From a bacterium (GTDB lineage Bacteria > Patescibacteriota > Minisyncoccia > Phycocordibacterales > GCA-002787175): a DNA stretch of 53,094 nt. Numbering within the stretch: position 1 is the stretch's first letter; the number at the start of each line of letters is the position of its first letter. The stretch lies in the NCBI GenBank assembly GCA_030699905.1, contig JAUYKQ010000001.1, forward strand, positions 1 through 53,094, in the 5' to 3' direction. Made by a program: the position numbers and the translations under genes. Under the pieces are notes generated by a model, which saw nothing but the letters and a program-made list of their open reading frames with translations, was not told the origin of the DNA and made no database searches. Positions 1-53,094 of the stretch are shown one piece after another.

Positions 1-315
1 AGAAAGGAAATTATTGAGTCCTTCAGGGCGGTTGACGGAGTGGTTATAACAAAACATCGCAGAAACCCACAAGACATGAGCGTTTGCGAAGCTTTAAAAA
101 CAGTCAGGCCGGATGTTTTTGCAAACGGCGGAGACAGAGACAAAGCGGACGCCCATAGGAAAAGTTCTTCTCTTAATCCCGAGCAGGCCCTTTGTCGGAG
201 AATTGGCATAAAAATGGTTTTTAATGTCGGCAGGGGCGGAAAAGTTCAATCCAGTTCTTGGCTTCTAAACGGGCATGAAAACAAAATTCAAAAATTAAGG
301 CATTTTTCTAAATAA
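1..315 (+). CDS. nucleotidyltransferase (cytidylyl/adenylyltransferase-like), C-terminal part
   Basis: The frame is open from the first base of the window, so the start lies upstream and only about 104 C-terminal residues are present. The stretches RPDVFANGGDR and MVFNVGRGGKVQSSSWLL resemble the C-terminal half of the nucleotidylyltransferase fold (glycerol-3-phosphate cytidylyltransferase / RfaE-like family), where an Ser-rich loop near the C-terminus contacts the nucleotide. The family activates sugar or polyol phosphates with a nucleotide for envelope polymers. The HxGH motif that would prove activity would be in the missing N-terminal half. The assignment is from recalled family resemblance and the substrate is unknown. 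Confidence 0.6.
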   Translation, partial: RKEIIESFRAVDGVVITKHRRNPQDMSVCEALKTVRPDVFANGGDRDKADAHRKSSSLNPEQALCRRIGIKMVFNVGRGGKVQSSSWLLNGHENKIQKLRHFSK

Positions 316-319
316 TTTT

Positions 320-471
320 GTAACCCCTCTCATTCTTATTCTCCCTTTCGTAAAGGGAGTACCCGAGTCAGCGAGGGGGAGGGATTTTTAAATCCTCCGT
401 CACATAAGAATGTGCCACCTCCTTTAAAAAGGAGGAATAAAGCCATTTTTCTGCAGTGTGAGGGGTTGCAT
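320..471. repeat. palindrome-rich intergenic repeat element
   Basis: The ends are imperfect inverted repeats (GTAACCCCTCTCATTC on the left, the complement of GCAACCCCTCACACTG on the right). Inside are nested hairpins: CTCCCTTTCGTAAAGGGAG, GGAGGGATTT with AAATCCTCC, and CCTCCTTTAAAAAGGAGG. It fills the gap before the permease gene and looks like a REP/MITE-type element. No coding potential is seen. Confidence 0.6.
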
Positions 472-503
472 AATTCCCTCTTTTCTTAAAACTTGACTGA
501 TGT

Positions 504-509
504 TATAAT
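504..509 (+). promoter_or_regulatory. extended -10 box, leaderless start
   Basis: TGTTATAAT is an extended -10 (TG-N-TATAAT) ending six bases before the ATG of the permease, so the transcript should begin at or next to the start codon. No Shine-Dalgarno sequence is present. Confidence 0.65.
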
Positions 510-515
510 TTTTTT

Positions 516-1535
516 ATGCAAACAAGCCATAGAGTTCAAGCATCGTTTTACGTCGTAGTTTTGGTGGCGATGCTTATTATCGCTTATTTTATATTCAAGC
601 CGTATTTTTCGGCTATGTTTTTGGCCCTCATATTGGCGGTGGTTTTTCGTTCAATGCATGACCGTATTTTCTTCGCGATGGGGCGCCACCGCGCCACCTC
701 GGCGGTACTGACGCTCGGTGTCGTAGTGGCAATAATACTTTTGCCCATAGCGGGCGTCAGTTTTCTGATTTTCCAAGAAGCCGAATCGGTTCTTCAAGGC
801 AATCAATTTGATTTTGGGGCGGTGAGAAATGTTTCTTTCTATGTTGAAAATGCCATAAACCAGTTTGTTCCTTTTGAGGCGGAGGTTGACTTTGAAAAGA
901 TGTTAAGGCAGGGGGCGGCTATTGTGGTTGAAAACCTTGGAAATATATTTACGCAGATTTTCCACGTGATATTCCTTCTGTTTATCATGCTCTTGTCTCT
1001 TTTCTACTTTTTCAGAGACGGCGACTATTTTAAGGAAAAATTTATCTGGCTTTCGCCTTTTTCCGATGAGTACGACAGGAATATAATCGGAAGATTTGAA
1101 ACGGCCGTGAATTCGGTGGTGCGAGGAGTCATCTTCATAGCTATAATTCAAGGCATTGTTTCGGGAATAGGTTTTTGGATTTTTGGAGTTCCAAATCCGG
1201 TGTTATGGGGGACAGCTGCCGGTTTCTCGGCTCTTATTCCTTTTGTCGGCACGACCTTGGTAACCCTTCCTGCAATTATTTATTTACTGCTGACAAAAGG
1301 GGTCTTGATGACCATCGGACTTGTTTTGTGGTCGGCTATCGCGGTCGGTCTTATTGATAATATTTTCGGGCCTATCCTTATGAAGAGGAGCGGACTTGAA
1401 ATCCACCCTCTGCTTATACTTATCTCCGTCTTGGGAGGTATAGCTTTTTTTGGTCCCGTCGGGATTTTGGCCGGACCCATAGCTCTTGCCCTTCTTATCG
1501 CTCTTTTTGACTTGTTTCCGGCGGTGGTGAAGTAA
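516..1535 (+). CDS. AI-2E family transporter (PerM-like membrane protein)
   Basis: A 339-residue polytopic membrane protein with about eight hydrophobic segments: a pair near the N-terminus, one near residue 70, and several after residue 140. Its length, the short soluble stretch at residues 85-140, and the C-terminal pattern with GLIDNIFGPILMKR and GGIAFFGPVGILAGP match the AI-2E transporter family (PerM/YtvI). Members are linked to export of autoinducer-2 or to ion antiport, but the substrate cannot be read from sequence. The start is the ATG six bases after a TATAAT box. The next gene begins 37 bases after the stop and may be co-transcribed. Confidence 0.85.
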   Translation: MQTSHRVQASFYVVVLVAMLIIAYFIFKPYFSAMFLALILAVVFRSMHDRIFFAMGRHRATSAVLTLGVVVAIILLPIAGVSFLIFQEAESVLQGNQFDFGAVRNVSFYVENAINQFVPFEAEVDFEKMLRQGAAIVVENLGNIFTQIFHVIFLLFIMLLSLFYFFRDGDYFKEKFIWLSPFSDEYDRNIIGRFETAVNSVVRGVIFIAIIQGIVSGIGFWIFGVPNPVLWGTAAGFSALIPFVGTTLVTLPAIIYLLLTKGVLMTIGLVLWSAIAVGLIDNIFGPILMKRSGLEIHPLLILISVLGGIAFFGPVGILAGPIALALLIALFDLFPAVVK

Positions 1536-1571
1536 CATAATCTCAAATGCGAGCTTCCAATGCAAGAGTGA

Positions 1572-3122
1572 ATGCCTAAAATTTCTCTCCCAAAACATCG
1601 GTCGTTTTATTTAGCTTTGGCAGTTTTGGTCGTGTATGTCGCTCTTACGATAGTCATTGCTTTACATCCGTCCTTGGCCGGATATTTACAGGGGGTCATA
1701 TCTGACAACTCGTTTGCGAGCGCGGTGATTTTTATCGGTCTTGTGATTTTCGGCATCGTGTTCGCGCCGGTAGCCGTTTGGCCTCTTATACCGGTCGCCG
1801 CGGTCTTGTTCGGTCCTTTTTGGACGGCGGTTTACAATATAATAGGGTGGACTATAGGCGCCGTCATCGCCTTTTGGTTTGCCAGAAAATTCGGCAAGCC
1901 GGTTCTCAAACATTTTGTTTCGCTTGAAAAAATAGAAAGGTTTGAGGCGTATCTGCCGAGAAAATCGCATTTTTGGACCATGGTTTTTTTGCGGATTGTT
2001 TTGCCTGTGGATGTTTTGAGTTACGCAGTCGGACTTCTTAGCAATGTTACTTACCCTGTTTATATTTTTTCAACTTTTTTGGGTGTTTCGCCTTTTTCTT
2101 TCATTTTCGCTTACGGCGGAGAAGCTTTTTTGACAGGCAGGGCGGGCGTGTTTGTTGTTGCCGGCTTTATCGGGGCCGTCGTGTTTGCCGTGGTGCTATT
2201 TGCCCTTCTAAAGAGGAAAGGATATACTCGCCCTATGAAGAAGACCATTGTCACTCATAGCGGTACTTTTCACGCCGATGATGTTTTTGCTTGCGCCGCC
2301 ATTTTACGGCTTTTCGGCGATGCTGAAATTATCCGCACCAGAGAGGAAGAAAAAATAGAGAAAGGAGACATTGTTTTTGACGTTGGTTCGGAATATGACG
2401 CGGGCAGGTCGCGTTTTGACCACCATCAAGAGGGGGGAGCGGGAGTGAGAGCAAACGGTATACCCTACGCCTCTTTCGGTCTGGTTTGGAAACATTTTGG
2501 AAAAGAAATATGCGGAAACGACGAGGTGGTCGCTAAAAAAATAGACGAAGAATTGGTGGCTCCCATTGACGCGGAAGACAACGGCTTTGGCGAAAGAAGG
2601 CCTTTTTCAGGGGAAACATTTCCGTATTTAATACAAGATGCCGTTTCAAGTTTTAATCCGACATGGAAGGAAAAAGAAAACAGCGAAGGAGCGGACGAAA
2701 AGTTCAAGGAAGCCGTATTGTTCGCCGGACAGGTTTTAGACAGAATGATTTTTCGGCAAAAACACAAAGAGGAAGCGCGAGGTTTGGTGGAACAGGCATA
2801 CAATGACTCCGCGGATAAACGTATTGTGATTTTGGACAAAGAGTACTCTTGGCAGGATGTAGTGGCAGAATTTCCAGAGCCACTTTTTGTCATAAGGCCG
2901 GACATTTCAAGTGGCAACTGGATAGTGTCTGCCGTCAGAAAAACCAGGCATTCTTTTGAAAGCCGAAAAAAACTGCCGGCCGAATGGGCGGGAAAAAGGA
3001 GTAAAGAACTTGTGGCGACTACGGGAGTAGAAGACGCGGTCTTCTGTCATAACGGCAGGTTTATAGCTGTGGCGGGAAGCAGGGAGGGGGCGACAAAGCT
3101 TGCAAAGCAAGCTATTAAGTAG
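1572..3122 (+). CDS. VTT/TVP38 membrane domain fused to MYG1 (UPF0160) hydrolase
   Basis: One uninterrupted 516-codon frame joins two families. Residues 1 to about 220 are a membrane protein of the VTT/TVP38 (DedA-like) family: several hydrophobic helices and the glycine-patterned core from FGPFWTAVYNIIGW to WFARKFGK. From Met222 the sequence is a full-length MYG1-type protein of 295 residues with the DHH-like metal motifs HSGTFHADDVFA and FDHHQ. Human MYG1 has been reported as a 3'-5' RNA exonuclease, and VTT proteins include lipid scramblases. No stop separates the parts. The internal Met could be the start of a once separate MYG1 gene, so a fused protein, internal initiation, or both are possible. 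I have not seen this fusion described. Confidence 0.8.
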   Translation: MPKISLPKHRSFYLALAVLVVYVALTIVIALHPSLAGYLQGVISDNSFASAVIFIGLVIFGIVFAPVAVWPLIPVAAVLFGPFWTAVYNIIGWTIGAVIAFWFARKFGKPVLKHFVSLEKIERFEAYLPRKSHFWTMVFLRIVLPVDVLSYAVGLLSNVTYPVYIFSTFLGVSPFSFIFAYGGEAFLTGRAGVFVVAGFIGAVVFAVVLFALLKRKGYTRPMKKTIVTHSGTFHADDVFACAAILRLFGDAEIIRTREEEKIEKGDIVFDVGSEYDAGRSRFDHHQEGGAGVRANGIPYASFGLVWKHFGKEICGNDEVVAKKIDEELVAPIDAEDNGFGERRPFSGETFPYLIQDAVSSFNPTWKEKENSEGADEKFKEAVLFAGQVLDRMIFRQKHKEEARGLVEQAYNDSADKRIVILDKEYSWQDVVAEFPEPLFVIRPDISSGNWIVSAVRKTRHSFESRKKLPAEWAGKRSKELVATTGVEDAVFCHNGRFIAVAGSREGATKLAKQAIK

Positions 3123-3230
3123 AAAGTTCATCAAGTTCATAAAGTTTATCAAGTAAGATGGGGGAAGGAAGAAGTAGAAAGTTCATAAAGTTCATAAAGT
3201 TTATAAAGTTAGGATAGGTAAAAGAGTAGA
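3123..3230. repeat. left AAGTTCATAAAGTTTAT word array
   Basis: Degenerate 8-9 base words (AAGTTCATC, AAGTTCATA, AAGTTTATC, AAGTTTATA) are repeated two blocks deep between the MYG1 fusion and the S23 gene. The reverse complement of the same words follows the S23 gene, so the gene lies inside a large inverted repeat. Confidence 0.7.
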
Positions 3231-3250
3231 AAGTGAAGAGTATAATAAGT

Positions 3251-3595
3251 ATGAGAATAGAAAAATTTGAGGACATATTGTCTTGGCAAAAAGCGGTAAA
3301 GTTGGCTGTTTTTGTCTATAAAGTTTTTGAAAAAAATCGGGACTATGGATTTAAGGATCAAGTACAAAGAGCCGTATTAAGCATTTCCAACAATATCGCG
3401 GAAGGTTATGAACGAAGAAGCAATAAAGAATTCAAGCAGTTCTTGTATATTGCAAAAGGTTCTTGCGGTGAAGTCCGTTCCATGGCGTATGTTGCTTTAG
3501 ATATGAAATACTTAAACAAAAACGATTTTGACAAAATGTATTCGGATTCGTCGGAAATATCCAGACTTCTTTCCGGACTTATTAAAACTCTTTAG
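3251..3595 (+). CDS. four-helix-bundle protein, S23 / 23S rRNA intervening-sequence family
   Basis: A 114-residue helical protein starting MRIEKFEDILSWQKA. The pattern of an N-terminal W-x-K-A helix, then QVQRAVLSISNNIAEGYER, then SNKEFKQFLYIAKGS identifies the S23/IVP four-helix-bundle family (TIGR02436). The first members were found in intervening sequences within 23S rRNA genes, and the family is distantly related to the Avd protein of diversity-generating retroelements. The molecular role is unknown. I chose the ATG at 3251, where the family's conserved start lies, over an upstream GTG at 3233. It sits alone between two inverted arrays of short repeats, like the rRNA-borne copies that sit in a stem, which suggests a mobile or formerly mobile unit. 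Confidence 0.85.
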   Translation: MRIEKFEDILSWQKAVKLAVFVYKVFEKNRDYGFKDQVQRAVLSISNNIAEGYERRSNKEFKQFLYIAKGSCGEVRSMAYVALDMKYLNKNDFDKMYSDSSEISRLLSGLIKTL

Positions 3596-3599
3596 TTGT

Positions 3600-3733
3600 T
3601 TTTACTTGATGGACTTGATAAACTCTTCTCCGTTCTTACTTGATAAACTTGTAACTTGATTAACTCGATAAACTCTTCTCTGTTCTTACTTGATGAACTT
3701 TATGAACTTTATGAACTTGATAAACTTAATTAT
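3600..3733. repeat. right word array, inverted partner of 3123-3230
   Basis: Repeated ACTTGATGAACTTTATGAAC-type words, reading as the reverse complement of the left array. They continue to the obg start codon and are open in the obg frame, which artificially lengthens that reading frame upstream. Confidence 0.7.
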
Positions 3734-4702
3734 ATGCTTATTGACGAATTAAATTTGCGATTATCGGCCGGTCGCGGAGGCGACGGTGTTGTGCGCTGGT
3801 TGCACCTTAAAGGTAAAGAGTTTTCCGGTCCCGCGGGCGGAGATGGCGGTCGTGGCGCCGATGTCTATGTTTTAGGTGTTCGCGACATAGGCAAACTTTC
3901 TGACTATAGGAATAAAAAAGAATTCTTGGCTGAAGACGGCGGTAACGGGAAAAACAAAAGCCAAAAGGGAGCGAACGGCAAGGACTTGGTAATCAGCATG
4001 CCGGTCGGTTCGGTGATAACTGATATGGAGACGGGAAAAACCTGCGAGCTTTTACAAGAGGGCGAGAAAATTTTACTGCTCAAAGGAGGAAACGGCGGAT
4101 ATGGCAACGAGCATTTTAAGGGTTCTGTAAATCAAAGGCCGAAGGAGTGGACTGCCGGCAAAGAGGGTGAAAAAGGTAATTTTTATATAGAGCTTCGACT
4201 TATCGCGGACGCCGGATTTGTAGGACTTCCAAACGCCGGCAAGACCTCTCTTTTGAATGAGCTGACTCGCGCCGGAGCAAAAGTCGGAGCATATCAGTTT
4301 ACGACATTGGAGCCAAACCTCGGCGCGTTTTACGGTTTTGTTTTAGCCGATATTCCGGGACTTATTGAAGGGGCGGCAGAGGGCAAAGGTTTAGGACACA
4401 AGTTCTTGCGCCATGTCAGGCGCACCAAGGTTATCTTGCACTGCGTTTCTTTGGAAAATGAGGACCTGCTTGAAACTTACGATGCTGTGCGCGATGAACT
4501 CTTGGCTTACGCTTCGGAACTTATGGAAAAGAAAGAAATTATCATTTTGACGAAAACAGACACAAAAACGCCGAGCGAAATAAAAAAAGCAGTCAGAATG
4601 ATGAAGAAAAAGGCGAAGACCGTTCTCACTGTTTCTATTTTAAACGATGATGAACTAAAAAACTTTAAGGATGAACTTACAAAAATCTTGCGCTCCGATT
4701 GA
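3734..4702 (+). CDS. obg: GTPase Obg/CgtA, without C-terminal OCT domain
   Basis: A 322-residue Obg GTPase, a factor that binds the large ribosomal subunit and takes part in its assembly and stress responses. Residues 1-155 are the glycine-rich Obg fold (AGRGGDGVVRW, GPAGGDGGRG, LKGGNGGYGNEHF). The G domain has the P-loop GLPNAGKTS, switch II DIPGLIEGAAEGKGLG and a G4-like TKTD. The protein ends soon after the G domain, so the OCT domain of many Firmicutes members is missing. The start is set at MLIDELNLRLSAG. The 26 codons upstream in frame are translated repeat words and are excluded. The end is followed by a strong hairpin. Confidence 0.93.
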   Translation: MLIDELNLRLSAGRGGDGVVRWLHLKGKEFSGPAGGDGGRGADVYVLGVRDIGKLSDYRNKKEFLAEDGGNGKNKSQKGANGKDLVISMPVGSVITDMETGKTCELLQEGEKILLLKGGNGGYGNEHFKGSVNQRPKEWTAGKEGEKGNFYIELRLIADAGFVGLPNAGKTSLLNELTRAGAKVGAYQFTTLEPNLGAFYGFVLADIPGLIEGAAEGKGLGHKFLRHVRRTKVILHCVSLENEDLLETYDAVRDELLAYASELMEKKEIIILTKTDTKTPSEIKKAVRMMKKKAKTVLTVSILNDDELKNFKDELTKILRSD

Positions 4703-4704
4703 CT

Positions 4705-4729
4705 CGTATCAATACCTTGTATTGATACG
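4705..4729 (+). terminator. perfect 10-bp stem hairpin after obg
   Basis: CGTATCAATA and TATTGATACG pair perfectly around a 5-base loop immediately after the obg stop. No T run follows directly, so it may be a 3' stabiliser or attenuating hairpin rather than a true intrinsic terminator. Confidence 0.45.
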
Positions 4730-4777
4730 GACGGCGGTGTTTTGTAAAAAAAACCAAAAAAAGATAGAATACAGCTC

Positions 4778-4864
4778 ATGACTGACACTTCAAAATACAA
4801 GCCGACTATAGGTTTGGAAATACCCTCCTTCGCTAAAGCTACGGACGGGCAAGCACGCTTATGA
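4778..4864 (+). pseudogene. 28-codon GatB N-terminal stub ending in a repeat, overlapping gatB start
   Basis: This short frame begins MTDTSKYKPTIGLEI, a normal-looking GatB N-terminus, then runs into SFAKATDGQA, a peptide that looks like a translated dispersed repeat. It stops with a TGA that overlaps the gatB ATG (ATGA). The real gatB also begins YPTIGLEI, and its codons for those residues differ at most third positions from the stub. The stub is therefore not a fresh tandem duplication. A -10-like TAGAAT ends seven bases before its ATG, so it may be translated as a leader peptide coupled to gatB. Reading it as a remnant of a replaced gatB is inference. Confidence 0.6.
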
Positions 4865-6315
4865 AAACTTATTACCCAACAATTGGACTTGAAATACATG
4901 CCGAACTCAAAACAAAGACGAAAATGTTTTGCGATTCCAAAAACGATCCGGATGAAACAGTGCCCAATGTCAATGTGTGTCCGGTTTGTGTGGGTCATCC
5001 GGGAACGTTGCCGACAATAAACAAGCAGGCCGTCAAGCATGTTTTGAAATTCGGAGTGGCTGTCGGCGGAAAACTGGCGAACTTCTGTGAATTTGATCGT
5101 AAAAATTATTTTTATCCGGACATTCCCAAAGGTTATCAGATAAGCCAGTATAAATATCCGTTGGTTTCCGGAGGGGAACTGGCCGGAATAAAACTCACTC
5201 GCGTGCATTTGGAGGAAGACACCGGAACATCTATTCATGACAGGGGTGACCACACCCTGCTTGACTTCAACAGGGCGGGTTTGCCTCTTATGGAGCTTGT
5301 GACAGAGCCGGTTATGCATTCAGCAAAAGAAGCGGGCGATTTTGCCCGTGAACTTCGGCTTTTACTGCGTGTTTTGGATGTGGCGGAAGCAAATATGGAA
5401 AAAGGAGAGATGAGAGTGGAAGCGAATATAAGCGTAAAGTGTGATGCAAGAAGTGAAAAGACGGAAAATGAAGAAAAAGAAGAAGAACTGGGGACGAAAG
5501 TGGAAGTAAAAAATTTAAACTCCTTTCGCGCGGTTGAAAGGGCCGTTGAATACGAGATAAAAAGACAGACGGAAGTTTTGGAAAAAGGGGAAAAGGTTAC
5601 CCAAGAAACGCGCGGTTGGGATGAGAACAAAGGAGTAACGTTTAGCCAGAGAAGCAAAGAAGAAGCCCGTGACTACAGATATTTTCCAGAACCCGATTTA
5701 CCAAAACTTTTTATAAATGAAATTCCCGAATTTGGGGAGGATAACCTGCGGAAAGAACTGCCGGAATTGCCTTGGCAAAAAAGACAAAGGTACAAAGATG
5801 ACTTCGGTTTAAACGATGAACAGACGGAGTTTTTCGTAACTAATGAAAGCTTTGCCGAATTTTTTGAAAATACGGCGAAAGAGCTAAATGATGTCCAAAA
5901 AGTCAAAATAGCCGCCAACTACATAATTTCCGATATTGCGGGACTTGTTAAAGCCACTTCAAAACCGTCAGGGCTTCCGTTCTCTCCTTTACAGTTTTCT
6001 TTACTGGTATCAATGATATTTTCGGCCGAAATTTCTTCACGTGGCGCGAAAGATATATTGGCTATAATGTATAAAGAGGGAGGAGATCCAAGGGCTATCG
6101 CAAAAGAAAAAAACCTTATTCAACAGTCAGACGAGAGTTCGGTCAGTAAAATGGCCGAAGAGATTATTTCAGAAAATCCAAAGGTGGTGTCGGAATACAA
6201 AGCCGGTAAAGAAGCGTCTATGCAATTTCTCATAGGTCAGGGTATGAAAAAGAGCAAGGGAAGTATAAATCCGGAAATGCTGAAAAAAATACTGGTAGAA
6301 ATCTTAAAAAAATAA
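4861..6315 (+). CDS. gatB: Asp-tRNA(Asn)/Glu-tRNA(Gln) amidotransferase subunit B
   Basis: A 484-residue GatB, the kinase/tRNA-binding subunit of the GatCAB amidotransferase that makes Gln-tRNA(Gln) or Asn-tRNA(Asn) from the misacylated tRNA. The N-terminal signature PTIGLEIHAELKTKTKMF is intact, followed by the paired cysteines of the zinc-binding family pattern (NVCPVCVGHPGTLP), RKNYFYPDIPKGYQISQY, DFNRAGLPLMELVTEP and SFRAVERAVEYEIKRQ. The C-terminal 150 residues form the YqeY-like tail domain ending with GSINPEMLKKIL. The start codon overlaps the stop of an upstream stub frame. gatA and gatC are not in the window. A hairpin repeat element follows. Confidence 0.95.
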   Translation: MKTYYPTIGLEIHAELKTKTKMFCDSKNDPDETVPNVNVCPVCVGHPGTLPTINKQAVKHVLKFGVAVGGKLANFCEFDRKNYFYPDIPKGYQISQYKYPLVSGGELAGIKLTRVHLEEDTGTSIHDRGDHTLLDFNRAGLPLMELVTEPVMHSAKEAGDFARELRLLLRVLDVAEANMEKGEMRVEANISVKCDARSEKTENEEKEEELGTKVEVKNLNSFRAVERAVEYEIKRQTEVLEKGEKVTQETRGWDENKGVTFSQRSKEEARDYRYFPEPDLPKLFINEIPEFGEDNLRKELPELPWQKRQRYKDDFGLNDEQTEFFVTNESFAEFFENTAKELNDVQKVKIAANYIISDIAGLVKATSKPSGLPFSPLQFSLLVSMIFSAEISSRGAKDILAIMYKEGGDPRAIAKEKNLIQQSDESSVSKMAEEIISENPKVVSEYKAGKEASMQFLIGQGMKKSKGSINPEMLKKILVEILKK

Positions 6316-6360
6316 AGAACTCGTCTTGTATTATTTCTTCGGTTTACTCATTAGAAGCTT

Positions 6361-6496
6361 GAATTACGAAATACAGCAGGCGCCCCCACGAGGAAAGTCA
6401 CAAAAAAGTGACCTGAGCCCAGGGCAAGCGCCCTTGGAGCGGTCACTTTTTTGGGAGCTTTCCCTCGTGGGGGGGGGAGCAGGTGTTTCGTAATTC
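6361..6496. repeat. 136-bp terminal-inverted-repeat hairpin element, copy 1
   Basis: The element begins GAATTACGAAATACAGCAGG and ends in the matching inverse (TTTCGTAATTC). The arms continue as CCCCCACGAGG with CCTCGTGGGGG and AAAAAAGTGAC with GTCACTTTTTT, around a loop with GGGCAAGCGCCCTTGG. A second copy lies in the opposite orientation at 26587-26725. It has no ORF and no transposase, and resembles a MITE or REP-like element. Confidence 0.75.
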
Positions 6497-6589
6497 GCAA
6501 TACATAACGCTCGCTAATGAGGCAAAATTGAAAATTCCCGTATTTATTTGGGTACTCGTGTATCTTTGAGCGACATTCCGCTTATGTAT

Positions 6590-6832
6590 TTAATCTTTTA
6601 TTGACCTTATGGTCAGCTTCCGCATTTTTGGCTTCCGGCGAACCTTTATCTCTCCCGTGCCATTTTCTATTTCGGTCAAAAGCGTCTGGAGGGAGTCATA
6701 TTTATAGAGGCGATAGTTGCTCATCGGGTGTCGTACCGGCTTTAGCTTGCCGGCCTTGTCCCAATTACGCAGGGTAAGGGGAGTAACTCCTAAAAACTGC
6801 GAGGCCTCTTTTATTGTCAAAAATTTAGACAT
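6590..6832 (-). CDS. small MerR-type helix-turn-helix DNA-binding protein
   Basis: An 80-residue protein beginning MSKFLTIKEASQFLGVTP. The segment TIKEASQFLGVTPLTLRNWD followed by GKLKPVRHPMSNYRLY is the MerR/excisionase winged helix: a recognition helix, then a wing with the conserved R-x-Y. There is no effector domain, only a basic tail (KVRRKPKMRK). Candidate roles are a repressor, or the DNA-binding part left from an IS607-type recombinase. The ATG is six bases from a TGGTATAAT box (minus strand, 6839-6844), so I exclude the 27 extra upstream codons. It is divergent to gap, and a 10-bp inverted repeat lies between the two promoters. Confidence 0.75.
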   Translation of the reverse strand: MSKFLTIKEASQFLGVTPLTLRNWDKAGKLKPVRHPMSNYRLYKYDSLQTLLTEIENGTGEIKVRRKPKMRKLTIRSIKD

Positions 6833-6903
6833 AAGGCAATTATACCATCTATCAATCTTTATAAATGTTGCAAACTGGGGAAAACTCCAAACGTCTCCCT
6901 TTA

Positions 6904-6949
6904 CGACATACACCTATTTTGGACGGCCGTCGCTAATTAGTGTATGTCG
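6904..6949. promoter_or_regulatory. inverted repeat in the HTH/gap divergent region, candidate operator
   Basis: CGACATACAC and GTGTATGTCG form a perfect 10-bp dyad with a 26-base interior that includes the smaller palindrome GACGGCCGTC. It lies just upstream of the gap promoter and 70 bases from the divergent HTH gene. Assigning the HTH protein as its ligand is inference. Confidence 0.4.
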
Positions 6950-6962
6950 CGAGGGGTACCTG

Positions 6963-6992
6963 TTGAAAACTCTGTTTTTTTTGAGGTATAAT
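6963..6992 (+). promoter_or_regulatory. gap promoter
   Basis: TTGAAA and TATAAT are separated by 18 bases, which gives a leader of about 26 bases before the gap ATG. An AAGGAG follows the -10 but lies 23 bases from the ATG, too far for normal Shine-Dalgarno use. Confidence 0.6.
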
Positions 6993-7024
6993 GGTAAGGA
7001 GTTGTTAATAACAATAGATTATTT

Positions 7025-7999
7025 ATGAAAAACATAAAGGTTGCCATAAACGGCTTTGGCCGTATCGGGCGGGCGTTTTTCAGGAGCGCAGAGCGGTATC
7101 CTGAAATCGCAATCATCGCGGTAAATGATTTGGCGGATAAGGAAAATATGGAGTATCTTCTGAAGTTTGATTCCGTATATGGAAAAAGCGGACTTACCTT
7201 GGATGGAGTACAATATTTGAGCGAAAAAGATCCGACCAAATTGCCATGGAAAGATTTAGATATTGACGTGGTTGTGGAATCCACGGGCTTTTTCACGAGC
7301 GCGGAGAAAGCGAGGGCGCATATTGACGCCGGAGCAAAACGTGTCGTCATAAGCGCGCCGATAAAAGACGGGGAGACGGTACTCATGGGACTGAATGAAG
7401 AAAATCTTGGCAAAGCGGAAATTACTTCTAACGCGTCTTGCACCACAAACGCCGCAAGCCCTGTCATTGCGATTTTGGATGAAGCCATCGGTGTTGAAAA
7501 AGCCGTTCTAAATACCGTGCATGCCTACACGGCAACTCAGTCACTCGTAGATGGACCGGCTGGAAAAAAAGGTCTGAGGGAAGGACGCGCGGCCGCCATA
7601 AATATTATTCCGTCTTCAACCGGAGCGGCCATCGCCGTTACCAAGGCCTACCCATCCCTTGAAGGTAAATTTGATGGAATCTCGCTTCGTGTACCGGTTC
7701 CGTCCGGATCCATCGCCGATATTACTTTCATTGCAAAGCGCGATACGAGCGTGGAAGAGGTCAATGATATTTTGCGTAAAGCGGGGGGAGAGGTCCGCTG
7801 GAAAGGAATTTTTGTTGCCTCCGATCAAGAGCTCGTCTCAAGCGATATTGTGGGAGCGAGCGAGGGTGCCATAGCCGAACTGTCCATGACGCGGGTGGTT
7901 GGAGGCAATTTGGTGAAGGTTTTGGCATGGTATGATAATGAAATGGGGTATACGAATACACTGGTCAAACATGTTTTGGAAGCAGGAAAACATGTTTGA
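7025..7999 (+). CDS. gap: glyceraldehyde-3-phosphate dehydrogenase
   Basis: A 324-residue cytosolic glycolytic enzyme oxidising glyceraldehyde-3-phosphate to 1,3-bisphosphoglycerate with NAD(P). The Rossmann start INGFGRIGRAFFR, the catalytic cysteine motif SNASCTTNAASP, the active-site HAYTATQ region and the C-terminal WYDNEMGYTNTLVKHV are all present. It is preceded by a good promoter and starts a run of sugar-phosphate genes (rpiB, rpe, transketolase), so it sits where lower glycolysis meets the non-oxidative pentose phosphate route. A pseudopilin gene follows after 16 bases. Confidence 0.97.
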   Translation: MKNIKVAINGFGRIGRAFFRSAERYPEIAIIAVNDLADKENMEYLLKFDSVYGKSGLTLDGVQYLSEKDPTKLPWKDLDIDVVVESTGFFTSAEKARAHIDAGAKRVVISAPIKDGETVLMGLNEENLGKAEITSNASCTTNAASPVIAILDEAIGVEKAVLNTVHAYTATQSLVDGPAGKKGLREGRAAAINIIPSSTGAAIAVTKAYPSLEGKFDGISLRVPVPSGSIADITFIAKRDTSVEEVNDILRKAGGEVRWKGIFVASDQELVSSDIVGASEGAIAELSMTRVVGGNLVKVLAWYDNEMGYTNTLVKHVLEAGKHV

Positions 8000-8015
8000 C
8001 GAGAAGGTTGAAATT

Positions 8016-8495
8016 ATGAAAAAAGGGTTTACTCTAATTGAACTTTTGGTAGTTATCGCCCTGATCGGACTGCTTTCTTCGGTGGTTTTTGCTTCCTTAA
8101 ACAGCGCGAGGGCAAAGGCGAGGGATGCGAAAAAGATCATCGATTTTAAGGAAGTGTCAAAGGCTCTTTTGTTGTATGCAGATAAATATGGAAATGTGCC
8201 CATTATAAATAACGGCAATTGCTGTTCTGGTGATCATGTAACTAAATTTAACAATATGGCACAACTTTTGGTAAATGAAGGATTTTTACCGTCAATTCCA
8301 CAAGCTCCTTCTGGTAATTATCAGTATTATTATTATGGCGGCACTATCATTGGTGGGATAATAGTTACAAGTCTTGAAGCAATAGATTCAACAACTGTTC
8401 CACCGTACGGTTCCTGTAGGCCTTTTACCAACAACTGGTGTAGTTCAACCATATCTAGTAAACAGTATTGTGTTTGTCATCCGTATCAATTTTGA
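8016..8495 (+). CDS. type IV pilin-like protein with cysteine-rich C-terminus
   Basis: A 159-residue prepilin. The class III signal MKKGFTLIELLVVIALIGLL has the G/F cleavage site and Glu at +5, and leads into the usual hydrophobic N-terminal helix. It is followed by the SLNSARAKARDAKK linker shared with two other pilins in this window. The globular part is short and rich in Tyr, Gly and Cys (CCSGDH, then four cysteines in the last 40 residues), so disulphides are likely. I start at the ATG directly before KKGFTLIE rather than an upstream in-frame ATG inside gap. A role in pili or a pseudopilus-based secretion or uptake machine is inferred, and no assembly gene lies nearby. Confidence 0.85.
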   Translation: MKKGFTLIELLVVIALIGLLSSVVFASLNSARAKARDAKKIIDFKEVSKALLLYADKYGNVPIINNGNCCSGDHVTKFNNMAQLLVNEGFLPSIPQAPSGNYQYYYYGGTIIGGIIVTSLEAIDSTTVPPYGSCRPFTNNWCSSTISSKQYCVCHPYQF

Positions 8496-8533
8496 TTTTT
8501 TGAAATGCGCATTTTTAGAGCAGTAAAATTGTT

Positions 8534-8971
8534 ATGAAAATCTTCGTCGCCACAGACCACGCCGGGTTTGAATTAAAGCAAGCATTAACGCCTTTTTTGA
8601 AAGGGTTGGGTTATGACGTGGAAGATTGCGGGGCCTATGAGTTAAATCCTGCTGATGATTATCCGGAATTTATTAAAAAAGCGGCAAAGGGAGTTTCAAG
8701 TGATCCGGAAAATACAAAGGCGATAATTTTAGGCGGTTCGGGGCAGGGCGAGGATATGGTCGCGGATAAGTTTCCGCGTGTCCGATCGGCTGAATATTAC
8801 GGAGGCAATTTGGGAATCGTAAAATTGGCCCGTGAACACAACGATGCCAATATTCTGTCTTTGGGAGCGCGATTTTTAAGCGAACAAGAAGCAAAGGAAG
8901 CTGTAAAAATGTTTCTGGAAACGGACTTTTCGGAGGAAGAGAGGCATAAAAGACGAATTGAAAAGATATGA
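8534..8971 (+). CDS. rpiB: ribose-5-phosphate isomerase B
   Basis: A 145-residue RpiB/LacAB-type isomerase interconverting ribose-5-phosphate and ribulose-5-phosphate. It begins KIFVATDHAGFELKQ, the expected substrate-binding start. The active-site loop is GGSGQGEDMVADK: the catalytic cysteine of the E. coli type (CGTGIG) is replaced and a Glu follows, as in the mycobacterial GGSGNGE type, where Glu acts as base. The next gene, an epimerase homologue, overlaps its last four bases (ATGA), so the two are translationally coupled and act on the same pentose phosphate pool. Confidence 0.92.
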   Translation: MKIFVATDHAGFELKQALTPFLKGLGYDVEDCGAYELNPADDYPEFIKKAAKGVSSDPENTKAIILGGSGQGEDMVADKFPRVRSAEYYGGNLGIVKLAREHNDANILSLGARFLSEQEAKEAVKMFLETDFSEEERHKRRIEKI

Positions 8972-9645
8972 TTAAAATAATACCGGCAATTTTAGAAGAA
9001 GATTTTAAGGAAATTGAAGATAAACTCTCAAAAGTGGCGGGACTGGTTTCGTCCGTGCAGATAGATGTTTGTGATGGCAAATTCGTACCGAGAAGCTCTT
9101 GGCCTTTTGCTCTAAATAGCGGAGATTTTGAAAAGTTTAAAGAAGAGAAAAGAGAGTTGCCGTATCTTGGTGAAATGGACTTTGAGTTTGACCTTATGAT
9201 AAAAGAGCCGGAGAAATCGGTTGGTGATTTTGTAAAAATCGGGGCAAGTAGGATAGTTGTACATCTGAAAAGTACCGACAATTTTCCGCAAATTTTGAAA
9301 GAGTGGGGAGATAAGGTGGAGGTGGTGGCCGCAATCTCTTCCTCCGTCGCGGCGGAAGAGATTGCGGCCCTTGAATCCCTTTCCGGCAAATTATCCGCCG
9401 TTCAAGTAATGGGAATAGAAAAAATCGGATTTCAAGGGCAGCCCTTTGACGAGTGCGCCCTTGACACGATATCCAATTTACGTGAAAAATTTCCTTCTCT
9501 CGTCATCTCTGTTGACGGCGGTGTGTCTTTGGAAACGGCGTCTCGTCTTGTTTTTGCCGGAGCGAACCGCCTTGTCGCCGGCTCGGCTGTTTTTAGCTCA
9601 AGTAATACCAAAAAAACGATTGAGGAACTTGAAAATGCGGGGTAA
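8968..9645 (+). CDS. divergent ribulose-phosphate 3-epimerase homologue
   Basis: A 225-residue TIM-barrel protein of the RPE family, overlapping rpiB by four bases. Family landmarks are PAILEEDF at the start, IDVCDGKFVP, DLMIKEPEKSV, and SVDGGVSLETA with AGANRLVAGSAVF at the phosphate site. Compared with canonical RPE, the first metal-ligand His (HxDVMDG) is Gln here (VQIDVCDG), the second (HLM) is Asp (FDLMI), and the early Ser of PSIL is Ala. Both Asp ligands remain. It may use a different metal set, be a weaker epimerase, or act on another pentose phosphate. Operon position with rpiB argues for a pentose phosphate role. Confidence 0.8.
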   Translation: MIKIIPAILEEDFKEIEDKLSKVAGLVSSVQIDVCDGKFVPRSSWPFALNSGDFEKFKEEKRELPYLGEMDFEFDLMIKEPEKSVGDFVKIGASRIVVHLKSTDNFPQILKEWGDKVEVVAAISSSVAAEEIAALESLSGKLSAVQVMGIEKIGFQGQPFDECALDTISNLREKFPSLVISVDGGVSLETASRLVFAGANRLVAGSAVFSSSNTKKTIEELENAG

Positions 9646-9880
9646 AATTATTTTGTGAAATATGTCCTGTTGCGCAGGTACGGAAGGGCATCTTCTATCC
9701 CGCGGCGGGATACAAAGGAATAGGAACTTTGGAGCTTGGCTCCCTAGTTCACCCTTTTCTCTGTCTACAGCACCTTAGGCGCTGTAGACACTTTAGGAAA
9801 AAGAAGAAGCGATGCAGAGATAGTGGGAGATAATGAAAGAATGGTGACTAACCACTTTATTTTATCCTGTAATCTTGTTT
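9646..9880. other. intergenic region with several hairpins
   Basis: This convergent gap between rpe and a minus-strand pilin contains ATCCCGCGGCGGGAT, GGAGCTTGGCTCC and, at 9763-9789, GTCTACAGC pairing with GCTGTAGAC. The last could act as a bidirectional transcription end. No gene is seen. Confidence 0.4.
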
Positions 9881-10798
9881 TTACGGATAAATACGATCAC
9901 CGATAAGTACACCACTTATTACCGCCCAATCCGATTGATTTATAACACCGTTTTGGTCTACGTCATAAGCGGACTCAAAATTTGAATCGCCCTGAAGAGA
10001 ACCGTATCTGCTCGCTATATCCGATTGAAATACCGTGTACACCGAATTAAATGCATCGTATGATGCCGTATATATCAAACGTACCATATTGACATCCGTA
10101 GAATTGACAAGAGTATCTCCATTAAAATCATAAGGACTGCAATTAGGGTTGATGCTGAAACAGGGGTGAGTTCGGACTAAATTTATAAGACCGTCCCAAA
10201 TTTCTTGATTACTTTTTACAGCCGGATTACTTACAGCCGGACCGGCCACTGCAAAATTACTGACACAATAATTCATCCGAGAAGATGGCGGAGACGAAGT
10301 GTTGTAGTTGTCATAGTTGTCAAGATTACAGGTATTTTGTGTCTGCATCTTAGCGGTATCGGGATTTTCTAAATTGGCCCAAATGGTATATCTATCATCG
10401 GTGACGGCAATCATATATCCTGACTGATCAATACCGTTTGATGTTATCTGCCCCGATGGATCAATAAATTTAGTGCTGGCAACTCCATTATCAATAAGGC
10501 CTTGAGCTATTGAACCGGCACTGTCGGGATATGGATAAGCGAGCCAACCGGAACCTTCGGAACCATACGCCGTACCGGTACAGTTTTGTCTGACAATATA
10601 GGTACCACATTTGTCGTAATATAATTCTATTGCTTTTTGGGTCTGATTCAAATTGGAGATTCTCACAGTGTCTCTCGTCTTTTGCCTCGCCGAATTGAGC
10701 GACGCCAAAACCACCGACGACAAAAGGCCTATTATGGAGATGACCACTAGGAGTTCTATTAATGTAAACCCTCGCGTACCGTGAATAGATTTAAACAC
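9881..10798 (-). CDS. type IV pilin-like protein with C-terminal dockerin-type repeats
   Basis: A 305-residue prepilin. After a short basic leader (FKSIHGTRG) comes FTLIELLVVISIIGLL with Glu at +5, then SLNSARQKTRD. The middle is a pilin-like domain with paired cysteines. The C-terminal 100 residues carry two calcium-loop repeats, DFNGDTLVNSTDVNMVRLI and DVDQNGVINQSDWAVIS, spaced as in a dockerin type I domain. Dockerins bind cohesins and anchor proteins to scaffolds, so this could be a pilus subunit displaying a docking module, though no cohesin is visible here. I set the start at a GTG that lies exactly six bases from a TATAAT box (minus strand, 10105-independent site at 10805-10810), rather than an ATG 48 bases upstream. 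Confidence 0.82.
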   Translation of the reverse strand: MFKSIHGTRGFTLIELLVVISIIGLLSSVVLASLNSARQKTRDTVRISNLNQTQKAIELYYDKCGTYIVRQNCTGTAYGSEGSGWLAYPYPDSAGSIAQGLIDNGVASTKFIDPSGQITSNGIDQSGYMIAVTDDRYTIWANLENPDTAKMQTQNTCNLDNYDNYNTSSPPSSRMNYCVSNFAVAGPAVSNPAVKSNQEIWDGLINLVRTHPCFSINPNCSPYDFNGDTLVNSTDVNMVRLIYTASYDAFNSVYTVFQSDIASRYGSLQGDSNFESAYDVDQNGVINQSDWAVISGVLIGDRIYP

Positions 10799-10956
10799 AT
10801 AGTTATTATACGTCAGTTCGTAAAGGATACAAATTGTGCTTCTCACGGTGTTGTTAGGGTTTCAAGTTTTACACTGGTGTTATAATAAATAGTGTTATAA
10901 TAAAATCACTGCAGAAAGTTCGTTTGAGCTTGCTAAAAGTTAAAGAAAATTGAAGT

Positions 10957-11826
10957 ATGAAAAAAGTTACTGACGTAAACGAATTGCAAAAAATCGCGAA
11001 TGAAATACGGCTTACAACAGTAGAGGCCCTTATTGAAGCGGGAAGTGGGCATACGGCGGGGCCACTCGGCATGGCGGATATTTTTACTGCCCTGTATTTT
11101 AATTTACTTAATCACGACTCTGAAAATCCACAATGGGAAAAACGCGATCGCGTTGTTCTTTCAAACGGTCATATCTGTCCCGGACTTTACGCCACAATGG
11201 CGCATGCCGGGTATTTTCCGGTAGATGATTTTAAAAAACGACTGCGCAAGTTCGGCTCGCCGTACCAGGGCCACCCACATAGAGAATGGCTTCCGGGGAT
11301 TGAAACGTCTTCAGGACCATTGGGAAGCGGGCTGTCTCAAGCGGCAGGCATGGCGCTCGCGGAACGCATAGATGGAGGTAAAACCTCCGGAAAGCAGATT
11401 TACTGCCTTATGTCGGACGGCGAATTGGACGCGGGGAACTCGTGGGAGGGGGCGATGATTGCGGGAAAAGAGAAACTCCAAAATCTCACGGCCATCATAG
11501 ACCGCAACAATATCCAAATAGAGGGTTTTACCGAGGACGTCATGCCGTTAGAGCCCCTCTCTGATAAATGGCGCGCGTTCAATTGGCATGTACAAGAAAT
11601 TGACGGGCATAACATGAGTGAAATTTTGCGAGCGGTCCAGCAAGCGCAAGCAGAGTTTAGCAAACCATCTGTCATAATAGCCAACACAATACCGAGCAAG
11701 GGTATTCCCGAGTTTGAAAGGATGTTTGAATGGCACGGAAAACCTCCAAAGACAGATGAGGAGAAAAAAACCGCGCTTGACGCGCTAAGAACATTGGGTG
11801 GGAAGATTAAAAGCGAGCATCAATAA
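10957..11826 (+). CDS. transketolase, N-terminal subunit
   Basis: A 289-residue thiamine-diphosphate-binding half of transketolase. Seen are GSGHTAGPLGMADIFTAL, the LSNGHICPGLYATM region, HPHREWLPGIETSSGPLGSG and the cofactor-binding SDGELDAGNSWEG with DRNNIQIEG downstream. Transketolase moves two-carbon ketol units between sugar phosphates and links pentoses to glycolysis. The enzyme is split into two genes, as in archaea and many small-genome bacteria, with the partner 44 bases downstream. Two TGTTATAATA motifs at about 10879-10902 could be promoters. Confidence 0.93.
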   Translation: MKKVTDVNELQKIANEIRLTTVEALIEAGSGHTAGPLGMADIFTALYFNLLNHDSENPQWEKRDRVVLSNGHICPGLYATMAHAGYFPVDDFKKRLRKFGSPYQGHPHREWLPGIETSSGPLGSGLSQAAGMALAERIDGGKTSGKQIYCLMSDGELDAGNSWEGAMIAGKEKLQNLTAIIDRNNIQIEGFTEDVMPLEPLSDKWRAFNWHVQEIDGHNMSEILRAVQQAQAEFSKPSVIIANTIPSKGIPEFERMFEWHGKPPKTDEEKKTALDALRTLGGKIKSEHQ

Positions 11827-11870
11827 AACAGAATTTTAAATTTTATAATTTACAATTTTAAATTGCCTAC

Positions 11871-12872
11871 ATGATTAATCCATCCGTAAAACTAAATCCA
11901 AAACTTTTTGACGCCGATGTTGAGCAAAATCCTATCCGAAAAGGTTTCGGCGAGGGACTTTTGGCGGCGGCAGAAGCGGACGAACGCGTAGTGGGACTAT
12001 GCGCGGATTTGACAGAATCAACCCAAATGCATCTTTTCGCCAAAAAGTTTCCTGAAAGGTTCGTGCAAATAGGCGTGGCGGAACAGAATTTGGCGACAGT
12101 GGCCTCCGGTATGGCATCAATGGGGAAAATCCCTTTTATTTCCTCTTATTCAATGTTTAGCCCGGGACGCAACTGGGAGCAGATAAGGACGACTGTCTGT
12201 TATAACGACCAGCCGGTGAAAATCGCCGGAAGCCACGCGGGTGTTTCCGTGGGGCCGGACGGCGGTACGCATCAGGCAATAGAAGATATGGCGATAATGC
12301 GGGTAATACCGCGTATGGTTGTGATTTCTCCTTGTGATTCAATTGAAGCGAAAAAAGCCACCATGGCGGTAGCAAAGACAAAAAATCCGACTTATATTCG
12401 TCTGGCCAGAGAAAAAACGCCAGTCATGACAACCGAAGATTCGCCTTTTGAGATAGGGAAGGCCCAAGTGTTTTACAAATCAGAGAACATGAATTCCAAG
12501 CAAAAAGTCGGGATTGTGGCGACCGGAGCTTTAGTTTATAAGGCCATCATGGCGGCCAAAAAACTTGAGGAGGAGGGGATTGAGGTAACGGTTTTAAATC
12601 TTTCAACCATTAAACCGCTTGATGAGACGATGGTTTTGGCGCTCGCAAAGCAAACAGAGGCGCTTGTAACGGTGGAGGAGCATCAAATCGCCGGAGGTGT
12701 GGGTAGCGCTGTAGCTGAATTTTTGTCGCAAAATCATCCTGTCCCGATTGAGTTCGTGGGAGTAAGGGACGAGTTTGGACAAACCGGCACTCCCGAAGAA
12801 CTTATAGAACACTACGGAATGGGAGCTACTCACATAGTCGCCGCTGTAAAACACGCTTTGAGAAGGAAATAA
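11871..12872 (+). CDS. transketolase, C-terminal subunit
   Basis: A 333-residue pyrimidine-binding and C-terminal half of transketolase. Landmarks are GFGEGLLAAAEADERVVGLCAD, VQIGVAEQNLATVASGMA with the Glu that activates thiamine diphosphate, SHAGVSVGPDGGTHQ, and the transketolase C domain from VGIVATGALVYKA to the GTPEELIEHYG region. It must pair with the preceding gene to form the active heterotetramer. Expression is probably co-transcribed, although a weak -10-like TAAATT also lies six bases before this ATG. Confidence 0.93.
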   Translation: MINPSVKLNPKLFDADVEQNPIRKGFGEGLLAAAEADERVVGLCADLTESTQMHLFAKKFPERFVQIGVAEQNLATVASGMASMGKIPFISSYSMFSPGRNWEQIRTTVCYNDQPVKIAGSHAGVSVGPDGGTHQAIEDMAIMRVIPRMVVISPCDSIEAKKATMAVAKTKNPTYIRLAREKTPVMTTEDSPFEIGKAQVFYKSENMNSKQKVGIVATGALVYKAIMAAKKLEEEGIEVTVLNLSTIKPLDETMVLALAKQTEALVTVEEHQIAGGVGSAVAEFLSQNHPVPIEFVGVRDEFGQTGTPEELIEHYGMGATHIVAAVKHALRRK

Positions 12873-12926
12873 CGATAGAGAATATTCGGGTTTTTTTAAC
12901 GTATTATCTTGGCAACATTTCAAAGA

Positions 12927-12954
12927 TACTACTATACTATATAGTATAGTAGTA
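12927..12954. promoter_or_regulatory. 28-bp perfect palindrome upstream of TrpR/YerC-like gene
   Basis: A perfect inverted repeat, each half being TACTACTATACTAT, centred 70 bases before the regulator's ATG. The same core recurs after the gene at 13556-13601. It is a strong candidate operator for the regulator between them. Confidence 0.65.
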
Positions 12955-13009
12955 AAGTAAAATGCCACTTTCTTAACAAAAAGTATTTTTCAAAGCAAAA
13001 AAACAAAAT

Positions 13010-13495
13010 ATGCCGAGAAAACAACCCAAACACATAGAGCCGGCGGTTAAGGAAAAGTTACTGGATGACTTTTGGACAATGATTTCTCTTCTAAAAACAA
13101 AAGACGAAGTCAGAAACTTCTTTAAAGATTTGTTAAGCGAGACAGAGGCCATCATGCTATCAAGAAGAATTGAAATAGCGAAACGGCTTTTGAGCGGTCA
13201 GAGTTATGGGGAAATATGCAGGGAAATAAGCACAAGTCCAAATACCGTGGCTTCAGTGCACGGATGGTTACAGAGCGGTTTTGGAGGTTATGAAAAGTTA
13301 ATTCCGCGATTGGATAACAAGGTTGTTAAACAAAGAGGTGGGGAAAGAAGTGTGAGAACATACAGAGAACCGTTCAGCTGGCCTTGGATTCGCAAAAAGT
13401 ACCCTCTCCATTTTCTTTTAGTTAACATGCTTTTAGGGGATGACCTTGTTAAACCAATAGAAAAAGGAAAAACTGAAAAAAAGAAAAGGTTTTAA
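13010..13495 (+). CDS. TrpR/YerC-family DNA-binding regulator
   Basis: A 161-residue protein. The stretch from LKTKDEVRNFFKDLLSETEAI through MLSRRIEIAKRLLSGQSYGE to ISTSPNTVASVHGWLQSG is the Trp-repressor/YerC-YecD helix-turn-helix domain, with a basic tail ending KKKRF. YerC proteins lack the tryptophan-binding role of TrpR, and no trp gene is nearby. The gene is alone on its strand, separated from transketolase by 137 bases. It is bracketed by two long palindromes with the same core, which suggests a dimeric repressor controlling its own transcription. The ligand and other targets are unknown. Confidence 0.85.
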   Translation: MPRKQPKHIEPAVKEKLLDDFWTMISLLKTKDEVRNFFKDLLSETEAIMLSRRIEIAKRLLSGQSYGEICREISTSPNTVASVHGWLQSGFGGYEKLIPRLDNKVVKQRGGERSVRTYREPFSWPWIRKKYPLHFLLVNMLLGDDLVKPIEKGKTEKKKRF

Positions 13496-13555
13496 TGGAC
13501 ATTGACCATGAAGGTTCACCCTCACCTTTTTCTTGATTTTGGCAATTTTTGAGAC

Positions 13556-13601
13556 GAATTTAAATACTACTATACTATATAGTATGATAGTATTTAAATT
13601 C
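13556..13601. promoter_or_regulatory. 46-bp near-perfect palindrome downstream of TrpR/YerC-like gene
   Basis: The outer arms are GAATTTAAATACTA and TAGTATTTAAATTC around the core ATACTATATAGTAT. Only two adjacent positions per arm fail to match. It shares ACTACTATACTATATAGTAT with the upstream palindrome. It could be an operator or, as a hairpin, a transcription end. Confidence 0.6.
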
Positions 13602-13873
13602 TTTGAGAAAGTGAACTAAAGTTTAAATGTAATATAAAAGTTTAATAGAAACAATTCCCCGTAAGCTTGCTTCGGGGTAAGATTGGGGAATGGTTGACCA
13701 CATAAATAGATTTATACGATACTCAAGAAAAAATGAACTCAGGGAAATAACTCATGAAAAAAAGAACTCAGGAAAAAATGACTCAAGAGAAAATGGTTAG
13801 ATAACAAACCCGTGAAAAATTAGTCAGAGAAAAATCAGTTAGATATCAGCGCGTTCTCTTTTTCTCGGCAAAG
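13602..13873. repeat. A-rich degenerate tandem words
   Basis: From about 13718 to 13850 the words ACTCAGGAAAAAATG and ACTCAAGAAAAAATGA recur in degenerate form, about 18 bases apart. Spacing and identity are too loose for CRISPR. A hairpin around CCCCGTAAGCTTGCTTCGGGG lies at 13658-13677. No gene is seen. Confidence 0.5.
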
Positions 13874-14869
13874 TCAGAGTTTTCTTGGCCTATAGTCAGC
13901 CGGAGCATTTGAGAGAAATTCCAAAAGCTTTTTTCGTGAAAGAAGGCCTTTTTGGGCGCCTATTTCTTGCACAACCGACATGGAATTTATCGGGCCCCAA
14001 GAAAGAGCGGTGGGAATGTCAAATCCAAGCGCCAGAGCCGCCGTGAATGTGCTTGAAAAAGAATCACCAGCGCCGGTTCTGTCAACCGGCGGCGCCGGAT
14101 CGGGATACATTGGCATACTCCAGAATTCTTTGCCGTCATAAGCATAAGCGCCGTTTGGGCCGTCTGTGATAACCACTTTTTTCGGTCCCAGTCCGTGCAT
14201 GTTTTCAATGAGACGCTTTATATTGTCTTCGGTTGAATTCAAAATTTTCTGGGCCTCTTGTTTGTTGCAAAAGAAAAGTTCTGAAGAGGCGTATAGCCGT
14301 TTCAATTTTTCATAACCGAGTTTTATCTGAAAAGTCCCCGGTTGAAAAGCCAGTTTACACTGCGGATTTTTTTCCAAATAGGTCGCGATTTTCTCGTGAT
14401 AAGGAAAAGAATTTTCAGACAAAGAGGACAAGTAAACCCATTTGGGAGCAGGGTTTATTTCAGGCATTTCATAAGGGTATTCGTGGTGTTTTACCAGAAT
14501 TGTCCGTTCTTCTTTGAATCGTAATACAAAATGGTAATTTGACCCGATATTTTTATGGACACGTGCGTATTCGTCTGAAACACCCTCTTTTTTAAGAGAG
14601 GTAAGCATCTCTTTTCCGTAGTCGTCATCTCCGAGGTCGGTCAGTACGGCCGATTTTAAACCCAGCCGAAAAGCGGAAACGGCGGCGTTGGGACTGTTTC
14701 CCACAGCCGGAATTACAACGACGTCGCGATAAGGAATTTTATCTCCAAAACGCATGCATAGTTCTTTTGTCTTTTGGGGATTGTCGTCTTCTACCCAAGC
14801 GTCTTCAAGCTCTATAAAAGCGTCGGTAACTATGTCGCCTATGGCGAGGAAATCCAATTGGTTTGACAT
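13874..14869 (-). CDS. PfkB-family carbohydrate kinase
   Basis: A 331-residue ribokinase-fold sugar kinase. The N-terminal substrate side is LDFLAIGDIVTDAFIEL with the VGNSPNAAVSAFRLGL motif, and the C-terminal PfkB signature is DRTGAGDSFSSTFTAALALG, containing the catalytic Asp and the anion hole. The sugar cannot be told from sequence; ribose, fructose and adenosine kinases share these features. The start at MSNQLDF follows a TACAAT box by seven bases and is preferred over an ATG 28 codons upstream. It is transcribed divergently from the dehydrogenase gene, across inverted word repeats. Confidence 0.85.
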   Translation of the reverse strand: MSNQLDFLAIGDIVTDAFIELEDAWVEDDNPQKTKELCMRFGDKIPYRDVVVIPAVGNSPNAAVSAFRLGLKSAVLTDLGDDDYGKEMLTSLKKEGVSDEYARVHKNIGSNYHFVLRFKEERTILVKHHEYPYEMPEINPAPKWVYLSSLSENSFPYHEKIATYLEKNPQCKLAFQPGTFQIKLGYEKLKRLYASSELFFCNKQEAQKILNSTEDNIKRLIENMHGLGPKKVVITDGPNGAYAYDGKEFWSMPMYPDPAPPVDRTGAGDSFSSTFTAALALGFDIPTALSWGPINSMSVVQEIGAQKGLLSRKKLLEFLSNAPADYRPRKL

Positions 14870-14934
14870 GGTTGTTATTGTAACAGTAGAGATGTTATTA
14901 TGTACAGTGGATTCTGCATTATTACTAATTATGT

Positions 14935-15025
14935 AACATGGAACTTGTAACATAGAACACAGGGGAGAGAATCCTCTCTTTCTTGTATTTTAGGTTGTTA
15001 CATGTTTCGTGTTCCATGTTCCATT
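14935..15025. repeat. inverted GGAACATG/GTAACATG word array
   Basis: GTAACATGGAACTTGTAACA on the left faces GTTACATG and GTGTTCCATGTTCC on the right, so the region folds back on itself between the divergent pfkB-like and dehydrogenase genes. The same words recur at 18383-18450, 49260-49310, 49919-49952 and 51571-51668. Confidence 0.65.
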
Positions 15026-15029
15026 GTGT

Positions 15030-15995
15030 ATGCCAAAAATTTACATCACTCGAAAAATTCCTGAATCTGGCACGAAAATGCTCAAAGAAAAAGGCTACGA
15101 GGTTGACGTGAGCCAAAAGGACGGCGTGCTTACCAAAGACGAGCTTAAAGATGCTTTGTCAAAAAAGCCATATGACGGAGTTTTGTGTCTTTTGACCGAT
15201 ACTATAGACGCCGAAATTTTTGACGCGTCGGAGGCGACGAAAATATTTGCTAACTATGCCGTCGGTTTTAACAACATTGACGTTGATGAGGCGAAAAAAA
15301 GAAATATAGTTGTTACAAATACTCCCGGCGTGCTTACGAATACGGTGGCGGAGCATGCTTTCGCGTTGATTTTGTCTATGGCGCATAGAATTGCCGAGTC
15401 CGACGCTTTTACCCGCGCGGGTAAATACGTGGGCTGGGCGCCGGAGCTTTTCTTGGGTACGGATGTCAAAGGCAAGACACTCGGGATTTTGGGCGCTGGC
15501 AGAATAGGAAACAGGGTCGCTGAGCAGGGCAAAAAAGGTTTTGATATGCCCATCATATATTACGACATCAAGCAAAATGACGACATTGAAAAGGTGTGCG
15601 ACGCAAAGTTTAAGGCCACTCCGGAAGAGGTGATGAAAGAGGCCGATTTCGTTTCCGTCCACGTGCCACTTCTTGATTCTACGAAACATTTGATAAACAA
15701 AGAGATGCTCGCGCTTATGAAGCCGACGGCCTATCTTGTAAACACTTCTCGCGGGCCGGTTGTGGACGAAGAGGCGCTGGTGGAGGCATTGAAAAACGGT
15801 GTGATAAAAGGGGCGGCGATTGATGTTTTTGAGAACGAGCCGGCTCTCGCTTCGGGCCTTGCCGAACTGCCTAATGTCATACTTACGCCTCATACGGCAT
15901 CCGCTACCATAGAGACCAGACAGGCAATGTCTAAAATCGCGGCTCAAAACCTGATTGATTTTTTTGAAGGAAAGGAACCGCCGAATAAGATATAG
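15030..15995 (+). CDS. D-2-hydroxyacid dehydrogenase (glyoxylate reductase / 3-phosphoglycerate dehydrogenase type)
   Basis: A 321-residue NAD(P)-dependent oxidoreductase of the D-isomer-specific family. The nucleotide-binding loop is LGILGAGRIGNRVAEQG. The catalytic triad is visible as Arg in NTSRGPVVDEEAL, Glu in DVFENEP and His in LTPHTASAT. Overall spacing fits glyoxylate/hydroxypyruvate reductases better than lactate dehydrogenase. There is no C-terminal ACT domain, so a regulated serine-pathway SerA is less likely. The start is the ATG of MPKIYITRKIPESG; seven upstream in-frame codons come from repeat words. A terminator hairpin follows. Confidence 0.88.
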   Translation: MPKIYITRKIPESGTKMLKEKGYEVDVSQKDGVLTKDELKDALSKKPYDGVLCLLTDTIDAEIFDASEATKIFANYAVGFNNIDVDEAKKRNIVVTNTPGVLTNTVAEHAFALILSMAHRIAESDAFTRAGKYVGWAPELFLGTDVKGKTLGILGAGRIGNRVAEQGKKGFDMPIIYYDIKQNDDIEKVCDAKFKATPEEVMKEADFVSVHVPLLDSTKHLINKEMLALMKPTAYLVNTSRGPVVDEEALVEALKNGVIKGAAIDVFENEPALASGLAELPNVILTPHTASATIETRQAMSKIAAQNLIDFFEGKEPPNKI

Positions 15996-16116
15996 TCCGT
16001 CAGTGTCGGTGTGGAAAACGTGGCCACCACCTTTTTCTGGTGATTTTTGTGGTGTGATTTCTATAAGAAAACACGGGCTACCACCAACTTCAAAACAAAT
16101 TGTGAGCACGGCGCTA

Positions 16117-16147
16117 AACGGCTAATACTGGTAGTGTTAGCCGTTTT
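16117..16147 (+). terminator. intrinsic terminator hairpin
   Basis: AACGGCTAATACT pairs with AGTGTTAGCCGTT (13 pairs, one G-U) around a 3-base loop, followed by TTT. It lies 120 bases after the dehydrogenase and before the rplY promoter. Confidence 0.7.
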
Positions 16148-16190
16148 AAAGTCCAGTACATTCATTGTGGGCATTGATGCTCTGTATTCT

Positions 16191-16218
16191 TTGACTTTTT
16201 CGTCCTTTTATATATAAT
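16191..16218 (+). promoter_or_regulatory. rplY promoter
   Basis: TTGACT and TATAAT are separated by 16 bases. The -10 ends eight bases before the ATG, leaving a leader of about one or two bases at most. Confidence 0.7.
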
Positions 16219-16226
16219 TCAGGACT

Positions 16227-16907
16227 ATGTTATCGTTAAATATTGAAAAACGCGCTCCGGGAATAAAGGCGAGTTCTTTGAGAAGGCAAGGGAAAATGCC
16301 GGCTGTTTTCTATGGGCGCAAACGCGCTTCCACGCCAATCACAGTAAGCGAAAAGGATTTCATAAAAATATGGAAACAGGCGGGAGAATCCACCATCGTG
16401 ATATTGAAAGACGGCAAGGAAGAAGTAGAGTCGCTGGTGTATAGCACACAGAGAGACCCTGTGACAGAGAGGCCTATACACGCGGATTTTTATACTTTTG
16501 ACAAAGGCCAGAAAATGAAGGTTGGCGTACCGATTGAATTTACGGGAGAATCGCCAGCGGTGAAGAACCTCGGCGGGGTACTGGTCAAGGTATTTCACGA
16601 AGTTGAAATAGAAGCGGAACCGAAAAATTTGCCACCCTCTCTTGTTTTGGACATTTCGTCGCTTGAAACTTTTGACAGCGTGGTTCTTGCAAAAGACATA
16701 AAACTACCGGAAGGAGTCACTCTCGTGACCGACGGTGAAGAAGTGGCCGCGTCCGTGTACGAGCCGAAAGAAGAAGAGGAAGAACCGGTGGCGGCAGAGT
16801 TTGACCCGAACGCCATAGAGGTGGAAAAGAAAGGCAAGGAAGAAATCGCCGAAGGAGAGCAGACGGGAGAGGATAAAAAAGAAGATAAATCCGACAATCA
16901 AAAATAG
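16227..16907 (+). CDS. rplY: 50S ribosomal protein bL25 (CTC family)
   Basis: A 226-residue bL25 of the long CTC form. Residues 1-90 form the 5S rRNA-binding domain (KASSLRRQGKMPAVFYG, then DPVTERPIHADFYTF). Residues 95-185 are the TL5/CTC beta domain (VGVPIEFTGESPAVKNLGG). The tail is very acidic and ends in mixed Glu/Lys repeats, as in many bacterial CTC proteins. It has its own near-leaderless promoter and is followed by a strong terminator, so it is a single-gene transcript. Confidence 0.95.
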   Translation: MLSLNIEKRAPGIKASSLRRQGKMPAVFYGRKRASTPITVSEKDFIKIWKQAGESTIVILKDGKEEVESLVYSTQRDPVTERPIHADFYTFDKGQKMKVGVPIEFTGESPAVKNLGGVLVKVFHEVEIEAEPKNLPPSLVLDISSLETFDSVVLAKDIKLPEGVTLVTDGEEVAASVYEPKEEEEEPVAAEFDPNAIEVEKKGKEEIAEGEQTGEDKKEDKSDNQK

Positions 16908-16926
16908 CAAATTTCGCGTCCACGCG

Positions 16927-16965
16927 TACGAAAAACACGTTCTTTTAAAGAACGTGTTTTTCGTA
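16927..16965 (+). terminator. strong bidirectional terminator after rplY
   Basis: ACGAAAAACACGTTC pairs with GAACGTGTTTTTCGT, a 15-bp perfect stem with a short T/A loop, extended by an outer T-A pair. Confidence 0.85.
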
Positions 16966-17033
16966 ATAAGTAGAGGAGTTTTTCCGTCTTCATATATGAT
17001 TTGCTTGTGGGCGTGGTATAATTTACTCAACTA

Positions 17034-18380
17034 ATGAATCTTAAAAGTATAAAAGTTCAACTTTTCGTCTTTGCCGTTTTGTCGCCTGTTTTGGTTCTTT
17101 TTTCTTACGTTTCCGCTCAAACAGCGCAGGAGGCGGTTTTGGAGCGTGAAGCAGAGCTCAGAGAGGAGTTGGCGAAATTGGAGGCGGAAATTCTGGAACA
17201 ACAGGAAATCTTAAAAGCCAAACAAAGAGAATCTGTTTCTTTGGAGCGGGATATCGCTATTTTAAATGCCCGCATTAAAGAAGCGCGACTTACCATTCAG
17301 GCAAAAAACATACGCATAAACAACCTTGCGGGAGATATTTCCGTAAAAACAAAAACCATCGGAGAATTGGAGGAGACGATAGACAGAAGCAAAGAGTCAT
17401 TGGCCCAGCTTATCAGAAAAGCCGACGAACTTGACACTTACAGTATTCAGGAGCTTGTGTTAAGCAGTCAGGATGTTTCCGATTTTTTCTCGGACGTTGA
17501 CTCTTTCGCTTCCATTAAAATGTCTTTACAAGTGCTGTTTGAAGATTTAAGAAGCACCAAGAACAAAACGGAAAGCGAACGCACCGTTTTGGACCATACC
17601 CGTAAATCCGAAATAGACGCTCGCGTGGATGTTGAAAGAGAAAAAAGAATAATAGAAAAAAGCGAAGCTGAAAAGAAGAAACTTCTGGCTTTAAGCAGAA
17701 ATCAGGAAAAAGAGTACGAGTCAGTCCTCAAAGAAAGAGAGAAAAAAGCGGCAGATATAAGAAGCGCTCTTTTTGCATTGCGTGACACGGCGGCCATTCC
17801 CTTCGGAACGGCTTTTGATTTAGCCACAAAGGCCTCGGAGAAAACCGGTGTGCGTCCGGCTTTTATATTGGCGATACTTACTCAAGAATCAAACATGGGA
17901 GCAAATGTTGGAACCTGCAACCGCCCTCAGGATACAAAAAAATGGAATGACATAATGCCGGGGCCAAATGATAACTCTTGGAGAGACGACCAGACCGTTT
18001 TCTTGCGTCTTATGGACGAACTCGGATTTAACCCCGAAGGTATGCCTCTCTCGTGTCCGATAGGTGGCGGTTGGGGAGGGGCGATGGGTCCGTCTCAATT
18101 TATCCCGACAACATGGGAGTCCTACAAAAACCGCATTGGAAACGTTACCGGCAACAATCCGCCGAACCCATGGAATCCCGAAGACGCCATTACTGCCACA
18201 TCGCTTTTTCTTAAGGACTTGGGCGCCGCGGGCGGAGGGTATAGCGCCGAACTTGAAGCGGCTCTCCGCTACTACGCGGGTTCAAATTGGAAAAAGCCGC
18301 AAAACGCTTTTTATGGTCGGCAGGTTTTGGCCCATGCTCAAAATATACAGGAAAACATGATAGATCCGCTGAATTTTTAG
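17034..18380 (+). CDS. secreted coiled-coil lytic transglycosylase
   Basis: A 448-residue exported cell-wall enzyme. A signal-type hydrophobic N-terminus (LFVFAVLSPVLVLFSYVSA) is followed by a long charged coiled coil over about residues 30-240, like the N-terminal half of CwlO/EnvC-type peptidoglycan hydrolase regulators. The C-terminal 170 residues are a lysozyme-like transglycosylase domain. The likely catalytic Glu is in ILAILTQESNMGAN, then come GAMGPSQFIPTTWESY and a final AALRYYAGSNW segment, as in MltB-type (SLT_2) domains. It would cleave peptidoglycan glycan strands, perhaps at division or at pilus or secretion sites. The -10 box TGGTATAAT ends 11 bases before the ATG. Confidence 0.88.
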   Translation: MNLKSIKVQLFVFAVLSPVLVLFSYVSAQTAQEAVLEREAELREELAKLEAEILEQQEILKAKQRESVSLERDIAILNARIKEARLTIQAKNIRINNLAGDISVKTKTIGELEETIDRSKESLAQLIRKADELDTYSIQELVLSSQDVSDFFSDVDSFASIKMSLQVLFEDLRSTKNKTESERTVLDHTRKSEIDARVDVEREKRIIEKSEAEKKKLLALSRNQEKEYESVLKEREKKAADIRSALFALRDTAAIPFGTAFDLATKASEKTGVRPAFILAILTQESNMGANVGTCNRPQDTKKWNDIMPGPNDNSWRDDQTVFLRLMDELGFNPEGMPLSCPIGGGWGGAMGPSQFIPTTWESYKNRIGNVTGNNPPNPWNPEDAITATSLFLKDLGAAGGGYSAELEAALRYYAGSNWKKPQNAFYGRQVLAHAQNIQENMIDPLNF

Positions 18381-18382
18381 CT

Positions 18383-18450
18383 TGGAACATGGAACAGTAA
18401 TACAGATTCGGGGTTCAAAGTGTTTCATGTTACAAGTTGTATGTTACATG
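18383..18450. repeat. GGAACATG/GTTACATG word pair
   Basis: TTGGAACATGGAACAG is followed about 45 bases on by the inverse-type words GTTTCATGTTACAAG and ATGTTACATG. It is the same word family as at 14935-15025 and sits just after the transglycosylase stop. Confidence 0.6.
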
Positions 18451-18469
18451 TCGCATAAGCAGAATGCTG

Positions 18470-18497
18470 TTGCAAAAAACGGAAAATCTGTTATATT
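18470..18497 (+). promoter_or_regulatory. rpmE promoter
   Basis: TTGCAA and TATATT are separated by 16 bases, with the -10 ending nine bases before the rpmE ATG. Confidence 0.55.
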
Positions 18498-18506
18498 AAC
18501 CGCATT

Positions 18507-18737
18507 ATGAAGAAAGATATTCACCCTCAATACCACCCGGCCGCCAAGGTAACTTGCGGTTGTGGCAACAAGTTTACCGTTGGTTCCACGCTGTCTGAAA
18601 TCAGCGTGGAAATTTGCAGTTCCTGCCACCCTTTTTACACGGGTACGGAAAAAGTTTTGGACGCCGCCGGACGAGTGGAACGATTTAAGGCAAAACAAGC
18701 AAAAGCCGTTTCTAAAAAAGGAGGAGTTAAAAAGTAG
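18507..18737 (+). CDS. rpmE: 50S ribosomal protein bL31 (zinc-binding form)
   Basis: A 76-residue bL31 beginning [20 protein letters not shown]. The CxC pair and the later [10 protein letters not shown] pair give four cysteines for one zinc, the C+ type. Its usual length and the conserved [14 protein letters not shown] segment leave little doubt. It sits in a translation cluster just upstream of prfA, a gene order common in bacteria. Confidence 0.96.
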
Positions 18738-18802
18738 CTTTGTCGGTACGGCAAAGTCGGGGCAGAACGCTCCGGCTTTTTAAACTTTGAGTTTTACCGG
18801 TG

Positions 18803-18808
18803 TATAAT
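18803..18808 (+). promoter_or_regulatory. prfA -10 box, leaderless
   Basis: TATAAT ends six bases before the prfA ATG. The upstream GTG that would extend the frame lies before this box. Confidence 0.65.
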
Positions 18809-18814
18809 GGCATT

Positions 18815-19765
18815 ATGGATTTAACCAAGTACAAATCAAATACAAAGACCCAATACCTTGCCGAAAGCTACGATAGATTGATTAAAGAAGAGTCGGAAAT
18901 AAACGCCATGAGGGCGAGCGACCCGTCTTTTGAAGAACTTTCCAAAGACGAGCTCGTATCCATTGCTACTCAAAAAGAGGCCATAGAGAAACAGATGGAG
19001 GATATTTTGACGGAAGAAAAACAAGAAGAGCTTTTTCCAAATGAGCTTGTTTTGGAAGTGAGAGCCGGAGTGGGAGGAGAAGAGGCATCTCTTTTCGCGG
19101 AAGAGCTTGCCAATATGTACGGCAGATATGCCACTAAAAAGGGCTGGCAATTCCGCTCTTTAAACGAATCCCAAAGCTCGCTTGGCGGATATAAAGAAGC
19201 GGCGTTTGAAATAAAAGGTAAAGACGTTTTTAAAAAACTCCGCTTTGAAACCGGAGTTCATAGGATACAGCGAGTTCCCGCTACGGAAAAATCAGGTAGA
19301 GTTCACACGTCTACCGCTTCCATCGCTATTTTACCGATAAGAAAGAAAACAAACTTTGAAATAAATCCAGCCGATATTGAAGTGGAATTTTCACGTTCCG
19401 GTGGCGCCGGCGGGCAAAATGTAAACAAGGTGGAAACGGCGGTTCGGCTTGTACATAGACCGACAGGTATTGATGTCCGATGTACGTCCGAACGCAATCA
19501 GCTTAAAAACAGGGAAAAGGCCTTTGCCATACTTAGCGCCAAACTTGAACAGTTAAAAGAAGAAGAGGAAGCCAAAAAGTTTGCTTCAGAACGAAAAGGG
19601 CAAATAGGCACGGCCGACAGGTCGGAAAAAATCCGAACTTACAACATTCTGCAGGACAGAATTACCGACCATAGAGTCAAAGAGTCCTGGCATAATATTG
19701 ACAAAATATTTCAAGGAGAGCTTGACCCGATAATTGAATCAATGGAGGAGAGAAGCGGGGAGTAA
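18815..19765 (+). CDS. prfA: peptide chain release factor 1
   Basis: A 316-residue RF1, which ends translation at UAA and UAG. The GGQ peptidyl-hydrolysis loop is in [18 protein letters not shown], and the codon-recognition PxT tripeptide is the PAT of [17 protein letters not shown], which marks RF1 rather than RF2. The N-terminal helical domain is shorter than in E. coli (360 residues). I start at MDLTKYKS, six bases after a TATAAT box. TGA stops are used in this window, so an RF2 should be encoded elsewhere. Confidence 0.95.
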
Positions 19766-19882
19766 ATTTTCAAACATGCTCTAATCTTTTAAGGGCCTTG
19801 AGCAGTGGAGGTTTAGGGGAAGTCGGCGATTCAGATTTGACGGTTGTATTTTTAATGGCCGTATGCTAAAATCCTCTTTTAT

Positions 19883-20599
19883 ATGACGGAAGAAACCGTA
19901 AAAGAAAAGACGCCTGTTATTGACCGCATGTTTGCGGCCGGAGCGCATTTCGGTTTTGGCAAGTCACGCCGACACCCGAGCGCCAAATCCTATATTTTCG
20001 GAAGTAAAAACCGAACTGAAATTTTTGACTTGGAAAAAACAAGCGAGCTTTTGGAAAAAGCCAAATTCGGCATTTCCTCATTTGGGAAGGAGGGCAAAAC
20101 GGTTCTTTTTGTCAGCGGAAAAAACGAAGCTAAAGAGGCAGTCAAGTCGGCGGCGGAAAGTTTAGGCATGCCCTATGTCGCGGGCAGATGGATAGGCGGA
20201 ACAATCACCAATTTTTCCATTATCCGTTCCAGAGTTGAAAAATACTTGGAACTGGTGTCGGCTCGGGAAAAAGGAGAGCTCGCGAAATATACGAAAAAAG
20301 AGCGTCTTCTTATAGACAGGGAAATAGACCGCCTGCAAAATCTTTTTGGCGGACTTGTGCTTTTGACGAAAAAACCTGACGCGCTGTTTGTTATTGACGC
20401 CAAACAAGAATACACCGCCGTAAACGAAGCAAGGCGAATGGGAATACCCGTGGTGGCGCTTTTAAGTTCGGACGGCGATTCTTCCAGAGTCACTTATCCT
20501 GTTTTTGGCAACGATTCGGCAAAAAAAAGCATAGAGTTTTTTGTGAATGAAATGAAAGAAGCGTATGAAGAGGGCAAAAAAGCCCAGAAAATCGCGTAG
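19883..20599 (+). CDS. rpsB: 30S ribosomal protein uS2
   Basis: A 238-residue uS2. AGAHFGFGKSRRHPSAKSYI near the N-terminus, LVLLTKKPDALFVIDAKQEY and EARRMGIPVVALLSSDGD are standard landmarks, and the C-terminal helical part ends with a short basic tail. The coiled-coil insertion is recognisable around KYTKKERLLIDREIDRLQNLFGG-like sequence. It is followed after 23 bases by tsf, the classic rpsB-tsf pair. Confidence 0.95.
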   Translation: MTEETVKEKTPVIDRMFAAGAHFGFGKSRRHPSAKSYIFGSKNRTEIFDLEKTSELLEKAKFGISSFGKEGKTVLFVSGKNEAKEAVKSAAESLGMPYVAGRWIGGTITNFSIIRSRVEKYLELVSAREKGELAKYTKKERLLIDREIDRLQNLFGGLVLLTKKPDALFVIDAKQEYTAVNEARRMGIPVVALLSSDGDSSRVTYPVFGNDSAKKSIEFFVNEMKEAYEEGKKAQKIA

Positions 20600-20622
20600 C
20601 ATCCGGCTAATTTGTAAAAATC

Positions 20623-21213
20623 ATGGCGGAAATAACCACTGACCAAATAAAACAACTGCGCGACCAGACCGGCATCTCTGTAATGCAGTGCAAGAAAGCG
20701 CTTGAAGAGGCGCGTGGAGATATGGAAAAGGCCGCTATAATTCTCCGAAAGCAGGGGGCCAAAGTGGCAGAAAAGAAGAGTGACAGGACTTTGGGTTCCG
20801 GCGTTGTGCAAGCGTACATTCATGGCGGAGGGAACGTCGGGGCAATGGTGGAGATCGCGTGCGAGACGGACTTTGTCGCTAAAAATGATGAGTTTAAAAA
20901 ATTAGCTTACGATATTGCCATGCATGTGGCGGCCATGTCTCCGAAGTATTTGAAAATTGAAGATGTCTCCGAAAGTGACAGACAAAAGGCCTCGGATGTT
21001 TTTCGCGCCGAAGTCAAAGACAAGCCGGAAAATATTCAAGACAAAATACTGGAAGGCAAGCTCAACTCGCATTTTAAGGAAATGGTCCTTCTTGAACAGT
21101 CGTTTATAAAGAACCCGGAACTGACCATTAAGGACCTTGTGCAGGAGGCGGTTTTTAAATTCGGCGAAAAGGCCGAGCTTGTAAGGTTTGTAAGGTTTGA
21201 AATTCTGAAATAA
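20623..21213 (+). CDS. tsf: translation elongation factor Ts, short form
   Basis: A 196-residue EF-Ts, the nucleotide exchange factor for EF-Tu. The N-terminal UBA-like helix bundle is IKQLRDQTGISVMQCKKALE, and the EF-Tu-interacting core has VGAMVEIACETDFVAKND. At under 200 residues it is the compact type seen in Thermus and cyanobacteria, lacking one of the duplicated subdomains of the 280-residue E. coli protein. It is co-transcribed with rpsB. Confidence 0.95.
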   Translation: MAEITTDQIKQLRDQTGISVMQCKKALEEARGDMEKAAIILRKQGAKVAEKKSDRTLGSGVVQAYIHGGGNVGAMVEIACETDFVAKNDEFKKLAYDIAMHVAAMSPKYLKIEDVSESDRQKASDVFRAEVKDKPENIQDKILEGKLNSHFKEMVLLEQSFIKNPELTIKDLVQEAVFKFGEKAELVRFVRFEILK

Positions 21214-21288
21214 TTCCACGTAAACATTCGCAAAACCAGTGCGAGGATTTGTTTGGTTTGCTTTGAAATCTTGTGGTAATATATTGGA

Positions 21289-21672
21289 ATGAATCTTGCA
21301 ATAATTTTATTTGCCGTTTCCTTGTCCGGTATGGCGGTTCTCGTAATTTTAAAAATGCGGTCGCTGTCCGCCGGCAGAGTCGGGATTTTTTCCGGAACGG
21401 AGAAAGTTGAAAAAAACATAGAGACCTTTTTAAAGTCGTACCGTTTGTTTGTCAGCCGTCTTAGGCAGGGTATTAGACACCTTTTTACATCTGTAAAAGA
21501 AGTGGCTATTGCCAAAACTGGGGAAGCGCGGAATAAAGGAAAGAGCATGATGATACCTTCTGTTTCAAAAAGACGCAGATATTCAAGAAAGAGAGGGGCG
21601 GTATCTTTCTTTCTCAAGGACGTGGCCGAGTACAAAAAAGAGATAAGTGGCAAAGAAAACCGTAGCCACTGA
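21289..21672 (+). CDS. hypothetical single-pass membrane protein
   Basis: A 127-residue protein of unknown family. An N-terminal hydrophobic helix (residues 3-22, LAIILFAVSLSGMAVLVILK) is followed by a strongly basic soluble part with RRRYSRKRGAVSFFL, suggesting a cytoplasmic domain near membrane or nucleic acid. Evidence that it is real: a TGGTAATAT extended -10 ends exactly six bases before the ATG, and it fills the gap between tsf and tRNA-Thr on the same strand. No function is proposed. Confidence 0.6.
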   Translation: MNLAIILFAVSLSGMAVLVILKMRSLSAGRVGIFSGTEKVEKNIETFLKSYRLFVSRLRQGIRHLFTSVKEVAIAKTGEARNKGKSMMIPSVSKRRRYSRKRGAVSFFLKDVAEYKKEISGKENRSH

Positions 21673-21727
21673 TTTTGTTTTAAGGTCATTTTCTTTAGTT
21701 TGCGTGACAGGTTCTATTTAGTTTAGT

Positions 21728-21804
21728 GCCGATGTAGCTCAGTTGGCTAGAGCAGCCGTTTTGTAAACGGCAGGTCGTCGGTTCGAACCCGACCATCGGC
21801 TCCA
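21728..21804 (+). tRNA. tRNA-Thr (anticodon TGT)
   Basis: The cloverleaf closes fully: acceptor GCCGATG with CATCGGC, D arm with AGTTGGCTA loop, anticodon stem GCCGT/ACGGC holding loop TTTGTAA (anticodon TGT, reading ACA), and T arm with GGTTCGAACCC. The CCA end is encoded. Confidence 0.96.
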
Positions 21805-21926
21805 AGATTAGACGTTTTGGTTTTTGACCAACGGAAGCATGGGCGGCGCACAGCGTCGCCCTCAAAGTTTTCGGGCAGAGTGGCGGGTCTTGAAGAAAAA
21901 ATTTAGGCACACTGTTTGAGAAATGT

Positions 21927-21932
21927 TAAAAT
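21927..21932 (+). promoter_or_regulatory. extended -10 box of rhomboid gene, leaderless
   Basis: TGTTAAAAT ends six bases before the ATG of the rhomboid gene. Confidence 0.55.
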
Positions 21933-21938
21933 CAGAGA

Positions 21939-22808
21939 ATGAATCGAGTTCAAAACCACGAAGACGGTTATTTCACGATATTCTATTTACCGACCATTAC
22001 TATATTTCTAATTGTCGTGAATGTGTTAATTTTTCTGATTATTCAAAATCAAACAGTTATTCATCCTCAATCTGATAAAAATATATATCAATGTATTGTA
22101 CAGAAATTTCCAGAATGCTTGGTGCGAGAAAAAGATCAGAACAAATATTTTGATTGTGCTACTTCTCAAATTCAAAGAGGTGATGTCCGGCCCGAAGTCT
22201 GTTTGTATAACATAAGGGAAAGTTGTTTGAATAACCGCGAATTTTTGACACAATGTTTCCCTTATGATGCTGAGATATCACGCCATTTTGGATTCGTGCC
22301 AAATAATCTAAGGAACAATCAAAATATTTTTTCCATTTTGACCTCTGTCTTTCTTCACGGCAACTGGGCGCATTTGATCAATAATATGATCTCATTGCTT
22401 CTGGTGGGAGTATTTGTTGAAACTAGATTGGGTAAAACTAAATACATAGCGCTTTATCTCTTTGCTGGCATATTTGCAAACCTATTCTTTTATTTTTTCA
22501 ATTCAGGCAGTATTACACCCCTGATCGGAGCTTCTGGAGCAATATTCGGTTTGATGGGGGCAAATTTAATTCTTAATTTTTATAAGTCGAAAAGCAATCT
22601 TGTACCGCATATTTTCGGAATCGATTTTTACGGGCTTCCTTCCCGCTACCTCATAGTTGCTTTTCTGTTGCAATTTATGTATACGCTATTCAGTGGTGAA
22701 TCAGCGATAGCTTTTAGCGCTCACATTGGAGGATTTATCGCCGGAATAATATTGATTCTTTTTCTAAAAAACAAAAGTGAAAGTTATACACCTACACCTG
22801 TAAATTAG
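21939..22808 (+). CDS. rhomboid-family intramembrane serine protease
   Basis: A 289-residue polytopic protein. After a first membrane helix (TITIFLIVVNVLIFLII) there is an approximately 90-residue extracytoplasmic insert with about six cysteines. The rhomboid core follows: HGNWAHLINNMISLLLVG, the catalytic serine motif GASGAIFGLMGANL, and the catalytic histidine in SAHIGGFIAGIIL. Rhomboids cut transmembrane substrates within the membrane. The Cys-rich insert is unusual and is probably disulphide-bonded. The substrate is unknown. The start is the ATG six bases after a TAAAAT box. Confidence 0.92.
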   Translation: MNRVQNHEDGYFTIFYLPTITIFLIVVNVLIFLIIQNQTVIHPQSDKNIYQCIVQKFPECLVREKDQNKYFDCATSQIQRGDVRPEVCLYNIRESCLNNREFLTQCFPYDAEISRHFGFVPNNLRNNQNIFSILTSVFLHGNWAHLINNMISLLLVGVFVETRLGKTKYIALYLFAGIFANLFFYFFNSGSITPLIGASGAIFGLMGANLILNFYKSKSNLVPHIFGIDFYGLPSRYLIVAFLLQFMYTLFSGESAIAFSAHIGGFIAGIILILFLKNKSESYTPTPVN

Positions 22809-23159
22809 GTCATTCTATCCATTTTGTGTTATAATGTAAAACATGACCACTTCTGGAATGATAAATTTCATATTAGTTGCGCCCAAATTTTTTCTCCAAG
22901 CCCCGCCATCACCCTCGTTTGCATGGCGTCCGACCCTGCCCGCTATCACCAATCTTTAGATTTGGCAGGTGAAGCGAAGATGAAACAAAGAGGCAAATAC
23001 CATTTTATTTTCTTCTTAATGAAAACTTCATAATAGTCAAACTATAATTACGATAAAATAAAATTACGCTACGACATTCAACTCTGAAGAAAATAGCGGG
23101 AGCGTTTGAAATAAGTTCAGACGATTAGACGAATAGAGTAATTAGCATTATGCACTCCT
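22809..23159. other. intergenic region with a promoter-led 38-codon frame
   Basis: TATAAT at 22830-22835 ends seven bases before an ATG opening a 38-codon frame (22843-22959, MTTSGMINFILVAPKFF at the start). The second half (PSFAWRPTLPAITNL) looks like translated repeat sequence, so this may be a gene decapitated by a repeat. The remainder, to the kinase start, is AT-rich with no recognisable feature. Confidence 0.35.
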
Positions 23160-26100
23160 ATGCCCGGAAGCAAAAATCAAAAAAATAGTAAAAAATCGGC
23201 GCGAAAAAATACGAGAGGGGAAAAGAGTCAAAATGCTAAAGGCGATTTTTACGTCGTGGGGGTGGGAGGGTCTGCAGGTGGCTTACCCGCGTTCATTGAG
23301 CTTTTACAGAACATACCCACTGACGCGGGCATGGCTTTTGTGATAGTTCAGCACCTTCTCGCCGATGCTAAAAGCAACTTAAGCGAAATTCTTTCTGTTA
23401 ACACAGAACTACCTGTCAAAGAGGTTTTGGGTGATACGCCCGTTCTACCTAATCATGTATATGTTATTCCTCCCAATAAAAATATTGTCCTTAAAGATAA
23501 TAAGCTCCATCTTTCACCTCGGGCGCGTGGAGGGCTTAATTTATCAATTGATGAATTTTTTGTTTCTTTGGCAAAAGGCAAAAAGCAAAATTCTATCGGA
23601 GTAATTCTCTCCGGAACCGGCTCGGATGGCACTCTCGGCATGAAGGCGATACGAGAAGTCGGGGGTATTGCTTTTGTACAAGACAAAAGCGCGGCATTTC
23701 CCGCCATGCCCCAGAGTGTAGTGGCGGCCGGTTTTGCCGATTATATTTTAAATCCGACAAAAATCGCGGAAAAACTGGTAATCATCGCGAGCGATTCGGC
23801 TTATTATTTTGGAAGAGGAGATGAAAAGGACTCTTATATATCAAAACCGGAGGAGAAGGATTTCTCTAAAATCCTAAAACTGTTACTGGATTCAAGCGAT
23901 GTGGATTTTACTTATTACAAACAAGGAACACTCAAAAGGCGTATCATGAGGCGCATGAGTTTAAAAGACATCGCGAACTTTACCGAATATGTGGAGTATC
24001 TTCAAAAAAATCCCAAAGAAGTGGAGTCGCTTTATCAGGATATTCTCATAAAAGTAACTAACTTTTTCCGTGACCAAAGCGTATTTAACTTTTTAAAACT
24101 TAAAATCTTGCCCGAAATTTTTAAACATGAACCGCAGTCCGTGAGGGTATGGGTACCGGGCTGTTCAACAGGGGAGGAGGTGTATTCGTTGGCGATAACT
24201 CTCACTGAATTCATGGAGAAACAAAATAGGAGTGTTCCCGTACAGATATTCGGTACCGACCTTAGCGAGACCGCCCTAAACACCGCTCGTAGCGCCTTCT
24301 ACCCCAAGAGCATTGAATCAAACGTGCCATCAAGACATTTAGATAAGTTTTTTACCAAAAGGAAAGATGGCTATGAGGTTAACGCGAGTGTCAGGGCAAT
24401 GTGTATTTTTTCCAAGCATAATGTCGTTAGAGACATCCCGTTTACCAAAATGGATATCGTCAGTTGTAGAAACGTGCTGATCTACTTGGACTCCATGTTG
24501 CAGAAGAAAGCATTCCCTATTTTCCACTATGCTCTAAAGCCAAAAGGATTTCTTATTTTAGGCACAGCCGAAACCGTCGCGACATTTCGTGACCTTTTTT
24601 CAGAAGTGGACAGAAAACAGAAAGTATACTCAAAAAAAACGACGCCTTCTCCTCCCCTCATAGATTTTTCCCTTCCCAATCCTCCAACATCAAAAGAAAT
24701 AAAAAGTCCTGAAATAGAATTGATAAGCATAGAGAACAAAGCGGACAAAATTGTGTTGTCGCGACACGCACCCGCGGGTGTCATAGTCAATGACGACTTG
24801 GCGATAGTTCAATTCCGGGGAGACGTGAGCCGGTATCTTAAACACCCTTCGGGACGGGCTACTCTTGATCTTATTAAGATGGTTCATCGGACACTGCTCG
24901 CGAAATTATTGGACATGATTGAAAAGGTTAGAAAAAACGGAATCACAGTCAAAAGCGCGCATTCGGGCCTCAAGGTAAACGTTGAGGTTATACCGCTTGG
25001 CGGTCATTCAACCCAAGAAAAGCATTACCTCATTTTATTTGAAGAAACCGGTACGTTGAAAGGGCTTAAAGATGATAGGGCAGGGAAAGGTGACGAAAGA
25101 GCCATGGGGGTTTTACAAGCAGACGAGGAACTTTCTTCCACTATTGATCAGCTTCAGTCGCTCATAGAAACGCGCGATACGGCAAACGAAGAGTTACGTT
25201 CCGCCCACGAAGAAGTCATGTCAGCCAATGAAGAGCTTCAGAGTACGAACGAAGAACTGGAAACCACGAAAGAAGAATTGCAGTCAACCAACGAGGAACT
25301 GGCGACGTTAAATTCCGAACTTCAGCATCGAAATAGCGCTTTGCTTAAGGTTGAGGAGTCCCACAAAAAAATGGCTCCGCGGTACAAGGTGCGCGGAGAA
25401 GAACTTCGCCGTAAAGACGAATTTATTTCAATATTGGGACATGAACTGCGTAACCCTCTCGCTCCGATCATAAATTCTTTGGAGCTCGCTAATCTGCACG
25501 GTATAAAAGACCCGGAACTCAAGCATCTAATAGGGGTGATAGAGCGTCACGCAAAACTGCTCAATAATATTGTCAACGGCCTGTTAGACGCGGCGCGCGC
25601 CATGAGTGGCAAAATTGAGCTCCGACTGGAGCATGTTGATTTCAACACCGTCGTAAAAAACGCGATTGAAACCACTGAAGTCGCGGTCAAAGCTCGTGAG
25701 CACAGATTAGAATTTTTTCCTTCTAAAAAACCGATTCGCATGGCTTTGGATCCGTTGCGCGTGGAGCAGATTATCATAAATCTAATAGATAATGCCACTA
25801 AGTACACACTGCATCGCGGTGAGATTAATATCAAAGTCACGCAAGAAGACGACAAAGTCGCGCTAAGCGTAAAAGATAATGGCATAGGCATTTCCGAAGA
25901 AATGCTTCCAAAAGTTTTTGGATTATTTTCACAATCTGCTCAGCCACTGAATGATTTTAAGGGAGGACTGGGGGTAGGACTCATGCTCGCGAGAACTCTA
26001 TCAGAGCTTCATGACGGGTCTTTGACGGCGTCAAGTTCCGGTCTCGGCAAGGGAAGTGAATTTATTTTAGAGCTTCCCATTAAAGAGGACGCGGATAATC

Positions 26101-26513
26101 TGCACGAGCCGGCGGAAGAACGCAATCTGCGGAATGGAAAACTTAAGAAAATGAAAATTATCGTGGTGGATGATAATGCCGCGCTGGCGGATCTTATTGG
26201 GAAAGTACTCACTATATTAAATCAAGATGTAACAGTGACGTATGACGGCCCTTCCGCTATTGCAGTAGCGAAAGTTGATAAACCAAACATTGTTTTTATA
26301 GATATTTCCATGCCGGCTATGAGTGGTTATGAACTCATTAAAATTCTCCGAAAAGATCTCGGCCTGAAAAAAACTAAAATGATAGCGTTTAGCGGATTTG
26401 GAGAGGAGTACGGAGAAAGAACAAAGGACGCGGGATTTGATGGTCACCTAACAAAACCTGTAAGCATTAAAGATATGCAAAAACTTTTGGCGAAGTTGGG
26501 AAAAGAAGTTTAG
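23160..26513 (+). CDS. CheB-CheR-histidine kinase-receiver hybrid sensory protein
   Basis: A single 1117-residue frame. Order: basic linker (1-28); CheB methylesterase (about 29-215) with catalytic Ser in GVGGSAGG, His in VIVQHLL and Asp in SGTGSDG; CheR methyltransferase (about 235-500) with the SAM loop WVPGCSTGEEVYS and MDIVSCRNVLIYLD; a PAS-like region (about 535-640); a coiled coil of repeated SANEELQSTNEELETTKEEL (about 670-745); HisKA with phospho-acceptor His in SILGHELRNPLAP; HATPase_c (INLIDNATKYT, VKDNGIGI, GVGLMLARTLSELH); and a receiver domain with VVDDN, phospho-Asp in FIDISMPAMSG and Lys in HLTKP. No transmembrane segment is seen. Such CheB/CheR-kinase hybrids occur in larger bacteria but are striking here, as no chemotaxis gene is present. 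It may be horizontally acquired. Confidence 0.93.
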   Translation: MPGSKNQKNSKKSARKNTRGEKSQNAKGDFYVVGVGGSAGGLPAFIELLQNIPTDAGMAFVIVQHLLADAKSNLSEILSVNTELPVKEVLGDTPVLPNHVYVIPPNKNIVLKDNKLHLSPRARGGLNLSIDEFFVSLAKGKKQNSIGVILSGTGSDGTLGMKAIREVGGIAFVQDKSAAFPAMPQSVVAAGFADYILNPTKIAEKLVIIASDSAYYFGRGDEKDSYISKPEEKDFSKILKLLLDSSDVDFTYYKQGTLKRRIMRRMSLKDIANFTEYVEYLQKNPKEVESLYQDILIKVTNFFRDQSVFNFLKLKILPEIFKHEPQSVRVWVPGCSTGEEVYSLAITLTEFMEKQNRSVPVQIFGTDLSETALNTARSAFYPKSIESNVPSRHLDKFFTKRKDGYEVNASVRAMCIFSKHNVVRDIPFTKMDIVSCRNVLIYLDSMLQKKAFPIFHYALKPKGFLILGTAETVATFRDLFSEVDRKQKVYSKKTTPSPPLIDFSLPNPPTSKEIKSPEIELISIENKADKIVLSRHAPAGVIVNDDLAIVQFRGDVSRYLKHPSGRATLDLIKMVHRTLLAKLLDMIEKVRKNGITVKSAHSGLKVNVEVIPLGGHSTQEKHYLILFEETGTLKGLKDDRAGKGDERAMGVLQADEELSSTIDQLQSLIETRDTANEELRSAHEEVMSANEELQSTNEELETTKEELQSTNEELATLNSELQHRNSALLKVEESHKKMAPRYKVRGEELRRKDEFISILGHELRNPLAPIINSLELANLHGIKDPELKHLIGVIERHAKLLNNIVNGLLDAARAMSGKIELRLEHVDFNTVVKNAIETTEVAVKAREHRLEFFPSKKPIRMALDPLRVEQIIINLIDNATKYTLHRGEINIKVTQEDDKVALSVKDNGIGISEEMLPKVFGLFSQSAQPLNDFKGGLGVGLMLARTLSELHDGSLTASSSGLGKGSEFILELPIKEDADNLHEPAEERNLRNGKLKKMKIIVVDDNAALADLIGKVLTILNQDVTVTYDGPSAIAVAKVDKPNIVFIDISMPAMSGYELIKILRKDLGLKKTKMIAFSGFGEEYGERTKDAGFDGHLTKPVSIKDMQKLLAKLGKEV

Positions 26514-26586
26514 CCCTCTCCATCCATATTCGGCGAATCCGCAAACCCAAAAGAGGGGATGGCGGAAGGAAGTGTTTTTAGAATGT

Positions 26587-26725
26587 GAATTACTAAACAC
26601 CTGTTTTACCTACCCCACAAGGGAGAGCTCCCCAAAAAGTGACCGCTCCAAGGGCGCTTGCCCGGTCTTAGTCACTTTTTTGGGAGCTCTCCCTTGTGGG
26701 GGGCGACTGCCGTATTTCGTAATTC
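26587..26725. repeat. terminal-inverted-repeat hairpin element, copy 2 (opposite orientation)
   Basis: The reverse complement aligns end to end with 6361-6496: GAATTACGAAATACGGCAGT start, CCCCCCACAAGGGAGAGCTC arm, GGGCAAGCGCCCTTGGAGCG core and TTAGTAATTC end. Arm substitutions are partly compensatory (ACGAGG/CCTCGT against ACAAGG/CCTTGT), so the hairpin is kept. Confidence 0.75.
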
Positions 26726-26801
26726 AAGATTTTAGAATAAAACCGACGCGGGATATTTTTGCTGGAAAAAATGCCGGTTTTGGAGTATATTGTTGTTGCC
26801 A

Positions 26802-28337
26802 ATGGAATACACAAAGACCCCTTATTTTCATGTCGGATACGCGAGAGACCTTTCGGGTACAGACAGATGGATTTATCGCGCTCTTGAAATTCTTCCCGGG
26901 GTGCTATCCTGGGGAACAATCATTGCCGCGGTTGTTTTATCGCGATTCACGCCTGTCGTGGCGGCGATTTTTATTATCGCCTTTGACGTTTACTGGCTTT
27001 TGAAGACCATATACCTTTCCGCCCACCTGCGACAAAATTTTAAAAGGATGAAATACCATCTGTCTTTGGACTGGCAAAAAATGTTATCTTCGCTTCGGTA
27101 TGAAGATATTGTCCAAATGGTCATATTTCCATACTACAAAGAAAATCGCGACGTGGTTGAAAAAGCCATTCTGTCGCTGACTTTGTCAAAATGGCCCAGT
27201 AAAAAAATAATTGTCGTGCTTTCGGGGGAGGAAAGGGCGGGACGCGAAGCTTTTCTTTTGGGGGAGGAGTTGATGTCTAAATACGGAGGCAGTTTTATGG
27301 ACTTTTTACACGTTACTCATCCGAAAGATGTGGCCGGTGAAATGCCGGGCAAGGGTTCAAACATTTCTTTCGCGGCCAAAAAAGTCAAAGAGGATGTGTT
27401 GGACAAAAAAGGCATATCATATGAAAACGTTTTGGTGTCGGCTTTTGACATAGACACTATTCCGTACCCTCAATATTTTCACTGTCTGACTTGGCATTTT
27501 CTGACCGCGCCGGATAGATTTCGTTGCTCTTTTCAGCCGGTGCCGGTATACGACAATAACATATGGGACGCGCCGGCTCTTTCTCGTGTTTCCGCTTTGT
27601 CCGCCACTTTCTGGCAGATGATACAGCAGGAGAGGCCGGAAAAACTTTCCACTTTTTCTTCTCACGCGGTAAGTTTTAAGGTGCTTGAACAAATCGGCTA
27701 TTGGCAGAGGAACATGGTTTCGGAGGACTCGCGTATTTTCTGGAATGCTTACTTGGCCTATGACGGTGATTACAGGGTGGTACCTATTTCCTATCCGGTA
27801 TCCATGGATGCCAATCTCGCGCCTTCTTTTTTCCATACAGTTAAAAATATATATAAGCAACAGAGGCGCTGGAGTTTTGGAGTTGAAAACGTTCCCTACG
27901 TCATTTTTGGATTTATAAAAAACAAAAAAATCGGTTTATTGAAAAAAATCAAGATGAGTTTCGCGCAAGTGGAGGGGTTTTGGTCGTTGGCCACCAATCC
28001 TCTCATAATATTTTTCTTGGGATGGCTTCCGATATTTTTGGGCGGGCATGATTTCAACGCCACCATACTTTCTTACAACTTACCCGCGATTACCAGAAAC
28101 CTGATGACTCTTGCCATGTTTGGGCTTGTGCTATCGGCTGTTATTTCCTGGAAACTTTTGCCACCGGCGCCTAAAACGGTCGGGTTTTGGAAACGAGTGT
28201 CCATGATTTTGCAGTGGGTTTTGGTTCCTTTTACTCTTATAATATTCGGTTCACTGCCGGGACTTGATGCCCAGACACGACTTATGTTGGGGAAGTATCT
28301 GGGCTTTTGGGTAACGCCCAAACATCGTAAATCCTGA
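26802..28337 (+). CDS. membrane glycosyltransferase, family 2
   Basis: A 511-residue processive-type GT2. Two membrane helices near residues 35-75 come first. The catalytic domain follows with VIFPYYKEN, the metal-binding DxD-type FDIDT, the acceptor-base region SEDSRIFW and QQRRWSFGVENVPY (QxxRW). Several C-terminal membrane helices close the protein. This layout matches cellulose-synthase-like enzymes that make and export a polysaccharide. The sugar is unknown. I chose the ATG, although an upstream TTG also lies in frame. A TATATT box ends 10 bases before it. Confidence 0.88.
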   Translation: MEYTKTPYFHVGYARDLSGTDRWIYRALEILPGVLSWGTIIAAVVLSRFTPVVAAIFIIAFDVYWLLKTIYLSAHLRQNFKRMKYHLSLDWQKMLSSLRYEDIVQMVIFPYYKENRDVVEKAILSLTLSKWPSKKIIVVLSGEERAGREAFLLGEELMSKYGGSFMDFLHVTHPKDVAGEMPGKGSNISFAAKKVKEDVLDKKGISYENVLVSAFDIDTIPYPQYFHCLTWHFLTAPDRFRCSFQPVPVYDNNIWDAPALSRVSALSATFWQMIQQERPEKLSTFSSHAVSFKVLEQIGYWQRNMVSEDSRIFWNAYLAYDGDYRVVPISYPVSMDANLAPSFFHTVKNIYKQQRRWSFGVENVPYVIFGFIKNKKIGLLKKIKMSFAQVEGFWSLATNPLIIFFLGWLPIFLGGHDFNATILSYNLPAITRNLMTLAMFGLVLSAVISWKLLPPAPKTVGFWKRVSMILQWVLVPFTLIIFGSLPGLDAQTRLMLGKYLGFWVTPKHRKS

Positions 28338-28457
28338 ATCATCTGATTTTCTTTTTCTTGAAGGACGATTTACCATATGTATTATATAAATGGTCAATAT
28401 TCACCCGTTTTAATGACGTATTCCTATATTCATAGATGTGATGTATAATCAAGGTTT

Positions 28458-29324
28458 ATGGAGCCGATGTCCAAAAAACGCAGGTTTGTTTACTTGTCGC
28501 TGTGCTGGGCGTTCTTTTTTGCCTTGCTTCCCTTGGTTTCGCTTTACGCCAGTGGCTATCGTTTAGGGGAAGGTTTCTCCATTACGAGAACTGGCGGAAT
28601 ATATATACACGCGAGAACCATGGGCGCTGTTTTAAGTATAGACGGCAGTCCTGTAAAAACATTAGGCGCTCTTGACCGCGGTTTCTTTGTTCAAAACTTA
28701 AAACCAAAAATCTACGAAATAGAGGTCGCCAAAGAGGGTTTTGTCACATGGAAAAAAAAGGTCTTTGTTGAAGAAGGTATTGTCACGGAAAATTCCTCAT
28801 CACTTTATCCAGACAGGATAACGTTGCGGGATATCCCAAAAATTATAACGGAAAATTCCAAAGGGCAGAGTCGAGAGAATCCAGAGTATATTAAATTAAT
28901 CGCTCTTTTTGAAGAAAAAGAAAACGATTCTACCGAGCCCGAAGTTTCTAAAGAAAAGTTTTCCGCGAACTTTCCGCTCCAGTCCGGAGACGTATCCATT
29001 TGGCAGGAAAACGGAGAAGTCATCGCCAGATTTAAAGACCGAGACATGAGTAACATTCCGTACTTTTTCTGCAGTTACGGAGAGTGTAAGAGTGAAATTT
29101 CTGTTTTTTCAATCTCCGGAGTCGTAAAGCACGCTGATTTTTACCCAGGCAAATCCGATACGGTCATCTTCACTCTGCCTGAGGGGGTCTACATAGTGGG
29201 GCTCGACATTACGTCGCCTCAATTCACCATGCCTCTTTACGAGGGAGAAGATGCGGACTTCAGGGTGGACAACGGTTTAATATATTTGAAGGACAAAGAT
29301 GTAATAAGCAGAGTAGAGATGTGA
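28458..29324 (+). CDS. membrane-anchored PEGA-domain protein
   Basis: A 288-residue protein with an N-terminal membrane anchor (YLSLCWAFFFALLPLVSLYA) and an extracytoplasmic PEGA-type domain over about residues 50-110: GAVLSIDGSPVKTLGAL, then FFVQNLKPKIYEIEVAKEGF. The rest is a beta-rich region without recognised motifs, possibly propeller-like. PEGA domains are found in surface proteins of many bacteria and may bind cell-wall or surface sugars. Its position after a GT2 gene fits an envelope role, but the genes have separate promoters. TATAAT ends eight bases before the ATG. Confidence 0.75.
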   Translation: MEPMSKKRRFVYLSLCWAFFFALLPLVSLYASGYRLGEGFSITRTGGIYIHARTMGAVLSIDGSPVKTLGALDRGFFVQNLKPKIYEIEVAKEGFVTWKKKVFVEEGIVTENSSSLYPDRITLRDIPKIITENSKGQSRENPEYIKLIALFEEKENDSTEPEVSKEKFSANFPLQSGDVSIWQENGEVIARFKDRDMSNIPYFFCSYGECKSEISVFSISGVVKHADFYPGKSDTVIFTLPEGVYIVGLDITSPQFTMPLYEGEDADFRVDNGLIYLKDKDVISRVEM

Positions 29325-29409
29325 CATCGAAATTGGCTCAAGACCCGTCTCGTACCCTCAAGTGCGCTACCAAACCGCGTATCGGCGACGTCATTTTTAA
29401 AGACGCAAT

Positions 29410-30174
29410 ATGTTACCTGAAATGAAAAATACGAAAAACCTTCATCCCATAACGCAAATAATTTTAAAGTCGGCCAGCATATTTGAAGAGTTGGGGTTTA
29501 CTGTTGCCGAAGGTCCGGAAGTGGAAAGTGACTGGTATAATTTTGAGGCATTGAATTTTCCCAAAGACCACCCTGCGCGCGATATGCAGGACACTTTCTG
29601 GTTGAAGCAACCAGAAAGTGAACCAGAGGCAGATTCCTTGAGTAAAGGATTAAAGATTAAGGATAAAGGATTATTATTAAGAACTCATACAAGTCCTGTT
29701 CAGATACGTTATATTGAACAGAAATTGAAAGAAGGAATAGAACCACCGTATAGAATTATCGTGCCGGGAAAGGTTTTCAGAAATGAAGCCACGGACGCAA
29801 CTCACGAAGCCCAGTTTCATCAGATAGAGGGGCTTTACGTTGATAAAAATGTGTCACTGGCGCACCTTAAAGGAACTCTCGCTTTTTGGTTTCGCAAGCT
29901 CTTCGGAGACAAAGTGGAAATTCGTTTTAGACCGAGTTTTTTCCCTTTTACCGAACCGTCCATGGAAGTGGATGCCAAAATCGGAAACAAATGGGTGGAA
30001 ATGGGAGGTTCCGGCCTTGTCCATCCGAACGTTTTAAGGAACGCGGGTCTTGACCCGAAAAAATGGCAAGGTTTCGCTTTTGGAGTGGGAGACCGGCTGG
30101 CTATGGTCAAATGGGGTATACCGGATATCCGGCTTTTTTACGGCGGAGATTTGAGGTTTTTGAAACAGTTTTAA
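29410..30174 (+). CDS. pheS: phenylalanine-tRNA ligase alpha subunit, short form
   Basis: A 254-residue class II synthetase catalytic subunit. The aminoacylation core is complete: [49 protein letters not shown] split over motif 1, [14 protein letters not shown] and [22 protein letters not shown] (motif 2), and [21 protein letters not shown] (motif 3). The N-terminal coiled coil of about 85 residues that contacts tRNA is absent. A 20-residue insertion before motif 2 ([13 protein letters not shown]) is encoded by repeated AAAGGATTA/AAAGATTA words and looks like repeat sequence taken into the gene. A start at the Met four codons later is equally possible. pheT follows after a terminator. Confidence 0.92.
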
Positions 30175-30337
30175 GACGCAGACAGGACGCCGACTTCACG
30201 CGGACAAAACGCTGAAAGTAAAATTTGGATTAAAAACAAGCCGGCACCGAGATTTTTTTGTTTCTGATTTTATCGAAATATGAATAAAAATTTTCAAGAA
30301 TGGAATAGTAGAAAAGATGACTTTGGATATTTAAAGA

Positions 30338-30377
30338 AAAAATTCAAGGCTCTTTTGCCTTGAATTTTTGTTTTTTT
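30338..30377 (+). terminator. intrinsic terminator between pheS and pheT
   Basis: AAAAATTCAAGGC pairs perfectly with GCCTTGAATTTTT around a 6-base loop and merges into a T-rich tail (12 of 13 T). The left arm also ends a 27-codon frame (30280-30362, MNKNFQEWNSRK), probably a gene remnant. The rest of the 358-base gap shows no feature. Confidence 0.8.
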
Positions 30378-30532
30378 ACCTCTGCCTTGTGGCAGAGTCG
30401 GGCCGAAGCCGTTTGTGCTAATATAGTATCAAATGGGGAGTGAAAGTCAAATGAAGGTGGGTACGCTTAACGAATAGCGCGCACGAATTAGGGACAAATT
30501 AGAGTTCTTAAATTAGAGATTGATTAGAGATT

Positions 30533-32506
30533 ATGCTTATATCTTATAATTGGCTACAAAATTATTTTGACGAAAAATTGCCGGAGCCCCAAAAGCTCGC
30601 GGAGATTTTGACGTTTAGCGCTTTTGAAATAGAAGGAATCACCCCCCTAAGTCCCCCCTCAAAGAGGGGGGAAGGAGAGGGGAGTGCTGGCGATACTGTT
30701 TTGGATGTAAAGGTATTGCCGGACAGGGCATGCTACGCTTTATCTCACAGAGGTGTCGCGTACGAAGTTTCGGCAATTACCGGACTCAAGCAAAAAGAGA
30801 TGAGGTGGCCGCAGCCGGAAATTTCAGAAGTGAGACCTCTTGAAGTAAAGGTGGAAGCGCCACAGTTTTGTAATCGCTATACGGCGCGGGTTATTGAAGG
30901 TGTAAAACAAAAAGAACAGCCGTGGGTCAAAGGACATCTGGAAGCGATAGGACAGCGTTCCATAAATCCGATAGTGGATGGGGCGAATATCGTGATGTTT
31001 GACATGGGACAGCCACTGCACGCCTTTGATGCCGATAAAGTCAAAGGGGGAATTACCGTGCGTATGGCGCGAGGGGATGAAAAGATAACGACGTTGGATA
31101 ATAAAGAAATCAATCTTAATGATTCCATACTCGTAATAGCAGACGATGAAGGGCCTCTGGCGCTTGCGGGTATTAAGGGGGGCAAGAAAGCGGAGGTCAC
31201 GAACGAAACCAAGAATATTATTTTGGAATCGGCGAATTTTGACGCTTCCTATATCAGAAAAACCTCGGAGAAACTCGGCATAAAAACCGATTCTTCCAAG
31301 AGATTTGAAAACAACTTGACGCCGGAATTTGCGGGGAGAGGCATGGCTGATTTTAGCACCTATCTGTATGAAATGGACAAAGGCATAAAAGTCGGGGAAA
31401 TATTTGATTCACGTCCGGCCGACAGCGAAACGAAAAGCGGAAAATGCAAAGTGGAAATGGCGTTTCTTGAGGTCAAGCTCGGGGTTTTTATTTCCCCGAA
31501 AGAGGTTGAGGACATATTTGCCCGTCTTGAATTAAAGTTTGAAAAAGAAGGAAACGGCTGGATTGTTTCACCTCCCGTTTTTCGACGGGACTTAATCATA
31601 GCTGAAGATATAGCGGAAGAAGTGGCGCGTTTGTACGGTTATGAGAAGGTGCCTGAATCCTTGCCTCCATCCGCAAAAGCAAAAGAAAATAACCGTTTTT
31701 TTGCCGCTAAAATGCTCGCCAAGAAGGTTTTGACCAATCAGGGCTTTTCTGAAATTTACGGATATACTTTTAAGCCGGAAGGGGACTTGGAAATTGCAAA
31801 GCCACTTTCGGCAGACAAGGCGTTTTTACGCACCGAACTTTTTGGCGGTCTTAAGGAAGCTCTTTCTAAGAATCTTGAGCATGTTCTTTTGGACGCCGAA
31901 CCTGTCGCTTTGTTTGAGCTGGGAGACGTCTTTACAGTAGAGGGCGAGAAAACATTTCTTGCCGTCGGCATAAAATACAAAAAGAAAAAATTTAACAAAA
32001 GCCAAGAAGTCATAGCGCACGCTTTAGGCAATGTTTTTCAGACGGTGGGGATTTATGAAAAATGGAATGATTTTGTAACATCCAAAACCCACGAAACAAT
32101 GACCAAAATAGAGGAAGATGAAACCGGAATGTTGGTGGAAATGGACTTCGGAAAACTCTTTGAACTGTCCGATAAAAACTGGCCGATTGAGATTCCCGAT
32201 TTTAAAATTTCGGAAGGCGGGTATAAACCGATTTCCGCTTATCCTCGGATTGTCAGAGATGTCGCGCTTTTTGTGCCGTCCGATTGCACGGCGGAGGAAG
32301 TGTCTGCTGTCATAAAAGATAACGCCACAAATCTTCTTTCCGAAGGGCCTGTGATTTTTGACCAGTTTGAAAAAAACGGCAAAAAATCGTTGGCTTTCCG
32401 TTTCGCCTTTCAGGCATTTGATAGGACACTTTCGGACGACGAAGTAAACAAAGTGGTTGAGAAAATTCATCTTTCGCTCCAAAAAAGAGGGTGGGAAGTA
32501 AGATAG
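30533..32506 (+). CDS. pheT: phenylalanine-tRNA ligase beta subunit, without tRNA-binding OB domain
   Basis: A 657-residue PheT, against about 800 in E. coli. It begins MLISYNWLQNYFDEKL. The EMAP-type OB domain that normally follows is missing, and VLPDRACYALSHRGVAYEV comes directly. The B3/B4 editing region (GQRSINPIVDGANIVMFDMG, HAFDADK), B5 domain (PPVFRRDLIIAEDIAEEVAR) and C-terminal ferredoxin-like anticodon domain (AYPRIVRDVALFV) are present. At residues 37-50 an in-frame insert, ITPLSPPSKRGEGEGSAG, is encoded by a palindrome (CCCCCCTC with GAGGGGGG) that looks like a dispersed repeat inserted into the truncated linker. It partners with the upstream pheS. Confidence 0.93.
   Translation: MLISYNWLQNYFDEKLPEPQKLAEILTFSAFEIEGITPLSPPSKRGEGEGSAGDTVLDVKVLPDRACYALSHRGVAYEVSAITGLKQKEMRWPQPEISEVRPLEVKVEAPQFCNRYTARVIEGVKQKEQPWVKGHLEAIGQRSINPIVDGANIVMFDMGQPLHAFDADKVKGGITVRMARGDEKITTLDNKEINLNDSILVIADDEGPLALAGIKGGKKAEVTNETKNIILESANFDASYIRKTSEKLGIKTDSSKRFENNLTPEFAGRGMADFSTYLYEMDKGIKVGEIFDSRPADSETKSGKCKVEMAFLEVKLGVFISPKEVEDIFARLELKFEKEGNGWIVSPPVFRRDLIIAEDIAEEVARLYGYEKVPESLPPSAKAKENNRFFAAKMLAKKVLTNQGFSEIYGYTFKPEGDLEIAKPLSADKAFLRTELFGGLKEALSKNLEHVLLDAEPVALFELGDVFTVEGEKTFLAVGIKYKKKKFNKSQEVIAHALGNVFQTVGIYEKWNDFVTSKTHETMTKIEEDETGMLVEMDFGKLFELSDKNWPIEIPDFKISEGGYKPISAYPRIVRDVALFVPSDCTAEEVSAVIKDNATNLLSEGPVIFDQFEKNGKKSLAFRFAFQAFDRTLSDDEVNKVVEKIHLSLQKRGWEVR
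30641..30682 (+). repeat. palindromic repeat inserted in frame in pheT
   Basis: CCCCCCTC-AAA-GAGGGGGG forms a perfect 8-bp stem, flanked by further C-rich and G-rich stretches. It encodes SPPSKRGEGE at the point where the family normally has an OB domain. Confidence 0.6.
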
Positions 32507-32550
32507 AGTTTAAAGTGAAAAGTCAAAAGTGTAAAGGTTGGGAAGTTAAA

Positions 32551-32577
32551 AAACGGCTAAATTTAATTTAGCCGTTT
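32551..32577. terminator. terminator hairpin after pheT, identical to 42486-42512
   Basis: AAACGGCTAAATT and AATTTAGCCGTTT pair around a minimal loop. The identical 27-base sequence occurs after the wHTH gene at 42486, and the GGCTAA/TTAGCC arms resemble the 16117 terminator. Confidence 0.75.
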
Positions 32578-32646
32578 AGCGTCTCTGTTTCCGTGGGTGA
32601 AAGAGCGTACACGCATATACAAGCAAGTACAAGCAAAACTCAAGCA

Positions 32647-32684
32647 CATACACAGATTTTTCCTATAGGAAAAATCTGTGTATG
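32647..32684. repeat. 38-bp perfect palindrome
   Basis: The left half is CATACACAGATTTTTCCTA and the right half its exact complement, centred on CCTATAGG. It has no loop, which suits a protein-binding dyad or cruciform better than an RNA hairpin. It lies in the 438-base gap between pheT and radC. Confidence 0.7.
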
Positions 32685-32843
32685 GGTGAAGTGGGAGAAG
32701 AGGGAAAGGCAAGTGGGGGCATGGGTGGCGGGAATTTTGGAAAAACTTTTTCTCAACATACACAAATTATAAGCGACCGCCACAAATAGGTGTATGGAGC
32801 AGACATAGGGTTTACTCTCCGCCGGATCAAAGAATGCAACATC

Positions 32844-32865
32844 AAGCCGCCGAAAGGCGGCTTTT
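32844..32865 (+). terminator. intrinsic terminator upstream of radC
   Basis: GCCGCC-GAAA-GGCGGC followed by TTTT. It would end a transcript arriving from the pheT-radC gap, where no ORF is visible, so a small RNA upstream is possible. It also insulates radC from pheT. Confidence 0.75.
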
Positions 32866-32944
32866 GTGGCTCAAAAGATGGAATTTTGATGAAAAAAGTG
32901 GTATTATGTAAGTGAAAAGTAAAAAGTGGAAAGTTATAAAGTGT

Positions 32945-33613
32945 ATGAAATTAAAGGATTTGCCGGATTTTGACCGGCCGAGAGAGAAACTCATAAATAA
33001 AGGACCGCAAGCGTTGAAAAAAGAAGAGCTCTTGGCGATTTTATTGCGGACAGGTGTTAAAGGCAAGAATGTTTTGGAAGTGGCCAATGATATTTTGAAG
33101 AAATATGGCAATAAGAAATTATTAGACGCTTCATATGAAGAACTTCGAAATATGCACGGCGTGGGCTCAACCAAAGCTGTGCATATTTTAGCCGCGCTGG
33201 AACTCGGCAAGCGACTCTACAAAGAAAAGCAGGAAAAGGAAGTTTACATAAATTCGCCGGAAGATGTGGTCAAGGAAGTGGAACACATTAGAGAAAACAA
33301 AAAAGAGAATTTTGTTGCTCTCTATTTAGACGCTCGCAATCGTCTCATTCACAAAGAAACGATTTCTATAGGCACGCTAAATGCCTCTCTCGTCCATCCA
33401 CGTGAGGTCTTTGAACCGGCCATCCTCCACCACGCCGTTTCAATCATAGTCGCCCACAACCACCCTTCCGGAAATCCCGAACCGTCCAAAGACGATAGGG
33501 AAATCACCGACCGTCTCAAAAAAGCCGGCGAATTGCTCGGTATTTCGCTGGAAGACCATATAATCACTGCGAGGAACGACATTTTTAGCTTTAGAGATAA
33601 AAATATTTTGTAA
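32945..33613 (+). CDS. radC: RadC-family JAMM-domain protein
   Basis: A 222-residue RadC/YicR-type protein. The N-terminal half has a helix-hairpin-helix-like region (LRNMHGVGSTKAVHILAALELG). The C-terminal half is a JAB1/MPN metalloprotease-like domain with the zinc motif HNHPSGNPEPSKDD preceded by EVFEPAILHHAVSIIVAH. Despite its name it has no proven role in DNA repair; homologues are frequent on mobile islands. It opens the accessory segment here. The ATG of MKLKDLPDFDRPREKL is chosen; eleven upstream codons are repeat-like words. Confidence 0.92.
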   Translation: MKLKDLPDFDRPREKLINKGPQALKKEELLAILLRTGVKGKNVLEVANDILKKYGNKKLLDASYEELRNMHGVGSTKAVHILAALELGKRLYKEKQEKEVYINSPEDVVKEVEHIRENKKENFVALYLDARNRLIHKETISIGTLNASLVHPREVFEPAILHHAVSIIVAHNHPSGNPEPSKDDREITDRLKKAGELLGISLEDHIITARNDIFSFRDKNIL

Positions 33614-33615
33614 AC

Positions 33616-33649
33616 TTGCTTTTTATGAGGTGTACGCTATAATGTACAC
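33616..33649 (+). promoter_or_regulatory. toxin-antitoxin promoter with dyad operator over the -10
   Basis: TTGCTT and TATAAT are 16 bases apart, and the -10 ends six bases before the antitoxin ATG. The perfect dyad GTGTAC-N8-GTACAC (33630-33649) encloses the -10 box, the expected site for autorepression by a Phd/YefM antitoxin. Confidence 0.65.
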
Positions 33650-34015
33650 ATGAAGTCAAAGACAACAATTTCAATTTCAGAGGCGAGGAAAAAGATTTTT
33701 GATATAGCGGAATATGTGCAGAAGCCGAATAACTATTACACCCTAACAGAAAAGGGCAGACCAAAAGCGGTGCTGATGTCCGTACGTGATTTTGAAGATA
33801 TTATGGAAGACTTGGAAGTGTTGAGCGATCCAGGATTGATTCAGCGGATAAAAGAAGCCGAGGACGAGATCAAAGCCGGCGATTATGTGACATTGGATGA
33901 GCTTGAAGAACAGTTTCAGTATAAGCCAAAAGGAAATCATTCGTTAGTTGCAGATAAAGGAGGAAAAAATTATCAGCCAACCAAAAACACCCGGCATATT
34001 AAAAAGAAAAAATAA
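33650..34015 (+). CDS. Phd/YefM-family antitoxin
   Basis: A 121-residue antitoxin. The N-terminal SISEARKKIFDIAEYVQK and YTLTEKGRPKAVLMSVRDFEDI match the Phd/YefM DNA-binding fold. The acidic C-terminal part (IKEAEDEIKAGDYVTLDELE) is the toxin-neutralising type of tail. A further 30 basic residues (KKKK end) are longer than usual. The toxin gene starts one base after its stop. The promoter and dyad upstream suggest autoregulation and leaderless translation. Confidence 0.88.
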   Translation: MKSKTTISISEARKKIFDIAEYVQKPNNYYTLTEKGRPKAVLMSVRDFEDIMEDLEVLSDPGLIQRIKEAEDEIKAGDYVTLDELEEQFQYKPKGNHSLVADKGGKNYQPTKNTRHIKKKK

Positions 34016-34016
34016 C

Positions 34017-34274
34017 ATGCCGTATAGTGTATACATAGCAAATAACGCCAAGAAGGAGTTGAAAAAAATTCCACTGCCGTGGAGAGATAGGATTATTGAA
34101 GTGTTAAGAATAATCGCTAAAAATCCGCTTGCAGGTATTCCAATGACAGGAGAATTAAAAGGGAAAAGAAAGGTGAGAGTATGGCCGTACAGGATAATTT
34201 ATGAATTTGATAAGAAAGAAAAAATTGTAAACGTATTGGAAATCGGCCATCGCGGCGGAATGTCGTATAAATAA
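34017..34274 (+). CDS. RelE/ParE-family toxin
   Basis: An 85-residue RelE-superfamily protein: YSVYIANNAKKELKKIP, then GKRKVRVWPYRIIYEFD and a C-terminal VLEIGHRGG, giving the compact alpha-beta RNase fold. RelE toxins cleave mRNA in the ribosomal A site, whereas ParE relatives poison gyrase; the conserved basic and Arg-rich core here fits RelE better. The start is the ATG one base after the antitoxin stop, not the in-frame ATG 23 codons earlier. The pair lies directly before the restriction-modification genes and may help keep the island. Confidence 0.88.
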   Translation: MPYSVYIANNAKKELKKIPLPWRDRIIEVLRIIAKNPLAGIPMTGELKGKRKVRVWPYRIIYEFDKKEKIVNVLEIGHRGGMSYK

Positions 34275-34291
34275 AAATATAAAGCAAAACA

Positions 34292-34510
34292 ATGCCCGAG
34301 GATATCAAAAAACTGGAACAGAGATTGTGGAGCGCGGCGGATCATCTGCGTGCCAATTCTTCACTGTGGCTTAACGAATCAGCTCAATCTGCAAATGTCT
34401 CCCCAAGCATCATCGCCGGTCGAGCTTGTAATCATGTGGATCATAAAGGAGCCTGGCGACTTTTCAGTAAATACTGTCCGGTTATCAATGTCAAAATATC
34501 GGCGGAGTAG
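34292..34510 (+). pseudogene. remnant of a type I restriction methylase (HsdM) N-terminus
   Basis: A 72-codon frame starting MPEDIKKLEQRLWSAADHLR with ANSSL next, the typical opening of type I DNA methylase HsdM (the HsdM_N helical domain, normally followed by several hundred more residues). After residue 25 the similarity stops and the remaining sequence matches nothing I know. There are no SAM-binding or NPPF motifs. It is therefore a stub left after deletion or recombination. It shows that the slot now filled by a type III system once bordered a type I system. It may still be translated, 17 bases after the RelE stop. Confidence 0.65.
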
Positions 34511-34597
34511 GAATAGAGAATAAACAGAATAACCTTTTAGAAAGTACGCAGAAGGTTGCAAGGATGTTAAGTATAGAAATGATCTCATTTAAGATAT

Positions 34598-35629
34598 ATG
34601 TTTGATTATAAAAAATTGAAAGAAGTTGATATTGGAACTCTTAATCGACAAGAATTAGGGGTAGATTTGAACTTCAATGCAATCATCCCGAATTTAGAGA
34701 GAATTAAGAGCTATCTTCTTTTCTTTGAGGGAAGGGAAAACTCCTTGGATAAGGATATAGAAAAACCGTCAATAGTGGACATTTTTAATAAGCTAACCGA
34801 ACTGATTAATCTTGTTAAGACTTTTTCTGTGGATCCAAATGAGAGTCATGAGCAGACGCGCGCAAAGAGAACAAATATTTTGAAAAAGATTAGAGCATTA
34901 CATAGTTTATCTAATGAAAAATTGCTCCCCTTAATTACACATCTGAAGTTTAACGACACTAAAATACAGGAAACAATATTAAGCACACAAAATAAACTTA
35001 CTCAAATTGATAATCAATTCACCTCTAAATTGGAGAATTTTGATAACAAAGTAAAACAAAAGATATCTGAATTTGATGCTAATATAGCAAAAGCTAATGG
35101 TGCTGTGAGAGAGGCTAATCGAATAAAACAGGAAGCAGAAAATTTTACTGTAGACAAATTAGTTGCAAAATATGGGGAGATTTTTTCGGATCAGGCAACA
35201 AAGAATAAGATCACGGCCTTTATAAGCTTGTTTATATTTATTCTATCATTATTGGCTCTGCTATTTTTTACTAATTGGCTTTTTGATCACCTGCTGGAGC
35301 TGATTGCAGAGAATGGATTTGAAACTAAATACGTTGTGGTCAATACGATATTTCGTCTAACATTAATAGGACTGGCCTCAATTATAGTGAAAGAAAGTCT
35401 CAAGAGTTTCAACATAAATATGAATCTTTACAATTTGAATTTACATAGACAAAACTCCCTTCAATCTTTTGAGATTTTGATTGCGAATACAAGGAACTCT
35501 GAAACACGCGATTTCATTATTAGAGAAATCGCCAAAACAATTTATTCTAATCAGGAAAGTGGATATTTACAAAAAGACAAGAAAATTAATATTTCTGATA
35601 TGGGTGAGTTAATTAAATCAGTAAAATAA
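34598..35629 (+). CDS. coiled-coil membrane protein of the R-M cluster, function unknown
   Basis: A 343-residue protein. Residues 1-125 are helical and polar. Residues 125-190 are a heptad-like coiled coil rich in Lys, Glu, Asn and Gln. Two membrane helices follow (AFISLFIFILSLLALLFFT and IFRLTLIGLASIIV), and then a conserved-looking cytoplasmic tail (LNLHRQNSLQSFEILIANTR, IIREIAKTIYSNQESGYL). I do not recognise a named family. It ends one base before mod starts, so it belongs to the same transcript. Its codons are more AT-rich than the housekeeping genes, like mod and the next gene. A membrane-linked partner of the restriction system is a guess from context only. Confidence 0.75.
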   Translation: MFDYKKLKEVDIGTLNRQELGVDLNFNAIIPNLERIKSYLLFFEGRENSLDKDIEKPSIVDIFNKLTELINLVKTFSVDPNESHEQTRAKRTNILKKIRALHSLSNEKLLPLITHLKFNDTKIQETILSTQNKLTQIDNQFTSKLENFDNKVKQKISEFDANIAKANGAVREANRIKQEAENFTVDKLVAKYGEIFSDQATKNKITAFISLFIFILSLLALLFFTNWLFDHLLELIAENGFETKYVVVNTIFRLTLIGLASIIVKESLKSFNINMNLYNLNLHRQNSLQSFEILIANTRNSETRDFIIREIAKTIYSNQESGYLQKDKKINISDMGELIKSVK

Positions 35630-35630
35630 T

Positions 35631-37196
35631 ATGCCCCTATTTACTTGGATAGGAAAAGATAAGGTAGTAAATCACGATAAGGATGTGCCTTTTAGGCTAC
35701 TCAAGAAAAACAAGGGGCTGTCGCTGGGAGAGAGAAGTGAAAACCTAATCGTGGAGGGGGATAATCTGGAGGCGCTTAAAGCGCTCCTACCTTTCTATTA
35801 CGGACAAGTTAAGTGTGTTTACATTGACCCACCATATAATACTGGAAATGAAAAATGGGTTTATAACGATAAGGTTAATTCGCCAGCTATTCAAAAATGG
35901 TTAAAGAAAACTGTTGGGCAAGAAGGGGAGGATTTAGAGCGACATGATAAATGGCTATGTATGATGTATCCGCGGCTGAAATTGTTGCATCAGCTTCTCC
36001 GTGAAGATGGAGTAATTTTTATTTCCATTGATGATAACGAGCATTGCAACTTGAAAATGATAATGGATGATATCTTTGGAACGGAGAATTTTGTGGCGAA
36101 TATTATTTGGCAGAAAAAGTTTTCACCTCAAAATGATGCCAGGTATTTTTCTGATAACCATGATTTTATAGTGTGCTATGCAAAAAAGAAAAATTACAAT
36201 GGAATCGAAGATGGATGGAAAAGAAATCTACAACCTAGAAATGACGAAATGAATGCACGTTACTCTAATCCAGATAATGATACTAGGGGGGTATGGACTT
36301 CAGGGGATATGTCAGTCAAAACATATACACCGAGCACAGATTACCCAATAACCACCCCTTCCGGGAGGGTTGTTAATCCTCCAAAGGGATATTGCTGGAG
36401 ATTTTCAAAAGAAAAATTCACGGAACTGGTCAAGGATAGTCGTATTTGGTTTGGGGAAAATGGGTCAAATGTCCCTCGCCTTAAAAGATTTTTAACTGAA
36501 GTTCAAGAGGGTTTAGTTCCATTAACAATTTGGCTTCATACTGAGGTTGGTCATAATCAAGAAGCAAAGCAGGAAATCAAGAATATCTTAAAATCAGAAT
36601 CTCCATTTCAAACCCCGAAACCGACAAGACTGATTAAAAGGATTTTACAAATAGCTACGAGGAAAGATGATATTATCTTAGATTCTTTTGCTGGTTCAGG
36701 GACAACGGCTCAAGCTGTATTAGAGATGAATGAGGAAGAAAAAGACAGCAACCGAAAGTTTATATTGGTTGAAATGGAAAAGAAAATCGCGCGGGAAATC
36801 ACACAGGAGAGAGTGCGACGAGTTGCTAAAAAAATAGGTGGTGGCGACTTTGAATACGTAGAGCTCGGTGAGCCGCTTTTCAGGGCGGATGGAAATATAA
36901 ATGACAAAGTATCATTTGAAGAGATGGCGAGCTATATCTATTTTACCGAAACGCTTTCAAATATTGATAAAAAGAAAATCAAAGGAAATTGTATCGGAGA
37001 GTATAACGGCACAGAATATTATCTGCTGTTTAGGCAAAAAGGTGAAAATATCTTGAGTCGTAGCGCGTTAAAAGGAATAAAAAAGAACGAAGAAAGAAAG
37101 GTCATTTATGCGGACAAGTGTCTTTTAGGCGAGGAGACCTTGGGGCAGTACAATATTGTTTTTAAACAGATACCATATCAGGTGAGAGTATATTAA
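35631..37196 (+). CDS. mod: type III restriction-modification methyltransferase (Mod)
   Basis: A 521-residue adenine-N6 methyltransferase of the beta class: motif IV DPPYNTGNEKW comes first (about residue 69) and the SAM-binding motif I DSFAGSGTTAQAV follows late (about residue 352), the order typical of type III Mod. The variable region between them (about residues 150-310), with YWRFS-like and WFGENGSNVPRLKRFL stretches, should hold target recognition. The C-terminal 90 residues are a helical extension. Mod and Res form the modification and restriction complex, but here one extra gene separates them. Start and stop are packed one and two bases from the neighbours, indicating one operon. Confidence 0.92.
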   Translation: MPLFTWIGKDKVVNHDKDVPFRLLKKNKGLSLGERSENLIVEGDNLEALKALLPFYYGQVKCVYIDPPYNTGNEKWVYNDKVNSPAIQKWLKKTVGQEGEDLERHDKWLCMMYPRLKLLHQLLREDGVIFISIDDNEHCNLKMIMDDIFGTENFVANIIWQKKFSPQNDARYFSDNHDFIVCYAKKKNYNGIEDGWKRNLQPRNDEMNARYSNPDNDTRGVWTSGDMSVKTYTPSTDYPITTPSGRVVNPPKGYCWRFSKEKFTELVKDSRIWFGENGSNVPRLKRFLTEVQEGLVPLTIWLHTEVGHNQEAKQEIKNILKSESPFQTPKPTRLIKRILQIATRKDDIILDSFAGSGTTAQAVLEMNEEEKDSNRKFILVEMEKKIAREITQERVRRVAKKIGGGDFEYVELGEPLFRADGNINDKVSFEEMASYIYFTETLSNIDKKKIKGNCIGEYNGTEYYLLFRQKGENILSRSALKGIKKNEERKVIYADKCLLGEETLGQYNIVFKQIPYQVRVY

Positions 37197-37198
37197 TT

Positions 37199-37972
37199 AT
37201 GTCTGCTGATCTAAAAAAACTAGTTGAGGATAGTGGTATGATAACCCACTATAAAACAATGAAAGCCTTAGAAAAACGATTGTGGCCATTTTTGGTAAGC
37301 CCTTATTATTACGATCATATAGGGGAGAATATCAGAGAGATGGACCTGATTGCAGAAAGGCAGTTTTGTTCGGCAGACAGACCCAGTCATTCAACGGCGC
37401 AAGTGAATATGCAATTGTTTATTGAATGTAAATACATAAAACAGGAAATCGTTTTTTTGTTTAATAAGATCAATAAGAGCAGAGCGGTTTCAAGTCTAGA
37501 AAGGGAATCTGAACTTGTTTTGGCTGATAAAAGAAGTGGGGATATCTTACCTACTGATTTTCACTACATAGATAACGGAGGCCTTGTAGCAAAGTTGTTC
37601 TCCGCTAACACTAATAAGGAAGATGTTATCTACAAGGCAATTAGTCAGTGTTTGCATGCACTCCTTTCTTATCGTTCAGATATCAAGAAGCCCATTTTCC
37701 ATGAATTTAACGGACGATCTGAGGTTAATTCAAGAATTATACAATACCCTATTATTGTCTGTGACAATTTTGAGAAACTGACTAGAATAACATTTGATGA
37801 GCAGATTCAATTTTCTGTTGAAAAGATGGACCCAGCTTTTCTTTTAGAAGTTGATTACAGAGGGGACTATTTTTTGATAGATGTTGTAGATATAAACTAC
37901 CTCGCAACTTTTTTGGACAAGATGGAAGATGAAGCGGGCCGTATCGTTAAAGCATTAAGTTTTAGACGTTGA
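37199..37972 (+). CDS. predicted PD-(D/E)XK-type nuclease between mod and res
   Basis: A 257-residue protein not recognised as a named family. An N-terminal segment, NIREMDLIAERQF, followed 25-30 residues later by NMQLFIECKYIKQEI gives Asp, then Glu-x-Lys, the spacing and beta-strand setting of a PD-(D/E)XK nuclease core (D-I-x-A, then h-E-C-K). The rest is mixed alpha-beta without further motifs. It starts two bases after mod and its stop overlaps the beginning of the res reading frame, so it is a fixed part of this operon. Standard type III systems need only Mod and Res, so a third, nuclease-like subunit is unexpected. The nuclease call is motif-based inference. Confidence 0.65.
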   Translation: MSADLKKLVEDSGMITHYKTMKALEKRLWPFLVSPYYYDHIGENIREMDLIAERQFCSADRPSHSTAQVNMQLFIECKYIKQEIVFLFNKINKSRAVSSLERESELVLADKRSGDILPTDFHYIDNGGLVAKLFSANTNKEDVIYKAISQCLHALLSYRSDIKKPIFHEFNGRSEVNSRIIQYPIIVCDNFEKLTRITFDEQIQFSVEKMDPAFLLEVDYRGDYFLIDVVDINYLATFLDKMEDEAGRIVKALSFRR

Positions 37973-37977
37973 AAATT

Positions 37978-40275
37978 ATGCAACTCAAGAAATACCAAAC
38001 AGAATGTCTGAATAAACTGCACGAGTATGCCACAGAGTGCAGAAAACATCCACCGGAAGACGGCGCGGCTTTCGCTTGGATGAAGTTCCAACCGGAAAAA
38101 GGATATCACCGCTTTTCTCCAGAAAACAACGCGCCAATCGTGTGTCTTAAAGTTCCAACCGGCGGCGGGAAGACGCTTATCGCCTCACATTCAGTCAGTG
38201 TGCTTTTTGAGACATTTTTGAAAGAGCGGGCCAGCAGAGGCCTGGTTATGTGGTTTGTGCCTTCCGACTCTATCCGGACGCAAACGCTTAAAGCTCTTAA
38301 AAATCGCAATCACGCTTTCCGTAAATCGCTTGACAGTAATTTTGACAACAAAGTCAGAGTATTTGATATAACGGAAGCGAAACAAATTAGAAAAGGGGAC
38401 TTATCGGAAAATGTTTGTATTGTTATCTCCACTTTAGGCGCATTCCGCAGAGAAGCACGGGACACGCTTAAGGTCTTTCAAAATAACGGCGCGTTGCTGG
38501 AGCATTTTGAAGAATTGCCTGAAGAAGCGAAAGAATTTTTGGAAAAAGACAAGAACAAGGAAATTATAAACTCTCTTGCAAACGTCATTCGTCTGCATAA
38601 TCCGCTTACTATTGTTGATGAGGGGCATAATATAGATACCGAACTGTCGCTTCAAATGTTGGAAGTCCTTAATCCATCTTTTGTCTTGGAGTTTACGGCA
38701 ACGCCGAGAAAAAGCAGTAATGTGCTTGTAGAAATCGGGGCGCAAGCTTTGAAAGAGCAGAAGATGATAAAGATGCCGATACTTTTGCATCCTGTTTCGC
38801 CGTGGCAGGAAGCGATTTATGCGGGTATCAAGAAGCGAAAAGAGCTTGAGACAATATCCGATAAGAATCAGACCGGATATATACGGCCGATAATGCTTAT
38901 TCAGGCAGAGCAGGAAAAAGAAAGCGAAAAAAGGGTCTTTGTGGAGCAGATAAAAAAGTTTTTGGTCAACGACGCAAAGATTTCAGAGGATGAGATTGTT
39001 GTGAAGACAGCGACAAAGAATAACTTGCCAGATGCTGAAACATTAGCGGATGATAAATGTCCGATTCGCTATATTATTACAGTCAATGCTCTGCGCGAAG
39101 GGTGGGATTGCCCTTTTGCATATATTCTTGTTTCCGTTTCAAACTTGGGCGCGGCTGTTTCCGTAGAGCAGACAATCGGCAGAATTATGCGTTTGCCGTA
39201 TGTAAAAGAGCACAAAAGCAAGGAACTTAATCAGGCGTATATATTTGCTTCAACAAGCAATTTTACCCAAACAGCTGAAAATGTTATTTCCGCTCTTAAG
39301 AAAAATGGGTATGAGGATATCTCTATTGTCGGTGGTGGTGTAAATGTTGAGCCGAAAACATATAAAAAGTTGGTTAAAGAGAAAATAGCTATTTCATATA
39401 TCAATATAAAGGACGAATCAGGCAAGGTGCGGAAGATTGATTATGTGGCGGACTTGATAAGCGAACAAAAACTTCTTCAGGGTCTTTCAACCGAAATCGG
39501 TTTTGAATTGCCGAAAGAAAATAATGAAATTGTGCGTATAGATGTAAGACACGGAGGACAACTGGTGAAAGAAAAAGGGGGAAATTATGCGATTATGTAT
39601 CACGCTGATATAAATACAAAAGAAGGATTGCTTTCATGGCTTCGTTTCCGCGTGCATAGAGAATATATTGCAATGAAAGAGATTAGTGATTTCTTGAATC
39701 GGCTTTTCGCTTCTTTGTTACAGAGATATCCAGTAGAGAAATTGGGCCCCGCGTGTTACTCGCTTAAGGATGTGGTGGAGAGGGTGATTGATTCGGCTGT
39801 AAATAAAGCGACACAAAAGCGGTTTGGGGAGTTAGAGAAGCGAGGGTTATTACAAACAGACGGAGAGGGCTTTGAGTTTGGCGATGAAATGACGCTTACT
39901 GCCACATCAAAAGAGCCGTTTGAACGACATGCGTACGAGAAGGTGGCTGATATAAACAGGGAGGAATTGCAGTTTGCAAAGAAAGTTGACGCGTTACCAA
40001 ATGTAAAGTGGTGGTTGCGTAATCCTGAAAATGGAGGGTTTGGAATACAGGGGTGGAAAAAAGACAAATTCCGTCCGGATTTTTTGCTAAAAACTAAAAA
40101 CAATGATCTTATCGTGATTGAATATAAGGGCGCGCATTTAGCGACAGGGGAAGACACAGATTATAAAAGAGCCTTGGGAGAGAAATGGGCAAAATTGAGT
40201 GGCGGTAAACATCATTTCTTTCTTGCGGAGAAAAATAACACAGATAAGATTGTTTCTGGGATTTCGGAATTATAG
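37978..40275 (+). CDS. res: type III restriction enzyme Res subunit (helicase-nuclease)
   Basis: A 765-residue superfamily 2 ATPase with nuclease tail. Walker A is KVPTGGGKTLIASH, motif II is TIVDEGHNID (DEGH), motif III is FTATPRK, motif V is VNALREGWDCPFAY and motif VI is EQTIGRIMRLPY. Near the C-terminus FRPDFLLKTKNNDLIVIEYK with GAH after it is the PD-(D/E)XK endonuclease motif. All residues needed for translocation and cleavage appear intact. I chose the ATG of MQLKKYQTE; a TTG nine bases earlier would overlap the upstream stop. Together with mod this is a complete type III system. Confidence 0.92.
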   Translation: MQLKKYQTECLNKLHEYATECRKHPPEDGAAFAWMKFQPEKGYHRFSPENNAPIVCLKVPTGGGKTLIASHSVSVLFETFLKERASRGLVMWFVPSDSIRTQTLKALKNRNHAFRKSLDSNFDNKVRVFDITEAKQIRKGDLSENVCIVISTLGAFRREARDTLKVFQNNGALLEHFEELPEEAKEFLEKDKNKEIINSLANVIRLHNPLTIVDEGHNIDTELSLQMLEVLNPSFVLEFTATPRKSSNVLVEIGAQALKEQKMIKMPILLHPVSPWQEAIYAGIKKRKELETISDKNQTGYIRPIMLIQAEQEKESEKRVFVEQIKKFLVNDAKISEDEIVVKTATKNNLPDAETLADDKCPIRYIITVNALREGWDCPFAYILVSVSNLGAAVSVEQTIGRIMRLPYVKEHKSKELNQAYIFASTSNFTQTAENVISALKKNGYEDISIVGGGVNVEPKTYKKLVKEKIAISYINIKDESGKVRKIDYVADLISEQKLLQGLSTEIGFELPKENNEIVRIDVRHGGQLVKEKGGNYAIMYHADINTKEGLLSWLRFRVHREYIAMKEISDFLNRLFASLLQRYPVEKLGPACYSLKDVVERVIDSAVNKATQKRFGELEKRGLLQTDGEGFEFGDEMTLTATSKEPFERHAYEKVADINREELQFAKKVDALPNVKWWLRNPENGGFGIQGWKKDKFRPDFLLKTKNNDLIVIEYKGAHLATGEDTDYKRALGEKWAKLSGGKHHFFLAEKNNTDKIVSGISEL

Positions 40276-40351
40276 GCGGGGATAAATCATCGCCGTCAAT
40301 CACCGCCTTGTTGAGCTAATGCAGGGGAAATCGCTAAATTTTAGAGGGTAT

Positions 40352-40789
40352 ATGAAATTACATAACCACATACAGATAGAAAAAGCATTGGAGATAGCAT
40401 TGGATGCTCATAGAGGACAAGTGGATAAAGCAGGGAAAGCATACATTCTGCACCCTCTTCGACTTTTGGTTGAAGCAAAAACAGAAGAAGAGCAAATCGT
40501 GGCGTTGCTTCACGATGTGGTGGAGGACAGCGATGTTACACTAGACGGTTTACGAACGGCCGGATTTTCTGATTCCATAATCAAAGCGATCAACCTTCTG
40601 ACTCGTAGGAGTGAAGATACATACGAGGATTTTATTGAAAAAGTAAGAACAAATGAGTTGGCGCGACATATAAAGATATTGGACCTCAGAGACAATATGC
40701 AGATTGACAGAATACCAAATCCTTCTGAAAAAGATCTTGGGCGTATTGAGAAATATAAAAAAGCTGCGGTCTTTTTGGAAGCAGGATAA
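40352..40789 (+). CDS. HD-domain hydrolase, MESH1/SpoT hydrolase-like
   Basis: A 145-residue stand-alone HD protein. The metal motifs of the RelA/SpoT hydrolase group are present: His in ILHPLRL, HDVVEDSD (HDxxED) and Asp in ILDLRDNMQI. No synthetase, TGS or ACT domain follows, so it resembles small alarmone hydrolases (MESH1 type) that remove pyrophosphate from (p)ppGpp or act on NADPH. I start at MKLHNHIQIEKALE; eleven upstream codons are less family-like. It sits 76 bases after res and may be part of the defence island, where nucleotide-signal hydrolases are often found, but that link is inference. Confidence 0.82.
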   Translation: MKLHNHIQIEKALEIALDAHRGQVDKAGKAYILHPLRLLVEAKTEEEQIVALLHDVVEDSDVTLDGLRTAGFSDSIIKAINLLTRRSEDTYEDFIEKVRTNELARHIKILDLRDNMQIDRIPNPSEKDLGRIEKYKKAAVFLEAG

Positions 40790-40969
40790 TATTATGACCA
40801 TCTTCAAATTAACTGCGCTTCGACCCTTTTCCATTCCTATTCCATACACCACTAACCACCCAACAACATCCTTAAAAAACTGAAAAATCGTGAAAATCGT
40901 GGCTGCTTAAATTTTTACTCATACAACGGAGTTTAATCCATATATAAAATTTCTACTTTTGTAGATTTC

Positions 40970-40998
40970 TTGACTTCTTCACTCGGTTTCGTTATGAT
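40970..40998 (+). promoter_or_regulatory. promoter inside the repeat-flanked unit
   Basis: TTGACT, a 17-base spacer and TATGAT form the best -35/-10 pair in this segment, starting four bases after the first repeat. Transcription should start near 41004-41006. Confidence 0.65.
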
Positions 40999-41004
40999 TT
41001 TAGT

Positions 41005-41118
41005 TAAAGAACTTGTTGACCGCTTCCGAAGAGCAGAAAGGCTTGCTGCCAAGTTGCCTTCGGGTAAGAACGATGAGGGATCTGCCGCCCCTCCGGAAGC
41101 GATCAATCGGTTTTTTTT
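41005..41118 (+). ncRNA. candidate structured small RNA between the Cas12a-type repeats
   Basis: Downstream of the promoter, TTGACCGCTTCCG (41016-41028) pairs with CGGAAGCGATCAA (41094-41106), 12 pairs with one C-A mismatch. Inside it are a hairpin AAGGC/GCCTT (41038-41042 with 41056-41060) and a hairpin GAGGG/CCCTC (41075-41079 with 41089-41093) that abuts the closing stem, making a three-way junction. Four bases later comes a run of eight T. Promoter, compact fold and T run predict an RNA of about 114 nt. The same DNA also encodes a 69-codon open frame (MTSSLGFVMILVKELVDRF start) that runs through the T run and the second repeat, so a small protein is not excluded. No complementarity to the repeat was found by eye. 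Confidence 0.5.
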
Positions 41119-41209
41119 ATTTTCTCAAATTGTTTACTGCGTTTGGTTTAATCCATATATAAAATTTCTACTTTTGTAGATTAAATTGATGTTGTGGTAG
41201 TATGTGACC

Positions 41210-42025
41210 ATGTCTCTTCCAATTGATCTTGTTTTGATAAGGCACGGCCAATCAGAGGGTAATGCCGCCAAGCGCCGAAGCGAAAAGGGTGATAACAGCG
41301 GTTACGAACTTCTTAGCGGTCGGCACACAAGAAGTTTTAGGCTTTCTGAAAAGGGTCGAAAACAGGCGGCGCTTGCCGGCAAATGGCTTGCCGAGGAATT
41401 TCCCAAAGATGAAAATGGGATGGTTTTTGACCGATTCATAACTTCCGAATATGCGAGGGCTATGGAAACTGCCGCTCTTTTGGGGTTGCCCGAGGCGATA
41501 TGGTATCGCAATTTTTACCTTACCGAGAGAGATTGGGGAGATCTGGAACAGTGTCCCGAAAATGAGCGTATGGAAAAATACGGAAAAGCACTGCGAATGT
41601 ATAACACCGAACCGTTCTTTTGGAAACCGCCGAACGGAGAATCTTTCGCGGAACTTTGCTTGAGGCTAGACAGAGTCCTTTTCACTCTCCATCGCGAATG
41701 CAGTGATATGCGAGTCATAATAGTTTGCCATGGAGAAGTGATGAGGGCTTTCCGTGTTCTTATTGAGCGCATGTCACAGCAGAAATTCAAGCAGTTCTAT
41801 CACTCAAAAAAGACCGAGCACAGAGTCAATAATTGCGAGATTCTGCATTACACCAGACGGGATCCGGAAACTGGACATATTTCATCAAGAGCGGACTGGA
41901 TGAGGAGGATCCGACCATCCAATGAACCGTTTTGGACCACGGGTTGGAAAAAGATTTATCGGCCGAAATATTCTAATGAAGATTTATTGGAGACGGTTGA
42001 TATGTTCCCGGCGATTTTGGCGTAA
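41210..42025 (+). CDS. histidine phosphatase family protein
   Basis: A 271-residue branch-1 histidine phosphatase (phosphoglycerate mutase superfamily). The phospho-acceptor motif is VLIRHGQSEGNAAKRR, the acid Glu region is TLTERDWGDLEQCP-like (FYLTERDWGDLE), and the second His is in VIIVCHGEVMRAF. The family covers sugar phosphatases, mutases and nucleotide phosphatases, and the substrate is unknown. The ATG is six bases after a TGGTAGTAT box, and that promoter lies within the 28 bases following the second Cas12a-type repeat. Any crRNA made from that repeat would carry this gene's own promoter region as guide. Confidence 0.85.
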   Translation: MSLPIDLVLIRHGQSEGNAAKRRSEKGDNSGYELLSGRHTRSFRLSEKGRKQAALAGKWLAEEFPKDENGMVFDRFITSEYARAMETAALLGLPEAIWYRNFYLTERDWGDLEQCPENERMEKYGKALRMYNTEPFFWKPPNGESFAELCLRLDRVLFTLHRECSDMRVIIVCHGEVMRAFRVLIERMSQQKFKQFYHSKKTEHRVNNCEILHYTRRDPETGHISSRADWMRRIRPSNEPFWTTGWKKIYRPKYSNEDLLETVDMFPAILA

Positions 42026-42159
42026 GAAATCGTGGCCACCACGTTTTTGGGGCGATTTTTGTGGTCTAATAATTTGGGCGAGTCGGGCATGGGTGTTTGA
42101 CATCAGAATTGATTGAAATTGAGGTGGAAATTTTGGGGATAGGGTTGTAAAATAAACTT

Positions 42160-42495
42160 ATGGAAAAGATACTAATATTTATCGTGGGGGTGGCGCTCGG
42201 AATTTGGATTGGCAAGTTACGCAGGGCAGATGGGAAAGACGACACTGCTTCCGAAATTTCGGCGGGCAAGGCCGCGCCTTTACATAAAGCTACGGCGGGC
42301 AAGGAGGATAGGAAAGAAAGGATAATGCGACTTTTTTCCGAGAAATCGGAAATACAAAATGATGATGTGGAGAAACTGCTTGGAGTTTCGGACGCGACAG
42401 CAACCAACTACTTAAGCGAGCTGGAGGCGGAGGGAAAGGTTGAACAAGTGGGGGAAAGAGGACGTGGCGTGTTCTACACAATAAAAAACGGCTAA
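42160..42495 (+). CDS. membrane-anchored winged-helix protein with in-frame repeat insert
   Basis: A 111-residue protein. Residues 3-20 (KILIFIVGVALGIWIGKL) form a membrane anchor. A linker follows with SAGKAAPLHKATAGKE, encoded by a palindromic repeat (GGCGGGCAAGG twice around AAAGCTACGG, 42261-42304). The C-terminal 60 residues are a winged helix: LFSEKSEIQNDDVEKLLGVS, then ATNYLSELEAEGKVEQVG and a GRGVFYTI wing. It probably binds DNA at the membrane, but the target is unknown. TAAAAT ends six bases before the ATG. The stop codon lies inside the terminator hairpin. Confidence 0.7.
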   Translation: MEKILIFIVGVALGIWIGKLRRADGKDDTASEISAGKAAPLHKATAGKEDRKERIMRLFSEKSEIQNDDVEKLLGVSDATATNYLSELEAEGKVEQVGERGRGVFYTIKNG

Positions 42496-42512
42496 ATTTA
42501 ATTTAGCCGTTT
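42486..42512. terminator. terminator hairpin overlapping the wHTH stop codon
   Basis: A 27-base sequence identical to 32551-32577 (AAACGGCTAAATT arm), followed by one further T. The stop codon of the upstream gene is part of the left arm. Confidence 0.75.
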
Positions 42513-42615
42513 TAAGATACAGAGTCATCCCCAATAGAGCTTTCTTTTAAAGCGTCTTTTTGGTATAATAACTGTGTGAAAAAGTGCTTATAAAAGGCAT
42601 TTTTTGATTTCAAAT

Positions 42616-44718
42616 ATGGCAACAAAAGACGATAAAAAGACGGCAAAAAATGGCTCAGGGCATCATTACAGCGCGCAGGACATTCAGGTTTTGGAAGGGT
42701 TAGAGCCGGTACGGAAACGCCCGGGTATGTATATCGGCACGACAGGGCCCGACGGACTTCATCACCTTATAACTGAAATATTTGATAACTCACGCGACGA
42801 AGCGATGGGTGGCTATGCCAATGATGTAGAAATCGTTTTTTTGCCGGGCAATCGCATTCGGGTAACAGACAATGGGCGCGGTATCCCCGTAGACACTCAT
42901 AAACAAACGAAAGTTTCCGCTCTGGAGACGATCATGACGACGCTTCACGCGGGAGGTAAATTTGGAGGAGAAGGATACAAGGTCTCCGGAGGTCTCCATG
43001 GAGTAGGCGCCTCTGTTGTAAACGCTCTTTCTGTTTATATGAGAGTGATTGTGCACAGAGATGGCGGTATATACATGCAGGAGTATTCAAGGGGCAAGAA
43101 AAAGGCGGCGGTCAAAAAGATCGGCTCGTCAAAGCTTCATGGCACCATAGTAACTTTTGAACCGGATGAAGAAATTTTTAAAGAAATCAAATTCAGTTTT
43201 GAAAGAATAGTAGGTCATATGCGTCAGCAGGCCTATCTGGTCAGAGGTCTTAACATTTCCGTAATAGACGCCCGAGAAGGGGCTAAGGGGTCAGACGGAG
43301 ACGACGTGTTTTATTTTCACGAGCTTGGATTGGACATGCCATCACAGTCGTTTTATTTTGAAGGCGGATTGGTTTCTCTTATCAAATTCTATAACGAGCT
43401 TTTCAAACCGATTCACAAAAAAGTTTTTTATGTTGAAAAACCCGGCGATGGAGTTGAGTCGGTTGAAGTGGCCATGCAGTACGTTGATGACATGTCGTCC
43501 CGTATTCTCGCTTTTGCCAACAATATTTACAATCCGGAGGGAGGCACGCATATAACCGGTTTTAAAACCGCTTTGACTCGCACTTTAAACACCTATGCCC
43601 GCAAAAACAATATAGTAAAAGAAAGCGAAGAAAATTTTACAGGCGAAGACGTGCTTGAAGGGTTGACCGTGGTGATTTCCGTAAAACTTCGGGAAATTCA
43701 ATTTGAAGGTCAAACCAAAGCCAAGCTCGGAAGTGTGGAGGCCCAAGGCGCGGTGGCAACTGTTTTTGGAGAGGCCTTTTCGGAGTTTCTGGAAGAAAAT
43801 CCCGATGAAGCCAAGGCAATGGTACAGAAGTCGCTCTTGGCTCTCAAGGCGCGAAAAGCGGCCAAGGCGGCAAAAGACAGCGTCCTTCGCAAAGGGGCGC
43901 TTGAAGGAATGACGCTCCCCGGCAAACTGGCCGACTGCGAGACGAAAAATGCATCGGAGTCCGAGCTCTTTATAGTGGAGGGAGATTCGGCCGGTGGTAG
44001 CGGAAAAATGGGAAGGGATAGAAGGACTCAAGCAGTATTGCCTCTTAAGGGTAAAATCTTAAACGTGGAAAGGGCGCGTCTGGACAGGATTTTGGGCTTT
44101 GCCGAGATAAAAGCTTTGGTAATAGCTTTAGGCACGGCAATAGGAGACACTTTTGACGTATCAAAACTTCGCTATCACAAAATTATAATTGCCACGGATG
44201 CCGATACGGACGGAGGACATATACGCACTCTGCTTCTCACTCTTTTTTACCGATATTTCAAACCGCTTATTGAAGGTGGATACATTTACATTGCCCAGCC
44301 ACCTCTTTATAAAATTAAAAGAGGGAAAGACGCTTATTATTTTTATACCGAAGAAGAGAAAAATCGGTTTTATAAAAAAGAGGGAATTGAAATGAAAGAA
44401 GAGGCGGAGTCGGAAGGAGATGACGGTCAACAACCGGCAACCGACAACGAGGAAACGCAAGAAGGGGAGGAAGACGCACCGGCCTCAAAAGGCAAAACGC
44501 AGAAAATACAGGTGCAAAGGTACAAAGGTCTCGGAGAAATGAATCCGGAAGAGCTTTGGGAAACCACTATGGACCCATCAAAGCGAATTCTAAAGCAAGT
44601 GAGCATAGAAGACGGCACAGAGGCCGATAAGGTGTTTGACGTTCTTATGGGGACGGATGTTCCGGCGCGCAAGTCGTTTATCCAGACCAATGCCACCAAG
44701 GCGACGTTGGATATATAA
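42616..44718 (+). CDS. gyrB: DNA gyrase subunit B
   Basis: A 700-residue type IIA topoisomerase ATPase subunit. GHKL motifs: EIFDNSRDEAMGGYAND, VTDNGRGIPVD and GGLHGVGASVVNALS. The TOPRIM domain has SELFIVEGDSAGGSGKMGRD and the metal site DADTDGGHIRTLLLTLFYR. The C-terminal signature is QRYKGLGEMNPEELWETTMD. An acidic insert of about 45 residues (EEAESEGDDG onward) lies between the TOPRIM part and this tail. GyrB works with GyrA to introduce negative supercoils. ParE is a less likely alternative. The start is the ATG of MATKDDKK. A TGGTATAAT box lies 46 bases upstream. Confidence 0.93.
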   Translation: MATKDDKKTAKNGSGHHYSAQDIQVLEGLEPVRKRPGMYIGTTGPDGLHHLITEIFDNSRDEAMGGYANDVEIVFLPGNRIRVTDNGRGIPVDTHKQTKVSALETIMTTLHAGGKFGGEGYKVSGGLHGVGASVVNALSVYMRVIVHRDGGIYMQEYSRGKKKAAVKKIGSSKLHGTIVTFEPDEEIFKEIKFSFERIVGHMRQQAYLVRGLNISVIDAREGAKGSDGDDVFYFHELGLDMPSQSFYFEGGLVSLIKFYNELFKPIHKKVFYVEKPGDGVESVEVAMQYVDDMSSRILAFANNIYNPEGGTHITGFKTALTRTLNTYARKNNIVKESEENFTGEDVLEGLTVVISVKLREIQFEGQTKAKLGSVEAQGAVATVFGEAFSEFLEENPDEAKAMVQKSLLALKARKAAKAAKDSVLRKGALEGMTLPGKLADCETKNASESELFIVEGDSAGGSGKMGRDRRTQAVLPLKGKILNVERARLDRILGFAEIKALVIALGTAIGDTFDVSKLRYHKIIIATDADTDGGHIRTLLLTLFYRYFKPLIEGGYIYIAQPPLYKIKRGKDAYYFYTEEEKNRFYKKEGIEMKEEAESEGDDGQQPATDNEETQEGEEDAPASKGKTQKIQVQRYKGLGEMNPEELWETTMDPSKRILKQVSIEDGTEADKVFDVLMGTDVPARKSFIQTNATKATLDI

Positions 44719-44743
44719 GATACATAAACAGAACAGAAGCAGT

Positions 44744-45973
44744 TTAAATATTTTTCAGATGTTCTGTAAGTTCCGAAAGTAAAATTTCCTTTTTTTCTCC
44801 CTGACGCGACTCTAAAGTAACCGTTTGGCCGGAAGATTCTTTTTCACCGACTACGATCCAATACGGCACTTTCTCCACTTTCGCTCCACGGACTTTTTTG
44901 CCAAGTCCTTCGCTTGAATCGTCAAGCTCCGCTCGTATATCGGCTGATTTCAACTCGTCAAAAACTTTTTTGGCATATTCAAATTGTTTTTCGGATACCG
45001 GCAGGACTTTTACCTGCACGGGCGAGAGCCAAAAAGGGAAGGCGCCGGCGAAGTGTTCAATAAGAAAGGCGACGGCTCTTTCTATGGCTCCAATTGAAGA
45101 ACGATGTACTACCACTGCTTGTCTTTCTTTTCCGTCTTCGGCGGTGTAGTTTAAACCGAATCTTTTGGGCATACACAAGTCGTATTGAACGGTAAAAGCG
45201 GTGTCTTCTTTGCCGTTCACGTTTTTCATCTGAATATCAATTTTCGGTCCGTAAAAAGCTGCTTCATTTTTCGCTTCAACAAAATCGCTACCCCTTTTAT
45301 TCAGGACGTCTCTAAGCAGTGCTTCACTTCTATCCCAGCCACTGTCATCGTCATAATAATTCCTGTTGCTCTCTTTACTTCTAAGCGAGAGGCGGAAGTG
45401 GTAATTTTTGCCGTTTTCCAATCCAAAAACACCAGCCATGTATTCTATAAGCTCAAGCGCTTTCTCTATTTCAAGAGCCGCCTGAACTTCATCGGCGCAT
45501 ATGATATGAGCGTCAGCGAGGCAAAAACCCCTTGTTCTTTGAAGCCCCATGAGTTCTCCAGATTGTTCGTATCTGTAAAGTTTGGCGAGCTCGGCTATGC
45601 GCATGGGAAGCTCACGGTAGCTTCTGGGTTTTGAAAGGTACATCTGAAAATGATGCGGGCATGTCATCGGACGAAGCATAAATTTGTCTTCGTCAATTTC
45701 AATTGGAGCGTACATTGAATCCTTGTAATAAGGATAATGTCCGGATTTTTCGTAAAGTGAGAGTTTGGCGATATCGGGAGTACAGACATGTGAATATCCC
45801 CGTTTGATTTCCTCGTCAACTACAAAACGCTCTATTATACGTCGCAAAGTGGCGCCTTTTGGAAGCCACATGGGGAGGCCTTTTCCGACTTCCTCGTCAA
45901 TGTAAAAAAGGCCGAGTTCTTTTCCGAGTTTTTTATGGTCCCTGTCTTTTAAAGTGTTTTCTGCCTCTTCCAT
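44744..45973 (-). CDS. thrS: threonine-tRNA ligase, core enzyme without TGS and editing domains
   Basis: A 409-residue ThrS, against about 640 in E. coli. It starts directly with the class II catalytic core (DHKKLGKELGLFYIDEEVGKGLPMWLPKG), skipping both the TGS and the N2 editing domain. The zinc ligands are visible: Cys in LRPMTCPHHFQMY, His in CLADAHIICADE and His in VVHRSSIGAIERA. The anticodon-binding domain is complete at the C-terminus (SPVQVKVLPVSEKQFEYAKK). Loss of editing should allow Ser-tRNA(Thr) unless a separate deacylase exists. The start MEEAENTL is preferred over an ATG 13 codons upstream. dnaE lies 45 bases upstream on the same strand. Confidence 0.95.
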   Translation of the reverse strand: MEEAENTLKDRDHKKLGKELGLFYIDEEVGKGLPMWLPKGATLRRIIERFVVDEEIKRGYSHVCTPDIAKLSLYEKSGHYPYYKDSMYAPIEIDEDKFMLRPMTCPHHFQMYLSKPRSYRELPMRIAELAKLYRYEQSGELMGLQRTRGFCLADAHIICADEVQAALEIEKALELIEYMAGVFGLENGKNYHFRLSLRSKESNRNYYDDDSGWDRSEALLRDVLNKRGSDFVEAKNEAAFYGPKIDIQMKNVNGKEDTAFTVQYDLCMPKRFGLNYTAEDGKERQAVVVHRSSIGAIERAVAFLIEHFAGAFPFWLSPVQVKVLPVSEKQFEYAKKVFDELKSADIRAELDDSSEGLGKKVRGAKVEKVPYWIVVGEKESSGQTVTLESRQGEKKEILLSELTEHLKNI

Positions 45974-46018
45974 ATATATGGTAATACTAACAGCAAAAAG
46001 GACTGTTATCAACAGGCC

Positions 46019-49000
46019 TCAAGTCAGTTCTTTGACTTTTTCCGCTAAGATACTGATTTCGTCGTTTCTGTTTGAGACCTTGCCCTTTATGGCCACGCAT
46101 TTTTCCGGCTCCAAAAATTTTTTAAATTCGGCAAAAACTTTCGGGAAAACAACCACCTCAATGGCGCCGGTAAAGTCCGCAAGACGCATAAAAGCCATTG
46201 CTTGGTTTTTTTTAGTTATTATCGGTTTCAATTCTTCCACAAGCCCGCCCAAAACCACCATCATTCCTTCTTTGGCTTCCTCTTTTATTTTCTTGATGTT
46301 ATCTTCTCTTTTTTCCAAAACGGCGCGGTATTTATCAAGCGGATGGCCGGAAATGTAAAGTCCCAAAAGTTCTTTCTCCCAGGCCAATTTCTCACTCTGC
46401 GTCGCTTTGGGGACATCGTCAAGACGAATGTCTTCAGGAACTCCGCCTGAAAGCGCTCCGAAAAGCGAATCTTGACTTCCGTCATTTTTAGAACTCTCCT
46501 TGTTGAATGCCAGAATTTTATCCAAGTTTCCAAGCATTACACCGCGGTCAAAAAAAGCATCCAAGGCGCCGGCTTTCACCAGAGCTTCAATTGATTTTTT
46601 ATTTAAATTACGGTCGTTTATTCGCGACAGAAAGTCGCCGAGCGACTTGAATTTTCCATTTTCCTCCCGCTCTTTGATAATCGTGTTTGCGATTCCTTCT
46701 CCAAAGTTTTTAATTGTGGTCAGTCCAAAGCGAATACGGTCAGAGGGTTCAGGGCTTTCTTCTCCTGAATCTTGAATCTTAAATCTTGAATCTTCTGATT
46801 TCACTACAGTGAAATCAGAATAGCTTTCATTGATATCCGGTGGCAACACCGGTATTCCCATCCTGTCGCATTCGGCGATGATTTCGCCGATTTTTTCAAC
46901 CTCTCCAGAATCGGCCGTCAAAACCGCCGACATATATATGGCGGGGAAGTTGGCCTTCATATATGCCGTCTGATAGGCGACTTTTCCATAGCTTGCGGCA
47001 TGGGCCTTGTTAAAGCCGTAGGCGGCGAACGGTTCTATGAGTTTCCATAGGCGTTCGGATTTTTCCGGAGTGAGTTTTCCGAAGTTTATAAATCCGTCAA
47101 TAAGTTTTTTCTTTTGAGCTTCCATTTCCTTTGGAATTTTTTTGCCCATGGCTTTGCGCAGTTTGTCGGCTTCAAGCCAGGAAAGGCCGGCAAGTTTGAT
47201 GGCAATCATAAGGACGTCATCTTGATAAGTGATGACACCGTATGACTGTTCCAAAATTTCCTTTAGCCGAGGGTCCAGATATTTCACAAGTTCCGGATTG
47301 TGCTTGCATTTTATATATTGCGGAATTGACTCCATCGGCCCCGGACGGTAAAGAGCGACCATGGCGTTTATATCATGAATTCGCGACGGCTTCAGGTCTT
47401 TCAAGAATTTTGTCATGCCGGAGCCGTTTAGCTGAAAGAGACCGACCGTCTCTCCCTTGGCAAGAATCTCAAAAGTTTTTCTGTCATCAATGGGCACGTT
47501 TTCTATGTCTATTTCCGCGCCTTCGTGTTGTTTAGCCAGTTCCACCGCTTGTGCAAGAATAGACAAGTTTTTTATTCCAAGAAAGTCAAATTTTAGCAGT
47601 CCGGCATTTTCTTCGTCTATTGAATACATATCGTACTGGGTGATGACTTTTCCTTCGCCTTTGGGGTCAAGCTGAAGAGGGGTCACTTCGGTAAGAGGAA
47701 TGGGAGAAATGACAACTCCAGCGGCATGAACCCCCATATGACGAGCGCATCCTTCTATTTTTTTTGCCGTGTCTATTATTTCTTTTGCTACCGGCTCTTT
47801 TTTGTAAATTTCCGCGAGTTCGGAAACCATTTCCATGGCTTTTTCTATGGTCATGGGGAAACCTTGCGAGCCCATGGGAATGAGCTTGGCGATACGGTCT
47901 CCGACTGAATATTCGTGGCCGAGAGCTCTGGCGACGTCGCGCACACTGCCACGAGCCATCATGGTGCCGAATGTGCCTATTTGAGCCACTTTGTCCGAGC
48001 CGTATTTTTGGCGGGCGTACTCTATCATTTCGTCACGGCGGTTATCGGCATAATCCATGTCTATATCCGGAGCGGTAGGGCGCTCCGGATTTAGGAAACG
48101 CTCAAACGGTATTTTATATTCCAACGGGTTTACGTTTGTAATACCGGCAAGATAAGTAACCATGGAACCGGCCACCGAACCTCGGATGGTGGTCAAAATT
48201 CCGCGTTCGTGCGCTTCTCTTAAAAGATCTCCTACTACCAAAAAATAAGGAGCATAACCCTTGGTTTTTATAATGGAAAGTTCGTATTCAACACGCGCTT
48301 TGACTTCAGGTGTTTCTTTTATCACTCTTCGATGCATCCCGTTAAGTACGATTTTTTTCAGTTCTTCGTCGTGGGAAAGTCCCGACTCTACGATAAAGTC
48401 GGGGAAAAGCCATTTGCCGAGAGAAAGCTCAACATTGCACATTTCAGCAATTTTATTCGCGCTGACAATGGCCTCCGGAGTGTCTTTGAAATATTTTTCC
48501 GCCGTGGGGCCGTCTATAAAGGAGAAGTCGGCGCCGAGAGACCCTCTTTCGGACAGTTCTCTGTCGCTCATGACCAGAGTCAATGTTTCTCGGGCTTTGC
48601 GGTCTTCCGGTTTCAGATAGTAAACGTCGTGGGCGGCTACAAGAGGGACATTTGACGATTTTGAAAAAGCAACCAGTTTCTCCATCGCTTCCTCGTGTCC
48701 TTCAATTTCAGGATGGTGGGTAATTTCCAAAAAAAAGTTTCCCTCGCCAAAAGTTTTCTTGTACCAAAGAGCAATCTCGGACGCTTTTTCCGCGTCGCCC
48801 ATTTTTAAAGCGTTTAGAATTTCCGAGCTGAAAGATGGAGAAATAGCCACAATGTCTTCGCTGTATTTTTCCAAAAGTTCTCGGTCAACGCGCGGTTTGT
48901 AATAAAAACCGTCAAGATGCGATTCGGTAACGAGTTTCAAAAGATTTTTGTATCCTTTTTCACTTTTTGCAAGGAGCAAAATACGAGTTCGGCGGTTGTC

Positions 49001-49246
49001 TATGCCGGCTTGCTTGTCGTGACGGGTTCTCGCGGCCATAAATCCGTCAATGCCTATGAGCGGTTTTATTCCGTGTTTTTTGCATTCTTTGTAGAATTCT
49101 ATGGCGCCGTAGAGGTTGCCGTTATCCGTAAGAGCAAGGGCCTTCATGCCTTTTTCTTCGGCCGATTTCACAAGTTCCGGAATTTTCGGAAGGCCGGAAA
49201 GAAGGGAATAATGGCTGTGGACGTGAAGATGGATAAATTCCGACAT
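46019..49246 (-). CDS. dnaE: DNA polymerase III alpha subunit
   Basis: A 1075-residue replicative polymerase. The PHP domain opens with FIHLHVHSHYSLLSGLPKI, with ALTDNGNLYGAIEFY next. The polymerase core carries TIRGSVAGSMVTYLAGITNV, the catalytic Asp pair in APDIDMDYADNRRDEM, GTFGTMMARGSVRDVARALG and FAAYGFNKAHAASYGKVAYQ. A helix-hairpin-helix region and a C-terminal OB fold (AMAFMRLADFTGAIEVVVFP) follow. Between FTVVKSE and IRFGLTTIKNFG is a short insert (SRFKIQDSGEE) encoded by word repeats and a palindrome (46757-46826). On the minus strand TATACT ends six bases before the ATG. Confidence 0.96.
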   Translation of the reverse strand: MSEFIHLHVHSHYSLLSGLPKIPELVKSAEEKGMKALALTDNGNLYGAIEFYKECKKHGIKPLIGIDGFMAARTRHDKQAGIDNRRTRILLLAKSEKGYKNLLKLVTESHLDGFYYKPRVDRELLEKYSEDIVAISPSFSSEILNALKMGDAEKASEIALWYKKTFGEGNFFLEITHHPEIEGHEEAMEKLVAFSKSSNVPLVAAHDVYYLKPEDRKARETLTLVMSDRELSERGSLGADFSFIDGPTAEKYFKDTPEAIVSANKIAEMCNVELSLGKWLFPDFIVESGLSHDEELKKIVLNGMHRRVIKETPEVKARVEYELSIIKTKGYAPYFLVVGDLLREAHERGILTTIRGSVAGSMVTYLAGITNVNPLEYKIPFERFLNPERPTAPDIDMDYADNRRDEMIEYARQKYGSDKVAQIGTFGTMMARGSVRDVARALGHEYSVGDRIAKLIPMGSQGFPMTIEKAMEMVSELAEIYKKEPVAKEIIDTAKKIEGCARHMGVHAAGVVISPIPLTEVTPLQLDPKGEGKVITQYDMYSIDEENAGLLKFDFLGIKNLSILAQAVELAKQHEGAEIDIENVPIDDRKTFEILAKGETVGLFQLNGSGMTKFLKDLKPSRIHDINAMVALYRPGPMESIPQYIKCKHNPELVKYLDPRLKEILEQSYGVITYQDDVLMIAIKLAGLSWLEADKLRKAMGKKIPKEMEAQKKKLIDGFINFGKLTPEKSERLWKLIEPFAAYGFNKAHAASYGKVAYQTAYMKANFPAIYMSAVLTADSGEVEKIGEIIAECDRMGIPVLPPDINESYSDFTVVKSEDSRFKIQDSGEESPEPSDRIRFGLTTIKNFGEGIANTIIKEREENGKFKSLGDFLSRINDRNLNKKSIEALVKAGALDAFFDRGVMLGNLDKILAFNKESSKNDGSQDSLFGALSGGVPEDIRLDDVPKATQSEKLAWEKELLGLYISGHPLDKYRAVLEKREDNIKKIKEEAKEGMMVVLGGLVEELKPIITKKNQAMAFMRLADFTGAIEVVVFPKVFAEFKKFLEPEKCVAIKGKVSNRNDEISILAEKVKELT
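46757..46826 (-). repeat. word repeat plus palindrome inside dnaE
   Basis: Plus-strand GAATCTTGAATCTT words are followed by TGATTTCACT-AC-AGTGAAATCA, a 10-bp perfect stem. They fall in a surface linker of DnaE and stay in frame. Confidence 0.5.
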
Positions 49247-49259
49247 GGGTGTAGTATAC

Positions 49260-49310
49260 TATAAGGAGGGGAACAAGAAACGTGTAACGTGAAGCGTGTA
49301 ACGGGGAACA
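49260..49310. repeat. GTGTAACGTGAAGC word array
   Basis: GGAACAAGAAACGTGTAACG followed by GTGAAGCGTGTAACGGGGAA, a member of the GGAAC/GTAAC word family, between the divergent dnaE and coiled-coil genes. The rest of the 220-base gap shows no feature. Confidence 0.45.
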
Positions 49311-49466
49311 TTCAGAATCGGGGAGAAGAAATACAAAAGATAGATGACAGATGAAAAAAAAGAGGTCGCTTTGAGGGGACTTTTTTGCTCTGCGTTTTCA
49401 ACACTACGTCCTTTCCTTGCGCTTGCTTTTGCGGGTGGTAAAATGAGATAAAGAATATAAAATATC

Positions 49467-49907
49467 ATGAAAAAGAAGGATAAAAATATAACAACAATTG
49501 AAGGGCTGGGAAAAGACGTGAAGAAATTAGCCGTGACTATAGATGACATGGCTAAAGCCGTGAATAAGGGCTTTACTGCCGTGCAGAAGCAGATAAATGG
49601 CATGGATGGCCGACTTGATCAGATAGATGGCCGGCTTGACCATATGGATAGCCGGCTTGACCATATTGATGGCCGGCTTGATCAGATGGATGGCCGGCTT
49701 AATAATTTGGAAATGACGACACGGGAAATGAATCAGCGTCTTGATAGGATGGAAGAGTCCTATAAGGAGCTCACTGACACTTTGGATAAATTCCTAAAAC
49801 GCCTTACCGATAGGGAAGAGGAGATGATTTTGATGAAAGAGGAGTTGAAGCAGATAAAGAAAGCTTTGAAAGAAAGGTTTGACATTGATATTGGGATTTT
49901 GAAGTGA
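49467..49907 (+). CDS. heptad-repeat coiled-coil protein
   Basis: A 146-residue, almost wholly helical protein. Its centre holds five copies of a seven-residue unit of the form GRLDQID/GRLDHMD (the last degenerates to GRLNNLE), each encoded by a 21-base tandem repeat at about 49602-49706. Flanks continue as a coiled coil (MNQRLDRMEESYKELTDTL) and end basic. There is no signal peptide or membrane helix. Proteins of this sort are common in CPR genomes and form long dimeric or trimeric rods. Function is unknown. The repeat DNA should be prone to gain or loss of whole heptads without frameshift. Confidence 0.75.
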   Translation: MKKKDKNITTIEGLGKDVKKLAVTIDDMAKAVNKGFTAVQKQINGMDGRLDQIDGRLDHMDSRLDHIDGRLDQMDGRLNNLEMTTREMNQRLDRMEESYKELTDTLDKFLKRLTDREEEMILMKEELKQIKKALKERFDIDIGILK

Positions 49908-49972
49908 ATTTATGTTTTGGAACATAGAACATGTAACTTGTAACATGGAACATTTAGGAACAGGATAAACGT

Positions 49973-50890
49973 ATGAAAAGAGGATTTACCCCGTTAGAAA
50001 ACAAAGAGAAGATATCGCGTGAAGAAAACACGCGTCGTTTGCAGTGGTTCGGTTTTCACAAAGGAAAAGATGTCAATTTTCTAACGGGGTTCACTCTCAT
50101 TGAACTCCTCGTCGTCATCTCCATCATCGGACTTCTTTCGTCTGTGGTTTTCGCGTCATTAAATAGCGCGAGGGAGAAGGCACGGATCGCGGCGGGACTT
50201 CAGTTCGGCTCGCAATTGTACCGCGCCTACGGCGCGAATGCCGTTGGAACCTATAATTTTAGCGAGGGAAGCGGAACTTCCCTCGGTGATATAAGTGGCT
50301 ATAATAACAACGGCACTATTACCGGAGCGACATGGAGCACGGATGTTCCTCATTCAGGCAAGACGCGCTCGCTCTTTTTCAACGGGTCTTCTTTTGTGAG
50401 AGTTCCGTACAAGTCCTCTATGGCCATAGGACCCGGTGGGTTTACGTACATGGCATGGATAAAGCCGACTGTTGTGGCTGGCCAAAGCTATAATATGTTT
50501 ATGGGGCAGTATCTGCCTTATTTTTGTATTAGGGAAAGTGGGCGCCTTTTCACAAATCTTGGAAGCGTAGGTGGAGGAACGCAAAAGACCTTACAGGGAA
50601 ATTCTGTCGTATCTCTAAATCAATGGCATCATGTAGCTCTAACCTACGACGAAACCGGGTATATTAAGATATATTTGGATGGTAAAATTGACGCTACCTC
50701 ACCACAATATTCAGGAGCAGTCCCACCCAGTTCTAATGATTTTTACATCGGCCAATGGAATTCCGCCGGGACATATAAGTTTAGAGGATACATAACTGAT
50801 GTTGTGGTAATAAATAGCGCCGTCGGTATCGCCGAAATCAGAGAGCATTACGCGCGAGGTATCGCGCAAGGTATCGGAGTGGACGAGTAA
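49973..50890 (+). CDS. type IV pilin-like protein with LamG domain and doubled prepilin motif
   Basis: A 305-residue protein. The pilin helix GFTLIELLVVISIIGLLSSV starts at residue 39 and is preceded, at residues 3-8, by a second prepilin-like motif RGFTPLE with its own Gly, Phe and Glu+5. The DNA between them (about 100 bases) is bounded by ACCCCGTTAGAAAA and its exact inverse (49988-50001, 50077-50090), with a smaller hairpin CGCGTG/CACGCG inside. After the SLNSAREKARIA linker, residues 90-295 form a concanavalin-A-like LamG domain (TYNFSEGSG, FNGSSFVRVPY, FTYMAWIKP, NQWHHVALTYDE, KIYLDGK, DFYIGQWN), which in other proteins binds glycans. It may act as an adhesive pilus tip or surface fibre. 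Confidence 0.85.
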   Translation: MKRGFTPLENKEKISREENTRRLQWFGFHKGKDVNFLTGFTLIELLVVISIIGLLSSVVFASLNSAREKARIAAGLQFGSQLYRAYGANAVGTYNFSEGSGTSLGDISGYNNNGTITGATWSTDVPHSGKTRSLFFNGSSFVRVPYKSSMAIGPGGFTYMAWIKPTVVAGQSYNMFMGQYLPYFCIRESGRLFTNLGSVGGGTQKTLQGNSVVSLNQWHHVALTYDETGYIKIYLDGKIDATSPQYSGAVPPSSNDFYIGQWNSAGTYKFRGYITDVVVINSAVGIAEIREHYARGIAQGIGVDE

Positions 50891-50959
50891 AAGCCGTTTA
50901 AGTAAATATCAAAACGGTTAGGATTGAAAAAACCAACGCTATTCAAATTTGTTTTCCGT

Positions 50960-51595
50960 ATGAACCATATACATCTTGTCGGAGTGGATGAAGCGGGGCG
51001 CGGTCCGATCGCCGGGCCGGTGGCCGTCGGTATCTGCTTTGTACCCCGCAAGTTTTCGGCCAAGCTTGGGCGAAAATTTTCCGATTATCCCTTTGGAAAA
51101 GATTCCAAAAAACTGACTGGCGCCTTAAGGGAATTGTGGTTTAAACGCATGACCCTGGCAAAAAAAGAAGGCGTGCTTGATTTTCATGTTTCATTAGTCG
51201 GCCAAAATATTATAGATAAAAAAGGCCTGTCTTGGGCGGTGAGAAAAGCCATGGCGAAGGCCCTAAAAAAGCTTCCGTCCTCGCCTGAACGTTGCCGTGT
51301 TCTTCTTGACGGAGCTCTTTTTGCCCCGCGAAATTTCACCAATCAGAAAACCATAATAAAAGGAGACGAAAAAGAATTTATCATAACTTTGGCAAGCATC
51401 GCGGCCAAGGTTACGCGCGACCGGTACATGACAAAATTTTCACAAAAATTTCCCGATTTCGGTTTTGAAAAACATAAAGGTTATGGGACGAGGGCGCATT
51501 ATGAGGCGATCGGAAAACACGGCCTTTGCAAACTGCACAGGAGAAGTTTTCTGAAAGGGAGTAAGACAGCATGGAACATGGAACATGCAACATAA
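50960..51595 (+). CDS. rnhB: ribonuclease HII
   Basis: A 211-residue RNase HII, which cuts RNA in RNA-DNA hybrids and at single ribonucleotides. Catalytic acids are Asp and Glu in LVGVDEAGRGPIAGPVAVG, Asp in VLLDGALF and the later acidic residue region near KGDEKEFIITLASIAAKVTRD. The substrate-binding KHKGYGTRAHYEAI is present. The last ten residues (TAWNMEHAT) are read from a GGAACATG word array, so the repeat has replaced or extended the original C-terminus. I start at MNHIHLVGVDEAG; an upstream TTG adds twelve codons. Order rnhB-rpmF-nusB suggests a loose housekeeping cluster. Confidence 0.93.
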   Translation: MNHIHLVGVDEAGRGPIAGPVAVGICFVPRKFSAKLGRKFSDYPFGKDSKKLTGALRELWFKRMTLAKKEGVLDFHVSLVGQNIIDKKGLSWAVRKAMAKALKKLPSSPERCRVLLDGALFAPRNFTNQKTIIKGDEKEFIITLASIAAKVTRDRYMTKFSQKFPDFGFEKHKGYGTRAHYEAIGKHGLCKLHRRSFLKGSKTAWNMEHAT

Positions 51596-51668
51596 AACAC
51601 AAGAGAAGAATAATTTTTTTCTTTACACATCGAAAATGTTATATGTTTCGTGTTACATGTTCCATGAA
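51571..51668. repeat. inverted GGAACATG word array overlapping the rnhB 3' end
   Basis: CATGGAACATGGAACATGC on the left pairs imperfectly with GTTACATGTTCCATG on the right, across a loop with TAATTTTTT. The left arm encodes the end of rnhB. The structure could end transcription in either direction. Confidence 0.6.
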
Positions 51669-51714
51669 TCAACGGCTTGTCTTTATAAACCATATAATGT
51701 ATATTGTATAAATC

Positions 51715-51942
51715 ATGGTAGTTAGAATGCGACATACGAGGGGACAGAGCCGGAGCAGACGTTCCCATCACTCTCTTGAATCGGTGAGAACCGGTCTTTG
51801 TTCCGATTGCAAAATGCCAAAGATACGTCACGCGGTCTGCCTGAATTGCGGTAAATACCGCGGTAAACAGATTATTGACGTACAAGCCGAAATTGACAAA
51901 AAGGCAAAGAAAAAGAAGGAAAAACAAAAATCTAAGGTATAA
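51715..51942 (+). CDS. rpmF: 50S ribosomal protein bL32 (zinc-binding form)
   Basis: A 75-residue bL32. MRHTRGQSRSRRSHHSL is the conserved basic N-terminus, and CSDCKMPKIRHAVCLNCGKY gives four zinc-binding cysteines. The Lys-rich tail (KKAKKKKEKQKSK) is typical of CPR versions. The start MVVRMRHTR is used, as other small-genome homologues begin similarly, though the Met four codons on is possible. A TATATT box ends nine bases before the ATG. Confidence 0.94.
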   Translation: MVVRMRHTRGQSRSRRSHHSLESVRTGLCSDCKMPKIRHAVCLNCGKYRGKQIIDVQAEIDKKAKKKKEKQKSKV

Positions 51943-51972
51943 TGCAAATACTACGAAAGCCCTCTTCTTGTT

Positions 51973-52056
51973 CGTAGTATTCGCATAGTTCGCAGGTTCG
52001 CATTATAGATTTCCGTAGTATTCGCATGATAATTCGCAGGTTCGCATTGTAGATTT
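51973..52056. repeat. two ~40-bp direct repeats abutting the nusB start
   Basis: Copy 1 (51973-52012) and copy 2 (52014-52056) both read CGTAGTATTCGCAT, then TTCGCAGGTTCGCATT, then TAGATTT, with a short length change in the middle. The second copy ends at the base before the nusB ATG. CTACGAA (51951-51957) pairs with TTCGTAG (51971-51977) just upstream. Confidence 0.65.
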
Positions 52057-52980
52057 ATGGCTAACAGGCACCTTGCAAGATCAATCATTCTACAAACACT
52101 CTTTGAGTGGGATTTTAACGGTTCCGTCTCTTTAAAAACCGGTCTGCCAAAAGTGTCGCCGATAGAAATACTTGAGCGCAATATCAAAGAGTTCGGCTCC
52201 GGTATGGGAGGAGCCCCTTTTGTTCAAGTTCTTTTGAAAGGCATCGTTGAAAAAAAGACGATTCTTGACGAAATAATAGCAAAAGCCGCTCCGGACTGGC
52301 CCATAGATAAAATCTCCATAGTAGACAGGAATGTTTTACGTATCGGGCTTTACGAGCTGTTGTTTTCCGACAAAGGGGAAGTTCCGGCCAAAGTGGCGAT
52401 AAACGAAGCCATTGAGCTCGCTAAAACATTCGGAGGCGATAGAAGCGGGAAGTTTGCAAACGGAGTTCTCGGTTCTGTTTACAAAGAAATGGGGGAGCCG
52501 GGCAAAGATGACGGGCCGAGCAGAGTCAAAAAAGCGGACAGAGACATCCCTTTTGATAAAATGCCCATCAAACACCTTGTCGGTTCGGTGGTTTACGGCA
52601 AAAAAGACAAGGACATTTATTTGGCTCTCGTACACGACATTTTCGGACACTGGACTCTTTCCAAGGGAAAAGTTCGTGAGAGCGAGGAAATAGAGGCGGC
52701 CGCTTTAAGAAAAATAAAAGAAGAACTGGGCATAGGAGCCACGCTCAAAGACCGTCTTGGCGAGAACGAATACGTTGCTTCCGACCCCGAAGAGGGCAAA
52801 ATACGAAAGCAAGTGATATATTTTCTGGCCGAGGCGGATTTTGAACCGCTGACACTTGGCACATCCGGCGGACTTGACGATGCTCAATGGTTTAGAATTC
52901 AGGATATTTTGGAACTTAATTTCTACGGGGACATACTGCCGATAGTTACGAAAGCAATCAACCTTTTATTAAAAAAGTAA
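52057..52980 (+). CDS. nusB: NusB - NUDIX hydrolase fusion
   Basis: A 307-residue two-domain protein. Residues 1-150 are NusB, the antitermination and rRNA-processing factor: RHLARSIILQTLFEWDFNG, then WPIDKISIVDRNVLRIGLYE and PAKVAINEAIELAKTFGGD, ending GVLGSVYKEMG. After a charged linker, residues 170-305 are a NUDIX domain (HLVGSVVYGKKDKDIYLALV). Its box reads GKVRESEEIEAAALRKIKEE with LGI after; the first Glu of REUxEE is Lys, while the other two Glu are kept. Activity on a nucleoside diphosphate-linked substrate is therefore plausible but not certain. The fusion links transcription control with nucleotide hydrolysis, and its reason is unknown. Confidence 0.9.
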   Translation: MANRHLARSIILQTLFEWDFNGSVSLKTGLPKVSPIEILERNIKEFGSGMGGAPFVQVLLKGIVEKKTILDEIIAKAAPDWPIDKISIVDRNVLRIGLYELLFSDKGEVPAKVAINEAIELAKTFGGDRSGKFANGVLGSVYKEMGEPGKDDGPSRVKKADRDIPFDKMPIKHLVGSVVYGKKDKDIYLALVHDIFGHWTLSKGKVRESEEIEAAALRKIKEELGIGATLKDRLGENEYVASDPEEGKIRKQVIYFLAEADFEPLTLGTSGGLDDAQWFRIQDILELNFYGDILPIVTKAINLLLKK

Positions 52981-53094
52981 CACGACACTAATGACACGAA
53001 TGTAAAGTACGAATTACACGAATAAAATACAACCATTGGATTTTATTCGTGTCATTCGAATCTTCTATTTGTATATTCGTGTCGTGTATAAAAG
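52981..53094. repeat. inverted ACACGAATGACACGAAT word array
   Basis: GACACGAATG and ACACGAATAAAAT on the left face ATTTTATTCGTGTCATTCG and TATTCGTGTCGTG on the right. It folds into a long imperfect hairpin after nusB and reaches the window end. Confidence 0.65.

Follow-up and report, generated by a model that had tools for sequence, protein, structure and literature searches.

A skipping-rope RNA gene between two probable relic type V-A CRISPR repeats in a Patescibacteria genome

The window (the whole stretch of DNA analysed here, 53,094 nt) comes from a genome of 816 kb in 31 contigs that is 98.9% complete, and carries two CRISPR repeats between a restriction-modification operon and a histidine phosphatase gene. 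The interval between the repeats is a complete small RNA (sRNA) gene, with a promoter-like site, a skipping-rope RNA and a terminator. The operon, which makes this a defence neighbourhood, consists in order of an unknown gene, an N6/N4 DNA methylase, a second unknown gene and a ResIII-type helicase; other neighbours in the window are gyrB, thrS and dnaE, with no phage genes nearby. The features of the locus are as follows.

34598..40275, plus strand: restriction-modification operon (PF01555, PF04851), upstream of the repeats
40931..40966, plus strand: type V-A (Cas12a-type) CRISPR repeat R1, GTTTAATCCATATATAAAATTTCTACTTTTGTAGAT
40970..40998, plus strand: sigma-70-like promoter of the sRNA gene (predicted), TTGACT-17-TATGAT
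41005..41118, plus strand: whole sRNA as predicted, approximate start site to T8 run
41021..41101, plus strand: skipping-rope RNA (Rfam RF02924)
41119..41145, plus strand: 27-nt stretch from terminator to R2, possibly a former spacer
41146..41181, plus strand: type V-A CRISPR repeat R2, same sequence as R1
41204..42025, plus strand: histidine phosphatase gene (PF00300), just downstream of R2

R1 and R2 are direct copies, identical over 36 nt (37 nt counting the T that follows), 215 nt apart from start to start with 179 nt in between, just as a first-pass annotation of the sequence had described. Its assignment of the repeats to the Cas12a type also holds. The 19-nt handle AATTTCTACTTTTGTAGAT is intact in both repeats and has exactly two sites in the window with up to three mismatches allowed, against 0.04 expected from dinucleotide shuffles; moreover, R1 and R2 match the array repeats GTCTAATCCCTATATCAAATTTCTACTTTTGTAGAT and GTCTAATCCTTATATAAAATTTCTACTTATGTAGAT of two Cas12a-bearing genomes of the same order (G049 and G053) at 33 of 36 positions each, and are therefore genuine V-A repeats. 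The annotation was likewise right that this is no ordinary array: instead of the regular spacers of about 25–30 nt expected of a V-A array, there are two sole repeats 179 nt apart. With up to two mismatches allowed, the handle has no further site in the rest of the genome, and this search gave no second array. IMG/VR held neither the exact 36-nt repeat nor a degenerate form allowing the G049 and G053 differences.

An Rfam search of the interval between the repeats returned one match, the skipping-rope RNA, at 37.0 bits (gathering threshold 36.7, E 3.7e-7), and this RNA is single-copy in the genome. Its closing stem is prolonged by an outer stem that ends in an intrinsic terminator, with a T8 run at 41111-41118, and the predicted full transcript folds at -43.2 kcal/mol. 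The putative promoter starts three bases after R1 and agrees with the consensus at 10 of 12 bases, a match that by itself could be due to chance (one found against 1.5 expected from shuffles); its TTGACT box recurs at the matching place in L052, a locus from another Patescibacteria genome with an 80% identical sRNA over 122 nt, stem and T-run terminator included, and no flanking repeats. With its own predicted promoter after R1 and its terminator before R2, the gene would yield a transcript (about 41005-41118) that includes neither repeat, so that the sRNA is not expected to be crRNA-like. The unit between the repeats is thus a skipping-rope RNA and not a spacer, a pseudo-spacer or an RNA toxin; the first-pass annotation, which likened the layout to regulators and guards whose repeat-like units flank a non-spacer element, had missed a complete sRNA gene. 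The 27 nt left between terminator and R2 have the length of a V-A spacer (25–28 nt in G049 and G053) and could be a former one, although the agreement in length may be due to chance. Exact 20-mers of two spacer-like stretches, one of them from these 27 nt, gave no match in IMG/VR, a search that would miss mismatched protospacers, and the phage and plasmid collections held no close copies of the whole unit.

As the first-pass annotation had stated, there are no cas genes in the window; its proposal that a Cas12a encoded elsewhere in the genome acts on the repeats fared worse. Searches of the 98.9% complete genome for Cas12a (TIGR04330) and Cas1 (PF01867) gave no match, with G049 and G053 matching as positive controls in both searches and G002, a sister species of the same genus, in the second. 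Both G049 and G053 carry Cas12a, Cas1 and regular arrays. Across the order, V-A-type repeats occur in 6 of 397 genomes, as regular arrays in four, as a decayed group in one (G021) and as the present pair; two repeats spaced 215 nt apart are seen in none of the 396 other genomes. The annotation had looked to this and related genomes for cas12a, for a matching array and for conservation of the pair: the first two are lacking from this genome and the pair is not conserved, whereas matching arrays do occur elsewhere in the order. The decayed group (G021:C22:9405-9572, locus L088) consists of about three degenerate repeats spaced near 62-66 nt in a genome whose Cas12a and Cas1 searches gave no match, which shows that the order includes V-A arrays that have decayed and stand without cas genes. 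The window resembles it in having V-A repeats in a genome without cas genes; it differs in that its repeats are identical, are spaced 215 nt rather than about 63 nt apart and enclose an sRNA gene. The one handle match in G113 falls within coding sequence that by eye looks transketolase-like, and probably arose by chance.

The gene on the far side of R2 offers a clue to the history of the site. In G002 the phosphatase has an 80% identical ortholog (G002:C80:776-1585). Contig C80 starts with an array of five 36-nt repeats (C80:41-339), and the ortholog comes just after it, separated by one small minus-strand ORF. The start of another G002 contig (C106:54-4602) carries cas2, cas1 and cas9, of which Cas1 was confirmed by PF01867 and the other two were identified by reading their sequence. 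We infer that the C106 and C80 ends join as one type II-C CRISPR-Cas locus. The slot upstream of the phosphatase thus seems to hold, in the sister species, a CRISPR locus of another type, a conclusion in which we place moderate confidence because only the phosphatase is common to both genomes: the shared slot depends on this one adjacent gene, and wider gene order around it, including the genes further downstream, differs from G002. Since an array stands upstream of the ortholog there, the preferred reading of the repeats in the window is that a V-A array once occupied this CRISPR slot and left them as a relic.

We turned to the RNA itself with a custom model built from four sequences and applied it to 397 genomes from the order and 380 from the phylum; in addition to the window, 17 loci were studied, with Clostridia and one phage record among them. 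The closing stem, the hairpins and the conserved GAUG.GGGA..GCCGCCC segment are present; over 19 distinct rows both sides change in 18 of 21 pairs, and in the same rows 91.3% of pair cells are standard pairs, against 64.5% in shuffles. The covariation score was 0.651, compared with 0.181 for shuffled and at most 0.169 for slid alignments, and was reached by 0 of 500 shuffles, the alignment being fitted to the model and hence biased toward the structure. The window copy shares both the sequence and the full secondary structure of RF02924 and is set apart by its placement between two V-A repeats: CRISPR repeats bracket the gene at none of the 17 other loci. RF02924 matches in G068, G071 and G107 were discarded by eye as tRNA-Leu false positives, and most pattern matches in a contig collection scored under the RF02924 threshold and seem to be random hits in coding DNA.

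Directly downstream of the RNA, most of the other loci have an opposite-strand gene of about 95-250 codons, which as a rule overlaps the RNA gene by its 3' end. At 10 of the 17 loci, from both Patescibacteria and Clostridia, this convergent gene encodes an RNase of the BECR/PBECR group (PBECR being the phage Barnase-EndoU-ColicinE5/D-RelE nucleases, Pfam PBECR2 and PBECR3). Pfam PBECR3/PBECR2 matches were obtained at L092 (3.9e-18), L080 (6.8e-8), L083 (3.6e-7), L085 (1.1e-5), L086 (5e-4), L084 (7e-4) and L078 (PBECR2, 1.3e-3), of which the first three pass the curated cut-off; L077, L081 and L094 were joined to this set by hhalign profile comparison (95.8%, E 8e-9). The seven loci without a recognised RNase gene are L075, L074, L076, L082, L079, L091 and L093, and among these L074 and L079 have a convergent ORF to which no family could be given. 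A search with the nuclease alignment found no match in the window genome, in G001 or in G002, and found one gene each in five other genomes, always at the skipping-rope locus; as these five also fed the alignment, the matches are expected, and the informative part is the absence of further copies. The nuclease was predicted to fold with a confident core (pLDDT 78). Foldseek gave no significant match to the PDB for this model, with RelE- and CDI-type toxin entries among the weak top matches, so that the BECR fold assignment rests on Pfam and hhalign.

This genomic context suggests that the skipping-rope RNA is a partner of the RNase, perhaps its antitoxin. The link is one of genomic association only, and against it stand the lack of a significant PDB match for the predicted fold and the seven of 17 loci that have no recognised RNase gene. 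The arrangement in the relatives recalls type III toxin-antitoxin systems, in that a structured RNA is genetically paired with an adjoining gene of RNase fold. In type III systems, however, RNA and toxin follow one another on one strand, whereas the skipping-rope and BECR genes are convergent and the putative toxin is a BECR/PBECR RNase. The window copy has no such neighbour: no toxin ORF was seen at the locus, and with no nuclease gene in the genome it looks orphaned.

Taken together, we think it probable that the locus consists of relic V-A repeats around an independent, orphan skipping-rope sRNA gene, with no present Cas12a-dependent role. R1 and R2 would be the leftovers of a V-A array that has lost Cas12a and the adaptation genes, sitting in the chromosomal slot that a CRISPR-Cas locus appears to occupy in the sister species. 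The product of the gene between them, which has its own putative promoter and its own terminator, would be a skipping-rope RNA rather than a crRNA. Relatives usually encode this RNA tail-to-tail with a BECR-fold RNase gene and in part antisense to it, and the RNA most likely binds or controls such an RNase as an antitoxin-like partner; with the RNase gene missing, the RNA in the window would be the orphan of such a pair, inserted into a V-A array or left beside it. Against a relic stands the perfect identity of R1 and R2, whereas the relic in G021 is degenerate. This identity, which the first-pass annotation had read as a sign of selection or recent origin, is weak evidence of selection, since two 36-nt copies that differ by 1% would remain identical in roughly half of cases or more.

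The nearest alternative, possible though on balance rather unlikely, is that a small V-A array took up a skipping-rope/BECR cassette, or just the RNA gene, with the repeats marking the edges of the insertion site; the layout would then stem from integration or from recombination between repeats, and the nuclease would have been lost later. The spacing of the promoter-like box (3 bases) from R1 and of the terminator (27 nt, one spacer length) from R2 agrees with such an event, and so does the minus strand of the insert, which still reads IASGGAADPSSFLPEGNLAASLSALRKRS, matching the C-terminus of the nuclease at L094, although this similarity may simply reflect conservation of the RNA. Two further loci hint that skipping-rope cassettes are mobile, as direct repeats bracket them: at L086 a 29-nt repeat with one mismatch (761-789 and 1779-1807), a duplicated gene 3' end, and at L084 an exact 23-nt repeat (1064-1086 and 1664-1686). 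Against insertion, a long bracketing repeat is absent from 11 of 13 other skipping-rope loci compared, and neither an insertion intermediate nor an empty site was seen.

A bolder history, which we regard as improbable, would make skipping-rope RNAs the RNA antitoxins of the convergent BECR RNases and place a whole pair between V-A repeats as a CRISPR companion that rendered the locus addictive or else neutralised phage-delivered PBECR nucleases, until the antitoxin alone remained between two repeats. CRISPR RNAs have been suggested as targets of the PBECR nucleases that phages deliver (PMC5512222).

The first-pass annotation had itself pointed to crRNA-like regulators and CRISPR guards of the CreR/CreTA type, served by Cas12a in trans, and the present evidence makes a functional unit of this kind very unlikely. 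The window shares with CreR, CreTA and CrePA a CRISPR repeat that adjoins a non-spacer element; both repeats keep an intact handle, and CreR has been described for V-A systems. In complex with Cas12a or Cascade, CreR represses cas promoters, and CreA is an RNA of crRNA type that undergoes processing (PMC12737573). Such units need the repeat handle in the transcript and a cognate effector; the predicted sRNA carries no repeat and the genome shows no Cas12a match and no second array, so that neither CreR nor CreA fits. CreTA further involves an adjacent toxin gene repressed through complementarity of a pseudo-spacer; no toxin ORF was seen at the locus, and the genome gave no BECR match. Nor is the layout conserved among the 396 other genomes of the order.

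We give still less credence to the view that R1 and R2 each serve as an RNA anti-CRISPR (Racr), a solitary repeat unit carried by a mobile element. Such units are repeats that mobile elements express from a promoter, and V-A examples are known (PMC10651486). The window repeats are like them in lying away from cas genes; they differ in being two chromosomal copies in no recognised mobile element, with the restriction operon, gyrB, thrS and dnaE as neighbours and no match in phage or plasmid collections; the sole promoter-like site lies downstream of R1, and neither repeat has one immediately before it. An assembly artefact, with an unrelated sRNA gene fused at the repeat to the flanks of an array, is just as hard to credit: repeats can mislead assemblers and arrays often lie at contig ends (as in G049, G155 and G002), but the unit lies inside a 53-kb contig and not at its end, the genome has one copy of the skipping-rope RNA, and both flanks of the pair continue straight on without spacers.

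With relic repeats around an orphan RNA gene as the preferred reading, the interest of the locus lies mainly in the skipping-rope RNA and not in a hidden CRISPR regulator, the repeat pair itself being probably a fossil. The literature searched describes no function for this family, which is named there only as an Rfam example, and the tail-to-tail placement of its genes with BECR-fold RNase genes is a new testable lead. If the RNA inhibits the RNase, the pairs would represent a further RNA-antitoxin arrangement, convergent and antisense-overlapping, and the window would hold an antitoxin left without its toxin where a CRISPR locus once stood, beside a restriction operon.

Several of the skipping-rope loci have other features of note. 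By eye, a PIN-like gene at L076 and a PemK/MazF-like gene at L082 lie within about 700 nt of the skipping-rope locus. Tandem pairs of skipping-rope-like RNAs occur at L081 (1501-1747) and L074 (1501-1660), both in genome G067. In a phage record (L044, IMGVR_UViG_2706795740), a BsrG-like type I antisense RNA at 4155-4429 lies about 460 nt from the skipping-rope RNA at 4887-4964.
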